NCBI RefSeq assembly: GCF_000738675.1
Contig: NZ_JPUX01000001.1
Span: forward strand, 1,612,001-1,676,000
Length of the DNA: 64,000 nt
Direction: 5' to 3'
DNA from: Serratia nematodiphila DZ0503SBS1
GTDB taxonomy: Bacteria > Pseudomonadota > Gammaproteobacteria > Enterobacterales > Enterobacteriaceae
Below are positions 1 to 64,000 of this stretch, one piece after another. Numbering within the stretch: position 1 is the first letter of the stretch; every line of letters begins with the position of its first letter. A program made the position numbers and the translations under genes. The notes under the pieces were generated by a model that searched no databases, had not been told where the DNA came from, and saw only the letters and a list, made by a program, of their open reading frames with translations.

Positions 1-382
1 CGTTGCCGTACAATGCGGCCAGTGAGAGGCCGAGGCCGCCATGAAAAGCGATTTCGGCGCCATTGGTCAGCGTAATATTGCTGTCATCTTGCGCGATGTG
101 AATGCCGACTTTCGCCGCAAAGTGGCAAATGTAGTTACGCGACCACGCCAGCGAGTATTTTAGCAATGGGGCGAAATAGTGCTGATTGCGCCCGGTTTCC
201 AGAGCGTCGATCAGCCCTTCCAGTGCAAAGAACATATCGGCCCCGGCTTGGCGGTGTTTGGTATAGCTGCGGCGGCGATGTTCCAGCCCTTCCGCGTACC
301 AGCGGCGCTGGTAAGGCGTCGCCATGGTGTTCAGTAATGATTTCAGGTCAGCAAGTTGCTGAGCAGTAAACGCGTATTTCAT
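1..382 (-). CDS. Terminase-like protein, degenerate gpP paralogue (partial, C-terminus off window)
   Basis: The visible 127 residues begin at an ATG that overlaps the gpP stop by one base (TGATG). They align without large gaps to the ATPase region of the neighbouring gpP. Shared blocks include WY-AxGL-HR, DALxTGRNQ, and the pair TLTNGAEIAFHG here against MVLPNGARLMFLG in gpP. The nucleotide-binding segment KSRQIGAT of gpP reads KHRQAGAD here, so ATP binding is doubtful. The N-terminal helix-turn-helix domain of gpP is missing. P2 has portal gene Q in this position, and this is not a portal sequence. It could be a decayed duplicate or an accessory packaging protein; the rest of the gene is not visible. 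Confidence 0.6.
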   Translation of the reverse strand, partial: MKYAFTAQQLADLKSLLNTMATPYQRRWYAEGLEHRRRSYTKHRQAGADMFFALEGLIDALETGRNQHYFAPLLKYSLAWSRNYICHFAAKVGIHIAQDDSNITLTNGAEIAFHGGLGLSLAALYGN

Positions 383-2154
383 CAGTAAAACTCCAAAATG
401 TTCGGGCTGCTGTGGCCGCTGCCTGCGGTCAGCGGTTCGTTTAAGAGGGCATGCATGATTGCCCACGCGACATCGGCGTGGCTGGCTTCTTCGCTGCGGC
501 TGGCGGTGTAGGTTGAACGCGCGCCGCTGGCGGTCATGGTTTTGCGGATCGCCATAAAGGCGGCGGTGATGTCGGTGTGGCTGGTGTCGTATTCCAGACA
601 GCCGCGCCCGATGGTGTCTTTTGCCTTCAGCACCATGGCGGTTTTGATTTCCGGCGTGTATTTGATTTCTCGGGCGGCCGGGAAGAACTCGCGCACCAGC
701 TGGAAAACACCTTGGCCGACGGTGGTCGCATCGATGCCGATGTACTCCACGCAATATTTTTCGGTCAGGTCTTTAATCTTCTGGGCCTGAGCGGCAAAGT
801 TCATGCCCTGCCACTGGTGGCGCTCGAGCACGCGGAACTTGCCCCCGGCCACCATTGGTGGCGCGATCACCGCGCACCCGGCGCTGTCGCCGCCGTTGGC
901 TTCCGATGGGTCGTAGCCGATCCACACCGGGCGATAGCCGAACGGCCGCACGGCGTAAGGGTTGAAGTCTTCCCATTCTTCCAGCGTATCGACCATGCAG
1001 CCTTGCAGCTCGGCGAACGGGAATACCGACGCGGTATCGTCCACAAATTCACACATCAGCAGGTTCTGATACTCTGCCGGGCTGTATTCGAGCGACAGCT
1101 GATCGAGGTCAAACAGGTTACAACCGCCGGTCAGCGCATCCTCAACCGTGACAATCTGGCGCCATTGCCCATCACCGCACAGCACGCCTTTTGACAGGTG
1201 GCTGTGGCTGAGGTCGAGCTGAACGTGATCGGCTTTACTGCGGCGGCCTTTGTTGAACAGTTCCCCCGACCAGAACGGATAAGCGGAGTGCGCCAGACTC
1301 GACGGCGTGGAAAAGTAGGTGGTGCGCCACCGCTTGTGCAGCGACATCCCGCTGGCGACTTTGCGCAGCTCCTGAAACTTCGGTATCCAGAAATACTCAT
1401 CCAGATACAGATTGCCGGTGTAGCTCTGCGCGGTGCGCACGTTGGTGCCGAGGAACATCAGGCGGGCGCCATTCGGCAGCACCATCGGATCGCCTTTCAG
1501 GTCAACCTCGACCAGCCGCGCAAAATCAATGATGTAATTGCGGAATACATGCGCCTGCGCCTTACTGGCCGACAAGAAAATCTGATTGCGGCCGGTGGTC
1601 AGCGCATCGAGTAATGCTTCGCGGGCAAAGAAGAACGTGGCGCCGATCTGGCGCGATTTCAGGATGTTGCGGATACGGTGTTGCAGCCCGGCGCGATACC
1701 ATCCCATCTGATACTCGAAGGTGGTTTCTGTGAAGATGCTTTGCAGCTTCTCCACGGCGGCCTCGCTGAACACGTTGCGCTCGGCGGGCTTGCGCTCGCC
1801 TTTGTTGCGGTTGGCGACGTTCGGGTTTAAATCCGCCTCGTTGCCGGTCGCCGAATAGCGATTGACCCGCGCCAGCCGTTCAATCTGGCGGCCTAACAGG
1901 TCAATTTCTTTGAAGTCTTTCCCCTCCTTGACGTCTTTCATGATGAGCTGAATCAACCGTGCTTCCATGCTTTGCTCAACGCGGGAAATGGGCGCGATGT
2001 CGTCCCATTTATCGCGCAGCTTCCAGCTCTGCACGGTCGGCCCCTTGAGGTTCAGCGTTTCCGCAATTTGGCGCACAGAGAAGCCCTGCCAGTAGAGCAA
2101 GGCAGCTTGGCGGCGCGGATCGCTGATGATGGTTGTTGCCGGTGTCGTATTCAT
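382..2154 (-). CDS. P: Phage terminase large (ATPase) subunit, gpP
   Basis: A 590-residue protein, the same length as P2 gpP, which cuts and packages DNA into the prohead. An N-terminal helix-turn-helix domain (about 8-60, with YWQGFSVRQIAETL) is followed by the ATPase domain, with the nucleotide-binding segment KSRQIGAT at about 166-173 and a Walker B-like LYLDE at about 249-253. The C-terminal nuclease region starts near GYDPSEANGGDSAG. The start MNTTPATT was chosen to match P2; the frame stays open upstream for 42 more codons. It is divergent from the gpO-derived frame, as in P2. No damage is seen, although its partner small terminase (gpM) is deleted. Confidence 0.95.
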   Translation of the reverse strand: MNTTPATTIISDPRRQAALLYWQGFSVRQIAETLNLKGPTVQSWKLRDKWDDIAPISRVEQSMEARLIQLIMKDVKEGKDFKEIDLLGRQIERLARVNRYSATGNEADLNPNVANRNKGERKPAERNVFSEAAVEKLQSIFTETTFEYQMGWYRAGLQHRIRNILKSRQIGATFFFAREALLDALTTGRNQIFLSASKAQAHVFRNYIIDFARLVEVDLKGDPMVLPNGARLMFLGTNVRTAQSYTGNLYLDEYFWIPKFQELRKVASGMSLHKRWRTTYFSTPSSLAHSAYPFWSGELFNKGRRSKADHVQLDLSHSHLSKGVLCGDGQWRQIVTVEDALTGGCNLFDLDQLSLEYSPAEYQNLLMCEFVDDTASVFPFAELQGCMVDTLEEWEDFNPYAVRPFGYRPVWIGYDPSEANGGDSAGCAVIAPPMVAGGKFRVLERHQWQGMNFAAQAQKIKDLTEKYCVEYIGIDATTVGQGVFQLVREFFPAAREIKYTPEIKTAMVLKAKDTIGRGCLEYDTSHTDITAAFMAIRKTMTASGARSTYTASRSEEASHADVAWAIMHALLNEPLTAGSGHSSPNILEFY

Positions 2155-2296
2155 GACGCCAAGGCTACGAAAGCGCCGGGCGACTCGCATTAAGCCCTTG
2201 TTGTGCCTCAGATCTTCCAACCGCAACGCGTTGAGACGCGGCGCCTTTCCCCCGAAACTAGCCCCGAACCCAATCACCACAACCGGAGCCGTTTAC
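2155..2296. promoter_or_regulatory. Divergent late promoter region between P and O
   Basis: In P2 this gap carries the back-to-back late promoters for P-Q and O-N-M-L, activated by Ogr. Here it is 142 bases. The nearest thing to an activator site is GTTG (2200-2203) and CAAC (2218-2221) with 14 bases between them, which is not an exact TGT-N12-ACA site. Assignment rests mainly on position. Confidence 0.4.
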
Positions 2297-3205
2297 ATGG
2301 CAAAGAAAGTTACTAAGTTTTTCCGCATCGGCGTTGAAGGCGACACCGTTGACGGCCGCGAGATCGGCGCTGCGGATATTCAGCAGATGGCTGCGACCTA
2401 CAGCCCGAAGGTGTACGGCGCCCGCATCAACATGGAGCACATCAAGGGGATTTTGCCGGATGGCTATTTTCGCCGTTACGGCGGCGTGGTTGAGCTGAAG
2501 GCCGAGAAAATCGACGAGCCGGACGAACCGCTGTTGCACGGCAAATGGGCGCTGTATGCCAGTCTGGCCCCGACCGCCGATCTGGTGTCGATGGTCGGCG
2601 CAGGCCAAAAGGTGTTTACCTCGATGGAGACCCGCATCAACATCGTGCCGGTGCCGGAGATGAAAGGCGAAAAAATCGGGCTGGATGTCAGCGGCACGAT
2701 TGCCAGCACCACCGACACCGCCGGCGGCGATGAGCGCGAAACGGCCGACTTCGCCACGCTGGATGCAGAGGGCTATTTCTGCCAACAGGTGAACTACGAT
2801 TTCCACATCCGTTACAACACTCTCGACCTGTGGGCGCGTTATCAGGACTTCCAGACCCGCTTACGCGATGCGATTGTGAAACGACAGGCGCTCGACCGCA
2901 TCATGATCGGCTTTAACGGTACGCACCGCGCCAAAACCTCCAACCGCGTTAAATTCCCGCTGCTGCAGGACATTGCGCCGGGCTGGTTGCAGAAGTACCG
3001 CGAGAACGCGCCGGGCCGTGTGCTGGATAAAATCGTGGGTATCAGCGAGCGCCAAGCTGCCGTTACCGGCGGGCGCATCGATTTACCGTCGGGCTGTGTT
3101 TATACGGGTATGTCCGGCTCAAACTACAACCCCTCAATCTGGGGCGCTTATTCAGCGGTTCAGGTGCTGATTAACGGCACATGGGCAACAATTGGAACGG
3201 TGTAA
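2297..3205 (+). pseudogene. Three-part chimera: gpO N-terminus / gpN middle / tail-fibre C-terminus
   Basis: The open frame encodes 302 residues with no internal stop. Residues 1 to about 110 match the start of P2 capsid scaffold gpO (MAKKVTKFFRIGVEGDT, ILPDGYFRRYG, KVFTSME). From about 112 (TRINIVPV, EMKGEKIG, TLDLWARYQDFQ, GWLQKYRENAP) to about 245 it matches the inside of major capsid gpN. The last 55 residues (DLPSGCVYTGM, SIWGAYSAVQ) look like a tail-fibre C-terminus, which fits the fibre-assembly gene that follows after one base. Two in-frame deletions explain this: a small one between O and N near 2627, and a large one near 3030-3045 that removed the head-completion, lysis and baseplate genes. 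A capsid or scaffold function is very unlikely. Assignment of the fibre part is less certain than that of the O and N parts. Confidence 0.85.
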
Positions 3206-3206
3206 A

Positions 3207-3731
3207 ATGCAACATATTAAGAATTTGAAGAGATACACGCCGGAAGAATTATTCCTCGGCGAGAACGTGATTTATCTTCAGGATGAAAACGGTATTGACT
3301 GGTACGCCGTGCAAAAATTGTTTTCGCCGGACACCGTAAAATTGGCTTATGACGAAAGCGGCATTATCTGCGCGATTAACAGTGATGTGTCGATGCTGTG
3401 GCCGATTGGCTTATCGGTTATTGAGCTGAGCCCGACGAAACTGCCAAAGTGCTGCCTGGCTAATGGTGAGTGGGTGTTTGACGGTAAGAAGGTGAGCCGG
3501 CGTATCTATTCCGCCGAAGAAATGATGGCGAGGGCTGAAACCAGAAAAAATGAATTGCTGGCGAGCGCGGGTAAGGCTGTTGCGCCGCTACAGGATGCAG
3601 TCGATTTAGGGATGGCGATGGAGGAGGAAATCGTGCAGCTCAAGCTCTGGAAAACTTACCGGGTGCAGCTGAGCCGCATCAATCCGCAGAATGCGCCGGA
3701 TATCGATTGGCCGGTTGCGCCCAGCGTCTAA
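3207..3731 (+). CDS. Tail fibre assembly protein (Tfa / gpG-like)
   Basis: The 174-residue product has the usual Tfa layout: an N-terminal part that reads out residue/host contact (ENVIYLQDENGIDWY), a middle that includes EWVFDGKKVSRR, and a C-terminal helical part ending RINPQNAPDIDWPVAP, typical of P2-like assembly chaperones that fold or join the tail fibre tip. The ATG at 3207 lies one base after the stop of the chimera and is preferred over an in-frame ATG 15 bases earlier that would lie inside that frame. A strong terminator follows. Its fibre partner survives only as a C-terminal fragment. Confidence 0.85.
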   Translation: MQHIKNLKRYTPEELFLGENVIYLQDENGIDWYAVQKLFSPDTVKLAYDESGIICAINSDVSMLWPIGLSVIELSPTKLPKCCLANGEWVFDGKKVSRRIYSAEEMMARAETRKNELLASAGKAVAPLQDAVDLGMAMEEEIVQLKLWKTYRVQLSRINPQNAPDIDWPVAPSV

Positions 3732-3732
3732 T

Positions 3733-3765
3733 AAAAAGCCCGCAGCGATGCGGGGCTTTTATTTT
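3733..3765 (+). terminator. Rho-independent terminator after the fibre assembly gene
   Basis: The stem AAAAGCCCGCA / TGCGGGGCTTTT has one bulge and is followed by TTTTATTTT. A-runs on the left side allow function in both directions. Its core is repeated at 4575-4595. Confidence 0.85.
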
Positions 3766-3784
3766 GGAAGTTAACGGAAAATGG

Positions 3785-3883
3785 TCATGGCACCATAGTT
3801 GTTACAAAATTCGGCGCACCAATTAGGATGACGAACAGTAGTATGCTTCCTATGGTAATTGCTGTTGCGAATTCATTCTTCAT
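3785..3883 (-). CDS. Small single-span membrane protein (32 residues)
   Basis: The frame begins ATG AAG AAT at 3883 and ends TGA at 3785. It encodes MKNEFATAIT followed by a hydrophobic span (about residues 5-27, including IGSILLFVILIGAP) and a short polar tail. An AGGGGG Shine-Dalgarno sequence lies 10 bases before the start. It begins 17 bases after the stop of the YmgB-like gene on the same strand, so the two are probably co-transcribed. No family is recognised. A regulator peptide, toxin-like peptide or superinfection-exclusion protein are all possible. Length, hydrophobicity and ribosome-binding site support translation, but nothing proves it. Confidence 0.6.
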   Translation of the reverse strand: MKNEFATAITIGSILLFVILIGAPNFVTTMVP

Positions 3884-3900
3884 AGTGGCATTTCCCCCTG

Positions 3901-4119
3901 TTATTTTGAAAGCGTACCTACAAACTCCAATGTGTCGCGGTATAACTGGAATTCATCGTTATCGGATGCTTTTTCCATTTCTGCGACTATTTGAGAAAGA
4001 ATATTATCGGTGTTGACTATTTTTTTGCGAACAAGAAGACCTATGACGCATTTTCCCAGAACCATGCTCACTTTTTCTAAGTTCTGCGTTTCACCATCGG
4101 TAAGGTAATGAATACTCAT
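3901..4119 (-). CDS. YmgB/AriR-like biofilm / Rcs connector protein
   Basis: The 72-residue helical protein matches the core of E. coli YmgB (AriR). Corresponding positions read LEKVSMVLGKCV here and LEEESAVLGQAV there; VNTDNILSQI here and VNNKNIILSL there; then an E--SD segment and R-TLE-V. YmgB-type proteins are small dimeric connectors that affect biofilm, acid resistance and RcsB output; in E. coli they lie beside prophage e14. The start at 4119 has TTGGAGAG seven bases ahead and is preferred over in-frame ATGs at 4185 and 4191. Placement between the fibre assembly gene and FI marks it as lysogenic cargo. The family call is from recalled sequence, so moderately sure. Confidence 0.68.
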   Translation of the reverse strand: MSIHYLTDGETQNLEKVSMVLGKCVIGLLVRKKIVNTDNILSQIVAEMEKASDNDEFQLYRDTLEFVGTLSK

Positions 4120-4210
4120 AAGCTCTCCAATCAATGATTTTTCGGATGTAGCCGTTAATCCAGATGTCGTCTTTAGAGCAGGCATTCCCATCCTTAGTTT
4201 GGTTGAAAGA

Positions 4211-4226
4211 GCCCACCGAAGCGGGC
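4211..4226 (-). other. Stable UUCG hairpin in the leader of the YmgB-like gene
   Basis: On the minus strand, GCCCGC-TTCG-GTGGGC forms a six-pair stem (one G-U) capped by a C(UUCG)G tetraloop about 90 bases upstream of the 4119 start. It is followed by TCTTTC, so weak termination or leader stabilisation are both possible. Upstream, TATAAC near 4267 with TTATTC 16 bases further is a plausible promoter. Confidence 0.4.
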
Positions 4227-4366
4227 AAAGATTCGTCTCTGGTGTATCAAGCGTTACAAAGGTTGTTATAAGGGATTGCGAACCCTGAATAACGCTTTTA
4301 GGTTAGGAATGTTCCGAAATCATGGCAAGTAATTACGAACGGTAAGGAACGAATTTAGGATAAATG

Positions 4367-4394
4367 CTAAAAAAAATGCCCCACGGCGGGGCGA
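4367..4394 (-). terminator. Leftward Rho-independent terminator
   Basis: Read on the minus strand, GCCCC-GCCGT-GGGGC is followed by A and eight T residues. There is no T-run in the plus direction. It lies just after the stop of the 31-residue candidate gene (4437-4532) and would insulate the YmgB-like unit from leftward transcription. Confidence 0.8.
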
Positions 4395-4436
4395 AATTTG
4401 GTGATGATAGCTACATGAACTATTTGCATGTGACGA

Positions 4437-4532
4437 TTAGAGGCGTGTGTCGTCTATTGGCGACACTATATTACTTTGGAGGGGGGAACAAGCAAAAAGT
4501 GCTGAAGTGAGAAATCTTAGGAAAAGTGCCAT
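4437..4532 (-). CDS. Candidate tiny lipoprotein (31 residues)
   Basis: The frame runs from ATG at 4532 to TAA at 4437. The product starts MALFLRFLTSALFACSPLQS: one arginine, a short hydrophobic run and a lipobox-like LFAC, then a short polar tail. That resembles phage Rz1 or bacteriocin-release lipoproteins but is shorter. A leftward terminator follows 43 bases later. The start codon is fused to the 3' arm of an 8-bp hairpin (4532-4553), and no good Shine-Dalgarno is seen, so translation would be weak or controlled. The frame may be chance. Confidence 0.3.
   Translation of the reverse strand: MALFLRFLTSALFACSPLQSNIVSPIDDTRL
4448..4465. promoter_or_regulatory. Candidate Ogr/Delta late-activator site (TGT-N12-ACA)
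   Basis: TGT (4448-4450) and ACA (4463-4465) are exactly 12 bases apart, inside a larger dyad GTGTCG/CGACAC (4447-4466). P2-family activators bind TGT-N12-ACA about 55 bases before late start sites. Rightward, this would place the start near 4511, ahead of FI. Leftward, it would be near 4401 with TATCAT in place, but directly into a terminator. Rightward control of the F operon is the simpler reading. Confidence 0.5.
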
Positions 4533-4553
4533 TCGAAAGTCCGTGCTTTCGAA
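4532..4553. repeat. Perfect 8-bp inverted repeat at a start codon
   Basis: TTCGAAAG and CTTTCGAA enclose a six-base loop. On the minus strand the last arm runs straight into the ATG of the 31-residue candidate gene. Confidence 0.6.
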
Positions 4554-4570
4554 CTGATGCCCTTGGCGCC

Positions 4571-4598
4571 ATGAAAAAAGCCCGCAGCGATGCGGGCT
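4571..4598 (-). terminator. Second copy of the GCCCGC terminator, stronger leftward
   Basis: GCCCGC-agcgat-GCGGGC is followed on the minus strand by TTTTTT. On the plus strand the run is only TTTGTGTTT. It shares 21 consecutive bases with the terminator at 3733, in the same orientation, 842 bases away, so the two frame the cargo segment. Confidence 0.7.
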
Positions 4599-4684
4599 TT
4601 GTGTTTGCGGCTTTCCCTGATGTTGCCGCGCTTGACCTCCAGACCTTACCCTGCCCGGCTCTCAGGCGTCCAATTGATTGCGTA

Positions 4685-4706
4685 GATCAATACAACGTTA
4701 TTGATC
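4685..4706. promoter_or_regulatory. 8-bp dyad upstream of FI
   Basis: GATCAATA and TATTGATC are separated by CAACGT, 142 bases before FI. This is a plausible operator or structural element of the F-operon leader. No known protein site is recognised. Confidence 0.35.
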
Positions 4707-4847
4707 GGCGTGAACGATCGTTATTTCCTCAAAAATCCCCAATCCGGCCCGGCCTGTTGTCTGGTCGGCCTTCCAGCACCCACCGCGTGCGGCCCGGCGC
4801 GCCGGGCGTCATCATGCCTGCACCTACTCACCACCCGGAGCAAATTA

Positions 4848-6017
4848 ATGGGCGATTATCATCACGGCGTGCGCGTCGTCGAAATCAACGACGGCACCCG
4901 CGTTATTTCCACCGTATCGACGGCAATCGTCGGCATGGTCTGCACGGCGGAGGATGCCGACGCGTCGGTTTTCCCGCTCGATACCCCGGTACTTATCACC
5001 GATGTGCTGGCCGCCTCCGGCAAGGCCGGTAAAAAAGGCACGCTGGCGGCGTCGCTGCGGGCGATCGCCGAACAGGCGAAGCCGGTCACGGTGGTTGTTC
5101 GCGTTGCCACCGGCAAAGACGCTGCGGAAACCACCTCCAACATCATCGGCGGCGCGAACGCTGAAGGCCGTTACACCGGCATGAAAGCGCTGTTATCTGC
5201 ACAGGCTGAGCTGGGCGTTAAGCCGCGCATCCTCGGCGTGCCGGGGCTGGATAATCAGGAGGTCGCGACGGCGCTGGCCGGGATTTGCCAGCAGTTGCGC
5301 GCGTTCGGCTATATCAGTGCCTACGGCTGCAAAACCGTGCAAGAGGCGATTAAGTACCGCGACAATTTCAGCCAGCGCGAGCTGATGCTGATCTGGCCGG
5401 ATTTTGTCAGCTGGAACACCACCGCCAACCAGAGCGACATCGCCTATGCCACCGCCCGCGCGCTGGGCCTGCGTGCCAAAATTGACACGGAAACCGGCTG
5501 GCATAAGACGCTTTCAAACGTCGGCGTTAACGGCGTGACCGGCATCACCGCCAGCGTGTTCTGGGATTTGCAGGCGCCCGGCACCGATGCCGACCTGTTA
5601 AACCAAGCGTGCGTCACCACGTTGATCCGCAAAGACGGCTTTAAATTCTGGGGTTCCCGCACCTGTTCCGATGATCCGTTGTTCCTGTTCGAGAACTACA
5701 CCCGCACCGCGCAGGTGCTGGCCGACACCATGGCCGAGGCGCACTTATGGGCCGTTGACCGCCCGGTAACGCCTACGCTGGTGCGCGACATGATTGACGG
5801 CATCAACGCGAAATTCCGCGAGCTGAAATCCGCAGGGCTGATTATCGACGGTACTTGCTGGTACGACGAAAGCGCCAACACGAAAGAAACCCTGAAGGCG
5901 GGCAAGCTGTTTATCGATTACGACTACACGCCGGTGCCACCGCTCGAAGATTTAACCCTGCGCCAGCGCATCACCGATCGCTATCTGGCGACGTTTGCGG
6001 CATCCGTGAACCGCTAA
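4848..6017 (+). CDS. FI: Tail sheath protein gpFI
   Basis: The 389-residue contractile sheath subunit is close to P2 gpFI along its whole length (GDYHHGVRVVEINDGTRV at the start, SNVGVNGVTGITASVFWDLQ in the middle, YDYTPVPPLEDLTLRQRITD at the end). It assembles around the tube and contracts to drive it into the host. The start at 4848 matches P2 and has CGGAG nine bases ahead; the frame is open further upstream without similarity. It is first in the F-E-T-U-D tail operon. It is intact, although baseplate genes needed for assembly are missing here. Confidence 0.96.
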   Translation: MGDYHHGVRVVEINDGTRVISTVSTAIVGMVCTAEDADASVFPLDTPVLITDVLAASGKAGKKGTLAASLRAIAEQAKPVTVVVRVATGKDAAETTSNIIGGANAEGRYTGMKALLSAQAELGVKPRILGVPGLDNQEVATALAGICQQLRAFGYISAYGCKTVQEAIKYRDNFSQRELMLIWPDFVSWNTTANQSDIAYATARALGLRAKIDTETGWHKTLSNVGVNGVTGITASVFWDLQAPGTDADLLNQACVTTLIRKDGFKFWGSRTCSDDPLFLFENYTRTAQVLADTMAEAHLWAVDRPVTPTLVRDMIDGINAKFRELKSAGLIIDGTCWYDESANTKETLKAGKLFIDYDYTPVPPLEDLTLRQRITDRYLATFAASVNR

Positions 6018-6032
6018 AGGAGACGTTAGAAC

Positions 6033-6542
6033 ATGGCACTGCCGAAAAAACTGAAATACCTGAACCTGTTCAACGACGGCTACAGCTACATGGGCGTGGT
6101 GTCCTCGCTGACGCTGCCGAAGCTCACCCGCAAGCTGGAGAAATACCGGGGCGGCGGCATGAACGGCGCGGCCTCCATCGATATGGGGCTGGACGATGAC
6201 GCGCTGGCCGTTGAGTGGTCGATGGGCGGCATTGATGAGCTGGTGCTGAAGCAGTGGGGCGCCGTCGATGCCGTGCCGCTGCGCTTTGCCGGTTCCTTCC
6301 AGCGTGACGACACCGGCGAGGTGTCCGCTGTGGAAGTGGTGATGCGTGGCCGCCACAAAGAAATTGACTTTGGTGAGTACAAGCAGGGCGAGGATACCGA
6401 AACCAAGGTATCCACCGAGTGCACTTACTTCAAGCTGACCGTTGACGGCAAAGAGTTGATCGAAGTCGATACCGTGAACATGGTCGAAAAGGTCAACGGC
6501 GTTGACCGGCTGGCCGAGCACCGTAAAGCGATCGGCCTGTAA
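6033..6542 (+). CDS. FII: Tail tube protein gpFII
   Basis: The 169-residue inner tube subunit matches P2 gpFII (SSLTLPKLTRKLEKYRGGGM, FAGSFQRDDTGE, VNMVEKVNGVDRL). It polymerises inside the sheath to form the DNA channel. It begins 15 bases after FI with AGGAGA ahead of the ATG. No truncation is seen. Confidence 0.95.
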   Translation: MALPKKLKYLNLFNDGYSYMGVVSSLTLPKLTRKLEKYRGGGMNGAASIDMGLDDDALAVEWSMGGIDELVLKQWGAVDAVPLRFAGSFQRDDTGEVSAVEVVMRGRHKEIDFGEYKQGEDTETKVSTECTYFKLTVDGKELIEVDTVNMVEKVNGVDRLAEHRKAIGL

Positions 6543-6595
6543 TATTTGCGCCAGCCCGCCGGGCTGGCCCTTTTCCCATGATTTGAGAGAACACC

Positions 6596-6877
6596 ATGAA
6601 AGACGTAAACGAAAATACCGTTACCCTCGACACCCCGATCCAGCGTGGTGAAACCACCATCACCGAGGTGCAGGTGATTAAACCGAACGCGGGCGCGCTG
6701 CGCGGCGTCGGGCTGGCGGCGATCGCCAACGCCGACGTTGACGCGTTGCTGGTTGTGTTGCCGCGTGTGACCGTGCCGAACCTGACAAAAGAAGAATGCG
6801 CGCGCCTTGAGCTGCCGGATTTGGTGGCGCTGGCCGGGAAAGTGGTCGGTTTTTTGTCGCCGAACTCGGCGGTGTAA
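6596..6877 (+). CDS. E: Tail protein gpE
   Basis: The 93-residue product has the P2 gpE position and character, including the terminal run VALAGKVVGFLSPNSAV. In P2-like phages E and its frameshift extension E+E' are tape-measure chaperones. The slippery heptamer T-TTT-TTG lies at 6850-6856, inside the last ten codons, in the correct phase. Confidence 0.9.
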   Translation: MKDVNENTVTLDTPIQRGETTITEVQVIKPNAGALRGVGLAAIANADVDALLVVLPRVTVPNLTKEECARLELPDLVALAGKVVGFLSPNSAV

Positions 6878-7032
6878 TCCCCGACGCCCGGCTGGGCGTT
6901 GATGACCTGATGGCGGACATCGCGGTGATCTTCCACTGGCCGCCGTCTGAAATGGCCGGAATGGCGCTCACGGAGCTGTTGAACTGGCGCCATTTGGCAC
7001 TACAACGCAGCGGAGTTAATCACGATGAGTAA
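6596..7032 (+). CDS. gpE+E' produced by -1 frameshift
   Basis: A -1 slip at T-TTT-TTG (6850-6856) continues into VAELGGVIPDARLGVDDLMA and a helical tail ending SGVNHDE, with stop at 7030-7032, giving about 145 residues. The E' stop overlaps the start of T by eight bases. The same arrangement is established for P2 E/E' and parallels lambda G/GT. The heptamer, phase and overlap are seen directly; frameshifting itself is inferred from the family. Confidence 0.85.
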
Positions 7033-9871
7033 AAGCCTGCAGCTACAGGTGCTGCTGAAGGCCGTAGACCAAGCCACCCGCCCGCTAAAGAGTATCCAAC
7101 AGGCAAGCAAACAGCTTGCCGGTGACATCAAAACCACGCAGCAAACCCTCAAGGCTCTGGACGCGCAAAGCGCCCGGATTGAGGGATTTCGCAAGGCGCA
7201 GGGGCAGCTTGCCGTTACCGGCAAGGCACTGAAGAAAGCCAAGGAAGAGGCGGCCGCGCTGGCCGTCCAGTTCAAGGCGACGGAAAAACCCACGGCGCAG
7301 CAAGCGCGCTTGCTTGAGGCGTCGAAGCGCGCCGCCGCCGAGCTGCAGACGAAATACAACGGCCTGCGCCAGTCGGTGCAGCGCCAGCGTGACGCGCTCA
7401 ACGCCGATGGTATCGCCACCCGGAACCTGAGTGCCGAACAGCGTCGGTTGAAGGCCAGCGCCAGTGAGGCCACGATAGCGTTGGGCCGCCAGCGCGGCGA
7501 GCTGGAGCGTCTGAGCAAGAAGCAAGAGCAGGTTAACCGGGTCGGCGCGCGTTACCGGGCCGGGCAATCGGCAACCGCGGCTGTCCGTAATACCAGCGCG
7601 GCCGGTCTGGGTATCGCTACCGCCGGGCTGGTCGCTGAAGGGGCGTTTATTGCGCCGGGGGTGCAGTTCGACAGGCAGATGTCAGACACGCAAGCCACGT
7701 TAGGGCTGGCGAAAAATGACCAGCAACTGGCCGCCATTCGCCAGCAGGCGCGGGATATTGGCGCCACGACCGCGTTTTCGCCGACGGACGTCGCGCGCAC
7801 GCAATCCGTATTGGCGAAATCCGGCTTTAACGGCGATGCCATTCTGAAATCGACCGAATCAACGGTAAATCTGGCGCTGGCCTCCGATCTGGACATCGCC
7901 GACGCGGCTGACATCATCACAAACATGCAATCGGCGTTTAACATGCCGATAGACGAGATCCAACGCGTCGCGGACGTGATGACCAAGGGCTTCACCAGCT
8001 CGAACAGCAACCTGATGGATTTTGGCGAGGCGATGAAGTACGTCGCGCCGATCGCCGAGGCGGCCGGGGCCAGTATCGAGGACACCACCGCCTTGCTGGG
8101 CGTGTTGGCCGATAACGGTATCAAAGGGTCTATGGCTGGTACGGCGGCCAGTGCGATGTTTACGCGGTTACAGGCGCCGGTCGGGCAGGCGGCTGATGCG
8201 TTGTCAGAATTGGGCGTAAAAACCAAGGACGGCAAAGGGAACATGCTGCCGATCGCGAACATCCTCAAGAAGATTAACGGCTCGTTTAAAACCAACAAGC
8301 TCGGCACCGCGCAGCAGGCCGAATACCTGAAAGTCATTTTCGGCGAAGAGGCGATGAAAGGCGCTATCAAGCTGATTGACGCCGCCGGTAACGGCAAGCT
8401 GAGCGAAAAACACAGCACCGTCACCCAGTCAAAAGGGGCGACGGCCCAGATTGCCCGAGTGAAGGTGGACAACCTCGACGGCGACCTGAAAAACCTGTTT
8501 TCGGCGTGGGAAGATGTTCGCATTGAGGTGTTCGACGGCCAGAACTCAGCGCTGCGCGCGCTCACAGTTTCCGCCACCGAATGGCTCACCAAGGCGGGGG
8601 CATGGGTGAAGGCTAATCCTGAGCTGGTCGGCACGCTGGTGAAAGTCACGGCGGGCGTTACGGCCCTGATCGGTGGCCTCGCTGCGCTGGGCCTTATTGC
8701 ATGGCCGGTGATGGCCGGGGTCAATATGTTGATCGCCGGGGCCGGGCTGCTGGGAACGGTCTTTACCACCGTTGGCGCCGGGATTGCGGCCGCATTCAGT
8801 GTGATCACCCTGCCGGTGGTCGCGGCGGCGGCGGTGATTGCCGGTGTGGCGTTGACTATCCGTAAATATTGGGAGCCTATCAGCGCCTTTTTAACGGGTA
8901 TCGGCGAAGGCTTCAGCGCCGCTTTCGCGCCGATGCGCGCCGCGCTTGTCCCGCTGGCAGGCGCATTTACGCCGCTGCTGAACATGGTGCGCAACGTGTG
9001 GCAGTGGTTCGGCAAGCTGATCGAGCCAGTGAAATCTTCACAGGCCGAACTCCAGACCGCCGCGCGCTATGGGCGCATGTTCGGTGAATGGATCGCGGCC
9101 GGATTGAGCCTGCCGCTGCAGCTGTTGGGGGGATTGCCCGGCCTGCTGACCGGCATCTGGGGCGTTGCGAGCGGCATTGCAGAGCGTGCCGCCGCCGTCT
9201 GGGACACCATAGGCGAGCGTGTTAACGCGGCATGGCTTGCGCTGAGCGCCGCCACGGTTCAGGCATGGGATCGGCTGACTGGCTGGCTTAATGGCAAATG
9301 GGAGGGGCTGGTAAACGGGGCTAAAGCGCTGCCGGGACAGTTCAAAGAAGCCGGGATGAACATGATCAACGGGGTCATTGACGGCATTAGCGAGCGCTGG
9401 CAGGCGCTGAAAGACAAGTTTTCCGGCCTCACGGATATGCTGCCGGACTGGATGAAATTTGGCGACGATGAGGCGGAGGTTAACCCGGCGATTTCATACA
9501 ATCGCCCGGCGCCTGAGCTGATGCCGGGGCCGGGCTATGCGGGGGCATTCGACAAGGGCGGCATCATCCCGCGCGGCCAGTTCGGCATCGTCGGCGAGCG
9601 TGGCCCGGAGATTGTCAACGGCCCGGCCAACGTCACCGGGCGCCGGAAAACGGCGGCGCTGTCGGCGGCGATGTTATCGCTGTCAACGCCGGTGATGGCG
9701 TCGACCCCGGCTGCCGCATCCGCTACGGCGCCAGCCCCGATCACGATTCAGGTGTACTGCGCCCCCGGCCAAGACGCGGCATCTATTGCGCGCGAAGTCT
9801 CGCGCCAGCTTGAGGCCGAACGACGCAAACAAGCGGCCGCCGCGCGCAGCCGCATGAACTACGAAGGGTAA
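7025..9871 (+). CDS. T: Tail tape-measure protein gpT
   Basis: The 948-residue protein is longer than P2 gpT (815). Its N-terminal 180 residues are predicted coiled coil rich in K, Q, A and E. A TP901-type tape-measure domain follows (about 200-430, with DADIADAADIITNMQSAFN-like features such as DFGEAMKYVAPIAEAAGAS). Hydrophobic helices lie at about 535-620. The C-terminal segment includes GGIIPRGQFGIVGERGPEIV, common in tape measures. Tail length scales with this protein, so the ancestral phage probably had a slightly longer tail than P2. It has no internal stops. Confidence 0.93.
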   Translation: MSKSLQLQVLLKAVDQATRPLKSIQQASKQLAGDIKTTQQTLKALDAQSARIEGFRKAQGQLAVTGKALKKAKEEAAALAVQFKATEKPTAQQARLLEASKRAAAELQTKYNGLRQSVQRQRDALNADGIATRNLSAEQRRLKASASEATIALGRQRGELERLSKKQEQVNRVGARYRAGQSATAAVRNTSAAGLGIATAGLVAEGAFIAPGVQFDRQMSDTQATLGLAKNDQQLAAIRQQARDIGATTAFSPTDVARTQSVLAKSGFNGDAILKSTESTVNLALASDLDIADAADIITNMQSAFNMPIDEIQRVADVMTKGFTSSNSNLMDFGEAMKYVAPIAEAAGASIEDTTALLGVLADNGIKGSMAGTAASAMFTRLQAPVGQAADALSELGVKTKDGKGNMLPIANILKKINGSFKTNKLGTAQQAEYLKVIFGEEAMKGAIKLIDAAGNGKLSEKHSTVTQSKGATAQIARVKVDNLDGDLKNLFSAWEDVRIEVFDGQNSALRALTVSATEWLTKAGAWVKANPELVGTLVKVTAGVTALIGGLAALGLIAWPVMAGVNMLIAGAGLLGTVFTTVGAGIAAAFSVITLPVVAAAAVIAGVALTIRKYWEPISAFLTGIGEGFSAAFAPMRAALVPLAGAFTPLLNMVRNVWQWFGKLIEPVKSSQAELQTAARYGRMFGEWIAAGLSLPLQLLGGLPGLLTGIWGVASGIAERAAAVWDTIGERVNAAWLALSAATVQAWDRLTGWLNGKWEGLVNGAKALPGQFKEAGMNMINGVIDGISERWQALKDKFSGLTDMLPDWMKFGDDEAEVNPAISYNRPAPELMPGPGYAGAFDKGGIIPRGQFGIVGERGPEIVNGPANVTGRRKTAALSAAMLSLSTPVMASTPAAASATAPAPITIQVYCAPGQDAASIAREVSRQLEAERRKQAAAARSRMNYEG

Positions 9872-9875
9872 AACC

Positions 9876-10361
9876 ATGATGTTAACGCTGGGTCTGTTTG
9901 TTTTTATGCTGCAGACGCTGCCGTATCAATCCATGAGCCGCAACGCGGAATATCGCTGGCCGAGCAACGCCCGCGTTGGCCTGCGCCCGGCGGCGCAATT
10001 TCTGGGGATGGATGAGGAAAAAATCACGCTGTCCGGGGTGCTGCTGCCGGAGATCACCGGCGGCCGCTGGTCACTGCTGACGCTGCAACTGATGGCCGAG
10101 CAGGGCCGGGCGTGGCCGCTGATTGAAGGCACCGGCACGATTTACGGCATGTTTGTGATCGAGTCGATTTCTGAAACGCACTCCGAGTTTTTCGCCGACG
10201 GCAGCCCGCGCCGTACAGAGTTCACGCTCAACCTGAAGCGGGTCGATGAATCCCTGTCGGCGATGTTTGGTGATCTGCGCCAGCAGGCCGGGGAGCTGTA
10301 CGATAAAGCAGGAGAGATGGCCGGGAAGGCCGCCGGTGCTATGGGAGGATTGTTATCATGA
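9876..10361 (+). CDS. U: Tail terminator / tail protein gpU
   Basis: The 161-residue product matches P2 gpU (MMLTLGLFVFMLQTLPYQ, LMAEQGRAWPLIEGTGTIYG, FFADGSPRRTEFTL). It helps finish tails. It starts five bases after T and overlaps the start of D by four bases (ATGA), so it is translated as part of a coupled operon. Confidence 0.94.
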   Translation: MMLTLGLFVFMLQTLPYQSMSRNAEYRWPSNARVGLRPAAQFLGMDEEKITLSGVLLPEITGGRWSLLTLQLMAEQGRAWPLIEGTGTIYGMFVIESISETHSEFFADGSPRRTEFTLNLKRVDESLSAMFGDLRQQAGELYDKAGEMAGKAAGAMGGLLS

Positions 10362-11506
10362 TCACCGGCGTAAGCCTGCCAGCGGGGGCGCGAGTTGCCC
10401 CGGATTTTTCGCTGTTGCTGCAGGATAACGACATCACGCAGAACATCCGCAAGCGGCTGATTTCTCTGTCGCTGACGGATAACCGGGGCTTTGAGGCCGA
10501 CCAGCTCGACATCGAGCTGGACGACAGCGACGGACTGATGGCGATGCCTCAGCGCAATGCGGTGTTGTCGCTGGCGCTCGGCTGGCAAGGCTCGCCATTG
10601 ACGCCAAAAGGCCAGTTTACGGTCGATGAGGTCGAACACCGGGGCGCGCCGGACACGCTGACTATTCGCGCGCGTAGTGCGGATTTTCGCGGCTCGCTGA
10701 ACACCCGGCGCGATGAGTCCTACCACGACACCACCCTGGGCGACATTGTGCAGAAGGTGGCTGCGCGTAATAAGCTGAAAGCCTCGCTGGCCGCCGGTCT
10801 GGGCACCATCAAAATCAGCCATATTGACCAGACGCAGGAGACGGATGCGGCATTTATTACCCGACTTGCAACGCTCAACGGTGCGGTGGCGGCGGTGAAA
10901 AATGGCGCTCTGCTGTTGTTACGACCCGCGAGCGGCGCCACGGTAGGCGGGAAGGCGTTGCCGGTGTATACCATCACCCGGCAGGATGGCGATCAGCACA
11001 GTTTCAGCATTGCCGATCGGGATGCATACACCGGCGTGACGGCGAGCTGGCTCAATACAAAACAGCCGAAGCCGAAGAAAGTGAAGCTGCAGCGCAAGCC
11101 AAAAGAGCAGCATTTGCGCGCGCTGCAACACCCGAAGGCGAAACCGGGCAGCAGCAAAAAACCGGGGAAACCGGCGGAGGCGGCGAAAGGCGACTATCTG
11201 GTGGGGGCTGACGATAACGTGTTTGCGATCACCAAAATTTACGCCACCAAGGCCGCCGCGATGCGGGCAGCACAGGCAAAGTGGGAAAAGCTTCAGCGTG
11301 GTGTGGCTGAGTTCTCACTGTCGCTGGCGATGGGCCGGGCTAACATCACGCCGGAAACGCCGGTACGCGTCAGCGGGTTTAAATCGGCGATCGATGCGCA
11401 AGACTGGATAGTGAGCAAAGTCACGCACAATTTGAGTAACGGCGGTTTTACGACGGCGCTGGAGTTTGAGGTTTTGCTGTCGGAGGTTACTTATGATGTT
11501 TCTTGA
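10358..11506 (+). CDS. D: Tail hub / late control protein gpD
   Basis: The 382-residue product matches P2 gpD, a baseplate hub protein of the gp27-like group. Recognisable parts include DFSLLLQDNDITQNI, FTVDEVEHRGAPDTL and the C-terminal VSKVTHNLSNGGFTTALEF. A lysine- and proline-rich linker is seen near residues 230-275. It ends the tail operon. It is intact, whereas its partners V, W, J and I are absent. Confidence 0.94.
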   Translation: MITGVSLPAGARVAPDFSLLLQDNDITQNIRKRLISLSLTDNRGFEADQLDIELDDSDGLMAMPQRNAVLSLALGWQGSPLTPKGQFTVDEVEHRGAPDTLTIRARSADFRGSLNTRRDESYHDTTLGDIVQKVAARNKLKASLAAGLGTIKISHIDQTQETDAAFITRLATLNGAVAAVKNGALLLLRPASGATVGGKALPVYTITRQDGDQHSFSIADRDAYTGVTASWLNTKQPKPKKVKLQRKPKEQHLRALQHPKAKPGSSKKPGKPAEAAKGDYLVGADDNVFAITKIYATKAAAMRAAQAKWEKLQRGVAEFSLSLAMGRANITPETPVRVSGFKSAIDAQDWIVSKVTHNLSNGGFTTALEFEVLLSEVTYDVS

Positions 11507-11595
11507 TGGGAATTGTAAATTCACTTAAAGAAACTTCTTTTTTGGATCGCGAGCGGTATTATCGCGGCAATTGAGCCAGTGACGAGGAATTAATC

Positions 11596-11826
11596 ATGTT
11601 TCATTGCCCGCTTTGCAGAACAGCGGCCCATGCCCGCACCAGCCGCTACTTGAGTCAACAAACGAAAGAACGTTATCACCAGTGCCAAAATATTAACTGT
11701 GGCCACACGTTTAAAACGATGGAGACCTACCAATGCGCGATAATGACGCCGGGCCGGGTTGATGCAGTGCCGCCGCATCCGGTCGGCGCCAGTGTGGCAG
11801 GACAGCAACAGGTTATGTGGATGTGA
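11596..11826 (+). CDS. ogr: Late transcription activator Ogr/Delta
   Basis: The 76-residue zinc protein has C4, C7, C30 and C35 and the motif ERYHQCQNINC of the Ogr/Delta family. It activates sigma-70 late promoters through TGT-N12-ACA sites and the RNA polymerase alpha subunit. It follows D with its own leader (11507-11595) and is intact. Even in this remnant it could drive tail genes if expressed, or respond to or serve a helper phage or P4-like satellite. Confidence 0.95.
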   Translation: MFHCPLCRTAAHARTSRYLSQQTKERYHQCQNINCGHTFKTMETYQCAIMTPGRVDAVPPHPVGASVAGQQQVMWM

Positions 11827-11842
11827 CCAACTCAGAGATACA

Positions 11843-11867
11843 AGCCCGCAAAATGCGGGTTTTTTTA
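11843..11867 (+). terminator. Terminator after ogr
   Basis: CCCGCA-aaa-TGCGGG is followed by seven T residues. Confidence 0.88.
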
Positions 11868-11920
11868 TGCCTGAATTATGTCGTGCCAAATAGGATAAAG
11901 GGGGCGAGTTGTTTTCTTGG

Positions 11921-11938
11921 GGGGACAAAAAGGGGACA
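11921..11938. repeat. Direct repeat of GGGGACA near the prophage end
   Basis: Two copies (11921-11927 and 11932-11938) are spaced one helical turn apart, 70 bases from the tRNA. The position suits arm-type integrase or directionality-factor sites. Function is inferred only from position and phasing. Confidence 0.4.
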
Positions 11939-11951
11939 TCGAGCAAGCGAC

Positions 11952-11983
11952 AAATAAAAAAGCCACCCTGAGAGGTGGCTTAA
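11952..11983 (-). terminator. Terminator for the tRNA-Ile2 transcript
   Basis: Read leftward, AAGCCACC-TCTCAG-GGTGGCTT is followed by TTTTTATTT, 25 bases after the tRNA 3' end. If the prophage entered the tRNA end, this terminator is phage-supplied. Confidence 0.75.
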
Positions 11984-12007
11984 TTATATGATTTTAAATC
12001 TAAAATT

Positions 12008-12050
12008 TGGTGGCCCCTGTTGGGTTTGAACCAACGACCAAGCGATTATG
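12008..12050. other. Putative attR (prophage / tRNA junction)
   Basis: The P2-type order ogr-attP predicts an attachment site here, and integrases commonly use the 3' half of tRNA genes. The core length cannot be fixed without the left junction, which is outside the window. Confidence 0.5.
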
Positions 12051-12083
12051 AGTCGCCTGCTCTAACCACTGAGCTAAGGGGCC
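12008..12083 (-). tRNA. ileX: tRNA-Ile2 (anticodon CAT), ileX-like
   Basis: The 76-base gene folds as a cloverleaf: acceptor GGCCCCT/AGGGGCC, encoded CCA, anticodon CAT at 12048-12050 within CTCATAA, and T arm GTTGG/CCAAC. The sequence is nearly that of E. coli ileX, whose C34 is changed to lysidine to read AUA, and the position next to mug-rpoD also matches. The T-arm differs from E. coli by paired changes. It is very probably the prophage attachment gene; the CCA end faces the prophage. Confidence 0.93.
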
Positions 12084-12229
12084 AAGCCGCGAGATTATAG
12101 GGAATCCTTAAGCATCGGTCTACTGTTACCCGCCCGTATGTTGCTTTTCTGCGCAGTTCTAGCCTGTTGTAATTGCTGGCGGATTTTGCGATAACCGCAG
12201 TAAATCCCTGCAATGGACTCACGACACTC

Positions 12230-12718
12230 ATGGAACTTCTGGCGCCCAATCTGCGGGTGGTGTTTTGCGGCATCAACCCCGGCCTTTCTTCCGCCCATCA
12301 GGGCTATCCTTTTGCCAACGGCAGCAACCGCTTCTGGAAGGTGATCCATCAGGCCGGCTTTACCGAGAGCCAGCTGGCGCCGGAGCAGTGGCAGCAGCTG
12401 AAGGACAACGGCTGCGGCATTACCGCGCTGGTGGCGCGCCCGACGGTGGCGGCCAGCGAGCTGTCGCGCGACGAGTTGCGCAGCGGCGGTGAGGCGCTGC
12501 AAGAGAAGATCCTGCGCTACCAGCCGCGCGCGCTGGCGATTTTAGGCAAACAGGCATTCACCACCGCCTTCGGGGTGAAAAACGCGCCCTGGGGCAAGCA
12601 GGCGATGATGCTGGGGCAAACCGAGGTGTGGGTATTGCCCAACCCCAGCGGATTGAACCGCGCCACGCTGGAGCAGCTGACCGCCAGCTATCGCGAGCTG
12701 TTCCTGGCGCTGCAATGA
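12230..12718 (+). CDS. mug: G/U mismatch-specific DNA glycosylase Mug
   Basis: The 162-residue enzyme removes uracil and ethenocytosine opposite G in DNA repair. The family motif [10 protein letters not shown] (about 13-22) carries the catalytic asparagine, and [11 protein letters not shown] near 140 is the second conserved loop. The start MELLAPNL matches E. coli MVEDILAPGL; an in-frame upstream ATG adds residues without similarity. The neighbour order tRNA-Ile2, mug, rpoD resembles E. coli. Confidence 0.95.
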
Positions 12719-12735
12719 GATAAGGGGAGTGTGCG

Positions 12736-13188
12736 ATGACATCGATGATGAAAGGCTGTTTGATGGCGCTGCTGTTGGTGACCGGCGCTGCACAGGCGGG
12801 GCATTCGCCGCAGGAAGCGCGCAACAAGCAGAACGTGCTGGAGTTTTATCGGCAGGGGCTGAACAACAAGGATTTTGCGGCGGCGCGGCCGTTTTTGGGC
12901 GAACAGTACAAACAGCATAACCCCAACGCCAAAGACGGCGTGGCGGGTTTTCGTCAATTTGTCGAGCTGCTGAAAACGCGTTACCCTAACTCGCACAGCG
13001 AGATTAAACAGGCGTTCGTCGACGGCGACTTCGTGATTTTGCATGTGGAGGTCAGCGGGCGCGAGGCCGGCAAGACCGCGGCGATCGTCGATATCTTCCG
13101 TCTGGACAGCGCCGGAAAGATCGTTGAACACTGGGACGTGACGCAGCCGGTGCCGGAGAAGACCGCCAGCGGCAACAGCATGTTCTGA
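12736..13188 (+). CDS. Secreted SnoaL-like (NTF2-fold) protein
   Basis: The 150-residue product has a cleavable signal peptide (about 1-21, ending GAAQA) and then an NTF2/SnoaL-like fold: NVLEFYRQGLNNKDF, QYKQHNPNAKDGVAGF and DIFRLDSAGKIVEHWDV. SnoaL-type proteins include cyclases and many uncharacterised predicted aldol condensation proteins. The start could be 12736 or 12745 (MMK); the latter places lysine at the N-region. It lies 17 bases after mug and ends at a shared terminator with rpoD. Substrate is unknown. Confidence 0.8.
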   Translation: MTSMMKGCLMALLLVTGAAQAGHSPQEARNKQNVLEFYRQGLNNKDFAAARPFLGEQYKQHNPNAKDGVAGFRQFVELLKTRYPNSHSEIKQAFVDGDFVILHVEVSGREAGKTAAIVDIFRLDSAGKIVEHWDVTQPVPEKTASGNSMF

Positions 13189-13192
13189 TGCA

Positions 13193-13222
13193 TAAAAAAA
13201 CCCCGGCAAGCCGGGGTTTTTG
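13193..13222. terminator. Bidirectional terminator between SnoaL-like gene and rpoD
   Basis: CCCCGG-CAAG-CCGGGG has seven A residues on the left and five T residues on the right. Confidence 0.9.
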
Positions 13223-13243
13223 CTTTTGGTGCGGCAGCCGGAC

Positions 13244-15085
13244 TTAATCGTCCAGGAAGCTGCGCAGCACTTCGGAGCGGCTTGGGTGACGCAGCTTGCG
13301 CAGCGCCTTGGCTTCGATCTGACGAATACGCTCACGGGTAACGTCAAACTGCTTGCCAACCTCTTCCAGCGTGTGGTCGGTGTTCATGTCGATGCCGAAA
13401 CGCATGCGCAGCACTTTCGCTTCGCGCGCGGTCAGGCCGGCCAGCACGTCGTGGGTGGCGGAACGCAGGCTTTCCGAGGTCGCGGAATCCAGCGGCAGCT
13501 CGAGGGTGGTATCCTCGATGAAGTCGCCCAGATGCGAATCTTCGTCGTCGCCGATCGGCGTTTCCATCGAGATTGGCTCTTTGGCGATCTTCAGCACTTT
13601 GCGGATCTTGTCTTCCGGCATCAGCATGCGCTCGGCCAGCTCTTCCGGCGTCGGCTCGCGGCCCATCTCTTGCAGCATCTGGCGCGAAATACGGTTGAGC
13701 TTGTTGATGGTCTCAATCATATGCACCGGAATACGGATGGTGCGCGCCTGGTCGGCGATGGAGCGGGTGATAGCCTGACGGATCCACCAGGTGGCGTACG
13801 TCGAGAACTTGTAGCCGCGGCGGTATTCGAACTTGTCTACCGCTTTCATCAGGCCGATGTTGCCTTCCTGGATCAGATCCAGGAACTGCAGGCCGCGGTT
13901 GGTGTATTTCTTGGCGATGGAAATAACCAGACGCAGGTTGGCCTCAACCATCTCTTTCTTCGCGCGGCGGGCTTTCGCTTCACCGATCGACATGCGACGG
14001 TTGATGTCTTTGACCTGCTCGATGGTCAGGCCGGTCTCTTCTTCGATCTGACGCAGTTTCTGCAGGCTGCGCTGCACGTCTTCAGCAACGTCTTTCAGCT
14101 TTTCCGACCATGGCTTGGCCATCGCCAACGCGGCTTCAAACCAGGAATCGCTGGTTTCGTTGCCGGCGAACAGGGTGACGAAGTTTTTCTTCGGCATTTT
14201 GCACTGTTCAACGCACAGCTTCATGATGATGCGTTCCTGGGTGCGAACGCGGTCCATCATGGTGCGCATGCTGTTGACCAGGAAGTCGAACTGTTTCGGC
14301 ACCAGGCGGAACTGCTTGAACACTTCAGACAGCTTCAGGATCTCGTCCGCGGCGCTGGCGTGGCTGCGGCCATTCTTCTTGATCACCAGGCGGGTCGCTT
14401 CATACTGATCGCGCAACTCGGCGAACTTCTGACGCGCCAGCTCAGGATCGATGCTGTTATCGTCTTCGGTGTCGTCGTCTTCGTCGTCTTCATCTTCTTC
14501 GTCGTCGTCTTGCTCTTCGCTCGACAGTTCAGAACCGATGTGAGTGGCGGTTGGGGCGATGTCCTCTTCCGCGTTAGGATCGACGAAGCCGGTGATCAGA
14601 TCGGACAGGCGCGCTTCACCCGCTTCGACGCGATCGTACTGCTCAAGCAGGTAGGTGATGGCTTCCGGGTATTCGGCAACCGAGCACTGTACCTGGTTGA
14701 TGCCGTCTTCGATGCGCTTGGCGATGTCGATTTCGCCTTCGCGCGTCAGCAGTTCGACGGTACCCATTTCGCGCATGTACATGCGCACCGGGTCGGTGGT
14801 GCGGCCGATTTCGGATTCCACGCTGGACAGAACCTGTGCGGCGGCTTCTTCCGCATCTTCGTCCGTGCTGTTCGAGTTTTCGGCGAGCAGCAGGTCATCG
14901 GCGTCCGGTGCTTCTTCCATCACCTGGATGCCCATGTCGTTAATCATCTGGATGATGTCTTCGATCTGATCGGAGTCGACGATATCTTCCGGCAGATGGT
15001 CATTGACCTCAGCATAGGTCAGATAGCCTTGCTCCTTACCACGGGTGACAAGTAGCTTCAGCTGTGACTGCGGGTTTTGCTCCAT
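13244..15085 (-). CDS. rpoD: RNA polymerase sigma-70 factor RpoD
   Basis: The 613-residue housekeeping sigma factor has the same length as in E. coli. Region 1.1 starts [20 protein letters not shown]. An acidic non-conserved stretch (about 190-215, [16 protein letters not shown]) is longer in D/E than most of the protein. Region 2 includes [20 protein letters not shown] and [12 protein letters not shown], and region 4 has [20 protein letters not shown]. The start was chosen by family; an upstream in-frame ATG lacks similarity. It is the last gene of rpsU-dnaG-rpoD, with a 157-base gap after dnaG. Confidence 0.98.
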
Positions 15086-15242
15086 AAGACGGTATCCACA
15101 CTTCAGAGTATTTAGGTTGGTGTCGGTCGGCGAAACCGCCAACAATAGCATTTGGGGCGTTTTCGTTATCGCCGCGGCCCACTATGGCGGCACTGTGCAG
15201 GGCTCTGCCCTCGCAATTATCGGCACTTAAGCCGTTTGGTAT

Positions 15243-16991
15243 TCAGTTTTTCTTCGCTAAAACCTGGTTGAGAGAACGGACTTCTTCACGTTCCTCCGCG
15301 CTCAGACCGCGCGTTCTGGCCTGGGCGATCAGCGTTTCCAGCCGTTGCTCGAGCACCGAGTCGTACAGGCTGGCCAACGTATCCAAAAAGGTCTGCTCGA
15401 CCATGTCCTCAACGATCATATGGTTCCAGGTCGCCAAGGTTTCAAGCTGCTGGCTGAATTTGTTGTCGCGATACAGCTCCAGCAATTGCCCGGTCGTCAG
15501 GCCCGGCTGCGCCAAACAGGTTTGCACCAGTTCGACGAACAGCGGCAATCCCGCCTGTTTGGTCTGCTCCAACCCTTCCAGCGAAGGGATAAGTGTAGCC
15601 AACTGCGGATTTTGCACCAGTAACCCTATCAGTATACGCATGGTTGTGCGTTTTAGCTGGGGCGCCTGATAAGGATTCGCATTTTCAGCCTGCTTGGGCA
15701 TCAGCTTGTCGAGCTGGCTGTCGTCCAGCAGCCCCAGCTTGTTGCCGAGCTCCTGGCGCAGGTACAAGCGCAACGTTTCGCCCGGCACCTGAGTAATCAG
15801 CGGCAGCGCCAGCGTGCTCAGCTTGGCGCGCCCGTCCGGGCTGCTCAGATCCACCTGCGGCAGCAGGCTTTCGAACAGGAACGTGGACAGCGGCTGCGCC
15901 TGCTCCATTCGCTGTTCGAAGGCTTCTTTGCCTTCCTTGCGCACCAGCGTGTCCGGATCTTCGCCGTCGGGCAAAAACATGAACCGCAGCTGGCGCCCGT
16001 CATTCAGGTACGGCAGCGCGGTTTCCAGCGCCCGCCAGGCCGCTTCGCGGCCGGCGCGGTCGCCGTCGTAACAGCAGACGACGTTGTCGGTGGCGCGGAA
16101 CAACAGCTGAATGTGTTCCGCCGTCGTCGAGGTGCCGAGCGAGGCGACGGCATAATCGATGCCGAATTGCGCCAACGCCACCACGTCCATATACCCTTCC
16201 ACCACCAGCAGCCGCTGCAGGGTAGGGTGGTTCTGCTGTGCTTCATACAGGCCGTACAGCTGGCGGCCCTTATGGAAAACTTCGGTTTCCGGCGAGTTCA
16301 GGTACTTCGGCATACCGTCGCCCAATACGCGGCCGCCGAAGGCGATCACGCGCCCGCGCTTGTCGCGGATGGGGAACATCACCCGTTCGCGGAAACGGTC
16401 GTACGAACGCCCCTGATCGTTAGTCACCAGCATGCCGGCATCGTTCAATGCGCGGCGCGAGTCGGCGTCGCGGCCGAAACGCTTCAGGGCGTTGTCCCAT
16501 CCCGCCGGCGCGAAGCCGATGGCGAAATGGCGAATAACGTTGTCACTTAACCCGCGCTGCTGCAAATAGTTGCGCGCAGGCGCCCCGGAGGACTGCTGCA
16601 GTGACTGTTGATAGAACGCGCTGAGCTGTTCCATCAGGTGGTACAGGCTCTGGCGCTGATGGCGTTCGATCTGGGTTGGCCCGGTGCCCGCTTCGTAAGG
16701 CACTTCCAGCCCGTGCATGGTCGCCAGTTCTTCGATGGTTTCGACAAACTCGAGTCGGTCGTAATTCATCAAAAAGTCGACGGCGTTGCCGTGCGCACCA
16801 CACCCAAAACAGTGATAAAACTGCTTTTCGCCATTAACGGTAAAGGAAGGCGTCTTTTCGTGGTGGAACGGACAGCACGCGTGATAGTTCTTGCCTTGCT
16901 TCTTGAGCTTCACGCGGGCGTCGATCAAATCGACGATGTCGGTGCGAGCCAGCAAGTCATTGATAAATACGCGCGGAATTCGTCCAGCCAT
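15243..16991 (-). CDS. dnaG: DNA primase DnaG
   Basis: The 582-residue enzyme makes RNA primers at the replication fork. The N-terminal zinc-binding domain has CPFHHEKTPSF and FGCGAHG (about 40-66). The TOPRIM core has VVEGYMDVVAL near 265 and DGDRAGREAAWRALE near 310. The C-terminal helicase-binding domain ends the protein. It lies between rpsU and rpoD in the macromolecular synthesis operon, with an attenuator upstream that lowers its expression relative to rpsU. Confidence 0.98.
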   Translation of the reverse strand: MAGRIPRVFINDLLARTDIVDLIDARVKLKKQGKNYHACCPFHHEKTPSFTVNGEKQFYHCFGCGAHGNAVDFLMNYDRLEFVETIEELATMHGLEVPYEAGTGPTQIERHQRQSLYHLMEQLSAFYQQSLQQSSGAPARNYLQQRGLSDNVIRHFAIGFAPAGWDNALKRFGRDADSRRALNDAGMLVTNDQGRSYDRFRERVMFPIRDKRGRVIAFGGRVLGDGMPKYLNSPETEVFHKGRQLYGLYEAQQNHPTLQRLLVVEGYMDVVALAQFGIDYAVASLGTSTTAEHIQLLFRATDNVVCCYDGDRAGREAAWRALETALPYLNDGRQLRFMFLPDGEDPDTLVRKEGKEAFEQRMEQAQPLSTFLFESLLPQVDLSSPDGRAKLSTLALPLITQVPGETLRLYLRQELGNKLGLLDDSQLDKLMPKQAENANPYQAPQLKRTTMRILIGLLVQNPQLATLIPSLEGLEQTKQAGLPLFVELVQTCLAQPGLTTGQLLELYRDNKFSQQLETLATWNHMIVEDMVEQTFLDTLASLYDSVLEQRLETLIAQARTRGLSAEEREEVRSLNQVLAKKN

Positions 16992-17014
16992 AAGCCCTTA
17001 CTTCATTAGCCTAT

Positions 17015-17054
17015 AAACGAGAACAAGCCGCGCATTCCTTTCGGAAAGCACGGC
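17015..17054 (-). terminator. Attenuator between rpsU and dnaG
   Basis: On the minus strand GCCGTGC pairs with GCGCGGC around an inner UUCC/GGAA helix and is followed by TTGTTCTCGTTT. This corresponds in place and sequence to the partial terminator T1 of the E. coli operon. Confidence 0.75.
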
Positions 17055-17127
17055 CTTCGTATGCAACTACTCGGTCTGCGCGATTTTGAAAATCAGAAAT
17101 TCACGCGGTGGGGTTGCCCCCGAAGAA

Positions 17128-17355
<228 letters not shown>

Positions 17356-17411
17356 TCAATAAAATTCGGTTTGCTGCTGGCCAAGCGCCAGCCTTTTCAA
17401 AATGGTGCGGA

Positions 17412-17441
17412 ATTTTACTCCAATGGATGCTGCTTTGTAAA
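17412..17441 (-). promoter_or_regulatory. rpsU promoter, proximal
   Basis: Reading leftward: TTTACA (17441-17436), an 18-base spacer, and TAAAAT (17417-17412), ending 69 bases before the rpsU start. Confidence 0.6.
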
Positions 17442-17506
17442 GCATCACAGCAAATTGAAACCCGCGTCGCTCTGCCGCAACGTGCGCAATTTTGCACCGG
17501 GCGCTG

Positions 17507-17535
17507 ATTATAGACTAATCAGAAAAAAATGCTCG
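17507..17535 (-). promoter_or_regulatory. rpsU promoter, distal
   Basis: Reading leftward, a perfect -10 TATAAT occupies 17512-17507. The -35 side is poor. The E. coli operon also has tandem promoters here. The rest of the 325-base gap to tsaD shows no gene. Confidence 0.5.
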
Positions 17536-17668
17536 TGTTTAATCGCTCAGGCATTTTCTGGATGAATCATCGACATAGGCGCAAGCCGGTGACAAGATGC
17601 GCGGCGCCGGCGGTAAATGCGGCGGAATGTGGTAGACTGGCGGCCGCACGTGAATGATGGGAAATGTA

Positions 17669-18682
17669 ATGCGAGTACTGGGTATAGAAACGTCCTGCGA
17701 TGAAACCGGAATTGCAGTGTATGACGATCAAACCGGTTTGTTGGCCAACCAATTATACAGCCAGGTGAAGCTGCACGCCGACTACGGCGGCGTAGTGCCG
17801 GAACTGGCCTCCCGCGATCACGTGCGCAAAACCGTGCCGCTGATTCAGGCTGCGCTGAAAGAGGCCAACCTGACCCCGGCCGACATCGACGGCGTGGCCT
17901 ATACCGCCGGGCCGGGCCTGGTGGGCGCGCTGCTGGTCGGCGCTACCGTGGGGCGCGCGTTGGCGTTCGCCTGGAACGTGCCGGCGGTGCCGGTGCATCA
18001 CATGGAAGGCCACCTGCTGGCGCCGATGCTGGAAGACAACCCGCCGGCGTTCCCGTTCGTCGCGCTGCTGGTCTCCGGCGGCCACACTCAACTGATCAGC
18101 GTCACCGGCATCGGTGAGTATGAACTGCTGGGCGAGTCGATCGACGATGCCGCCGGCGAAGCGTTCGACAAAACCGCCAAGCTGCTCGGCCTGGATTATC
18201 CCGGCGGGCCTATGCTGTCGAAGATGGCGCAGCAGGGCACGGCGGGGCGCTTCACCTTCCCGCGGCCGATGACCGATCGTCCGGGGCTGGACTTCAGCTT
18301 CTCCGGGTTGAAAACCTTCGCCGCCAACACCATTCGCTCCAACGGCAACGACGATCAGACGCGCGCCGACATCGCCCGCGCCTTCGAGGATGCGGTGGTG
18401 GATACGCTGGCGATCAAATGCAAACGCGCGCTGGAGCAAACCGGCTTCAAACGCCTGGTGATGGCCGGCGGCGTGAGCGCCAACCGCACGCTGCGCGCCA
18501 AGCTGGCGGAGATGATGCAGAAACGCGGCGGGGAGGTGTTCTATGCCCGCCCGGAATTTTGCACCGACAACGGCGCGATGATCGCCTATGCCGGCATGGT
18601 GCGCCTGAAGAGCGGCGCCAACCCGGCGCTGAGCGTTTCGGTGCGGCCGCGCTGGCCGCTGGCGGAACTGCCTGCGGTATAA
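17669..18682 (+). CDS. tsaD: tRNA threonylcarbamoyladenosine transferase TsaD
   Basis: The 337-residue ASKHA-fold protein works with TsaB, TsaC and TsaE to add threonylcarbamoyl to A37 of ANN-decoding tRNAs. It opens [20 protein letters not shown]. Metal is held by HHMEGH (about 110-115) and the late [10 protein letters not shown] motif. The start at 17669 matches E. coli; ATGs at 17654-17657 are in frame but not conserved. It is divergent from rpsU. Confidence 0.98.
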
Positions 18683-18686
18683 AGCA

Positions 18687-18713
18687 AAGGGCCGGATTAT
18701 CCGGCCCTTCTGT
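18687..18713. terminator. Hairpin between tsaD and plsY
   Basis: AAGGGCCGG-ATTAT-CCGGCCCTT separates convergent genes. The T-tract is short (CTGTTATT). Confidence 0.65.
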
Positions 18714-19351
18714 TATTCCTCTCTCGGCTGGTCGCCGTTATCCGCGTCGTTTTTCTTCTTGCGGAACTTGCCCCAGATCTTGCCTTCCTGGCCGCGCCAC
18801 AGGCGCTGAATATTGTCGTGATGCCGCATCAGGATCAGGCAGGAGAGCATCGCTACCGGGAAGGTGAACTGCGGTTTGAACCACCAGACGTAGAACGGGG
18901 CGATCAACGCGCTGACGATGGCGCCAAGTGAAGAGTAGCCGCTGAGCAGCACCGTTAACAGCCAGGTGCCGGTCATCAGGCCGGTCAGATCCCAGCCGAT
19001 AGGCGCGATGGCGCCAAACGCCGTCGCCACGCCTTTACCGCCGCGGAAGTGGAAGAACACCGGATAGATGTGCCCCAGACAGGCTGCGATCGCCGTCAGG
19101 CCCAGATACAGCGGCGGCACATCGAGTTTGTAGGCCAGCCAGACCGGCAGCATCCCTTTCAGAATATCGAACACCAGCACCGCCGCCGCCGCCAGCCGGC
19201 CGCCGATGCGCAGGACGTTGGTCGCCCCGGGGTTTCCTGAGCCATGTTCACGCGGATCCGGCAGCCTGGCGATCCGGCAAACCAGGATCGCGCTGGAAAT
19301 CGAGCCGCACAGATACGCGAAGATAATCATGCCAAGCGCGGTAGCACTCAT
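18713..19351 (-). CDS. plsY: Glycerol-3-phosphate acyltransferase PlsY
   Basis: The 212-residue inner-membrane enzyme uses acyl-phosphate to acylate glycerol-3-phosphate in phospholipid synthesis. Several membrane spans are seen, with the conserved loops [12 protein letters not shown] (about 36-47), [13 protein letters not shown] (about 100-112) and RHHDNIQRL near the end. The start MSATALG matches E. coli; the frame is open 30 codons further up without similarity. It is divergent from folB. Confidence 0.96.
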
Positions 19352-19458
19352 AACGCGGTTCCGTTTAATAATGGTCGTTTTACTCGCAACATCTATGGAT
19401 AATACGCACATTCCGCTGGAAGTGGTATCCGGCAAGGCCAAAAACAGAGAATGACGTG

Positions 19459-19818
19459 ATGGATATCGTATTTATTGAAGAGCTTACCGTAATTACCACC
19501 ATTGGCGTTTATGAGTGGGAACAGGGCATTCGTCAGAAGCTGGTGTTCGATATCGAAATGGGCTGGGATAACCGGCCGGCCGCCGCCAGCGACGATGTAA
19601 ATGACTGTCTGAGCTATGCCGATGTCAGCGACGCCGTGATCCAGCATGTTGAATCGAACCGCTTCGCGCTGGTGGAGCGCGTGGCGGAGGAAATATCCGA
19701 AATTTTGCTTCAGCGCTTCAATTCCCCGTGGGTCCGTATTAAGGTCAGCAAACCGGGCGCTGTAGCACATGCCAATCGGGTCGGCGTGATCATTGAGCGC
19801 GGCACTCGTCCCGCATGA
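19459..19818 (+). CDS. folB: Dihydroneopterin aldolase FolB
   Basis: The 119-residue enzyme converts dihydroneopterin to 6-hydroxymethyl-dihydropterin in folate synthesis. Family positions seen are [21 protein letters not shown], the catalytic region [10 protein letters not shown] and the end [14 protein letters not shown] at 19459 fits E. coli; a GTG one codon earlier is possible. A terminator follows. Confidence 0.95.
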
Positions 19819-19880
19819 TTTTATGTCATCTGCTTGCAACGAAAGACCGTTAAGCTGGTCTTAATCCTGAGAATTGTTTT

Positions 19881-19915
19881 AGCGGCATTGTCTTTTAAGC
19901 ACTGCCGCTTTTTTA
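19881..19915 (+). terminator. Terminator after folB
   Basis: AGCGGCA and TGCCGCT enclose a 15-base loop and are followed by six T residues. Confidence 0.8.
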
Positions 19916-19951
19916 TGTGATGGCCGTTATTTTATGGGGTGAGCGAAGCAC

Positions 19952-20776
19952 ATGGCTGACATGCATTCACTGTTTATTGCGTTTGTTCTTGGGGTTGTCG
20001 AAGGGTTAACCGAATTTCTGCCGGTGTCTTCCACCGGGCATATGATTATCGTTGGCGAGTGGCTGGGTTTTACCGGCGACAAAGCCAAAACCTTTGAAGT
20101 CATCATCCAACTGGGGTCTATCCTGGCCGTGGTGGTGATGTTCTGGCGCCGGTTGTTCGGCCTGATCGGCATCCATTTCGGCGGCAAGCCAGTGGAGCAC
20201 GAGGGCAAAACCAGCGGCCAACTGAAGCTGGGGCATATCCTGCTGGCGATGATCCCGGCGGTGGTGCTGGGTCTGGTATTCCACGATGTGATTAAATCGC
20301 TGTTCGCGCCGAAAAACGTGATGTACGCGTTGGTCGTCGGCGGCCTGCTGTTGCTGGCGGCGGAATGGCTGAAGCCGAAGACACCGAGAGCGGAAGGGCT
20401 GGATGACATCACCTACCGCCAGGCGTTCATGATCGGCTGCTTCCAGTGCCTGGCGCTGTGGCCGGGTTTCTCCCGTTCGGGGTCCACTATCGCCGGCGGT
20501 ATGCTGGTGGGCGTAAACCGCTATGCGGCGTCCGAGTTCTCCTTCATCCTGGCGGTGCCGATGATGATTGGCGCCAGCGGTCTGGATCTGTACAAGAGCC
20601 TGCACTTCCTGACCTGGGGCGATCTGCCGATGTTCGCCGTCGGTTTCGTTACTGCCTTCGTGGTGGCGCTGATTGCGATCAAGACCTTCCTGTCGCTGAT
20701 CAAACGCATCTCGTTCGTGCCGTTCGCCATCTACCGCTTTATCGTGGCGGCCGTGGTTTACATGGTATTCCTGTAA
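19952..20776 (+). CDS. uppP: Undecaprenyl-diphosphatase UppP (BacA)
   Basis: The 274-residue integral membrane phosphatase recycles undecaprenyl diphosphate for cell-wall synthesis and gives bacitracin tolerance. Signature motifs are [17 protein letters not shown] (about 14-30, catalytic E and S/H) and [12 protein letters not shown] (about 174-185). Length and spans match E. coli. Confidence 0.97.
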
Positions 20777-20788
20777 GCCCGATGGCAA

Positions 20789-20817
20789 GAAAAAACCCCG
20801 CTCTGCGGGGTTTTTTT
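20789..20817. terminator. Bidirectional terminator between uppP and cca
   Basis: CCCCGC-TCT-GCGGGG is flanked by A and T runs on the two sides. Confidence 0.92.
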
Positions 20818-22060
20818 ATGCCTGATCGTTGAGGATGGTTTGGTTGAGCTTCCAGTCGGCCAGCGCCTGCTGGCGACGGCGTTTGAGCTCATCGCGGATC
20901 GCGGTGCCCTGCAGCCCGCTGGCTACCACCTCTTTAATAGATACCGCGTTCGCCACCTGATACGCCTGGCGCAGATAGTCGCCCTGCGGATAAGGATTTT
21001 CCTCAAAGCCGGTGCGGCCGCGCGCGTCCGCCTCGCTGGTCAGGATCATCTGCTCCAGCCTTTGGGGCTTGCGCCAGACGTCGATGGCGTCGAACAGCTT
21101 CAGCAGGGTCTCCGGCCGCAGCTTGTTCACGGTGTGGATCAAATCATGGTACTCGGCCACCAGCTTGCTCAGATCGCGCACCGGATTGGGCACCCGCAGC
21201 CGCTGGCATAGCGCTTCGACCAGCCGCACGCCCGCCGGGCCGTGGCCGTGGTGATGCGGCCAGAACGCTTTTGGCGTCAATCCTTTGCCGAGGTCATGAC
21301 ACAGGGTGGCGAAGCGTACGTCCACCTCGGGAGTGAGGCGGGCGGCCATCGCCAGCGCCATCAGCGTATGCACGCCGGTGTCGATCTCCGGATGCCATTT
21401 GGCGGGGGCAGGCACGCCGAACAGCGCGTCGATTTCCGGGAACAGCACCGCCAGCGCATCGCAGTCGCGCAGCACCTGAAAATAGACCTGCGGGCTCTGG
21501 CTTTGCAGCGCCTTTTCGGTTTCTTTCCAGACGCGTTCGGCGGTCAGCGCGGCCAGTTCACCGCTGTGCGCCATCCGGCGCATCAGGGCCAGCGTTTCGT
21601 CGGCGATGCGAAAACCCAGATGGGCGAAGCGAGCATTGAATCGCGCCACGCGCAGCACGCGCAGCGGATCCTCGCCGAACGCGTCGGAAACGTGGCGCAG
21701 CACGCGCGCCTGCAGATCGGCCACGCCGCCGTAGGGGTCAATCAGTTCCCCTTCGGCGGAACGGGCGATGGCGTTGAGGGTCAGATCGCGCCGCAGCAGA
21801 TCTTCTTCCAGCGTGACGTCCGGCGCGGCATAGCAGGTAAAACCGGTGTACCCCTGGCCGGATTTGCGCTCGGTGCGCGCCAGCGCGTACTCCTCGTGGG
21901 TATCGGGATTGAGGAACACCGGAAAATCTTTGCCGACCTGCTGGTAGCCCAATGCCAGCAGCTCCGCCGGCGTGGCGCCCACCACCACCCAATCATGATC
22001 GACCACCGGAATGTTGAGCAGGCTGTCGCGAACGGCGCCGCCGACCAGATAAATCTGCAC
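20816..22060 (-). CDS. cca: Multifunctional CCA-adding enzyme
   Basis: The 414-residue protein combines nucleotidyltransferase, phosphatase, phosphodiesterase and 2'-nucleotidase activity and repairs tRNA 3' ends. The N-terminal core has [13 protein letters not shown], the metal pair DHDW, and [11 protein letters not shown]. The C-terminal HD domain has LCHDLGKG (about 255). Start is GTG at 22060, because AGGAG lies seven bases ahead and VQIYLVGG aligns with E. coli MKIYLVGG. The longer reading frame upstream is arginine-rich and not conserved. Confidence 0.96.
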
Positions 22061-22134
22061 TGTTGACTCCTGAATATCGTGTAAGGCTCTGTCTATCAGA
22101 TTACATGAATTGGCCGCGGGATGTCGGCGCCAAT

Positions 22135-22158
22135 GAAAAAGGCGCCCGCAGGCGCCCA
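22135..22158 (-). terminator. Terminator after ygiM
   Basis: On the minus strand GGCGCC-TGCG-GGCGCC is followed by TTTTT. Confidence 0.8.
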
Positions 22159-22182
22159 AACTCAAACTGAACGATACTGAGA

Positions 22183-22803
22183 TCAGTTCATCCAGCGATT
22201 GTTGTTCTTGCGACGCGGGATCAGGTGCGGCAACAGCAGGCCCAGCAGCAAACCGACGCCGGCGACGCCGCCGCCGTACATGAACCATTGCAGAATAATG
22301 GTGCGCTGCTTGTCGTCGAGCTGCAGGTTAACGGCGTTGACCTTCTTCTGCGCGACCACCAGCTGGTTTTTCAGATCCTGGTTTTCCTTCTGCAGGCTGC
22401 TGATGGTGCTGTCGCTGCCTGCGACTTTTTCCTGCATTTCCGCCGTGCGCTGGTTCCAGGTGTTGTCGATGTTGGTGAGCTTGTCGGTCAGGGTTTTCAC
22501 CTGCTGTTCCAGCTCCGGCACGCGGGTGCGCAGGCTTGGCGTCTGGCTGAGTTGGTCGAGCGGGATCCAGGTGGTGCGGCCCTTCGGATCGCGGATCTGG
22601 CCGTAGTTGGTGCTGTCGTTGACGCTCAGCAGGGTCACTTCTTCACCGGCGTTCAGAGTGCCGACAATACGGTACTGATTACCTGGGCCGCTATGGACGT
22701 AAGTGCTTAACTCATCGGAGATATAGCGTTTATCTTCGGCATGTGCGGCCCAAGTGATGCTGAAGCTCAGCGCGGCAAGGAAAATCAGGCGTAATTTCTG
22801 CAT
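22183..22803 (-). CDS. ygiM: SH3-domain membrane protein YgiM (TIGR04211 family)
   Basis: The 206-residue product has a signal peptide (about 1-22, ending AAHA), a bacterial SH3 domain (about 25-90, [16 protein letters not shown]), a long coiled coil (about 95-165) and a C-terminal span (about 172-192) before a basic tail. This is the E. coli YgiM layout, an envelope protein of unclear role next to cca and ygiF. The 278-base gap to ygiF holds no other gene. Confidence 0.92.
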
Positions 22804-23081
22804 TAGTTCATCGTTTCTGGGTGAATTTATGGAACGATAGTAGAGGGTTCAGTCTGACGACGCAACGCCAAAACCGGAATGAGAACTATCTTACTGTGGC
22901 TGATTCTGTGAGTTGCGCAGCGTTTTATAACGTAACAGGTTTTTTCTACAGTTAGCAGGGTTAAGGCGCCGGGAATCGCGGTAAGATAACGGCAACTGTG
23001 CGTCAGTGGGCAGCATACGGCGGGCCGAGCGCGCCGCGCTGAAACCGACGCGAATGCGTAACTTATTGGTGTTAAAGAATT

Positions 23082-24389
23082 ATGACCGTTGAAATTGAAC
23101 TGAAATTCATCGCCGCGCCGCAAGCGGTGGCCGCTCTGCCACACTGGCTCGCCGCCTGGCCGCATCAGCATTCCGCGCCGCAAAAGCTGACCAACATTTA
23201 CTTCGAAACGGCCGACAACTTCCTGCGCAGTCACGACATGGGGCTGCGCATTCGCGGTTTCGACGATCGCTATGAGATGACCATCAAAACCGCCGGTAAA
23301 GTGGTGGGCGGCCTGCACCAGCGCCCGGAATACAATGTCGCTATCGCCGAGCCGCAGCTGGCGTTGGCGCAGTTTCCTGCCGACATCTGGCCGCAGGATT
23401 GCGATATCACGGCGCTGCAGCAGGCGTTGCAACCGCTGTTCCGTACGGATTTTGTGCGTGAGAAGTGGGTGGTTACTTACGGCCAAAGCGAGATAGAGAT
23501 TGGCCTGGATCAGGGAGAAGTGCGTGCTGGTGGCCTCAGCGAAGCCCTGAGCGAGATAGAACTGGAGCTGCTGAAAGGCAATACCGCCGATCTGCTGGCG
23601 TTGGCCGGTGAGCTGGCGGCGCACGACGGGCTGCGTCAGGGCAGCCTGAGCAAGGCGGCGCGCGGTTACCACCTGGCGCAGGGCAATCCGCCGCGTGAGG
23701 TGCGCCCGCTGCGGGTGCTGAAGCCGGCGGCGAAGGCGACCGTGGAGCAGGGGATGATCGCCGCCTTCGAGCTGGCGCTCAGCCACTGGCAGTACCATGA
23801 AGAGCTGTGGCTGCGCGGCGACGCGCAGGCGCGCGCTTCGGTGATTGAGGCGGTCGGCGCGATCCGCCAGGCGCTGGTGATCTTCGGCGGCCTGGTGCCG
23901 CGCAAGGCCAGCGCCGATCTGCGCGCCCGCCTGACCGAGCTCGAACCGCTGTTGGCGGACAAAACCGCGCAACCAGAGACCCTGTGTTACAGCGCGGTCT
24001 ACCTGCAATGTAAGTTGGCGCTCACATCATGGCTGGTGAGCGGCGCCTGGCGGCCGTTTATCGACGCCAAAGCGCAGGCCAAGCTGGACGGTTCTTTCAA
24101 ACGCTTCAGCGACATCATGCTGGGGCGCAGCGGCGCGGAGCTGAAAGAGGCCTTCAGCCGTACGCTGAACGAAGATGAATATCAGGAACAATTGCCGCGC
24201 CTGACGCGTCAGATTTCGGCGCTGGTCCTGCTGTCGGGCGCTTATCCCGACGAGCAGACCGGGCCTTATATCGAGGCCTGGCGCGAGCTGCAGGCGGCGC
24301 TGAGCGAGCGCCGCCAGGGCTGGTATGAAGCCAGCCGCAAACAGGCCTTATCGCATGCGCCATTCTGGTTAAACGGCGCGCTTCGTTAA
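23082..24389 (+). CDS. ygiF: Inorganic triphosphatase YgiF (CYTH-CHAD)
   Basis: The 435-residue enzyme hydrolyses tripolyphosphate. The N-terminal CYTH domain starts with the hallmark EIELKF (4-9) and has strands such as LTNIYFETADN and MGLRIRGFDDRYEMTIK. The C-terminal CHAD domain (about 220-425) is helical and histidine-rich, thought to bind polyphosphate. It precedes glnE by 45 bases, as in E. coli. Confidence 0.94.
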   Translation: MTVEIELKFIAAPQAVAALPHWLAAWPHQHSAPQKLTNIYFETADNFLRSHDMGLRIRGFDDRYEMTIKTAGKVVGGLHQRPEYNVAIAEPQLALAQFPADIWPQDCDITALQQALQPLFRTDFVREKWVVTYGQSEIEIGLDQGEVRAGGLSEALSEIELELLKGNTADLLALAGELAAHDGLRQGSLSKAARGYHLAQGNPPREVRPLRVLKPAAKATVEQGMIAAFELALSHWQYHEELWLRGDAQARASVIEAVGAIRQALVIFGGLVPRKASADLRARLTELEPLLADKTAQPETLCYSAVYLQCKLALTSWLVSGAWRPFIDAKAQAKLDGSFKRFSDIMLGRSGAELKEAFSRTLNEDEYQEQLPRLTRQISALVLLSGAYPDEQTGPYIEAWRELQAALSERRQGWYEASRKQALSHAPFWLNGALR

Positions 24390-24434
24390 TCCAGCCGGCC
24401 CGCCAGCCGCGGGCCGCAGAACGGGTCATACACT

Positions 24435-27272
24435 ATGTCGCCACTTTCAGCCGCGTTACAGGCTCAGGCACAGCAGGTTGTGCAGCGTTTTCAGGAAGTT
24501 CACGGCGCGGACTGCGCCTTTAGCGAGCAAGAGCAGTGGGTGCTGGCGTCGAGCGACTTCGTCAGCGACGCGCTGCTCGCCCAGCCGGCCTGGCTGGCGA
24601 CGCTGCGCGAACAGCCGCCGGTGCCCGGCGAGTGGCAACACTATGCCGCCTGGTTGCAGGACGAGCTGGAAGAGGTGCGCGACGAAGCGCAACTGATGCG
24701 CACGCTGCGTCTGTTTCGCCGCGAAACGCTGGTGCGAATCGCCTGGGCGCAGGCGCAGGGGCTGTGTTCGACCGAAGAAACGTTGCTGCAGCTGAGCGGG
24801 CTGGCGGAGACGCTGATCGTCAGCGCGCGCGACTGGCTGTACCAAACCTGCTGCCGCGAATGGGGCACGCCGTGCAATGGCGACGGCGTGCCGCAGCCGC
24901 TGCTGGTCCTCGGCATGGGTAAGCTGGGCGGCGGCGAACTGAACTTCTCGTCGGACATCGATCTGATCTTCGCTTACCCGGAAAATGGTCAAACCCAGGG
25001 CGGGCGGCGCGAGCTGGACAATGCTCAGTTCTTCACCCGCCTCGGCCAACGGCTGATCAAGGCGCTGGATCAACAGACCATCGACGGCTTCGTCTATCGC
25101 GTGGACATGCGGCTGCGGCCGTTCGGCGACAGCGGCCCGTTGGTGATGAGCTTTGCGGCGCTGGAGGATTACTACCAGGAACAGGGGCGCGACTGGGAAC
25201 GCTATGCGATGGTAAAGGCGCGCCTGATGGGCGGGGCGGAAGACGCCTACAGCCAGGAGCTGCGCAAAACGCTGCGGCCGTTCGTGTTCCGCCGCTACAT
25301 CGATTTCAGTGTCATCCAATCTTTGCGCAACATGAAGGGCATGATCGCCCGTGAAGTGCGGCGGCGCGGTCTGAAGGACAACATCAAGCTGGGCGCCGGC
25401 GGCATTCGCGAAATCGAATTCATCACTCAGGTATTCCAGCTGATCCGCGGCGGCCGTGAACCGGCGTTGCAGGGGCGTTCGCTGTTGCCGACGCTGCAGG
25501 CGGTGGGTGAGCTGGGGCTGCTGGAAAGTGAGCAGGTGCGGGCGCTGAGCGCCGCCTACCTGTTCCTGCGGCGGCTGGAGAACCTGCTGCAGGCGATCGG
25601 CGATCAGCAAACCCAGACGCTGCCGCAGGAGGCGCTCGATCAGGCGCGGTTGGCCTACGGCATGGGGTTGGCGGATTGGCCGGCGCTGATGGCGGCGCTG
25701 GAGGTGCATATGCAGGCGGTGCGCGCGGTGTTCGACGACCTGATCGGCGACGATAGCCCGGATGTCGGTGAAGATCCCGACTACCAGCACTACCACAGCC
25801 TGTGGCAGGACGCGCTGGAGGAGAACGAGCTGGCACCGCTGATGCCGCACCTCGACGAAGAGGGGCGCCGACAGATGCTGCGCACCATCGCCGATTTCCG
25901 CCACGACGTCGACAAGCGCACCATCGGCCCGCGCGGCCGCGACGTGCTCGATCAGCTGATGCCGCGCCTGCTGGCGGAGGTATGCCCGCGCCAGGACGCC
26001 CCGACCGCGCTGGTGCGGCTGGCGCAGCTGCTGCTCAGCATCGTCACCCGCACTACCTACCTCGAGCTGCTGGTGGAGTACCATGCGGCGCTCAGCCATC
26101 TGATCCGCCTGTGCGCCGCGTCGCCGATGGTCGCCAACCAGCTGTCGCGTTACCCGCTGTTGCTGGACGAACTGCTGGATCCGGCCACGTTGTATCAGCC
26201 GGTGGCGCTGGACGCCTACCGCAGCGAGCTGCGGCAGTATCTGCTGCGGGTGCCGGAAGACGACGAAGAGCAAAAGCTGGAGGCGCTACGCCAGTTCAAA
26301 CAGGCGCAGCAGCTGCGCATCGCGGCTGCTGATATCGCCGGCGCGCTGCCGGTGATGAAAGTGAGCGATCACCTGACTTATCTGGCGGAGGCGATCATCG
26401 ACGCGGTGGTGCAGCAGGCCTGGAGCGATATGGTGGCGCGCTACGGCCAGCCCACCCATCTGCAGGAGCGCGAAGGGCGCGGCTTTGCGGTGATCGGCTA
26501 CGGCAAGCTGGGCGGCTGGGAGCTGGGTTACAGTTCCGATCTCGATCTGGTGTTCCTGTTGGATTGCCCACCGGAGGTGATGACCGACGGCGATCGCTGC
26601 ATCGACGGCCGCCAGTTCTACCTGCGGCTGGCGCAGCGGGTGATGCATCTGTTCAGCACCCGCACTTCTTCCGGCATTCTGTATGAGGTGGACGCGCGCC
26701 TGCGGCCTTCCGGCGCTGCGGGGATGCTGGTCAGCACCGTCGAGGCGTTCGCCGACTACCAGCAAAACGAAGCCTGGACCTGGGAACATCAGGCCCTGGT
26801 GCGTGCGCGCATCGTGCATGGCGACCCGGCTCTGCATCAGCAGTTCGACGCGATCCGGCGCGAGATCCTGTGCAAAACGCGCGATGCGCAGACCCTGAAG
26901 CGTGAAGTGCGCGAGATGCGCGAAAAGATGCGCAACCATCTCGGCAACAAACAGCGCGATCTGTTTGATATCAAAACCGATGAGGGCGGCATTACCGACA
27001 TCGAATTTATCGCCCAATATCTGGTCTTACGCTATGCGCCGGGCGAACCGCGCTTGACGCGTTGGTCGGACAACGTGCGCATCTTCGAGCTGATGGCCAA
27101 TTACGACATCATGCCGGATGAAGAGGCACGCGCGCTGACCCAGGCCTATGTCACCATGCGCGACGAAATCCACCACCTGGCGCTGCAGGAGCATTCCGGC
27201 AAGGTCGGCAGCGAGCTGTTTGCCGCCGAGCGCGAGCAGGTGCGCGCCAGCTGGGCCAAATGGCTGGATTAA
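24435..27272 (+). CDS. glnE: Glutamine synthetase adenylyltransferase/adenylyl-removing enzyme
   Basis: The 945-residue bifunctional enzyme adds or removes AMP on glutamine synthetase under PII control. The two nucleotidyltransferase domains are visible as a repeat: [18 protein letters not shown] at 160-177 (adenylyl removase) and [18 protein letters not shown] near 690 (adenylyl transferase), each followed by a helical bundle. Length is that of E. coli GlnE. The start has little Shine-Dalgarno sequence, suggesting coupling or modest expression after ygiF. Confidence 0.97.
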
Positions 27273-27349
27273 TACCTTTTTGCGGGTATTCCGGCGGTCT
27301 GTGGTAATATCTGCGCCACTAAAATTTTGTTCTTTTTTGGAGTTATCGG

Positions 27350-28780
27350 ATGAAAGTTACGCTGCCTGATTTTCGCCGCGCCGGTGTGCTGGTGGTCGGT
27401 GACGTCATGTTGGATCGCTATTGGTATGGGCCGACCAGCCGCATTTCACCGGAAGCCCCGGTGCCGGTGGTCAAGGTCGATACCATCGAAGAGCGTCCCG
27501 GCGGCGCGGCTAACGTGGCGATGAACATCGCTTCGCTGGGCGCCACTTCCCGTCTGGTGGGCCTGACCGGCATCGACGATGCGGCGCGGGCGCTGAGCGC
27601 CAAGCTGAATGAAGTCAACGTGCGCTGCGACTTCGTCTCGGTGCCGACCCATCCGACCATCACCAAGCTGCGCGTGCTGTCGCGCAACCAGCAGCTGATC
27701 CGTCTCGACTTCGAAGAAGGCTTCTCCAACGTCGATCCGCAGCCGATGCTGGAGCGCATTCAGCAGGCGCTGCCGCAGATCGGCGCGCTGGTGCTGTCCG
27801 ATTACGCCAAGGGCGCGCTCAGCCAGGTGCAGGGCATGATCCAACTGGCGCGCGCCGCCAAGGTGCCGGTGTTGATCGATCCGAAAGGATCCGATTTCGA
27901 GCGCTATCGCGGCGCGACGCTGCTGACGCCGAACCTGTCCGAGTTCGAAGCGGTGGTGGGCCACTGTAAGGATGAAGCGGAACTGGTGGAACGCGGCATG
28001 AAGCTGGTGGCGGATTTCGAGCTGTCGGCGCTGCTGGTTACCCGCTCCGAACACGGCATGACGCTGCTGCAGCCTGGCGTTGAGCCGCTGCACTTGCCGA
28101 CCCAGGCGCAGGAAGTGTTCGATGTGACCGGCGCCGGCGACACCGTGATCGGCGTATTGGCCGCCTCGCTGGCCGCCGGCAATTCGCTGGAAGAGTCCTG
28201 CTTCCTGGCTAACGCCGCCGCCGGCGTGGTGGTGGGCAAGCTCGGTACGTCTACCGTGTCGCCGATCGAGCTGGAAAACGCGGTGCGCGGCCGCGCCGAA
28301 ACCGGCTTTGGCGTGATGACCGAAGCACAGTTGAAAAACGCCGTGGCGCAGGCGCGTCAGCGCGGTGAGAAAGTGGTGATGACCAACGGCATCTTCGACA
28401 TTCTGCATGCCGGCCACGTCTCCTATCTGGCCAACGCCCGCAAGCTGGGCGATCGCCTGATCGTGGCGGTGAACAGCGACGCCTCGACCAAGCGTCTGAA
28501 AGGGGAGAAACGCCCGGTCAACGCGCTGGAGAACCGCATGATCGTGCTGGGCGCGTTGGAAGCGGTGGATTGGGTGGTGCCGTTCGAGGAGGACACGCCG
28601 CAGCGCTTGATCGCCGATATCCTGCCGGATCTGCTGGTGAAAGGCGGCGATTACAAGCCGGAAGAGATTGCCGGCAGTGCGGAGGTGTGGGCCAACGGCG
28701 GCGATGTCAAAGTGCTGAACTTTGAAGACGGTCTGTCGACCACCAACATCATCAAAGCGATCAAAGACGGGCGCGGCTAA
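27350..28780 (+). CDS. hldE: Bifunctional heptose 7-phosphate kinase / 1-phosphate adenylyltransferase
   Basis: The 476-residue enzyme makes ADP-heptose for the lipopolysaccharide core. The N-terminal ribokinase domain (about 1-318) has [17 protein letters not shown] and [14 protein letters not shown]. The C-terminal cytidylyltransferase-fold domain has [15 protein letters not shown] near 345. GGAGT lies ahead of the ATG, and a separate TAATAT -10 is seen near 27306. Confidence 0.97.
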
Positions 28781-28798
28781 CGCCGGGCAACCTAAAGA

Positions 28799-28825
28799 AC
28801 AAGGGCGCGCGGTGCGCGCCCTTGG
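28799..28825. terminator. Hairpin between hldE and ubiK
   Basis: A perfect 10-bp stem AAGGGCGCGC/GCGCGCCCTT with a 3-base loop lies between convergent genes. It has no T-run, so pausing or Rho-assisted termination is possible. Confidence 0.5.
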
Positions 28826-28831
28826 CGGGAA

Positions 28832-29107
28832 TTATTCGTCTTCCTGCTTGGCGGCCGGCGCCGCGCTCAGCTTGCTTTCCAGCTCGGCCATGCGCTGCTC
28901 CAACAGCGCCAGCTTCTCGCGGGTGCGCAACAGCACCTGAGTCTGCACGTCGAACTCTTCGCGGTTAACCAAATCCAGACGGGTCAGCTGCGACTGCAGC
29001 ACCTGACGGATTTTTTTCTCAACGTCTTCCCCGAATTCACGAACGCCTTTAGGCATGGACTCATGAACCTGGCGTGCGATTTGTTCGATTTTTTTCGGGT
29101 CAATCAT
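28832..29107 (-). CDS. ubiK: Ubiquinone biosynthesis accessory factor UbiK
   Basis: The 91-residue coiled-coil protein ([20 protein letters not shown], then [18 protein letters not shown]) matches YqiC/UbiK. It binds UbiJ and lipids to help the aerobic ubiquinone complex. It ends in a variable alanine- and acid-rich tail. It is divergent from ribB, as in E. coli. Confidence 0.95.
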
Positions 29108-29257
29108 GGCGTATCCCTTTCAGAGTTTAATAGCTGCCGCTTAGTGTAATGCGAGTTGCCCGCCGGATAAACCATTAAGCGCATTCGCCGTACGTGGCCG
29201 AATTGTGCTTTTGCCAATTGCCCTGTCTACCCATTAGCGTTATAGTCATCTTGCTTA

Positions 29258-29412
29258 TTCTCAGGGCGGGGTGAAAGTCCCCACCGGCGGTAAATCACCT
29301 TCTACGGTGAAAGCCCGCGAGCGCTCAGCCAGCCTGTAAAGGCCGGTTAGAGGTCAGCAGATCCGGTGTAATTCCGGGGCCGACGGTTATAGTCCGGATG
29401 GGAGAGAGTAAC
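29258..29412 (+). ncRNA. FMN riboswitch (RFN element) of ribB
   Basis: All RFN signature blocks are present in order: TCAGGGCGGGGTGAAAGTCC, CCACCGGCGGTAAAT, AGCCCGCGAGCG, GGTCAGCAGATCCGGTG, GGGGCCGACGGTTATAG and TCCGGATGGGAGAGAG. The aptamer ends 110 bases before ribB. FMN binding is expected to lower ribB expression. Confidence 0.96.
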
Positions 29413-29417
29413 GGTAT

Positions 29418-29451
29418 CTGCCGGGCATGCGCCCGCTTGCGTTATTTTTTT
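29418..29451 (+). terminator. Riboswitch expression-platform hairpin
   Basis: CGGGC-ATGC-GCCCG followed, after CTTGCGTTA, by seven T residues lies just after the aptamer. It could be the FMN-dependent terminator. Confidence 0.6.
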
Positions 29452-29522
29452 AGCTATTGCTAGCTACTCCTCAAGATCGCCCTGGTTCTGGTAATCCATA
29501 ATTTTTAATGAGGTTTTTTACC

Positions 29523-30176
29523 ATGAATCAGACGCTACTTTCAGACTTCGGCACGCCAACAGAACGCGTTGAACGCGCGATCGACGCACTGCGCAACGGG
29601 CGCGGCGTAATGGTGCTCGATGATGAAAACCGTGAAAACGAAGGTGACATGATCTTCGCCGCGGAAACCATGACCGTTGAGCAGATGGCGCTGACTATTC
29701 GCCACGGCAGCGGCATCGTGTGCCTGTGCATCACCGAAGAACGCCGTCAGCAGCTTGAGCTGCCTATGATGGTGACCAACAACTCCAGCCAGTTCCAGAC
29801 CGCCTTCACCGTGACCATCGAAGCGGCGCAGGGCGTGACCACCGGGGTTTCCGCTTCCGATCGCCTGACCACCATCCGTGCGGCGGTGGCAGACAGCGCC
29901 AAGCCGAGCGACCTGAACCGTCCGGGCCACGTGTTCCCGCTGCGCGCGCAGCCGGGCGGCGTGCTGAGCCGCCGCGGCCACACCGAAGCGACCATCGATC
30001 TGGTTTCCATGGCCGGTTTCAAACCAGCCGGCGTGCTGTGTGAACTGACCAACGACGATGGCAGCATGGCGCATGCGCCGGAAGTGATTACCTTCGCCAA
30101 ACAGCACGACATGGTGGTGCTGACCATCGAAGATCTGGTGGCCTACCGCCAGGCGCACGAGAAAAAAGCCAGCTGA
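29523..30176 (+). CDS. ribB: 3,4-dihydroxy-2-butanone 4-phosphate synthase
   Basis: The 217-residue enzyme turns ribulose 5-phosphate into the four-carbon unit of riboflavin. Catalytic motifs are [11 protein letters not shown] (about 33-43), [14 protein letters not shown] and GHTEATIDL (about 153-161). The start at 29523 matches E. coli and has GAGG eleven bases ahead; an earlier in-frame ATG at 29508 is not conserved. It is controlled by the upstream FMN riboswitch. Confidence 0.97.
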
Positions 30177-30197
30177 TAGCCAGCCGCTTTCAACGAT

Positions 30198-30226
30198 AAA
30201 AAAGCCGCGTAAAGCGGCTTTTTTTG
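30198..30226. terminator. Bidirectional terminator between ribB and phosphatase
   Basis: AAGCCGC-GTAAA-GCGGCTT has A and T runs on opposite sides. Confidence 0.9.
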
Positions 30227-30229
30227 TGG

Positions 30230-31762
30230 CTAGCGTTTTGACAGGCGTTCGCCGATGCGGCTGGCATAATTCATCACATGGAAGGTGTAGTTCTCCTCCA
30301 CCGTGCCCTGGAACAGATGGGCCCAGGGGCCGATGGCGTAGATGCCGAGATCTTCCCCGCCGTGCGTCTCGCTGTTCAGCGGCACCAGCGCCGGCTGAAT
30401 AAAGTCGGGCGCGGTGGCCTGTTCCATGGTTAATGCCGGGCGCTCGGTCAGCGGGATTGTGCCGCCGGGGCCGTTGGCGAAGCCGACGGTGGTGTAGGGC
30501 TTGCCGTCGCTGCCCAGCCGCGGTTTGCCGTCGACGCCGACGGAAATGCCGAGGATAGGATTGCCGCGCTTGGCATAGCCGGCGATGGTCAGCGTGTGGC
30601 TGTGATCGCCGGTCACGATCACCAGCGTGTCGTCCAGATTGACCTTATCGATGATGGTTTTCACCGCTTCGTTCAGCGCGACCGCGTCGCTCAGCGTGCG
30701 GTAGGCATTGCCGTTATGGCTGCCGTGATCGACGCGCCCGCCCTCCACCAACAGCAGGTAGCCTTCGGGATTCCTGGCCAGAATATCGATGGCCTTGCCG
30801 GTCATTTCCGCCAGTGAGGGTTCTCCCGCCGCGTCTTGCCGCCGGTCGTGCTCGAAGTTCATGTGCGACGGTTCGAACAGAGCCAGCAGATGGTCGACGT
30901 TGCCCGGTTCGATTTTGTCGAACTGCGCCTGATTCCAGACGTATTGCCCGCGCTCGCCGTAGCGTTGCAGCCAGGCCTGCGTCAGGTCGCGTCCGTCCTT
31001 TCTGGCGCCTTTCTTGCCGGGATATTCCGGATCGCTCACGCTGTCGGGCAGGAAGTTGGCGCGCCCGCCCCCCATCGCCACGTTCAGGCCGTTGCCGTAC
31101 TTCATTTCCACCAGCTGGCGCGCGATGTCGCGGCAGCCTGCGGCCAGGGCGTCCGCCGGCATTTTGGCGTCAGACTCCCAGTCGCGGTTGGCGATATGGG
31201 CATAGGTGGCGCCCGGCGTGGCGTGGGTAATGGTGGCGGTCGTCACGGCGCCGGTGGACATGCCGAGCGTTGCGGCCATCTCCCACAGCGTGGTGACGGC
31301 CTTGGTTTGCTGATCCTCGCAGTTGTTGAGGGTAGCCGTATGGTTGAGGCCCATCAGATCGTTGATGGTTTTGACGCCGGTGGTCATCGCCACCGCGCTG
31401 GGCGCAGAGTCGGTGATTTGGGCGTCGGCGGAATAGGTTTTGGCCGCCGCCAAATAGGGGAAGGCCTCCCAGGCCAGCACGTTGGATTCGCCATCCACGC
31501 CGCGCTGCTGCCCTTCAAAAATGCGAGCGGCGGTCACGGTGGAAAAACCCATACCGTCGCCGACCACCAGAATGACGTTTTTGGCGCGGTTGGTGTTTGG
31601 CGTTTGCTTCAGCCGCTGTTGCAGCTGAGCTTGCGCCTGAAGGAAGTAAGGATCTTCGCGCTGCGTCAGCTGCGCGTTGTCCGCCGCGCCGGTGGTTGCC
31701 GTCCAGCCGGCGAGTAAGAACATGGAAAGCGCCAGGCGGGTTGCCAGTGTGAGTCTGAACAT
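30230..31762 (-). CDS. Periplasmic alkaline phosphatase, animal-like subfamily
   Basis: The 510-residue secreted phosphomonoesterase has a signal peptide (about 1-26, ending TTGAA). Metal and catalytic motifs are GDGMGFSTVTAARI (about 68-81), DSAPSAVAMTTGVKT with the nucleophile serine, HATPGATYAH, EGGRVDHGSHNGNAYR, DHSH and ETHGGEDLGIYA. Several of these, notably GDGMG-STVTAARI and ETH-GED, are closer to animal alkaline phosphatases than to E. coli PhoA, so phoA is not used as a symbol. AAGGAGG precedes the ATG. No clear pair of Pho boxes is seen upstream. It occupies the site where E. coli has zupT. Confidence 0.92.
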   Translation of the reverse strand: MFRLTLATRLALSMFLLAGWTATTGAADNAQLTQREDPYFLQAQAQLQQRLKQTPNTNRAKNVILVVGDGMGFSTVTAARIFEGQQRGVDGESNVLAWEAFPYLAAAKTYSADAQITDSAPSAVAMTTGVKTINDLMGLNHTATLNNCEDQQTKAVTTLWEMAATLGMSTGAVTTATITHATPGATYAHIANRDWESDAKMPADALAAGCRDIARQLVEMKYGNGLNVAMGGGRANFLPDSVSDPEYPGKKGARKDGRDLTQAWLQRYGERGQYVWNQAQFDKIEPGNVDHLLALFEPSHMNFEHDRRQDAAGEPSLAEMTGKAIDILARNPEGYLLLVEGGRVDHGSHNGNAYRTLSDAVALNEAVKTIIDKVNLDDTLVIVTGDHSHTLTIAGYAKRGNPILGISVGVDGKPRLGSDGKPYTTVGFANGPGGTIPLTERPALTMEQATAPDFIQPALVPLNSETHGGEDLGIYAIGPWAHLFQGTVEENYTFHVMNYASRIGERLSKR

Positions 31763-32084
31763 GAATTCCTCCTTGGTGAGACGTAATTCCCATCGCGCGA
31801 CGGCGTTGCCTGCTCCCGTCGGCAGAGGAGGAGTGTATAGATTCTGTTAACAAAAAATACATAAATTGTTCACAAATTGGATCTGTGTGGCAGTAATGTC
31901 ATGCTATTCACTGATATTATTAATTTATTGAAATATATGATTTTTTTATCTTTCTGCGGACCGGCGTATTTCTCTACTTTTAATTCAAATTTATTGAATA
32001 TCTTCATCACGGTTATCCGGCTGTGTTGGTGCGGCAAAGCGCGTAATGTAGCGGCATAGCACAATTTGAACTAAGGATCCCTTT
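31763..32084. promoter_or_regulatory. AT-rich divergent intergenic region (phosphatase / ygiD)
   Basis: The 322 bases carry strong Shine-Dalgarno sequences for both flanking genes and a T/A-rich middle (31850-31990) able to hold promoters. Leftward TATACA near 31834 is a possible -10 for the phosphatase. Short open frames here lack ribosome-binding sites. Confidence 0.4.
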
Positions 32085-32867
32085 ATGAACACCTCTCGTA
32101 TGCCGGCACTGTTTCTTGGCCACGGTAGCCCGATGAACGTGCTGGAAGACAACCGTTACACCCGGGCATGGCGTGCGTTGGGGGAGTCATTGCCGCGCCC
32201 GAAGGCGATCGTGGCGGTTTCCGCGCATTGGTATACCCGCGGCACTGCGGTCACCGCGATGGAAAAACCCAAAACCATTCACGACTTTGGCGGGTTCCCG
32301 CAGGCGCTGTTTGATACCCGCTATCCGGCGCCGGGCTCTCCCGCGCTGGCCGCGCAGCTGCAGCAAATTCTGGCGCCGGTGCCGGTAACGGCGGATCTCG
32401 GCGAGTGGGGATTGGATCACGGCACCTGGGGTGTCCTGATCAAGATGTATCCCGATGCTGACATTCCGGTGGTGCAGCTCAGCGTCGACGGCACGCAGCC
32501 GGCGGCCTATCACTATGAGCTGGGCCGCAAACTCGCCGCGCTGCGGGACGAGGGCGTGATGATCGTCGCCAGCGGCAACGTGGTGCACAACCTGCGCATG
32601 GTGAAATGGCAGGGCGATACCAGCGCCTACCCGTGGGCGGAATCATTCAATAACTTTGTCCGGGATAACCTGCGTTATCGGGGCGATAACCATCCGCTGG
32701 TGGATTTCATGCGCCATGAGGGGGCGGCGCTGTCGAATCCGACGCCGGAACACTATCTGCCGTTGCTGTATGTGCTCGGCGGCTGGGATGGAAAAGAGGC
32801 CATCAGCGTGCCGATCGACGGTATCGAAATGGGGGCGCTTAGCATGCTGTCGGTGCAGGTGGGCTAA
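32085..32867 (+). CDS. ygiD: 4,5-DOPA-extradiol-dioxygenase YgiD
   Basis: The 260-residue LigB-type non-haem dioxygenase opens DOPA to a betalamic-acid precursor in E. coli YgiD. Metal ligands are in FLGHGSPMN (about 10-18), SAHWYTRG (about 46-53) and GNVVHNLR (about 164-171), with DHGTWGVL before. AAGGA lies ahead of the ATG. It is followed by a terminator shared with ygiC. Confidence 0.94.
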   Translation: MNTSRMPALFLGHGSPMNVLEDNRYTRAWRALGESLPRPKAIVAVSAHWYTRGTAVTAMEKPKTIHDFGGFPQALFDTRYPAPGSPALAAQLQQILAPVPVTADLGEWGLDHGTWGVLIKMYPDADIPVVQLSVDGTQPAAYHYELGRKLAALRDEGVMIVASGNVVHNLRMVKWQGDTSAYPWAESFNNFVRDNLRYRGDNHPLVDFMRHEGAALSNPTPEHYLPLLYVLGGWDGKEAISVPIDGIEMGALSMLSVQVG

Positions 32868-32868
32868 A

Positions 32869-32899
32869 GAAAAAACGCCAGTCAGAGACTGGCGTTTTT
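32869..32899. terminator. Bidirectional terminator between ygiD and ygiC
   Basis: AACGCCAGTC-AGA-GACTGGCGTT has A and T runs. Confidence 0.92.
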
Positions 32900-32915
32900 A
32901 CCTTCAGTGGTGCGA

Positions 32916-34076
32916 TCAGCCGAGGATGGTGTGCGGATAGAAGCGCGACAGATCCTGCGTGATCAGTTCGCGATCTTCGCGCAGGCCGATGCCGCAAGGT
33001 TGATCGTTCACCAGCCAGCTGCCGATCAGCGTGTAGCTGTCTTCGAACTTCGGCAGCGGATGGAACTGTTGCACGATCATGCCTTCTTCGCCGTACGGCC
33101 CATCGACGCGCGCCACTTCCTGACCGTTTTCGACGATCTGGATATTGGCGCCTTCGCGCGAGAACAGCGGTTTGGTGACGTAATGATCCATCGGCGGATG
33201 ATCGTCTTGCGCGAAATAAGCCGGCAGCAGGTTAGGGTGGTTCGGGAACATTTCCCACAGCAGCGGCAGCAGCGCCTTGTTGGAGATGATGCTTTTCCAG
33301 GCCGGCTCCAGCCAGCGCACGCCGGCGTCTTCCAGCTTGGTGGAGAACATCTCGCGCAGCATGAATTCCCACGGATAGAGCTTGAACAGGTTACCGATCA
33401 CCTGATCCTGCAGATCGGTGAATTGACCTTTCTCGCCAAGGCCAATCTCTTCCATGAACAGGAACTCGGTCGGCAGACCGGCTTCCTGCGCGCAGTCCTG
33501 CAGATATTGCACCGTGCCGCGATCTTCTTCGCTGTCCTGGCAGCAGGCCAGATGCAACAGGCCGAAGCCGTGATGCGCTTTCAGCTCGGCGAAACGCTCG
33601 ATCAGCTTCTCCTGCAGGCTGTTGTATTGATCCGATTGCGGATCCAGCTTGCCGGCATTGATCTGATCTTCCAGCCACAGCCACTGGAAGAAGGCCGCTT
33701 CATACAGCGAGGTCGGCGTGTCGGCGTTGTTCTCCAGCAGCTTCGGCGGGTTGACGCCGTCGTAGGCCAGATCGAGACGCGAATACAGCGACGGCTGGTT
33801 GGTGCGCCAGGAGCTGCGCACGAACTCCCAGGTGTGTTTCGGGATGCAGAACTTGGCCATCAGCTCGTCGCTGCCGACCACTTTCTCCACCACCTGCAGG
33901 CACATCTGATGCAGCTCGACGGTGGCGCTTTCGATCTCTTCAATCTGCGCCAGCGTGAACTGGTAATAGGCGTCTTCACACCAGTACGGCTCGCCGTACA
34001 TGGTGTGGAAACGAAAACCGAACTCGGTCGCTTTTTCACGCCAGTCCGGGCGCTCGGTAATAGCAATACGTTTCAT
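32916..34076 (-). CDS. ygiC: Glutathionylspermidine synthase-like ATP-grasp protein YgiC
   Basis: The 386-residue product resembles the C-terminal synthetase half of Gss. ATP-grasp features are [19 protein letters not shown], the ligand loop [18 protein letters not shown] and [11 protein letters not shown] near 330. E. coli YgiC lacks detectable glutathionylspermidine synthase activity, so substrate is open. It follows ygiB by three bases on the same strand. Confidence 0.93.
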
Positions 34077-34079
34077 GCA

Positions 34080-34742
34080 TCAACCGCCCATGCTGCGAGA
34101 GCCGGAGTTGGAGGTGGCGCTGCTGCGCTGCATGCTGGTCTGCTTGGCCACGGTCTCGCCGAAGCCACCGCGGGTAACGGTATTGGTGACCGCAGGCTTC
34201 GGCGCCATGGCGGTTTTCGGCACCGTCATGGTGCGGCCGCCGGCGGTGGCCGGGCCGTAGCTCTTGCCGCTGGCGTCGACAAACTTGCCGTTCGCCGGGC
34301 TGGCGGCATTCTTGGAGGTGAACAGCGGCTGCTGCGCGAAGCCGGAACCGCCCATCAGGCGACCCATCATGTAGCCCGCCATCAGCGGCATCCAGAAGCT
34401 GCCGCTGCTTTGTGATTCCGCCGCCATGCCGGCCTGTGCCGGAGCCTGGGTACACTGCGCTTCGCCGAACTCGGCGACGCAGTCTTCGCGGGTGGCGTAT
34501 TTCGGCGCGGTTTTCGCGGCTTCTTTCAGGGCATTGTTATAGGCGGTCGTGCACTGCTCGCTCATCGAAGGATTGGCGCGCGAACAGTCATCGGCATTCT
34601 GATACAGGGAGACCGTTTCATCGCTCTTCTCGCAGCCGGCCAGCATAAAGACAGCGCCGATCGCCAAGGCCACGGGCGCGACACGGTAGCTGCGCCAGGA
34701 TTTGCGGAACGTCTCTTGGTTGATGTTTTTTGTCCGTTTCAT
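34080..34742 (-). CDS. ygiB: DUF1190 lipoprotein-like YgiB
   Basis: The 220-residue product matches E. coli YgiB: a basic N-terminus ([14 protein letters not shown]), a signal segment with lipobox-like [16 protein letters not shown] (C near 38), paired cysteines (DDCSR, EQCTT, EDCVAEF, AQCTQ) and a glycine- and serine-rich C-terminus ending SRSMGG. The start at 34742 fits E. coli; an upstream in-frame ATG is ignored. It forms an operon with ygiC. In E. coli ygiBC follow tolC; here the dha genes lie between. Confidence 0.93.
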
Positions 34743-34913
34743 CGTTATCAATCCCATCATGCGGGCTGTTTTCGCCCTTTCCCAGTAGTGGCGCTAAGGA
34801 TAGGGGAAACATGGTCAAAATTAAAGCTGAAACGCCCGCAGAATCCACTCTTTACGCAGTTATACGTTGGGGTGTGCGCCAGTTCGCTTTCGCGGCGAAA
34901 AAACGCGCGTTAG

Positions 34914-34930
34914 CGTTTCATCATGAAACG
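34914..34930. promoter_or_regulatory. 17-bp palindrome 1 upstream of gldA
   Basis: CGTTTCAT-C-ATGAAACG is a perfect dyad, centred at 34922. It pairs with the related palindrome at 34946-34962, 32 bases centre to centre (three helical turns). TATGAT at 34938-34943 lies between them and could be a -10, so the arrangement looks like a repressed or activated promoter for gldA-dhaKLM. Confidence 0.6.
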
Positions 34931-34945
34931 TTGTCGCTATGATGA

Positions 34946-34962
34946 TGTTCCATAATGGAACA
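34946..34962. promoter_or_regulatory. 17-bp palindrome 2 upstream of gldA
   Basis: TGTTCCAT-A-ATGGAACA is a perfect dyad. Together with palindrome 1 the pattern is GTTyCAT-N-ATGrAAC. The binding protein is unknown; DhaR or a fold-symmetric repressor are candidates. Confidence 0.6.
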
Positions 34963-35020
34963 AAAATCGCGTGGCTCGCCAGGCGGGCGGCAGGCGCTCA
35001 TAGTCGAAGCACAACAACAA

Positions 35021-35038
35021 GCCGGCGGCGAAGCCGGC
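35021..35038. repeat. Inverted GCCGGC repeat in the gldA leader
   Basis: GCCGGC-GGCGAA-GCCGGC can form a short hairpin 58 bases before gldA. No T-run follows. Confidence 0.35.
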
Positions 35039-35095
35039 GCGTCATCACCTGATATCTGAACGTTACCATCGCCAACTCCCTACAAGGATCCGGTT

Positions 35096-36196
35096 ATGTT
35101 GAGAATCATCCAGTCACCAGGCAAATACATTCAGGGCGCCAATGCGCTGGCCGCCGTCGGCGAATACGTCAAATCCCTCGCCGACCATTATTTCGTGATC
35201 GCTGACGACTTTGTGATGCAGCTGGCGGGCGACACCCTGATGGGCAGCCTGCAGCAGCACGGCGTGAAACATCATGCGGCCCGCTTCAACGGCGAGTGCT
35301 GCCGTAAAGAGATAGACCGCCTTGGCCGCGAGCTGCAGACCCACGGCTGCTGCGGGGTGATCGGCGTCGGCGGCGGCAAGACGCTCGACACCGCCAAGGC
35401 CGTCGCCCACTACCAACGGCTGCCGGTGGTGCTCATTCCCACCATCGCCTCCACCGATGCGCCGACCAGCGCGCTGTCGGTTATCTACACCGAACAGGGC
35501 GAATTTGCTGAATACCTGATCTACCCGCGCAACCCGGACATGGTAGTGATGGACAGCGCCATCATCGCCAAAGCGCCGGTGCGCCTGCTGGTAGCCGGCA
35601 TGGGCGACGCGCTCTCCACCTATTTCGAAGCGCAGGCCTGCTTCGACGCGCAGGCCACCAGCATGGCCGGCGGCAAATCGACGCTGGCGGCGCTCAGTCT
35701 GGCGCGGCTGTGCTACGACACGCTGCTGGCCGAAGGGGTAAAAGCCAAACTGGCGGTCGAGGCTGGCGTGGTGACGGAAGCGGTGGAACGCATCATTGAG
35801 GCCAATACGTATCTGAGCGGCATCGGCTTCGAGAGCAGCGGGCTGGCGGCGGCGCATGCCATTCACAACGGTTTCACCGTGCTGGAGGAGTGTCACCACC
35901 TGTATCACGGCGAGAAAGTGGCGTTCGGCACCCTGACGCAACTGGTGTTGCAGAACAGCACGATGGTGCAGATTGAAACCGTGCTGGCGTTTTGTCATGA
36001 CATCGGCCTGCCGATCACGCTGGCGCAGATGGGCGTCACCGGCGATGCGACGGCGAAGATGATGGCGGTGGCCGAGGCCAGCTGCGCCGCGGGTGAAACC
36101 ATTCACAACATGCCGTTCAAGGTCACCCCTGCGGGCGTGCAGGCGGCGATCCTGACGGCGGATAGGCTGGGCGCTGCCTGGTTGCAGCGTCATTGA
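35096..36196 (+). CDS. gldA: Glycerol dehydrogenase
   Basis: The 366-residue NAD-linked, iron/zinc-type alcohol dehydrogenase oxidises glycerol to dihydroxyacetone. Family features are the dinucleotide loop [13 protein letters not shown] (about 90-102), [16 protein letters not shown] and the metal histidines in AAHAIHNGF and YHGEKVAFG. It leads gldA-dhaK-dhaL-dhaM, so its product feeds the downstream kinase. Two palindromes lie upstream. Confidence 0.95.
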
Positions 36197-36246
36197 TACC
36201 GTTGGGGCGCGGTGCGCCGCGCCCCTGGCTTACAGAGGAAACCATC

Positions 36247-37317
36247 GTGAAAAAACTGATTAATCAGGTCGAGTCGGTGTTGGAAGAGCAGTTGCAGGGG
36301 CTGGCGGAGGCTCATCCCGAGCTGCTGGTGCACGCGGATCCGGTGTTCGTGACCCGCGCCGACGCGCCGGTGGCGGGCAAAGTGGCGATCCTGTCCGGCG
36401 GCGGCAGCGGCCATGAGCCGATGCACTGCGGCTTCGTCGGTGAAGGGATGCTCGACGGCGCCTGTCCGGGCGAGATTTTCACCTCGCCGACGCCGGATAA
36501 AATGTACGAGTGCGGTCAGGCGATCGACGGCGGCGCCGGGGTGCTGCTGCTGATCAAGAACTACACCGGCGACGTGCTCAACTTCGAAACCGCCACCGAG
36601 CTGCTGCACGACAGCGGCGTCGCGGTGGCGACGGTGCTGGTGGATGACGACGTGGCGGTCAAAGACAGCCTGTTTACCGCCGGGCGGCGCGGGGTGGCCA
36701 ACACCGTGCTGATGGAGAAACTGTTGGGCGCCGCCGCGGCGCGCGGCGACGATCTGGACAGCGTGGTGACGCTGGGGCATCGCATCAATAACCACGGGCA
36801 TTCAATCGGCATTGCGTTGGGCGCCTGTACCGTGCCGGCCGCCGGCAAGCCGTCGTTCACCCTGGCGGAGAACGAAATGGAGTTCGGCGTCGGCATTCAC
36901 GGCGAGCCAGGCATTGCGCGCCGCCCGTTCACCACGCTCAACGCGGCGGTGGACGACATGTTCCATACGTTGATCGACCATGGCCACTATCAGCGCGCGA
37001 TCCGCGTCTGGGATCGTCAGCAGGGCGAGTGGCGCGACGAGATGCAGACCAAGCAGCCGCTGACGCGCGGCGATCGGGTGATCGCGCTGGTCAACAATCT
37101 GGGCGCCACGCCATTGTCTGAGTTGTATGGCGTGTACCATCGGCTGGCGGAGCGCTGCGCCGAGGCGGGCATCATCATTGAACGCAACCTGGTGGGGTCT
37201 TATTGCACCTCGCTGGATATGCAGGGGGTATCCATCACGTTGTTGAACGTGGACGACGAGCTGTTGTCCTTGTGGGATGCGCCGGTGAAAACGCCTGCGC
37301 TGCGTTGGGGTTGCTGA
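36247..37317 (+). CDS. dhaK: Dihydroxyacetone kinase, substrate-binding subunit DhaK
   Basis: The 356-residue subunit holds dihydroxyacetone covalently on the histidine of GVGIHGEPG (about 215-223). SGGGSGHEPMHCG (about 50-62) and TPAAGKPSFTL-like loops match E. coli. Start is GTG at 36247 with AGAGGA ahead; VKKLINQVE aligns with MKKLINDVQ. It works with ADP-bearing DhaL, which is recharged by DhaM. Confidence 0.96.
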   Translation: MKKLINQVESVLEEQLQGLAEAHPELLVHADPVFVTRADAPVAGKVAILSGGGSGHEPMHCGFVGEGMLDGACPGEIFTSPTPDKMYECGQAIDGGAGVLLLIKNYTGDVLNFETATELLHDSGVAVATVLVDDDVAVKDSLFTAGRRGVANTVLMEKLLGAAAARGDDLDSVVTLGHRINNHGHSIGIALGACTVPAAGKPSFTLAENEMEFGVGIHGEPGIARRPFTTLNAAVDDMFHTLIDHGHYQRAIRVWDRQQGEWRDEMQTKQPLTRGDRVIALVNNLGATPLSELYGVYHRLAERCAEAGIIIERNLVGSYCTSLDMQGVSITLLNVDDELLSLWDAPVKTPALRWGC

Positions 37318-37326
37318 GGAGGAATC

Positions 37327-37959
37327 ATGGCGTTGACCAAACAACAGGTTGTCGATTGGCTGATGCGTTGCGGCGAGGTGTTCAGCCGGGAGCGCGATTT
37401 TCTGACCCAGTTGGACACCGAGATCGGTGATGCCGACCACGGTTTGAACATGAATCGCGGTTTCAACAAGGTGGTGGAAAAGCTGCCGTCGGTGGCGGAC
37501 AAGGATATCGGCTTTATCCTGAAAAACACCGGCATGACGCTGCTGTCGAGCGTGGGGGGCGCCAGCGGTCCGCTGTTCGGCACCTTCTTCATCCGCGCGG
37601 CGCAGGCGGCGAACGCCAAGCAGAGCCTGGATCTGCCGGAGCTGCATCAGATGATGCAAGAGGGGGTGGAAGGCGTGGTGATGCGCGGTAAGGCGGAGCC
37701 GGGCGACAAGACCATGTGCGACGTCTGGTGGCCGGTGGTGGAAAGCCTCGGCCAGTCCGCGCAGCAGAACCTGAGCGTGGCGGAGGCGCTGCAGCGCGCC
37801 GCCGACAGCGCCGAGCGGGCGGTGGAGAGCACCATCACCATGCAGGCGCGCAAGGGGCGGGCCAGTTACCTGGGCGAGCGCAGCATCGGCCACCAGGATC
37901 CCGGCGCCACTTCGGTGATGCTGATGATGAAAACGCTGGCCGAAGTCGCCGGCAGTTAG
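37327..37959 (+). CDS. dhaL: Dihydroxyacetone kinase, ADP-binding subunit DhaL
   Basis: The 210-residue subunit binds ADP as cofactor through the Mg-binding aspartates of DTEIGDADHGLNMNRG (about 31-46). SVGGASGPLFGTFF and HQDPGATSVMLMM are further family segments. It starts nine bases after dhaK with GAGGAGGA ahead. Confidence 0.96.
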   Translation: MALTKQQVVDWLMRCGEVFSRERDFLTQLDTEIGDADHGLNMNRGFNKVVEKLPSVADKDIGFILKNTGMTLLSSVGGASGPLFGTFFIRAAQAANAKQSLDLPELHQMMQEGVEGVVMRGKAEPGDKTMCDVWWPVVESLGQSAQQNLSVAEALQRAADSAERAVESTITMQARKGRASYLGERSIGHQDPGATSVMLMMKTLAEVAGS

Positions 37960-37970
37960 CAGGAGGCGAG

Positions 37971-39401
37971 ATGATTAATATCGTGGTGGTGTCGCACAGT
38001 GCGTTGCTGGCGCGCGGCGTTGAGCAACTGGCGCGGCAGATGATGCGCGGCGACGGCTGCAAGTTGGCGCTGGCGGCGGGCGTGGATGACGAGGAGCACC
38101 CGATCGGTACCGATGCGGTCAAAGTGATGGAGGCGATCGAAGCGGTCGCCGACGGCGATGGCATTCTGGTGCTGATGGATCTGGGCAGCGCGCTGCTCAG
38201 TGCCGAAACCGCGCTCGATCTGCTGGATCCGGATCTGGCCGCCAAAGTGCGGCTGTGTGCGGCGCCGCTGGTTGAAGGCACGCTGGCGGCGGTGGTTGCC
38301 GCCAACTCCGGCGCCTCACTGGAGCAGGTGGTAGCGGAGGCGCAGGGGGCGCTGCAGGCCAAACAAGCACAGCTGGGCGAGGCTTCACCTACGGCGAAAA
38401 GCGTGGCCTTGCCGCTGGCGCAGGGCAAAAGCGCAACCTGGACGGTGCAGAACCCGCACGGGTTGCATGCGCGCCCGGCGGCGCGGCTGGTCGAGACGCT
38501 GGCGCCGTTCAAGGCCGAGCTGGTGCTGGAAAAGCAGGGGCAGTGCGTCGATCCGCGCAGCCTCAATCAGCTGGCGCTGCTGCAGGTGCGTCACGGCGAC
38601 ACCATCCGTTTGATCGCCGACGGCGCGCAGGCGGACGAGGCGCTGGCGGCGTTCAAAACGCTGGCGGAGCAGCATTTTGGCGAGACGGTCTCCGAGCGGC
38701 AGCAGCCTTCGCTGCACGGTATTCCGGTGGCGGAAAGCGTCACCAGCGGGCCGGTGTTCCAGGCCTACAGCTTCTGGCCACCCACGTCCGATCGGCGCAT
38801 CGGCGCGGACGAGGTATTGGGCGAACAGCAACGCCTGCGGGAGGCGCTGCAGCACACGCTGAGCGATCTGAACCGGCTGGCGGAACGCACCGGCACGCTG
38901 ATCGGCAAGCCGCAGGCGGCGATCTTCGGCGCCCACAGCATGCTGCTGGACGATCCGGATCTGCAGCAGGCGGCCTACACCCGCATCGCGCAACAGCTGT
39001 GCAGCGCCGAGCAGGCCTGGCGGCAGGTGCTGGAGGCGATCGCCGAAGAGTACCGCGAGCTGGATGACGACTACATGCGGGCGCGCGAACTGGACGTGCG
39101 CGACATGCTGCGCCGCACGCTGTGCCATCTAGAGGGGCAGGCGCTGCCGGCCATCGCGCTGGCAGAACCGTCGATACTGGTGATGGATGAGCTGATGCCC
39201 TCAGAGGTGGTGATGCTCGACCGCCGGTTGGTGCTCGGCATCTGCCTGAGCGGCGGCAATGCCCTGTCGCACAGCGCCATTCTGGCGAAGGCGATGGGCA
39301 TTCCGATGGTGGTCGGCATGCAGGATTGCCTGAGTAAAACCCGCAGCGGGCAGAAGGCGATGCTGGACGCCGCGCGCGGGGTATTGCAGCTCAGCCACTA
39401 A
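37971..39401 (+). CDS. dhaM: PTS-type phosphoryl donor DhaM (EIIA-HPr-EI)
   Basis: The 476-residue three-domain protein passes phosphate from the PTS to DhaL-ADP. An EIIA-mannose-like domain (1 to about 130) has the active H9 in IVVVSHSALL. An HPr domain (about 155-240) has H166 in NPHGLHARPA. A truncated enzyme I domain (about 250-476) has H434 in GGNALSHSAILAKAMGIP. The start has AGGAGG ahead; the frame is open earlier without similarity. Its 3' end overlaps dhaR by three bases, tail to tail. Confidence 0.95.
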   Translation: MINIVVVSHSALLARGVEQLARQMMRGDGCKLALAAGVDDEEHPIGTDAVKVMEAIEAVADGDGILVLMDLGSALLSAETALDLLDPDLAAKVRLCAAPLVEGTLAAVVAANSGASLEQVVAEAQGALQAKQAQLGEASPTAKSVALPLAQGKSATWTVQNPHGLHARPAARLVETLAPFKAELVLEKQGQCVDPRSLNQLALLQVRHGDTIRLIADGAQADEALAAFKTLAEQHFGETVSERQQPSLHGIPVAESVTSGPVFQAYSFWPPTSDRRIGADEVLGEQQRLREALQHTLSDLNRLAERTGTLIGKPQAAIFGAHSMLLDDPDLQQAAYTRIAQQLCSAEQAWRQVLEAIAEEYRELDDDYMRARELDVRDMLRRTLCHLEGQALPAIALAEPSILVMDELMPSEVVMLDRRLVLGICLSGGNALSHSAILAKAMGIPMVVGMQDCLSKTRSGQKAMLDAARGVLQLSH

Positions 39402-41347
39402 GCGCGCAGTTTGAACTGGCGGATGTCGATCCCGTGCTGTTTGATCTTCCGCCACAGCGTGGTGCGGCCGATGCCCAGCAGCTGCGCCATCTCCGTCAGC
39501 TGGCCGCGGCTGACGGTCGCCGCGCGCAGGATCGCCTGGCGTTCCATGTCCGTCAGCGTCAACAGCGGTGCGCCGGGCTGCGGATCGCTTTCCAGCAGCG
39601 ACGGCTGGCCGAGCAGGTGCGCCGGCAGATCCGCCAGCTGGATGTGGTGGCCGTGGCAGATCATCGCCGCGCGCTCCACCACTCCTTTCAGCTCCAAATC
39701 GTTGCCCGGCCACAGGTAGAGCGCCAGCTGGGCCATCACTTCGTCATCCACCCGAAAGCGACACTGGAAATGCTGCTCCAGCGTGCGCAAATGGTGTTTG
39801 ACCAGCAGCGGAATATCGCTCAGCCGCTGGCGCAGCGGCGGGAGCTGGATCTCGAACGCCTGCAGGCTGTAAAACAGCTGGCGGCGGAAGCGGTTTTGCT
39901 GCACCAACAGCGGCAGATCGGCGGCGCTGCCGGCGATCACCCGCACATCGACCGGGATCACCCGGCTGGAATTGAGGCGGATCACCACGCCGGTTTTCAG
40001 CACCTGCAGCAACGCCGACTGCATCTCCGCCGGCAGGTATTCGATCTGTTCGAGGTACAGCGTACCGCCGTTGGCCAATTCGAATTTGCTGAGCTGGCCC
40101 GCCTCTTCTTCGCTGGCGTCGCTGCCCAGCAGCTCACGCAGCCCCTGCGCCTGCGGCAGCAGTTGACAGTTGAGGGCGATATACGGCCCGGCGGCGCGTT
40201 CACCGGCGTTGTGGATGGCCTGGCTGAGTAACTCTTTGCCGACGCCTTCCTCCCCGCGCAGCAGGATCGGATGCTGGCCTTTGGCCGCCTGCTGGCCATA
40301 ACGGATCAGCCGCCGCATCTCCAACGAGGCGGAGGGCATTTGCTCGAAGCTGTGGCTGACGCGCCCCAACTGGCTGCTGACATACTGGCGCAGCCGCTCG
40401 AGCGGGTGCAGCAGGGCGATGAAACTGCAGCGATCGCCGTCGAAAATCGGCTTTAGCGTCAGCAAGGCGGCGATAAACTGCCGCTGGCTTTCGAAGGTGA
40501 CTTCGACGTGTTGCAGCGGCTGCCGATCGGCGATGGCGCGCTTGAGCAGAGCGGGCAGCGTCAGCAACTGCGCCAGCGGTTTGCCCTGGCTCTGCTGCTC
40601 GTCCAGCTTTAGCAGGCCGGCGGCGCGCTGGTTGATGTATTGCAGGTAGCCGCGATGATCCCAGGCCATCACGCCGTCGTCCACGCCGTCCAGCAGGCCG
40701 TAAAGCTGGTTCAGATGGCGGTTGGATTCCGCCAGCAGGCCGTCGGCGTTCAGTGAATTGCCTATTTCGCGGGCGATGGCCAGCGTCAGCGACAGATCGC
40801 CGGCGGCGCAGTCGGCCAGCAGGCAGCCCAGCGCGATCGAGCCGCGCTGGCGGCCGCTGTTGTCGTAGACCGGCGTTGCGCAGAAAGACCAACCGTGCAG
40901 CGCCCGGCGCACGTGCTCTTCACCGCTGACTCGTACCGGGTGGCCTTCCGCCGCCGCCAGCGCCGGGGCATTGGTGCCGATCTGCCCCTCGGCCCAGTAG
41001 GCGCCGGGGGCGAATCCCAGTTGCTGCAGATGCTCCCAGGTTTGGGCGTCGCCGCAGCGCCACAGCATGCAGCCGCTCTCGTCGAGGATCATCAACAGAC
41101 AGCGACGCGGCTCCATGTATTCGCAGGCGTCTTCCAGCGCCGCCTGGCCGAGCGTCAGCAGATCGTTCTTGCGGCGGCAAATCGATTCGAAGGTGGTGCC
41201 CTGCGCGCGGTGCGGCGCTTGCCAGACATCGGGCTGCATCAGGCTGCGGCAGCGCAGCCAGGAGGCGTAAACCGCCTGTGCCGGGCGCAGCGGCGGCGGC
41301 AATTCGCCGTCGTTAATCAGACGCTGCCAGCGTGAATCGTTGTCCAT
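39398..41347 (-). CDS. dhaR: Transcription regulator DhaR
   Basis: The 649-residue activator of the dha operon has a GAF-like sensor (about 50-190), a PAS domain (about 205-320), an AAA+ domain with Walker A GEEGVGKE (365-372) and a Fis-type HTH (about 600-645, TEMAQLLGIGRTTLWRKIK). The GAFTGA loop needed to contact sigma-54 is replaced by GSDASEEEAG (about 408-417), in keeping with action at a sigma-70 promoter. In E. coli DhaK and DhaL act on DhaR in opposite ways. It is convergent with dhaM. Confidence 0.94.
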   Translation of the reverse strand: MDNDSRWQRLINDGELPPPLRPAQAVYASWLRCRSLMQPDVWQAPHRAQGTTFESICRRKNDLLTLGQAALEDACEYMEPRRCLLMILDESGCMLWRCGDAQTWEHLQQLGFAPGAYWAEGQIGTNAPALAAAEGHPVRVSGEEHVRRALHGWSFCATPVYDNSGRQRGSIALGCLLADCAAGDLSLTLAIAREIGNSLNADGLLAESNRHLNQLYGLLDGVDDGVMAWDHRGYLQYINQRAAGLLKLDEQQSQGKPLAQLLTLPALLKRAIADRQPLQHVEVTFESQRQFIAALLTLKPIFDGDRCSFIALLHPLERLRQYVSSQLGRVSHSFEQMPSASLEMRRLIRYGQQAAKGQHPILLRGEEGVGKELLSQAIHNAGERAAGPYIALNCQLLPQAQGLRELLGSDASEEEAGQLSKFELANGGTLYLEQIEYLPAEMQSALLQVLKTGVVIRLNSSRVIPVDVRVIAGSAADLPLLVQQNRFRRQLFYSLQAFEIQLPPLRQRLSDIPLLVKHHLRTLEQHFQCRFRVDDEVMAQLALYLWPGNDLELKGVVERAAMICHGHHIQLADLPAHLLGQPSLLESDPQPGAPLLTLTDMERQAILRAATVSRGQLTEMAQLLGIGRTTLWRKIKQHGIDIRQFKLRA

Positions 41348-41441
41348 CGAACCTCATCCAGACTGCGAAAACGAGAGTGACGATGATACCACCTGACGCG
41401 GCGGCGGCTGTGAGGCGGCGGGCAGAAGTGGTGAAATCGAG

Positions 41442-41480
41442 GCAAAAAAAACGGGGCGCGGCGCAGGCCGAACCCCGTGT
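41442..41480 (-). terminator. Terminator after tolC
   Basis: On the minus strand ACGGGG and CCCCGT enclose a GC-rich loop and are followed by eight T residues. Confidence 0.82.
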
Positions 41481-41497
41481 TTATCCGCGTGCGCGCA

Positions 41498-42997
41498 TCA
41501 GTTGCGGAATGGGTTGCCGCTGTTGCGAGCCGGTTGGCTGGTGGTAACGGCCGGCGCGGATGCGCGAGTGGCCGCCGGTACCGGCGCCGCGGTCTGTTGC
41601 ATCGGCGCATTGTCCTGATAGCCGTCTGCATAGGCGTCCTGCGCGCGATTCTGCGGCGCGACGGCGTCAGGCGCGGTCGATACCGGTTTGCCCAACGCGC
41701 CGTTCAACAGCAGCAGATCGTTCTGGTTCAGCGTGCCGAGCGCCGACTTGATGTTCAGTTGGTTGATCAGATAGGTATAACGCGCGTCGGACAGCTGACG
41801 TTTGGCGTTATACAGCGTGGTGGTGGCGTCCAGCACGTCGACGATGGTGCGGGTACCGACCTGATAACCGGCTTCCATCGCGTCCAGGGAGCTTTGCGCG
41901 GAGATCACCGCCTGTTTGTAGGCGTTGATGCTGCTGATCGAAGCGTTAACGTTGTTGAACGACGAACGAACGGTCTGCACCACGCTGCGGTGTGAGCTTT
42001 CCAACTGCTCGCTGGCGCCGACGAAGCCGTACTGCGCTTGTTTGACCTGCGAATTGGTCGCGCCGCCGCTGTACAGCGGCAGGTTGAAGCTCAGACCCAC
42101 TTTGTTCTGACCGATATCGGCGTCAGGGGCGATATTGCGCGAGCCATTGTTCTTAGTATTTGAAATCGCTGTGGACGCGCTGAAATCGATGGTCGGCATA
42201 TAGCCGGTCTGTGCGGCGCGGATTTGCTCGCGCGCCAGATCCTGGCTCAGACGGGCGGACAACAGGCTCAGGTTGCGCGCTTCCGCTTCTTTCAGCAGGT
42301 TGTTCACCGCCTCCGGGCGCTGGGTGCTGAAGCGATCGGTGTTCAGCGAGGCCAGTTCCGGATAGAAGGCCCCGGTGACCTGACGCAGCGTTTCCAGCGC
42401 GTTGTCCAGATCGTTGCGGGCGGAGACTTCCGCCGCCAACACGGTGTCGTAGTTCGAGCGGGCGTTCTGCACGTCGGTGATCGCCACCAGGCCCACGTTG
42501 AAGCGCTGGGTGGTTTGATCCAGCGTGCGGTATACCGCGTCTTTCTGCGCCTGGGTATAGGACAGCGTATCGATCGCTTTCAGCACGTTGAAGTAAGCGG
42601 TCGCCGTGTTGAGAATAAGCTGCTGTTCCGCTGTCTGGAAGGTAACGTCGGAGATGCCGGCGGTCTTTTCCTGCAGCGTCAGCTGGCGCCATTTCGACAT
42701 GTCGAAGATGGTTTGCGTCAGCGCCAACGAACCGCTGGTTGCGTTGCTGTTCTGATCGCGTTGGTCACGATAGCCGTTGGTATGGGTATAACCTGCGGTT
42801 AAACCGAGCTGCGGCAGCAACGGGCTGCGCGCTTCATTGATCTTTTCGAATGCGGCGTCGCGGTCAGCTGCACTTTTGCGCAGATCCGGGTTACTTTCCC
42901 TGGCCTGTTTGTAGACCTGCAGCAGGTTCTCTGCCTGGCTCATTGCACTGAAGCCGCCCAGGCTCAGTCCGATAAGAAGGGGGAGCAGTTTCTTCAT
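41498..42997 (-). CDS. tolC: Outer-membrane efflux channel TolC
   Basis: The 499-residue trimeric duct exports drugs and proteins with AcrAB-type pumps and type I secretion systems. A signal peptide (about 1-22, ending SQA) precedes ENLLQVYKQARESNPDLR. Two structural repeats follow, with periplasmic helices (YFNVLKAIDTLSYTQAQKD, MEAGYQVGTRTIVDVLDA). The variable tail is rich in A, P, Q and N. Start 42997 is favoured because AAGGA is six bases ahead; an ATG at 43003 is too close to it. Confidence 0.97.
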   Translation of the reverse strand: MKKLLPLLIGLSLGGFSAMSQAENLLQVYKQARESNPDLRKSAADRDAAFEKINEARSPLLPQLGLTAGYTHTNGYRDQRDQNSNATSGSLALTQTIFDMSKWRQLTLQEKTAGISDVTFQTAEQQLILNTATAYFNVLKAIDTLSYTQAQKDAVYRTLDQTTQRFNVGLVAITDVQNARSNYDTVLAAEVSARNDLDNALETLRQVTGAFYPELASLNTDRFSTQRPEAVNNLLKEAEARNLSLLSARLSQDLAREQIRAAQTGYMPTIDFSASTAISNTKNNGSRNIAPDADIGQNKVGLSFNLPLYSGGATNSQVKQAQYGFVGASEQLESSHRSVVQTVRSSFNNVNASISSINAYKQAVISAQSSLDAMEAGYQVGTRTIVDVLDATTTLYNAKRQLSDARYTYLINQLNIKSALGTLNQNDLLLLNGALGKPVSTAPDAVAPQNRAQDAYADGYQDNAPMQQTAAPVPAATRASAPAVTTSQPARNSGNPFRN

Positions 42998-43088
42998 TTG
43001 CATTCCTTGTTGTGCAGCAATATTGCTATGTTAGCGCTGACGATAGACGAAATAGTTGCCGATTCTAGCAGAGTCTGAGGTACGCATC

Positions 43089-43107
43089 AGGTGGCTGAAT
43101 GTGCCAT
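43089..43107 (-). promoter_or_regulatory. Candidate marbox upstream of tolC
   Basis: Read leftward, ATGGCACATTCAGCCACCT fits the MarA/SoxS/Rob pattern (A-Y-N-GCAC, then R-Y-Y-A-A-A) with two mismatches in the A-run. It lies 92 bases before the tolC start, and E. coli tolC is a known regulon member. The remainder of the 347-base gap to nudF shows no gene. Confidence 0.42.
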
Positions 43108-43344
43108 CTCACGTAACTTTTACCTTTCAGACCGCCCATTTACCTTGGCGTACTGCCCGGGCCGACTGCAGCTGATATTATGGCTGACAATCCGGATTGT
43201 TTCCCGCTATTACCTGCGAGCGCACAAACGTGCCGCATCCGGCGGCGAAAAACAGACTAACATAAAGCCGCGGCGGAGAGTCCCGCTGTTTCTGTCATCA
43301 AAACCGTTTATTTTATCGGCATACTCAAGCAGGAGAATTCGCGC

Positions 43345-43977
43345 ATGAACCGTTCGCAGCCGTCGCCCGTTACTTTCGATAAAAAAGATGTAGAAATTAT
43401 TGCACGCGAGACGCTGTACCGTGGTTTTTTTTCACTCAATTTATACCGGTTTCGCCATCGGTTGTTCAATGGCGAAATGAGCCCTGAAATCACGCGTGAA
43501 ATTTTCGAACGCGGCCATGCGGCGGTGCTGCTGCCCTACGATCCGGTGCGCGACGAGGTTGTGCTGATTGAACAACTGCGCATCGCCGCGGTCGATACCA
43601 GTAATTCGCCCTGGCTGCTGGAAATGGTGGCGGGTATGATCGAAACCGGTGAAAGCGTCGAGGACGTGTGCCGCCGCGAAGCGCAGGAGGAGGCCGGCGT
43701 GGTGGTCGGGCGCTGCAAACCGGTGCTGAGCTATCTGGCCAGCCCCGGCGGCACCAGCGAACGTTTGTCGATCATGGTCGGCGAAGTGGACGCCGGCACC
43801 GCCGAGGGCATCCACGGCCTGGCGGAAGAACATGAAGATATCCGCGTTCATGTGGTCAGCCGCGAACAGGCTTACCGCTGGGTTGAGGAAGGCGCGATCG
43901 ATAACGCCGCATCAGTGATTGCATTGCAATGGCTGGCGTTGCACCATGAATCGTTGAGAAAAGAGTGGGCCAACTAA
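43345..43977 (+). CDS. nudF: ADP-ribose pyrophosphatase NudF
   Basis: The 210-residue Nudix hydrolase has a complete Nudix box at 97-119 (G-x5-E-x7-REAQEEAGV). The preceding [21 protein letters not shown] is diagnostic of this subgroup. It cleaves ADP-ribose and related sugars. It is first of nudF-yqiB-cpdA-yqiA, with a one-base stop/start overlap to yqiB (TAATG). Confidence 0.96.
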
Positions 43978-44402
43978 TGAAACAGCGCTATACCCCTGAT
44001 TTCCCCGAAATGATGAGATTGTGCGAAACCAACTTCGCGCAATTGCGCCGCTTGCTGCCGCGCAACGACGAAGCGGGCGAAACGGTGACTTATCAGGTGA
44101 ACGGCGCCGGCTATCGTTTGACCATCGTTGAGTCCACGCGTTACACGTCGCTGGTGGAGATCGAGCAGATCTTTCCGGCGGTCAGCTACTGGAGCCTGCC
44201 CGCGATGACGGTGCGGTTGTACCATGACGCCATGGTTGCGGAAGTGTGTTCCAGTCAGCAGATCTACCGCTTTAAAGCGCGTTATGATTATCCTAATAAA
44301 AAGTTGCATCAACGCGACGAAAAGCATCAAATTAACCAGTTTCTTGCTGATTGGCTGCGCTACTGTTTGGCGCATGGAGCGATGGCGGTTCCGGTTTGTT
44401 AG
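43977..44402 (+). CDS. yqiB: DUF1249 protein YqiB
   Basis: The 141-residue product is nearly identical to E. coli YqiB ([60 protein letters not shown]). Function is not established. The start at 43977 overlaps the nudF stop, so translation is coupled. Confidence 0.94.
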
Positions 44403-44429
44403 ACAGACTGAAATAACAAAGGACACCAT

Positions 44430-45257
44430 TTGGAAAGCCTGTTTAAACTGCCCGTGGCGAGTGGGGCCGCGGTCAGGATTCTACAAATAACAGATACCCA
44501 CCTTTTTGCCGGCGAACACGAGACGTTGCTCGGCATCAATACCTATCGCAGCTATCACGCGGTGCTGGACGCCATCCAGGCGCAGCGCCGCGACGTCGAT
44601 TTGATCGTCGCCACGGGAGATTTGGCGCAGGATCATTCGCAAGAGGCGTACCGCCACTTCGCCGCCGGCATCGCGCAACTGCCGGCTCCCTGCGTGTGGC
44701 TGCCGGGCAACCACGATTTTCAACCGGCGATGGTCGACGCATTGGCCGCCGCGGGCATCGCGCCTTCCAAACAGGTGCTGCTGGGCGATAACTGGCAAGT
44801 GCTGATGCTGGACAGCCAGGTGTTCGGCGTGCCGCACGGCGAATTGAGCGAATACCAGCTGGAGTGGATGGAGCGCTGCCTGCAGGCTCACCCCGAGCGC
44901 TATACGCTGTTGCTGCTGCACCATCATCCGCTGCCTTCCGGCTGTACCTGGCTCGATCAGCACAGCCTGCGCAACCCGCATATGCTGGGCGCGATCCTGC
45001 TGCGTTATCCGAAAGTGAATACCGTGGTGTGCGGGCACATTCACCAGGATCTGGATCTGGAATGGCAGGGGCGGCGTCTGTTGGCGACGCCGTCTACCTG
45101 CGTGCAATTCAAGCCGCACTGCACGAACTTCACCATCGATGACGTTTCCCCCGGCTGGCGCTACCTCGATCTGCTGCCGGACGGCCGCGTCGAGACGCAG
45201 GTGTTCCGACTGGAAAACGACGATTTCCGCCCCGATATGGACTCGGATGGATACTGA
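44430..45257 (+). CDS. cpdA: 3',5'-cyclic-AMP phosphodiesterase CpdA
   Basis: The 275-residue metallophosphoesterase lowers cAMP. Metal motifs are [25 protein letters not shown] and CGHIHQD in family order. The start is TTG at 44430, since AAAGGA precedes it and (M)[11 protein letters not shown] aligns with E. coli. The stop overlaps the yqiA start by one base (TGATG). Confidence 0.96.
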
Positions 45258-45841
45258 TGCCTTCGACACTGCTCTACCTGCACGGTTTCAACAGCTCGCC
45301 GCAGTCTGCCAAGGCGGTGGCCTTCAAGGCCTGGCTGGCCGAACACCATCCCGATATCGAGATGCTGGTGCCGCAGCTGCCGGCCTTTCCGGCGGAGGCC
45401 GCCGAGATGCTGGAAAATCTGGTGCTGGAACGCGCCGGGCAAACGCTCGGGCTGGTCGGCTCATCGCTGGGCGGCTATTACGCCACCTGGCTGTCGCAGT
45501 GTTTTTCCCTGCCGGCGGTGGTGGTCAACCCGGCGGTCAAGCCGTTTGAGCTGCTGGTCGACTACCTCGGCGCCAACGAGAACCCCTACACCGGCCAGCA
45601 ATATGTGTTAGAGTCTCGGCACGTTTACGATCTGAAAGTGATGCAGATCGATCCTTTGGAGTCGCCGGATTTAATCTGGCTGCTGCAGCAAACGGGCGAT
45701 GAAATTCTCGATTACGGCCAGGCAGTGGCGTATTACACCGCGTGTCGGCAAACGGTGGAGTCGGGTGGAAACCACTCCTTCGTCGGTTTCGAGCACTACT
45801 TCCCCCAGATTGTGGATTTTTTAGGGCTAAACGCGGTCTGA
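45257..45841 (+). CDS. yqiA: Esterase YqiA
   Basis: The 194-residue alpha/beta hydrolase has nucleophile motif GSSLGGYYA (about 73-81), an oxyanion region [12 protein letters not shown] and late histidine [12 protein letters not shown]. It hydrolyses short acyl esters in E. coli. It is coupled to cpdA and precedes parE by 46 bases. Confidence 0.94.
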
Positions 45842-45881
45842 CGGGCCGTTCCGGCACCTCCCTTTAACCACGAAAAAATAA

Positions 45882-47783
<1,902 letters not shown>

Positions 47784-47793
47784 GCCTGACCCT

Positions 47794-47822
47794 GGCCCGG
47801 CGAAACGCCGGGCCGGCTTTCC
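47794..47822 (+). terminator. Hairpin after parE
   Basis: GGCCCGGCG-AAA-CGCCGGGCC is a perfect 9-bp stem, followed by GGCTTT. The T-run is weak. Confidence 0.55.
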
Positions 47823-47865
47823 CGCAGGGCGTTCATGCGGCGCCCGATAACCTGGGCCGGAATGC

Positions 47866-48762
47866 ATGAAGATCACGCTCGAAGAATTGCTGGCGTTCAC
47901 CTCGGTGGTCGACAGCGGTTCTATCACCGCCGCCGCCGATCGGCTCGGCCAGACAACATCCGGCATCAGCCGCGCGCTCAGCCGCCTGGAGAATAAGCTC
48001 GATACCACCCTGATGCGCCGCACGACGCGTCGTTTGGAGCTGACCGAAGAGGGGCTGAGCTTCCTGAACCATGCGCGTACGATCATCAGCTCGGTGGAAA
48101 ATGCCGAAGAGCAAATGGCGGTGCGCCGGCAAATGCCCGCCGGGCGGCTGCGGATCAATGCGGCCGCACCTTTTATGGAGCACGTCATCGTGCCGCTGGT
48201 GGCGGGATTCAGAGAACGTTATCCGCAAATTTCGCTCGAGCTGAACACCGACAACCTGATTATCGATCTGCTGGAAAAACGCACGGATATCGCCATTCGC
48301 ATCGGGGCGTTGCGTGATTCGACCATTCATGCGCGCGCGCTGGGAGCCAGCCGGCTGCGCATCCTCGCCAGCCCGGCTTATCTGCAGCAGCACGGCACGC
48401 CACAGAGCGTGGAGGAGTTGCATCGGCATTGTCTGCTCGGTTTTACCCAGCCGGAGTCGCTGAACCAGTGGCCATTGCGCTATCGCCAGGCGCCGCATTT
48501 CGCCATCACGCCGACGATCTCTGCGTCCAGCGGTGAAACGCTGCGGCAATTGGCGCTGCAGGGCGAGGGGATCGTACAGCTGGCAGACTTTATGACCCGT
48601 CGCGATCGGGAAGCCGGCAAGTTGGTGACGTTGCTGGAGCAGGAGACGCTGGACGTGCGCCAGCCGATCAACGCGGTGTATTACCGCAATACGCAATTGG
48701 CGGCGCGCATCACCTGTTTTCTTGACTACGTCAGCGCGCACATCGACGCGCAGACGTTATAA
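47866..48762 (+). CDS. LysR-family transcription regulator
   Basis: The 298-residue product has the LysR winged HTH (about 3-62, FTSVVDSGSITAAADRLGQT and ALSRLENKLDTTLMRRTTRR) and a periplasmic-binding-like effector domain (about 90-290). It sits between parE and ygiN/mdaB but is convergent with ygiN, so a divergent-target rule does not apply. Control of the ygiN-mdaB quinone genes is an inference from proximity only. Confidence 0.9.
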   Translation: MKITLEELLAFTSVVDSGSITAAADRLGQTTSGISRALSRLENKLDTTLMRRTTRRLELTEEGLSFLNHARTIISSVENAEEQMAVRRQMPAGRLRINAAAPFMEHVIVPLVAGFRERYPQISLELNTDNLIIDLLEKRTDIAIRIGALRDSTIHARALGASRLRILASPAYLQQHGTPQSVEELHRHCLLGFTQPESLNQWPLRYRQAPHFAITPTISASSGETLRQLALQGEGIVQLADFMTRRDREAGKLVTLLEQETLDVRQPINAVYYRNTQLAARITCFLDYVSAHIDAQTL

Positions 48763-48770
48763 GGTGGAGC

Positions 48771-49079
48771 TTACAGGGCGTTTTCCAGGATGTAGATCTC
48801 GGTGTCCAGCACGCTGTCCTTGATGGTCTCGCGGTGTTTGAGCATGTGCTCAATGGCCAGGTGTTTTTCCAGATGCGCCATGCTTTCCCATTTCTCCAGC
48901 ATGAACACCGAATCCGGCGACCGTTTCTGCCAGGGGGCCTGGGTATTGCTGTCGACCATCGGCGTATATTCGCCGCAGCCGTCTTCCGCCAGCACCAGCG
49001 GCACCAGTTTTTCAATGGCTTGCAGTACGGTGGCGCGGTGGCCGGGTTTCACTTTGATTTCTGCGATTACGGTGATCAT
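48771..49079 (-). CDS. ygiN: Quinol monooxygenase YgiN
   Basis: The 102-residue ABM-fold protein (ITVIAEIKVKPGHRATVLQ, FMLEKWESMAHLEKHLA) matches E. coli YgiN, which oxidises menadiol-type quinols. It follows mdaB on the same strand by 33 bases, as a quinone redox pair. Confidence 0.92.
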   Translation of the reverse strand: MITVIAEIKVKPGHRATVLQAIEKLVPLVLAEDGCGEYTPMVDSNTQAPWQKRSPDSVFMLEKWESMAHLEKHLAIEHMLKHRETIKDSVLDTEIYILENAL

Positions 49080-49112
49080 GTCTGCCTCGTTGATGAGAAT
49101 GTTCTGCGTCAG

Positions 49113-49694
49113 TTAAGCAAAAATTTTCGCCAAATGCTCGCGATAACGTGCGATGTCCGCTTCGATATCCGGTTGTTTTATCACGTTATTGCAGATAAAG
49201 GTCGGCAGCGCTTCCATTCCCAGGAACTGGTTGGCCTTGTGGAAGTGCAGGTAAACGCCGTCGACGCCGACGCCGTGGAAGAACTGATCGGGATCGGTGA
49301 AAGCCTCCATCGGGGCGTTCCAGGTCAGGCTCAGCAGGTATTTTTTGCCCTGGATCAGGCCGCCGGAGCCATATTTTTTGCTTTCGTCAGAACGAGAGCG
49401 CCCGTCGTTGGCATACAGGCTGCCGTGACCGGCGGTGAACACTTCATCGATGTATTTTTTCAGGATCCAAGGTTCGCCCATCCACCAGCCCGGCATCTGA
49501 TAGATGACCGCGTCGGCCCACAGGTATTTCTGTACTTCGGCTTCGATGTCATAGCCGTCGTCGACCACGGTGACCTGCACATCGTGCTGCAGATCGCACA
49601 GGAAGCTTTCCGCCACGTCGCTCAGGGTTTGGTTGAGTTCGCCGTTGGAATGGCCGAATTGTTTTTTAGCGTTGATAATCAGGATATTGCTCAT
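49113..49694 (-). CDS. mdaB: NADPH:quinone reductase MdaB
   Basis: The 193-residue flavodoxin-fold enzyme (ILIINAKKQFGHSNGELNQT, YQMPGWWMGEPWILKKYIDE, SLTWNAPMEAFTDP) reduces quinones by two electrons. It pairs with YgiN. Upstream lies a 325-base gap to parC with a 15-bp palindrome. Confidence 0.93.
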   Translation of the reverse strand: MSNILIINAKKQFGHSNGELNQTLSDVAESFLCDLQHDVQVTVVDDGYDIEAEVQKYLWADAVIYQMPGWWMGEPWILKKYIDEVFTAGHGSLYANDGRSRSDESKKYGSGGLIQGKKYLLSLTWNAPMEAFTDPDQFFHGVGVDGVYLHFHKANQFLGMEALPTFICNNVIKQPDIEADIARYREHLAKIFA

Positions 49695-49820
49695 CTTTCG
49701 CGGCTCCCGTCAGTGTTAAGATATGGCATGCTTCCCGCGGAAAAGGCGGAAACCATCTCGCTGGTGACGAGTGTAATCGTGAGTCAGGCAAGTAAAAATG
49801 CGATCCAGCGCACAACAGTG

Positions 49821-49835
49821 TTGACTGCCAGTCAA
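49821..49835. promoter_or_regulatory. 15-bp palindrome between mdaB and parC
   Basis: TTGACTG-C-CAGTCAA is a perfect dyad of the kind bound by TetR-like repressors, 127 bases before mdaB and 185 before parC. It overlaps a TTGACT -35-like hexamer in both directions. The rest of the gap shows no gene. Confidence 0.5.
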
Positions 49836-50019
49836 TAAAGAGGCCGCCAGGTAGCGAAATTTTGCATAAACCGCATCGCGCAATCGGCCGTCGCCGGCGA
49901 TCCTTGCGCCAACTGTGACAGCTACCCCGCAGATGGGTTACTATCGCGGGCAGAATCGACAAGCGATGCCTTTTGTCGTCCAAGGGATTGCCAAGCCACG
50001 GTCTGAGGATAATTGAGTA

Positions 50020-52293
50020 ATGAGTGATCTGACTCATGACGGTGTAGAGCGTTTACCGCTGCACACATTCACTGAAAACGCCTATCTGAACTATTCCATG
50101 TACGTCATCATGGATCGGGCGTTGCCGTACATTGGCGACGGTTTGAAGCCGGTACAACGCCGCATCATCTACGCCATGTCTGAGCTGGGGCTGACCAACA
50201 GCGCCAAATTCAAGAAATCCGCCCGCACCGTGGGCGACGTGCTGGGTAAGTATCACCCGCACGGCGACAGCGCGTGTTATGAAGCCATGGTGCTGATGGC
50301 GCAGCCGTTCTCGTATCGCTATCCGCTGGTGGACGGCCAGGGGAACTGGGGTGCGCCGGACGATCCCAAGTCGTTCGCGGCGATGCGTTATACCGAATCG
50401 CGCCTGTCCAAATACGCTGAGGTCTTGCTGGCCGAACTGGGCCAGGGCACGGTTGACTGGATCCCGAACTTTGACGGCACGCTGCAAGAGCCGAAGATGC
50501 TGCCGGCGCGTCTGCCGAACATCCTGCTGAATGGCACCACCGGCATCGCGGTCGGCATGGCGACCGACATTCCGCCGCACAACGTGCGCGAAGTCGCCGC
50601 TGCGGCGGTGGCGCTGCTCGACAAGCCGGGCGCCTCGCTCGATGACCTGCTCGAGTTCGTGCAGGGGCCGGACTTCCCGACCGAAGCCGAGATCATCACC
50701 CCGCGCGATGAAATTCGCAAAATTTACCAGAGCGGCCGCGGCTCGGTGCGCATGCGCGCCGTGTGGAAGAAAGAGGACGGCAGCGCGGTGATTACCGCCT
50801 TGCCGCATCAGGTCTCCGGCGCCAAGGTGCTCGAGCAGATCGCCAGCCAGATGCGCGCCAAGAAGCTGCCGATGGTCGAGGATCTGCGCGATGAATCCGA
50901 TCACGAAAACCCGACGCGTCTGGTGATCGTGCCGCGTTCCAACCGCATCGATCTGGAGCAGGTGATGAATCACCTGTTCGCCACCACCGATCTGGAACGC
51001 AGCTACCGCATCAACATGAACATGATCGGTCTGGACAACCGCCCGCAGGTGAAAGGGCTGGTGGAGATCCTCACCGAATGGCTGGCCTATCGTCGCGATA
51101 CGGTGCGCCGCCGCCTGAACTACCGCCTCGAGAAGGTGCTCAAGCGTTTGCATATCCTCGAAGGTTTGCTGGTGGCGTTCCTCAATATCGACGAGGTGAT
51201 CCACATCATCCGCAGCGAGGATGAGCCGAAGCCGGTGCTGATGCAGCGTTTCGGCATCTCCGATACCCAGGCGGAAGCGATCCTCGAGCTGAAACTGCGT
51301 CACCTGGCCAAGCTGGAAGAGGTCAAGATCCGCGGTGAGCAGGACGAGCTGGCGAAAGAGCGCGATCAACTTCAGGCGCTGCTGGCGTCCGAGCGCAAGC
51401 TGAATACGCTGATTAAGAAAGAGATCCAGGCCGACGCGCAAACCTACGGCGACGATCGCCGTTCGCCGCTGACCGAGCGTGCGGAAGCCAAGGCGATGAG
51501 CGAACACGATTTCGTGCCGTCCGAGCCGGTGACCATCGTGCTGTCGGAAATGGGCTGGGTGCGCAGCGCCAAGGGCCACGACATCGATCCGGCAGGGTTG
51601 AGCTACAAGGCCGGCGACAGCTTCCGCGGCGCGGCGCGCGGCAAGAGCAACCAGCCGGTGGTGTTCATCGATTCTACCGGGCGCAGCTATGCGCTCGATC
51701 CGATGACGTTGCCTTCGGCGCGCGGGCAGGGCGAACCGTTGACCGGCAAGCTGACGCCGCCGCCGGGCGCCACCATTGAGCAGGTGCTGATGGCGGCCGA
51801 CGATCAAAAACTGCTGATGGCTTCCGACGCCGGTTACGGTTTCGTTTGTACCTTCAACGATCTGGTGGCGCGCAACCGCGCCGGCAAGGTGATGATCACG
51901 CTGCCGGACAACGCCAGAGCGCTGCCGCCGATGGAGATCCACGGCGCAGACGATATGCTGCTGTCGATCACCGCCGCCGGGCGCATGCTGATGTTCCCGG
52001 TCGCCGATCTGCCGCAGCTGTCGAAGGGTAAGGGCAACAAGATCGTCTCCATTCCGGCGGCGCAGGCCGCCGCCGGTGAAGACAAGCTGGCCTGGCTGTT
52101 CGTGCTGCCGCCGCAGGCCTCCGTCACGCTGCATGTCGGCAAACGCAAGCTGACGCTGCGTCCGGAAGATCTGCAGAAGTTCCGTGCGGAGCGCGGCCGT
52201 AAGGGCACCCAGCTGCCGCGCGGCCTGCAGCGCATCGATCGCGTGGAAGTGGATGCGCCGGTGCGGGCGTCGGGTGGCGACAGCGAAGAGTAA
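50020..52293 (+). CDS. parC: DNA topoisomerase IV subunit A, ParC
   Basis: The 757-residue cleavage subunit has the catalytic tyrosine in [11 protein letters not shown] (Y124, E. coli Y120) and the quinolone region [15 protein letters not shown] with S84 and E88, equal to wild-type E. coli S80 and E84. The C-terminal domain wraps DNA. The N-terminus is four residues longer than in E. coli. It is followed by plsC after a 246-base gap. Confidence 0.98.
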
Positions 52294-52539
52294 GCGTTGG
52301 CGCCGGCGTTAACGGGCGGTCGCAGCGAGCTGTGGCCGCCTTATTTATTTTTGCTGGCGTTTATTTTCCAAATAGTTAACATTTCTGCGCATAAAATTAT
52401 TGTGCGTACTGCCGCCTGGCAGGAAAATAGCGAGAAATGCAGGCGACATCGGCGTGCTTACCGCCTGGCCGGCAAATAATGAGTAAAGGAATCTGCGCAG
52501 CGAAGTAAACTGCGTTGGCAGTGTGCTAATGAGGTTGTT

Positions 52540-53274
52540 ATGTTATTGATTTTGCGTGCCGTTCTCGCCACTCTTTTCTGTATTCTGGTGTGTATTTTCG
52601 GTTCTGTTTATTGCTTGTTCAGCCCGCGCAACCCTCGCCATGTGGCGACCTTCGGCCATCTTTTCGGCCGCCTGTCGACGCTGTTCGGCATCAAGGTTGA
52701 AACCCGCGTGCCGGCCGATGCGGCCAACAATGGCAACTGCATCTATATCGCCAACCACCAAAATAACTACGACATGGTGACGGCCTCCAATATCGTGCAG
52801 CCGCGCACCGTGACCGTCGGTAAAAAAAGTCTGGTGTGGATCCCGTTTTTCGGCCCGCTGTATTGGCTGACCGGTAATCTGCTGATAGATCGTGATAATC
52901 GCGCCAAGGCGCACGGCACCATCGCCCAGGTGGCGGAGCAGTTCAAAAAGAAAGACATTTCGATCTGGATGTTCCCGGAAGGGACCCGCAGCCGCGGTCG
53001 TGGGCTGATGCCGTTTAAAACCGGCGCGTTCCACGCGGCTATCGCCGCCGGCGTGCCGATTGTGCCGATCTGCGTATCGACCACCAGCGGTAATATAAAT
53101 CTTAATCGCTGGAATAACGGTCATGTGATCGTCGAGATGTTGGCGCCGGTGGATACCAGCAAATACGGCAAAGAAAACGTGCGTGAGCTGGCGGCCCATT
53201 GCCGCGAGCTGATGGAGGCGAAAATCGCCGAATTGGACGCCGAAGTCGCCCAGCGCAACGCCGCCAAAAAATAA
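52540..53274 (+). CDS. plsC: 1-acyl-sn-glycerol-3-phosphate acyltransferase PlsC
   Basis: The 244-residue membrane enzyme makes phosphatidic acid. An N-terminal hydrophobic span (about 1-27) precedes the acyltransferase motifs NHQNNYD (HX4D, about 72-78), FPEGTRSRGRG (about 146-156) and VPIVPICVST. The length matches E. coli. GAGGT lies ahead of the ATG. Confidence 0.96.
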   Translation: MLLILRAVLATLFCILVCIFGSVYCLFSPRNPRHVATFGHLFGRLSTLFGIKVETRVPADAANNGNCIYIANHQNNYDMVTASNIVQPRTVTVGKKSLVWIPFFGPLYWLTGNLLIDRDNRAKAHGTIAQVAEQFKKKDISIWMFPEGTRSRGRGLMPFKTGAFHAAIAAGVPIVPICVSTTSGNINLNRWNNGHVIVEMLAPVDTSKYGKENVRELAAHCRELMEAKIAELDAEVAQRNAAKK

Positions 53275-53406
53275 GAGTCTACCGGCTTCAAAGAATAGGA
53301 TTTTAATTGGCGTTCAGCGCCGTTAACGCCTGAACGCCTGCTAATCTTGATTGGCGGGCGTTTGGGTTTTGCACACGGTTTAGTTATTGCTTTTCATGGA
53401 GAAAAT

Positions 53407-54822
53407 ATGTCACTCAGTCGACGTCAGTTTTTACAGGCATCGGGCCTGGCGCTGTGCGCGGGCGCCGTGCCGCTGAGGGCTGAGGCGAGCGGAACGCAGA
53501 CCCTGTTACCCATTCCCCCGCTGCTGGAGTCTCGCCGCGGTCAGCCGCTGTTCCTGACCTTGCAGCGCGCCCATTGGGCGTTTATGGATAACCGTAAAGC
53601 GGCGGTGTGGGGCATCAACGGCATGTACCTGGGGCCGACGGTGCGGGTTTACAGCGGTGACGACGTCAAACTGATCTACAGCAACCGCCTGCAGGAGCCG
53701 GTAGCGATGACCGTCAGCGGTCTGCAGGTGCCTGGCACGCTGATGGGCGGCGCGCCGCGCATGATGTCGCCTAACGTCGACTGGTCGCCGGTGCTGCCCA
53801 TTCGTCAGGCGGCGGCCACCTGCTGGTACCACGCCAACACGCCGAACCGTATGGCGCCGCACGTTTACAACGGGCTGGCCGGGCTGTGGTTGGTGGAAGA
53901 TGCCGTCAGCAAAGCGCTGCCGCTGCCCAACCACTACGGCGTCGACGATTTTCCGCTGATCATTCAGGACAAACGCTTCGATAACTTCGGCACACCGCAA
54001 TACGATGCACCGTCGCAGGGCGGTTTTGTCGGCGATACGCTGTTGGTCAACGGCGTGCAAAACCCGTATGTCGACGTGTCGCGCGGCTGGGTGCGTCTGC
54101 GCCTGCTTAACGCCTCCAACGCGCGTCGCTATACCCTGCAGCTCAGCGACGGGCGGCCGTTCAACGTGATTGCCAGCGATCAGGGCTTCCTGCCTGCGCC
54201 GGTCGCGGTGCAGCAGCTGTCGTTGGCGCCTGGCGAACGCCGGGAAGTGCTGATCGACATGTCGAAGGGCGAGGAGGTGACCATCACCGCCGGTGAAGCG
54301 GCGGGCATCATGGATCGCCTGCGCGGCCTGTTCGAGCCGTCGAGCATTCTGGTGTCCACCCAGGTGCTGACGCTGCGCCCGACCGGCCTGCTGCCGCTGG
54401 TGACCGACAACCTGCCGATGCGCCTGCTGGCGGATCAGCTGTTGGACGGCAGCGCCAGCCGCACCCGCGATTTCCGCCTGGGCGACGGCGGCGTCGGCAT
54501 CAACGGCGCGATTTGGGACATGAACCGCATCGACGTACAGGCGCAGCAAGGCACCTGGGAACGCTGGAACATTCACGCGGATACGCCGCAGGCGTTCCAT
54601 ATTCAGGGCGTGCAGTTCCTGATCAAACGCGTCAACGGCGCGCAGCCGATGGCGGAAGATCGCGGCTGGAAGGACACCGTCTGGGTCGATGGCGACGTCG
54701 AGCTGCTGGTGTATTTCAACCAACCTACCTCCGAACACTTCCCGTTCCTGTATTACAGCCAGACGCTGGAGATGGCCGATCGCGGCACCGCCGGCCAGCT
54801 GATGGTGCAGCCGACGATGTAA
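53407..54822 (+). CDS. ftsP: Cell division protein FtsP (SufI)
   Basis: The 471-residue periplasmic multicopper-oxidase-like protein protects the divisome under stress. A Tat signal SRRQFLQASGLALCAG opens the protein. Three cupredoxin domains follow, but the usual copper-ligand histidine clusters are mostly absent (C-terminal end HFPFLYYSQTLEMADRG). The start at 53407 places SRR at residues 4-6. It follows plsC as in E. coli. Confidence 0.95.
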   Translation: MSLSRRQFLQASGLALCAGAVPLRAEASGTQTLLPIPPLLESRRGQPLFLTLQRAHWAFMDNRKAAVWGINGMYLGPTVRVYSGDDVKLIYSNRLQEPVAMTVSGLQVPGTLMGGAPRMMSPNVDWSPVLPIRQAAATCWYHANTPNRMAPHVYNGLAGLWLVEDAVSKALPLPNHYGVDDFPLIIQDKRFDNFGTPQYDAPSQGGFVGDTLLVNGVQNPYVDVSRGWVRLRLLNASNARRYTLQLSDGRPFNVIASDQGFLPAPVAVQQLSLAPGERREVLIDMSKGEEVTITAGEAAGIMDRLRGLFEPSSILVSTQVLTLRPTGLLPLVTDNLPMRLLADQLLDGSASRTRDFRLGDGGVGINGAIWDMNRIDVQAQQGTWERWNIHADTPQAFHIQGVQFLIKRVNGAQPMAEDRGWKDTVWVDGDVELLVYFNQPTSEHFPFLYYSQTLEMADRGTAGQLMVQPTM

Positions 54823-54839
54823 TCTGCGCTGTGGGCCGC

Positions 54840-55751
54840 TTACGGCGCCCGCAGCATTTCCAGGAAGGCCTGCACCACCGGCGTGACGCTGTCGGTGCGA
54901 TACACCGCGTACAAATCCGCCGGCGGCGCCTGTTGCAGCGAGCAAAAGCGTACGCCGGGCCACGGGATGCGGCCGTAGCTGTCCGGCAGCAGCGTGATGC
55001 CGCAGCCTTCCGCCACCAGCGCCAGCAGGGTCTGCGGTTCGTTGACCTGATAAGCGACGTCCGGCAAAAATCCCTGCTGCAGACACAGATTGTGCAGATA
55101 CAGCCCCAGGCTGGCCTCATGCGGCGGCAGCACGATGAAGCTGTCGTTTTGCAGCGCCGCCAGCGGGATATTCTCCTGCTGCGCCAGCGGATGATCGAGC
55201 GGCAACACCACGGCGATGCTCTCGCTTGCCAGCCGTTGGCAGCTCAATCCCGGCAGCGTCTGCTGCTGCGCCTCTCGCCATACCCCGATATCGATATGCC
55301 GTTTTTGCAGCGCGGCGATTTGCTGGCTGGGCGTCAGCTCGTTCAACGACCAGGTGACGCCGGCGCTCCGCTCGCTGAACCGCCGCAGCGCCGCGAGCAG
55401 GCCGCCCCAGGCCGAGGTGCCGACCATGCCGACCACTATGTGGCCGCCTTCGCCACGCCCCATCTGTTGCACCTGGTGCAGCGCGCTGTCGGCCTGATCC
55501 AGCAGCCGCTCGACGTTGCGCAGCAGCGTGCGGCCGGCCGGCGTCAGCGTCATGGAGCGGGTAGTGCGTTTGAACAGCACCACCCCGAGCTGGCTCTCCA
55601 GCTCCTTGATGTGCTTGCTGAGCGGCGGCTGTGACATATTCAGCCGCCGCGCCGCCTGGGTGAAGTTCATCTCTTCCGCCACCACGCGGAAATAGTGCAG
55701 CAGGCGGAAGTTAATCCGGCCGGGATCGGGCAGGGCATGGGGCGGATTCAT
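54840..55751 (-). CDS. LysR-family regulator, probable control of xapAB
   Basis: The 303-residue product has HTH YFRVVAEEMNFTQAARRLNM and PPLSKHIKELESQLG (about 20-60) and an effector domain. It is divergent from xapA across 137 bases, the usual layout for a LysR activator and its target. In E. coli XapR activates xapAB, but sequence identity to XapR cannot be judged here, so the symbol is withheld. AT-rich 55786-55805 probably holds the promoters. Confidence 0.88.
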   Translation of the reverse strand: MNPPHALPDPGRINFRLLHYFRVVAEEMNFTQAARRLNMSQPPLSKHIKELESQLGVVLFKRTTRSMTLTPAGRTLLRNVERLLDQADSALHQVQQMGRGEGGHIVVGMVGTSAWGGLLAALRRFSERSAGVTWSLNELTPSQQIAALQKRHIDIGVWREAQQQTLPGLSCQRLASESIAVVLPLDHPLAQQENIPLAALQNDSFIVLPPHEASLGLYLHNLCLQQGFLPDVAYQVNEPQTLLALVAEGCGITLLPDSYGRIPWPGVRFCSLQQAPPADLYAVYRTDSVTPVVQAFLEMLRAP

Positions 55752-55888
55752 ACGGGGTATCGCCTCCTTGTGACGCAGCTCAACTTATAGGTAAATGGAA
55801 TAAATCGGCCGCCAAGAATGTATTGGTCTCGGCCGCGCCTCGCTCTCTACTATGGGGCTTATTATCCCCCGCTGAAAGAGAGAATACG

Positions 55889-56710
55889 ATGTTTAATCAA
55901 GAAGATGCTTTTACCTGCGCCGATGTCGTCCGCGCACGCCTGCCGGGTTTCCAGCCGAAAGCGGCCTTGATTCTCGGCTCCGGGCTCGGCGCCCTGGCGG
56001 AGGTGATGACCGAAACCGTCACCCTCGATTACGCGGAGCTGCCGGGCTTCCCGGTGAGCGGCGTCGCCGGCCACGCCGGGCAACTGGTCGCCGGCAAGCT
56101 GGAGGGCGTGCCGGTATTGTGCATGAAAGGGCGCGGTCATTTCTATGAAGGGCGTGGCATGCAGGTGATGACCACCGCAGTGCGCACCTTCAAACTGCTG
56201 GGCTGCGAATTCCTGCTGGCGACCAACGCCGCCGGTTCGCTGCGCCGTTCGGTGGCGCCGGGCAGCCTGGTGGCCATTACCGATCACATCAATTTCATGC
56301 CGGAGTCGCCGCTGGTCGGCGCCAACGACGATCGCTTCGGGCCGCGCTTCTTCAGTCTGGCGAACGCCTACGATCGCGATCTGCGCGCCCGGCTGGCGGC
56401 GGTGGCCGAAAGCGCCGGCATCCCGCTGGCGGAAGGGGTGTTCGCCGCCTACACCGGGCCGAACTTCGAAACGCCGGCGGAGATCCGCATGATGCAGATC
56501 CTGGGCTGCGATGTGGTGGGGATGTCGATCGTGCCGGAGGTCCTGACGGCGCGGCACTGCGGTCTCAAGGTGCTGGTGGTGTCCGCGATGACCAACTACG
56601 CCGAAGGGCTGTCGGATACGCCTCTTTCTCACGAACAAACGCTCAGCTGCGCGGCGCTGGCGGCGGACGATTTCATGCGCCTGATCCGCGAGCTGTTCAA
56701 AACGCTGTAA
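55889..56710 (+). CDS. xapA: Purine-nucleoside (xanthosine) phosphorylase XapA
   Basis: The 273-residue enzyme splits xanthosine, inosine and guanosine with phosphate. Family motifs are LILGSGLGALAE (about 29-40), MKGRGHFYEGRGMQ (about 80-93), TNAAGSLRRSVAPGS and GPNFETPAEIRMMQILG (about 190-206). The start at 55889 has AGAGAGAA ahead and fits E. coli. It is followed by the permease gene xapB after 81 bases. Confidence 0.93.
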   Translation: MFNQEDAFTCADVVRARLPGFQPKAALILGSGLGALAEVMTETVTLDYAELPGFPVSGVAGHAGQLVAGKLEGVPVLCMKGRGHFYEGRGMQVMTTAVRTFKLLGCEFLLATNAAGSLRRSVAPGSLVAITDHINFMPESPLVGANDDRFGPRFFSLANAYDRDLRARLAAVAESAGIPLAEGVFAAYTGPNFETPAEIRMMQILGCDVVGMSIVPEVLTARHCGLKVLVVSAMTNYAEGLSDTPLSHEQTLSCAALAADDFMRLIRELFKTL

Positions 56711-56791
56711 CACCGCAAGCAAACCGGCGGCGGGCTGCAGGGGGCCCGCCGCACCAATCATCGTTGAAAGCATAATAACAAGGTGATGGCG

Positions 56792-58042
56792 ATGGCGATA
56801 AAAACACGATTGAAGGTAATGATTTTCCTGCAGTTCTTTATCTGGGGCGCCTGGCTGGTGACGCTGGGCTCCTACATGATCAACACGCTGCAGTTCAGCG
56901 GCATGCAGGTGGGGATGGTCTACAGCGCCAAAGGCATCGCCGCGCTGATCATGCCGGGCCTGGTGGGCATCATCGCCGACCGGTGGATGAAGGCCAACTA
57001 CCTGTATGCGCTTTGCCACCTGCTCGGGGCGCTGGCGCTGTACTGCGCAGCGCAGGTCGAGCAACCGATGCTGATGTTCTGGGTGATGCTGTTCAATGCC
57101 ATGGTCTATATGCCGACCATCGCGCTCTCCAACGCCATTTCCTATTTTTGCCTGGAGAAGCACGGCTTTGACACGGTGAGGGATTTTCCGCCGGTGCGGG
57201 TGTACGGCACCGTGGGATTCATTCTGGCGATGTGGTTGGTCGGTTTCAGCCGCATTGAGCTCAGCAATCTGCAGCTGTATCTGGCATCTGCGGCGTCACT
57301 GCTGCTGTCCGCCTATTCGCTGACGCTGCCGCGCTGCCCGACCAACCGCGCGGCCGAGTCGAAGAGCTGGGTGAGCGTGCTGGGGCTGGATGCGCTGGTG
57401 TTGTTCCGCCAGCGGCGCATGGCGCTGTTTTTCCTGTTCGCCATGTTGCTTGGCGCGGCGCTGCAGATAACCAATACCTTCGGCAACCCGTTCCTGCACG
57501 ATCTGTCGCTCAATCCGCTGTATCAGGACAGCCTCAGCGTCCGGTATCCGGCGGTGCTGCTGTCGCTGTCGCAGATCTCTGAAGTGTTCTTTATCCTCAC
57601 CATACCCTTCTTCCTGCGCCGTTACGGCATCAAGCAGGTGATGCTGATCAGCATGGCGGCCTGGACGCTGCGCTTTCTGTTCCTGGCGTACGGCACGCCG
57701 GTCGGCTTTGGTTTCGTGCTGCTGTTGCTGTCGATGATTGTCTACGGCTGTGCGTTCGACTTCTTTAATATCTCCGGCGCCATCTTCGTCGAGAAGGAGG
57801 CCGATCACCGCATCCGCGCCAGCGCACAGGGGCTGTTCATGACCATGGTGAACGGTTTGGGCGCCTATCTGGGGGCGCTCGCCAGCGGCGAGGTGGTGGA
57901 CTTCTTCAGCCATGACGGCGTGAAAGACTGGCAGAGCATCTGGCTGGTGTTTGCGCTGTATACGCTGGTGCTGGGGATTGTGTTCGCGCTGAGCTTCAAC
58001 TATCGCCACCTGCCGCAGGAGAACGCGGCGGCGGCGCAGTGA
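56792..58042 (+). CDS. xapB: Nucleoside (xanthosine) permease XapB
   Basis: The 416-residue NHS-family major-facilitator transporter matches E. coli XapB and NupG (FFIWGAWLVTLGSYMINTLQ, FPPVRVYGTVGFI, IYGCAFDFFNISGAIFVEKE-like segment). Twelve spans are expected. The start at 56792 keeps a useful distance from AAGGTG; in-frame GTG 56783 and ATG 56786 are alternatives. It supplies substrate to XapA. Confidence 0.92.
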   Translation: MAIKTRLKVMIFLQFFIWGAWLVTLGSYMINTLQFSGMQVGMVYSAKGIAALIMPGLVGIIADRWMKANYLYALCHLLGALALYCAAQVEQPMLMFWVMLFNAMVYMPTIALSNAISYFCLEKHGFDTVRDFPPVRVYGTVGFILAMWLVGFSRIELSNLQLYLASAASLLLSAYSLTLPRCPTNRAAESKSWVSVLGLDALVLFRQRRMALFFLFAMLLGAALQITNTFGNPFLHDLSLNPLYQDSLSVRYPAVLLSLSQISEVFFILTIPFFLRRYGIKQVMLISMAAWTLRFLFLAYGTPVGFGFVLLLLSMIVYGCAFDFFNISGAIFVEKEADHRIRASAQGLFMTMVNGLGAYLGALASGEVVDFFSHDGVKDWQSIWLVFALYTLVLGIVFALSFNYRHLPQENAAAAQ

Positions 58043-58076
58043 GGCAGAGGGCGCGGCTTTGCTGCGCCCTGAAACG

Positions 58077-59009
58077 TCAGGCCTGCGGGAAGCGCTGCTG
58101 CAGCTGCTGCTGGTCCGGCGGATTGGCGGCGCCGAGGCTGGCCACCACGCAAGCGGCGACCCGGTTGGCCAGATCGACCGCCTGCGGCAGCGGCCAGCCG
58201 GCGGACAGGCCCGCCAGCAAACCGGCGCAGTGGGCATCGCCCGCGCCGATGGTGTCAACGACCTCTACCGGATAGGCCGGAACGTGCAGCGGCGGCGTGC
58301 GGCCGTCGCAGATCCACGCGCCGTCGCGATCCAGGCGGCAAATCAGCGTCAGATTACGGGCGGCGGCATAGCGCTGTGCGGCCTCCACGGCGTCGCCGGC
58401 GCCGCACAGCGTGGCCACTTCGTCGCGGTTGAGCGTCAGCAGGGTGTGGCTGTCGCTGAGCATGGCGAAGAAATCTTCGCTGAGCTGGGCGATGCGCGGG
58501 CCGGGATCGATCAGGCGCGGTTGGTCGAACGGCATGCGCGTCAGCCACTCGCGCAGCGCTTCGCCGTTTTCGCCGGCCAGCTCGTAGCCGCTGGCGTAGA
58601 TCAGCGTGTGTTCCGTCAGCGGCAGGGTCGCCAGCTGCGCTTTATTCCATTGGCTTTCGCAACCGGAAACCGTGATAAAGGTGCGTTCGCCGTCCGGTTC
58701 CACCAGCGCCAGGCACCAGCCGTTGTCCATCTGGCCGTGGCGCAACAGCACCTCCAGCCCCAGTTCGCCCATGGCGGCTTCGATCGCCGCGCCCCATTCG
58801 CCGTTGCCGACCGGCATACCGTTGATCACCGGAACTTCAAGGCGCGTCAGCGCGCGCGCTACGTTGAACGCGCAGCCGCCGATTTGCCGCGCCTGCGGCT
58901 GGGCTTCGATATCTTCGCCGCTGGTCGGCAGGCGGGGCAGCGTCATCACCAGATCGCCGACCGCGCCCCCCATCACCAGGACAGGTGTTACAGCTTCCCA
59001 CTCATTCAT
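58077..59009 (-). CDS. PfkB-family sugar/nucleoside kinase
   Basis: The 310-residue ribokinase-fold enzyme has the first PfkB signature near QIGGCAFNVARALTRLE (about 42-58) and the second with catalytic aspartate in VDTIGAGDAHCAGLLAG (about 246-262). It overlaps the upstream permease gene by four bases (ATGA), so the two are translated together. A nucleoside or modified nucleoside imported by that permease is the likely substrate; a sugar is possible. It is convergent with xapB. Confidence 0.88.
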   Translation of the reverse strand: MNEWEAVTPVLVMGGAVGDLVMTLPRLPTSGEDIEAQPQARQIGGCAFNVARALTRLEVPVINGMPVGNGEWGAAIEAAMGELGLEVLLRHGQMDNGWCLALVEPDGERTFITVSGCESQWNKAQLATLPLTEHTLIYASGYELAGENGEALREWLTRMPFDQPRLIDPGPRIAQLSEDFFAMLSDSHTLLTLNRDEVATLCGAGDAVEAAQRYAAARNLTLICRLDRDGAWICDGRTPPLHVPAYPVEVVDTIGAGDAHCAGLLAGLSAGWPLPQAVDLANRVAACVVASLGAANPPDQQQLQQRFPQA

Positions 59010-60403
59010 TGATGTTCTCTGCGTTGGGCCAGGTACAGACCGTAAGCGATCAGACTCACCGCAAACGACACAAACAGCCCCAGGCTGGAGTCGGCGAACA
59101 AGCCTTTGGCCAGCGGGCCGTCGATAAAACCGGTTTTGGTGACCAGCAGGCCGCACAGGGCGCCGAGGAACCAGCAGAACAGCGGGGCTTTGCGCACGCC
59201 GCGGTTCTGGCCATGCAGGCCGTACAAAGCGTTGCCATCATACCCGTGGCGGCGGCGCAGGCACAGGTAATCGAGCAGGAAAATCGCCTCCCAGGCCGCC
59301 AGGAACACCCCGCAGAACACCAGGAAGGAGATGAACGGCCCCATGAAATCGCCGGAGATGAACAGGACATACAGGGCTATGCCCAGCACCACCACGGCGT
59401 CGATCGATACCGCCAGCCACTGTTTGACCTGCACGCCGATGGTCAGCAGGTTAAGGCTGGCGGAATACAGGCTGAGCACTGCGATGGTGACGATGCCGGC
59501 GGTGGCGGCCAGCAGATAAGGGATGGCCATCCAGGCGGGCAGCACCGAGCCTATCAGCGCGATGGGGTTGGCGGCGCTGGCCAGATCGGGGAGCTGCACG
59601 GAAAGCAGAATACCGGCCAGCATCAGCAGCATTAGCGGCAAACAGGCACCGCCCATCACCGCGGCGAAAATGCCTTTGCTCGACGAGCTCGGGCTTTGAT
59701 AGCGGCTGTAATCGGCGCCGGCGATTGCCCAGCTGATGCCGGTGCCGGCAGCGATCACCGATACCGCTGGCAGGAAACCGGTCAGCCAGCTGCCGGAAGG
59801 CAGCGCCAGCACCTGGCTCCACTCGGTATTGAACAGGATATAGAGCACCACAATCAGCGTCATGGTGCCGAAGATGCGGCTGAACCAGCTTTGCATCCAG
59901 ACCACGGTATTTTGCCCCAGCAGGCTGACGACGACAGTGAGCCCGCCGAACAGCAGCAGGCTGAGCGCGGTCAGCAGGTGGCTGGTTCCCAGTCCGAAGG
60001 CCTCGAACAGCGCCGCCAGCGTCAGGGTGCCGGTGATCACGTTGACCGCTTCCCAGCCCATCAGGTTGATCCAACTGAACAGGGTGGGCGCCACGTTGCC
60101 CTTCAGCCCGAAAATCACCCGCGAGAGCGTCAGCGTAGAGGTGCGCCCACGCTTGCCGGCGAAGCTGGTGAGGCCGACCAGCACGAAGCTGGCGACGCCG
60201 ACCAGCGCGGCGAGTACCGATTGCAGAAAGGATAAGCCGAAGCCGACGATGATGGCGCCGTACACCACGCCGAGAATACCGATATTGGCCGCCGACCAGA
60301 TCCAAAACAGCTCGATGGGCTTACCGGTCTGTTCCGCGTCCGGCACCCTGTCGATACCGGTGCTTTCTACCTTCCATGCTTCATTGCGATTGATATCGGT
60401 CAT
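59006..60403 (-). CDS. NCS1-family purine/pyrimidine permease
   Basis: The 465-residue transporter has about 12 spans and family features such as FWIWSAANIGILGVVYGA (about 33-50), LSRVIFGLKGN and SWAIAGADYSRYQ (about 228-240). It resembles cytosine/purine permeases (CodB-like). It is coupled to the PfkB kinase and divergent from a GntR gene, suggesting one substrate-responsive unit. The exact substrate cannot be read from sequence. Confidence 0.88.
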   Translation of the reverse strand: MTDINRNEAWKVESTGIDRVPDAEQTGKPIELFWIWSAANIGILGVVYGAIIVGFGLSFLQSVLAALVGVASFVLVGLTSFAGKRGRTSTLTLSRVIFGLKGNVAPTLFSWINLMGWEAVNVITGTLTLAALFEAFGLGTSHLLTALSLLLFGGLTVVVSLLGQNTVVWMQSWFSRIFGTMTLIVVLYILFNTEWSQVLALPSGSWLTGFLPAVSVIAAGTGISWAIAGADYSRYQSPSSSSKGIFAAVMGGACLPLMLLMLAGILLSVQLPDLASAANPIALIGSVLPAWMAIPYLLAATAGIVTIAVLSLYSASLNLLTIGVQVKQWLAVSIDAVVVLGIALYVLFISGDFMGPFISFLVFCGVFLAAWEAIFLLDYLCLRRRHGYDGNALYGLHGQNRGVRKAPLFCWFLGALCGLLVTKTGFIDGPLAKGLFADSSLGLFVSFAVSLIAYGLYLAQRREHQ

Positions 60404-60786
60404 AGCAAATGATCCCTGTTGCGCAGGGCCGCGAGGGCCGCCGCAGTTGACTGAAAATCGATTCCGTTAGCGCGGTTGAGGCCGGCTATCCCGTTGTCGG
60501 TGAAGACGCCGATTCCGCGCAGTGTGTAGCGGCTGATGCCGCCGGGTCTGTCAAAATGAGGGCGGTATCCGCCTTATCGGGTGAGGCACGTCGGCCGCAC
60601 GGCGCCAATGAGTGTAGTCAAAGAGTGGGTCTGCAGCGGGGTTTGGCGAAGCGGGAACCTTTCTATTTGCCGACATCGATCCGGTTCGCCCACCGCGAGG
60701 GGATCCTGTGATGCGGCGATGAGCAGTGAGCAGGCTATCCATTAGCTATGTTGCTTATTCTCGGCCGTTTGTGCTGACAGTATAGG

Positions 60787-60846
60787 CCCGCTACCGGCCA
60801 TCAAGGGTATCCTTTAGGGCTGGCAGCGGGTTTTTTATTGTTTTTA
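60787..60846 (+). terminator. Rho-independent terminator in a gene-free region
   Basis: CCCGCT-ACCGGCC pairs with GGCTGG-C-AGCGGG around a long loop and is followed by TTTTTTATTGTTTTT. It acts rightward only. No plus-strand gene precedes it within the 384 bases up to the permease start, so an untranslated RNA or a leader transcript for the GntR gene is implied. Confidence 0.65.
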
Positions 60847-60870
60847 AAGTGGGTCCCTGGTGTTGGTGCG

Positions 60871-60890
60871 ATTGATGTATCAACATCAAT
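60871..60890. promoter_or_regulatory. 20-bp operator-like palindrome upstream of GntR gene
   Basis: ATTGATGT-ATCA-ACATCAAT is a perfect dyad with 8-bp arms. It lies between the divergent GntR and permease genes, so it could control either. Confidence 0.55.
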
Positions 60891-60993
60891 AAGCACAGAT
60901 TACGCGCGATCTAGATCCAATGAAAGTCCATTAGGCAAAAATTGTGATGCCACTCTGAAAACATTAGCGATATTTTAGTTAAGGTGAGGGGCT

Positions 60994-61012
60994 TATCGCC
61001 GGATCGGCGATA
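60994..61012. promoter_or_regulatory. 19-bp palindrome close to the GntR start
   Basis: TATCGCCG-GAT-CGGCGATA is a perfect dyad 50 bases before the GntR start. No T-run follows on either strand, so an autoregulatory operator is more likely than a terminator. Confidence 0.5.
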
Positions 61013-61061
61013 GGATAAAAAACGAAATCCAGACAAATGGCATAGGTAAGAGGGCGGGCGA

Positions 61062-61796
61062 ATGACGGATTTTATGGCCTGGCTGCGTGGCCATCTGGCC
61101 CAGGGGGCGGTAGCGCCGCGTTATATTCAGCTGGCGACGGCGATAGAAACCGCGATCAGGCAGCAGGTGTTGGCGGCGGAGGCATTTCTGCCGCCGGAAC
61201 GGCAGATGGCGGAAGGTTTGGCGCTGTCGCGCGTCACCGTCAGCAAGGCGATGAAGCTGCTGGAGGAGAAGGGGCTGATTTCGCGGCAGCAGGGCGTTGG
61301 CACCCGCGTGGCGATGCGCATCGGCTATTCCCTCGATAAGGACAGCGGGTTTACCGCTCAGGCGCTGCGTCATGGCAGCCGCGTCAGCAATCGATGGTTG
61401 CTGCGCACCCGAGTCGGCGCGCCGGCCAAGGCCGCGGCGGCGTTGGGGCTGGTGGAGGGGGATGAAGTGATCAAACTGCGGCGGTTACGCTTGCTGAACG
61501 GTAGCCCGGTCTCGCTGGAAACCACCTATATACCACCGCGCTTCTTGCCCGAACCGGCGCAGCTGGAACACTCGCTGTATGCGTTATGGCAATCGCGCGG
61601 CATCGTGCCGGAGGATAAACACTTTCTGTTGAAGGCGGTGTCCTGCAGCGACGAGGTCGCCGAACTGCTCAACGTGCCGTGCGGCGCGCCGTTGTTGCAC
61701 ATCATCCAAACCAGCCGCAACGCTCAGGGTGAGGCGCTGGAGTTCAGCGATATCTTGTGCCGCAGCGACGTTTATGAATTCGAAGTGAACGGTTAG
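61062..61796 (+). CDS. GntR/HutC-family transcription regulator
   Basis: The 244-residue product has a GntR winged HTH (about 18-84, LPPERQMAEGLALSRVTVSK and GLISRQQGVGTRV) and a UTRA effector domain (about 95-240, LRRLRLLNGSPVSLETTYIP). The family senses small metabolites. It is divergent from the NCS1-PfkB pair, its presumed target, with two palindromes in the gap. The Shine-Dalgarno is weak (GAGGG). Confidence 0.9.
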   Translation: MTDFMAWLRGHLAQGAVAPRYIQLATAIETAIRQQVLAAEAFLPPERQMAEGLALSRVTVSKAMKLLEEKGLISRQQGVGTRVAMRIGYSLDKDSGFTAQALRHGSRVSNRWLLRTRVGAPAKAAAALGLVEGDEVIKLRRLRLLNGSPVSLETTYIPPRFLPEPAQLEHSLYALWQSRGIVPEDKHFLLKAVSCSDEVAELLNVPCGAPLLHIIQTSRNAQGEALEFSDILCRSDVYEFEVNG

Positions 61797-61876
61797 CGAA
61801 ATAACCATGCTCTTTTTGCTGCTAGTGCGTATAATCGCCGCCCGGCGATTAATTAACCTGTAAAAAGAGCAGCAGA

Positions 61877-64000
61877 ATGAGCACCACCAGCCTGATCCAA
61901 CCCGATCGTGAACTGTTTTCCTATAAGCCTTATTGGGCCGAATGTTTTGGCACCGCGCCGTTTTTACCGATGTCGCGGGCAGAGATGGATCAACTGGGCT
62001 GGGACAGCTGCGACGTGATCATCATCAGCGGCGACGCCTACGTCGATCACCCAAGCTTCGGCATGGCGATCATCGGCCGCATGCTGGAAGCGCAGGGCTT
62101 TCGCGTCGGCATCATCGCGCAGCCGGACTGGAGCAATAAAGAAGACTTCATGCGGTTGGGGAAACCGAACCTGTTCTTCGGCATCACCGCCGGCAACATG
62201 GACTCGATGATCAACCGCTACACCGCCGATCGCAAACTGCGCCACGACGATGCCTATACCGCCGGCAACGTCGGCGGCAAGCGGCCGGATCGCGCCACCC
62301 TGGTCTACAGCCAGCGCTGCAAAGAAGCCTATAAAGACGTGCCGATCGTGCTGGGCGGCATTGAAGCCAGTCTGCGGCGCATCGCTCACTACGATTACTG
62401 GTCGGATACCGTGCGCCGCTCGGTGCTGGTGGACTCCAAAGCCGACATGCTGATCTACGGCAACGGCGAGCGTCCGCTGGTGGAAGTGGCGCACCGTCTG
62501 GCCGCCGGTGAGAAGATCGGCGATATCCACGATATCCGCAATACTGCGGTGATGCGCAAAGAAGCGCTGCCGGGTTGGAGCGGCGTGGATTCCACCCGCC
62601 TCGACAAGCCGGGCCGCATCGAACCTATCCCGAACCCATACGGCGAGGATCTGCCGTGCGCCGACGGCGCCAAGCCGAAAGAGCCGGAAGCCAAGCCTGT
62701 CACGGTGCGCGCCGCCAAACCGAAGCCGTGGGAGAAGACCTACGTGCTGCTGCCGTCCTTCGAGAAAGTGAAGGGCGATAAGGTGCTGTATGCGCACACC
62801 TCGCGTATTTTGCACCATGAAACCAACCCAGGCTGCGCCCGCGCGCTGATGCAGAAACACGGTGACCGTTATGTGTGGATCAACCCGCCGGCGATCCCGC
62901 TGACCACGCCGGAGATGGACAGCGTCTTCGCCCTGCCTTATCAACGCGTACCGCACCCGTCCTACGGCCAGGATCGCATTCCGGCCTATGACATGATCCG
63001 TTTCTCGGTGAACATCATGCGCGGTTGCTACGGCGGCTGTTCGTTCTGTTCGATCACCGAGCACGAAGGGCGCATCATCCAGAGCCGTTCGGAAGATTCG
63101 ATCGTTCGCGAAATCGAAGAGATCCGTGACAAGGTGCCGGGCTTTACCGGTGTGATCTCCGATCTGGGCGGCCCGACTGCCAACATGTACATGCTGCGTT
63201 GCACCAACCCGCGCGCTGAGCAGACCTGCCGCCGCGCCTCGTGCGTGTATCCGGAGATCTGCACCTATATGGATACCAACCACGAGCCGACCATCAAGCT
63301 TTACCGCCGCGCGCGTTCGCTGGAGGGCATCAAGAAGATCCTGATCGCCTCCGGGGTACGTTACGATCTGGCGGTGGAAGATCCGCGCTATATCAAGGAA
63401 CTGGCGACCCACCACGTCGGCGGCTACCTGAAGATCGCGCCGGAGCACACCGAAGAAGGCCCGTTGTCGAAGATGATGAAACCGGGCATGGGCAGCTACG
63501 ATCGCTTCAAGCAGCTGTTTGATCACTATTCGAAGCTGGCGGGCAAAGAGCAGTACCTGATCCCATACTTTATCTCGTCGCACCCGGGCACCCGTGATGA
63601 AGACATGGTGAACCTGGCGCTGTGGCTGAAGAAGAACCGTTTCCGCCTCGATCAGGTGCAGAACTTCTATCCTTCGCCGATGGCCAACTCCACCACCATG
63701 TATTACAGCGGCAAAAACCCGCTGAGCAAGGTGGGGTACAAGAGCGAAGACGTGGTGGTGCCGCGCGGCGATCGCCAGCGCCGCCTGCATAAGGCGCTGC
63801 TGCGTTACCACGATCCGGCCAACTGGGCGCTGATCCGCGCCGCGCTGGAAGAGATGGGCCTGAAGCACCTGATCGGCAGCCGCCGCGATTGTCTGGTGCC
63901 GGCGCCGAGCATCGACGAGCAGCGCGAAGCGAAACGCCTGCAGCGCCATACCCGGCCGGCGCTGACCAAACATACCGATATCAATCGGCAGCGCACGCCG
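61877..64000 (+). CDS. ygiQ: Radical SAM protein YgiQ (partial, C-terminus off window)
   Basis: The first 708 codons are visible without a stop. An N-terminal domain ([20 protein letters not shown]) precedes the radical SAM motif [10 protein letters not shown] near residue 385 that binds a 4Fe-4S cluster. Further cysteines occur in [15 protein letters not shown]. The C-terminal DUF3362 region begins around [11 protein letters not shown]. coli YgiQ is large and of unknown function. A TATAAT -10 is seen at 61830-61835. The last 30 or so residues are probably missing. Confidence 0.96.

Follow-up and report, generated by a model that had tools for sequence, protein, structure and literature searches.

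The segment that separates the tail fibre assembly gene from the tail sheath gene of a P2-like prophage of Serratia nematodiphila, analysed here within a 64,000-nucleotide stretch of DNA (the window), is in our best reading, which we hold to be rather probable, an intact lysogenic-conversion cassette ("moron") that would join a YmgB protein to a mobile and rewired relative of a locus for envelope control in the host. The homology, order and site of the cassette are well supported, and we infer all of its functional steps from sequence. Read leftward, the cassette is composed of RNA1, RNA2, a YmgB-like gene and the pep32 gene, in this order, and the whole unit spans about 840 bp. The features, by window position, are the following.

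2126 to 3205, plus strand: decayed neighbour, a single open frame fusing O, N and tail-fibre (H) pieces (Pfam/PHROGs)
3207 to 3731, plus strand: tail fibre assembly gene G, flank (Pfam and PHROGs)
3736 to 3761, both strands: left boundary terminator, after G and after pep32 (scan, stem 3739-3754)
3785 to 3883, minus strand: pep32, a 32-aa hydrophobic peptide (homolog at the host locus, 48% identical)
3901 to 4119, minus strand: 72-aa YmgB/AriR-family protein (profile and fold)
4203 to 4307, minus strand: RNA2 element (extent of model R2), with local and terminator-like hairpins (model)
4300 to 4328, minus strand: possible RNA2 promoter TTGCCA-N17-TAACCT (alignment read by eye; same in L080 at TAACCT)
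4370 to 4470, minus strand: RNA1 element (extent of model R1), with a strong terminator at its end (scan, stem 4392-4378; model)
4463 to 4491, minus strand: possible RNA1 promoter TTGTTC-N17-TAGTGT (phage and host sequences read by eye)
4532 to 4553, no strand assigned: inverted repeat TTCGAAAG-N6-CTTTCGAA, a possible operator, preceding RNA1
4576 to 4602, no strand assigned: right boundary terminator-like repeat, near-identical to the 3736-3761 copy
4848 to 6017, plus strand: tail sheath gene FI, flank (Pfam and PHROGs)

The first-pass annotation had reported a YmgB-like gene followed by a small peptide at the fun(Z) site, and this observation is confirmed. The two RNA elements, which it had overlooked and which are invisible in a plain gene list, are the larger finding. 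Its interpretation holds for the protein family, the site and the pairing, but neither for an intact phage nor for the pair as the whole unit: protein and peptide are indeed there, but RNA1 and RNA2 also belong to the cassette, and the series RNA1-RNA2-peptide has a chromosomal counterpart devoid of a YmgB gene. The changes in Rcs output, biofilm or acid resistance that it envisaged are extrapolated from E. coli YmgB and would be predictions for the cassette. The fear that the segment was a decayed fragment of a larger gene did not come true, because it is kept whole in other phages.

The cassette is enclosed by two near-identical terminator-like repeats AAAAAGCCCGCAGCGATGCGGG (3736-3761 and 4576-4602), and a single copy of a AAAAAGCCCGCAGCGATGCGGG-type repeat is present in all nine empty sites examined. 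The repeat pair suggests that the cassette may be gained or lost through homologous recombination at the repeat. Not every element of this layout was returned by the automatic scans: the terminator scan listed 3736-3761, but neither the right boundary repeat (4576-4602) nor the terminator-like hairpin of RNA2, and the consensus promoter scan listed neither the RNA1 nor the RNA2 promoter candidate.

In the window, the succession of a G-like gene (plus strand), the cassette (minus strand) and an FI-like gene (plus strand) is the P2 fun(Z) arrangement, with the same position and strand: in the phage P2 annotation, fun(Z) lies on the minus strand, with G on one side and FI on the other. The Z/fun site proposed earlier is therefore the right one, the cassette being placed leftward between G and FI as fun(Z) is in P2. 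Like P2 fun(Z)-site cargo, the cassette is present or absent as a block; it differs from it by the lack of any Fun match seen and by its content, a pair of RNA elements plus two tiny genes, of which most have host counterparts.

This site makes it necessary to weigh the possibility that the cassette is anti-phage cargo guarding the lysogen, for instance with a membrane peptide that would block DNA entry and a YmgB-like regulator. P2 fun(Z) is annotated as blocking the growth of T5, and the second defence-enriched locus described in E. coli P2-like prophages contains fun (Vassallo et al., PMC9519451); the P2 section of Rousset et al. (PMC9122126) deals with the gpA-gpQ locus. The presence or absence of the cassette in close relatives, detailed below, also fits such a role. 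However, none of the three proteins submitted to PADLOC had a match at E 10, and most parts of the cassette have a chromosomal, non-phage counterpart. We regard anti-phage cargo as unlikely.

The element carried by the window is a deletion remnant and not an intact phage, so that the earlier wording, which spoke of "the phage", does not apply to it. The frame at 2126-3205, in which O, N and H are fused, is a deletion scar that stayed in frame, and the segment running from inside N to inside the tail fibre gene is missing. The replication gene is also short, as it encodes a 307-aa piece corresponding to positions 26-338 of an 852-position replication-protein profile. The prophage nevertheless retains integrase, repressor, portal, terminase, G, FI, FII, tape measure, U and D, and among the IMG/VR contigs that carry the cassette there are some of 31-38 kb. 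The gene losses around the cassette could suggest that it is itself a functionless leftover of a decayed prophage. This is extremely unlikely, since its frames are intact, its genes bear the mark of purifying selection and its RNA stretches are conserved across phages.

The distribution of the cassette was assessed by two IMG/VR scans. The first one, with the 72-aa protein as the query, gave 15 loci; the second one, with an alignment, gave 18, adding three divergent contigs (L051, L109 and L080) to the same 15. In 17/17 loci (the 15 first IMG/VR loci, the window and the related Serratia genome G003), the YmgB protein is followed by the peptide and the pair is flanked by G and FI, in line with the pairing with a hydrophobic peptide noticed at first. 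The survey of P2-like prophages that had been called for thus finds the gene pair at the fun site in 15/15 first IMG/VR loci, in G003 and in the three divergent contigs. No convincing relative was found in the phage and plasmid records.

A scan with FI returned 396 matches, the best 80 of which were kept. Among these best 80 FI loci, 13 hold the pair, ten being contigs of the first scan and the remaining ones L051, L109 and L080, while 11 have no detectable G or lie on too short a contig. When only the 24 of the best 80 loci with at least 97% FI identity are considered, some of which are near-duplicates, 12 are filled, with a G-FI distance of 1106-1118 bp, and 12 are empty, with a distance of 277-346 bp. 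The cassette is thus present or absent as one block among close relatives.

The 72-aa protein scores 22.8 bits against the Pfam YmgB profile, just above the cut-off of 22.3, and a 96-aa form of it scores 22.0 bits, below this cut-off. The structure model of the 72-aa protein superposes on 2oxl at 0.9 Å, which corresponds to the YmgB fold. By profile and modelled fold, the protein is thus a member of the YmgB/AriR family, as had been proposed: the profile search of 3901-4119 gave a match above the curated cut-off, and the fold agrees. It falls short of the NCBIfam YcgZ equivalog (17 bits, for a cut-off of 80). Family and fold are shared with the E. coli ycgZ-ymgA-ymgB-ymgC region (BluR/BluF pathway), but the neighbours differ: ycgZ, ymgA and ymgC are not found next to the cassette gene, which is flanked by RNA2 and pep32, and this context does not define the family. 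A phage-associated transfer of the E. coli ycgZ-ymgABC region has been suggested by Tschowri et al. (2012; PMC3509220).

The 72-aa gene displays dN/dS values of 0.12-0.30 (window against 13 phage loci; values for the 11 pairs in which both kinds of change occur and dS is finite); only synonymous changes separate L024 from the window, and dS is saturated for L080. For the peptide gene, the window differs from seven loci by 11-12 synonymous and 2 nonsynonymous changes, from five close loci by 0 synonymous and 1-2 nonsynonymous changes, and from L080 by about 18 of each. These patterns place both genes under purifying selection, and it is because of them, across 13 phage loci, that the YmgB-like and peptide frames are taken as real genes. 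Compared with the window, the YmgB protein is 54-56% identical in L051 and L109 and 60% identical in L080, and pep32 is 94% and 53% identical, respectively. The YmgB gene and the peptide gene overlap in L051 and L109.

Relatives of the 72-aa protein also occur elsewhere. A 49%-identical one is encoded outside a phage, at L041/L006 (G009:C1:109341-109550), among frames read as transposase-like and LysR-like and without RNA1 or RNA2 matches. In G000, two other matches to the YmgB profile are found, one of them over the cut-off.

Conservation in the 450 nt upstream of the YmgB gene is roughly equal to that of the genes themselves. Models R1 and R2 match 20/20 filled loci, 10 of which served to build them, and 0/12 empty loci; the G009 locus L041 is left unmatched. 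When single-strand folding is compared with that of shuffled sequences in three phages, RNA1 does little better than the shuffles (z -0.9, -1.9 and -1.6), and RNA2 gives z -2.6, -1.0 and -2.8. The RNA1 hairpin is invariant over 10 phage sequences, and its covariation is uninformative because it never varies. Over 15 phage and host sequences, the local hairpin of RNA2 is paired in 98.6% of cells; one of its pairs is U-A in 8 and C-G in 7 sequences, possibly through a single event, and two of five measures do not exceed shuffles. The terminator-like hairpin of RNA2 lies about 85 nt before the YmgB start. RNA1 and RNA2 are probably transcribed as small RNAs, although RNA2 may alternatively be the leader of a ymgB-pep mRNA.

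To look beyond phages, 30 Serratia genomes were scanned with R1, R2 and the peptide alignment. R1 matches 25/30 genomes at E 0.1, the weakest matches being doubtful, and R2 matches 14/30, 12 with E < 1e-11 and two weakly. The peptide alignment has matches with E < 1e-11 in the same 12 genomes as the strong R2 matches. A R1 match in L200 looks spurious. In 12/12 of these genomes, the chromosomal locus is arranged in the order RNA1, RNA2, 31-aa hydrophobic peptide and perM-like gene, with a tightly kept spacing: measured from the peptide, the beginning of RNA1 is 344-347 nt upstream and that of RNA2 185-188 nt upstream, and the perM-like gene starts 318-330 nt past the first base of the peptide. 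One example is L163:4239-4680 (G000:C1:2333238-2333676), whose peptide is 48% identical to that of the window. Both the phage cassette and the host locus are present in G000 and G003. In L166 and L169, RNA1 precedes a different gene, read as DJ-1/PfpI-like, without RNA2 or peptide.

When identity is computed over the 12 host loci by blocks of 25 columns, RNA1 reaches 93-100%, RNA2 97-100% and the RNA2 terminator block 90%. Outside these elements, identity is 80-92% upstream, 82-90% from RNA2 to the peptide gene, 79-87% immediately past the peptide and 88-99% closer to the perM-like gene. Judged by these matches and by their shared order, RNA1, RNA2 and the peptide are homologous between the phage cassette and the Serratia chromosomal locus. 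No YmgB gene was found at the host RNA1-RNA2-peptide locus, and in G000 the YmgB profile has its two other matches away from it. The YmgB-like gene is hence the extra of the phage version, inserted between RNA2 and the peptide. Because all parts but this protein have a chromosomal counterpart, the phage apparently supplies a host regulatory locus in a version of its own.

This comparison bears on another reading, in which the YmgB-like protein would be the effector, a connector raising Rcs output, the upstream elements being only its leader and terminators. The family and fold of the protein are in favour of it, as E. coli YmgB activates Rcs (PMC3509220), and so is RNA2, which directly precedes the YmgB gene. 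Yet a host locus unites RNA1, RNA2 and the peptide in the absence of the YmgB gene, and no part of the cassette changes faster than the YmgB protein in L051 and L109 (54-56% identity, against 94% for the peptide). We hold this reading to be rather improbable.

The phage and host copies of RNA1 are preceded by different sequences. In 11/18 chromosomal RNA1 loci scanned (L166, L169, L170, L193-L199 and L201, all outside the S. marcescens-type group), a block TGAGGATATTCTGATA, whose first base is 61 nt upstream of where the RNA1 model begins, is invariant, while its neighbours vary. This block agrees with the RcsAB box, given as TaAGaatatTCcta in PMC4325325, at 10/14 positions including all five capitals. 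Such a 10/14 score alone is reached by 5-12% of shuffles, and together with the five capitals by 44-68 of 5000 shuffles (three of the TGAGGATATTCTGATA upstreams), for a block that was picked after seeing the sequences. The five S. marcescens-type loci scanned have 9-10/14 RcsAB positions on the other strand, as in shuffles. No RcsAB-like box was found in the phage copies of six loci, whose best score is 9/14, as in shuffles. Instead of this box, all phage copies except L080 contain the inverted repeat TTCGAAAG-N6-CTTTCGAA, which host loci lack. These observations hint at an Rcs-type control of RNA1 in some species, from which the phage copy may be exempt.

A candidate target can be proposed for host RNA1. 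The small RNA MicA acts on the ompA leader. Host RNA1 has GUUAUCAUC, complementary to the ompA leader, in common with MicA (RF00078), but the covariance model of the latter does not match RNA1, either in the window or at the host locus L163, and the sole RF00078 match in the genome lies elsewhere than the RNA1 locus. Host RNA1 contains CGUUAUCAUCC, whose 11-nt complement GGATGATAACG occurs 4 times in the 5.2-Mb genome: in RNA1 itself, in the ompA leader at -20 to -10, and at two other sites, which have no ATG-started ORF of at least 60 aa over them or starting within 80 nt. Among the 3 non-self occurrences, ompA is thus the only gene-start site, and the match covers its ribosome-binding region. 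Furthermore, a 16-nt pattern, GGATGATAACGAGGCG, has one zero-mismatch match in the genome, at ompA. A complementary run as long as the 11 nt of host RNA1 is found in 0/47 background leaders. The duplex energy of the host RNA1 arm on ompA is not exceptional, 7/47 background leaders being as low. This match is the test of one prior guess and not the outcome of a blind screen, because the guess came from the resemblance to MicA.

Phage RNA1 does not keep this 11-nt complement. What it retains is UAUCAUC, a 7-nt part of the ompA complement, along with the GCCUC loop in the majority of phages, but a 7-nt run is not above background, as 8-10/47 leaders have an equally long one. The complement of the invariant stretch of phage RNA1 (14 nt, one mismatch) has no gene-leader match in its own genome beyond itself.

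The peptide raises the last alternative, a type I toxin-antitoxin-like system in which pep32 would be a membrane toxin and RNA1 or RNA2 its antisense, stabilising the prophage. A hydrophobic stretch is indeed present in five peptides of the pep32 kind, with a Kyte-Doolittle mean of 2.4-2.6 over 19 residues, and a 9-nt run of RNA1 is complementary to the peptide start region in 7/12 host loci, a length reached by 6-12 of 300 shuffles. However, the run falls to 6-7 nt, as in shuffles, in the other 5/12 host loci and in 10/10 phage loci, and duplex energies are unexceptional (for the best of all the pairings tried, 16 of 200 shuffles were as low). We consider such a system highly unlikely.

Coming back to the reading as a lysogenic-conversion cassette, its action could be pictured as follows. 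Homologous recombination, within the repeated terminator and the flanking genes, would carry the block from phage to phage. Host RNA1 might repress ompA translation in the fashion of MicA, and the phage RNA1-RNA2 copy, with its different upstream region, could add to, compete with or redirect this host control. The YmgB-like protein and the peptide might act on an envelope signalling protein, Rcs being the first candidate. As a net effect, the envelope of the lysogen would be retuned without dependence on the signals of the host itself. OmpA is a receptor used by phages. One further proposal, speculative and also rather improbable, is superinfection exclusion by a borrowed small-RNA circuit instead of a defence enzyme: the prophage would set the outer-membrane protein and capsule state through a rewired copy of a host circuit, in which a MicA-like small RNA repressing outer-membrane proteins, a second RNA and a membrane peptide would be freed from host promoter control and joined by a YmgB connector, and would thereby exclude the phages that use these surfaces.

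At the second P2 locus, cargo tends to be interpreted as defence genes; here most of the cargo has a host chromosomal counterpart. Compared with the Serratia RNA1-RNA2-pep31 locus, the cassette has homologous parts in the same order, with the addition of the YmgB gene and another sequence upstream of RNA1. The Pas RNAs of E. coli are likewise small RNAs carried by prophages, but their abstract describes no copy of a host RNA-RNA-peptide locus (PMC13192938). In the literature searched, no paper turned up that deals with the YmgB-peptide pair, with a YmgB protein from Serratia or with small RNAs ahead of perM. If confirmed, the cassette would offer an exchangeable unit of about 840 bp, with natural filled and empty siblings, for testing how the regulation of the host envelope is reset by a prophage. 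Attention is also drawn to a small-RNA locus of Serratia with a candidate ompA-type target, a description of which was not found in the literature searched.

Several other features were noted in the window and in related prophages. A rybB small RNA gene lies about 8 kb from the cassette in two related prophage contigs (L028:2102-2180 and L037:2098-2177), and these prophages may be integrated beside it; unlike them, the element of the window is adjoined by a tRNA-Met gene. At L161:14326-15597, the interval between the replication gene and the portal gene, which is the other P2 hotspot, encodes a 423-aa protein matching phrog_6841 (function unknown) with E 8.5e-11. Finally, an FMN riboswitch is present at 29253-29413 of the window.
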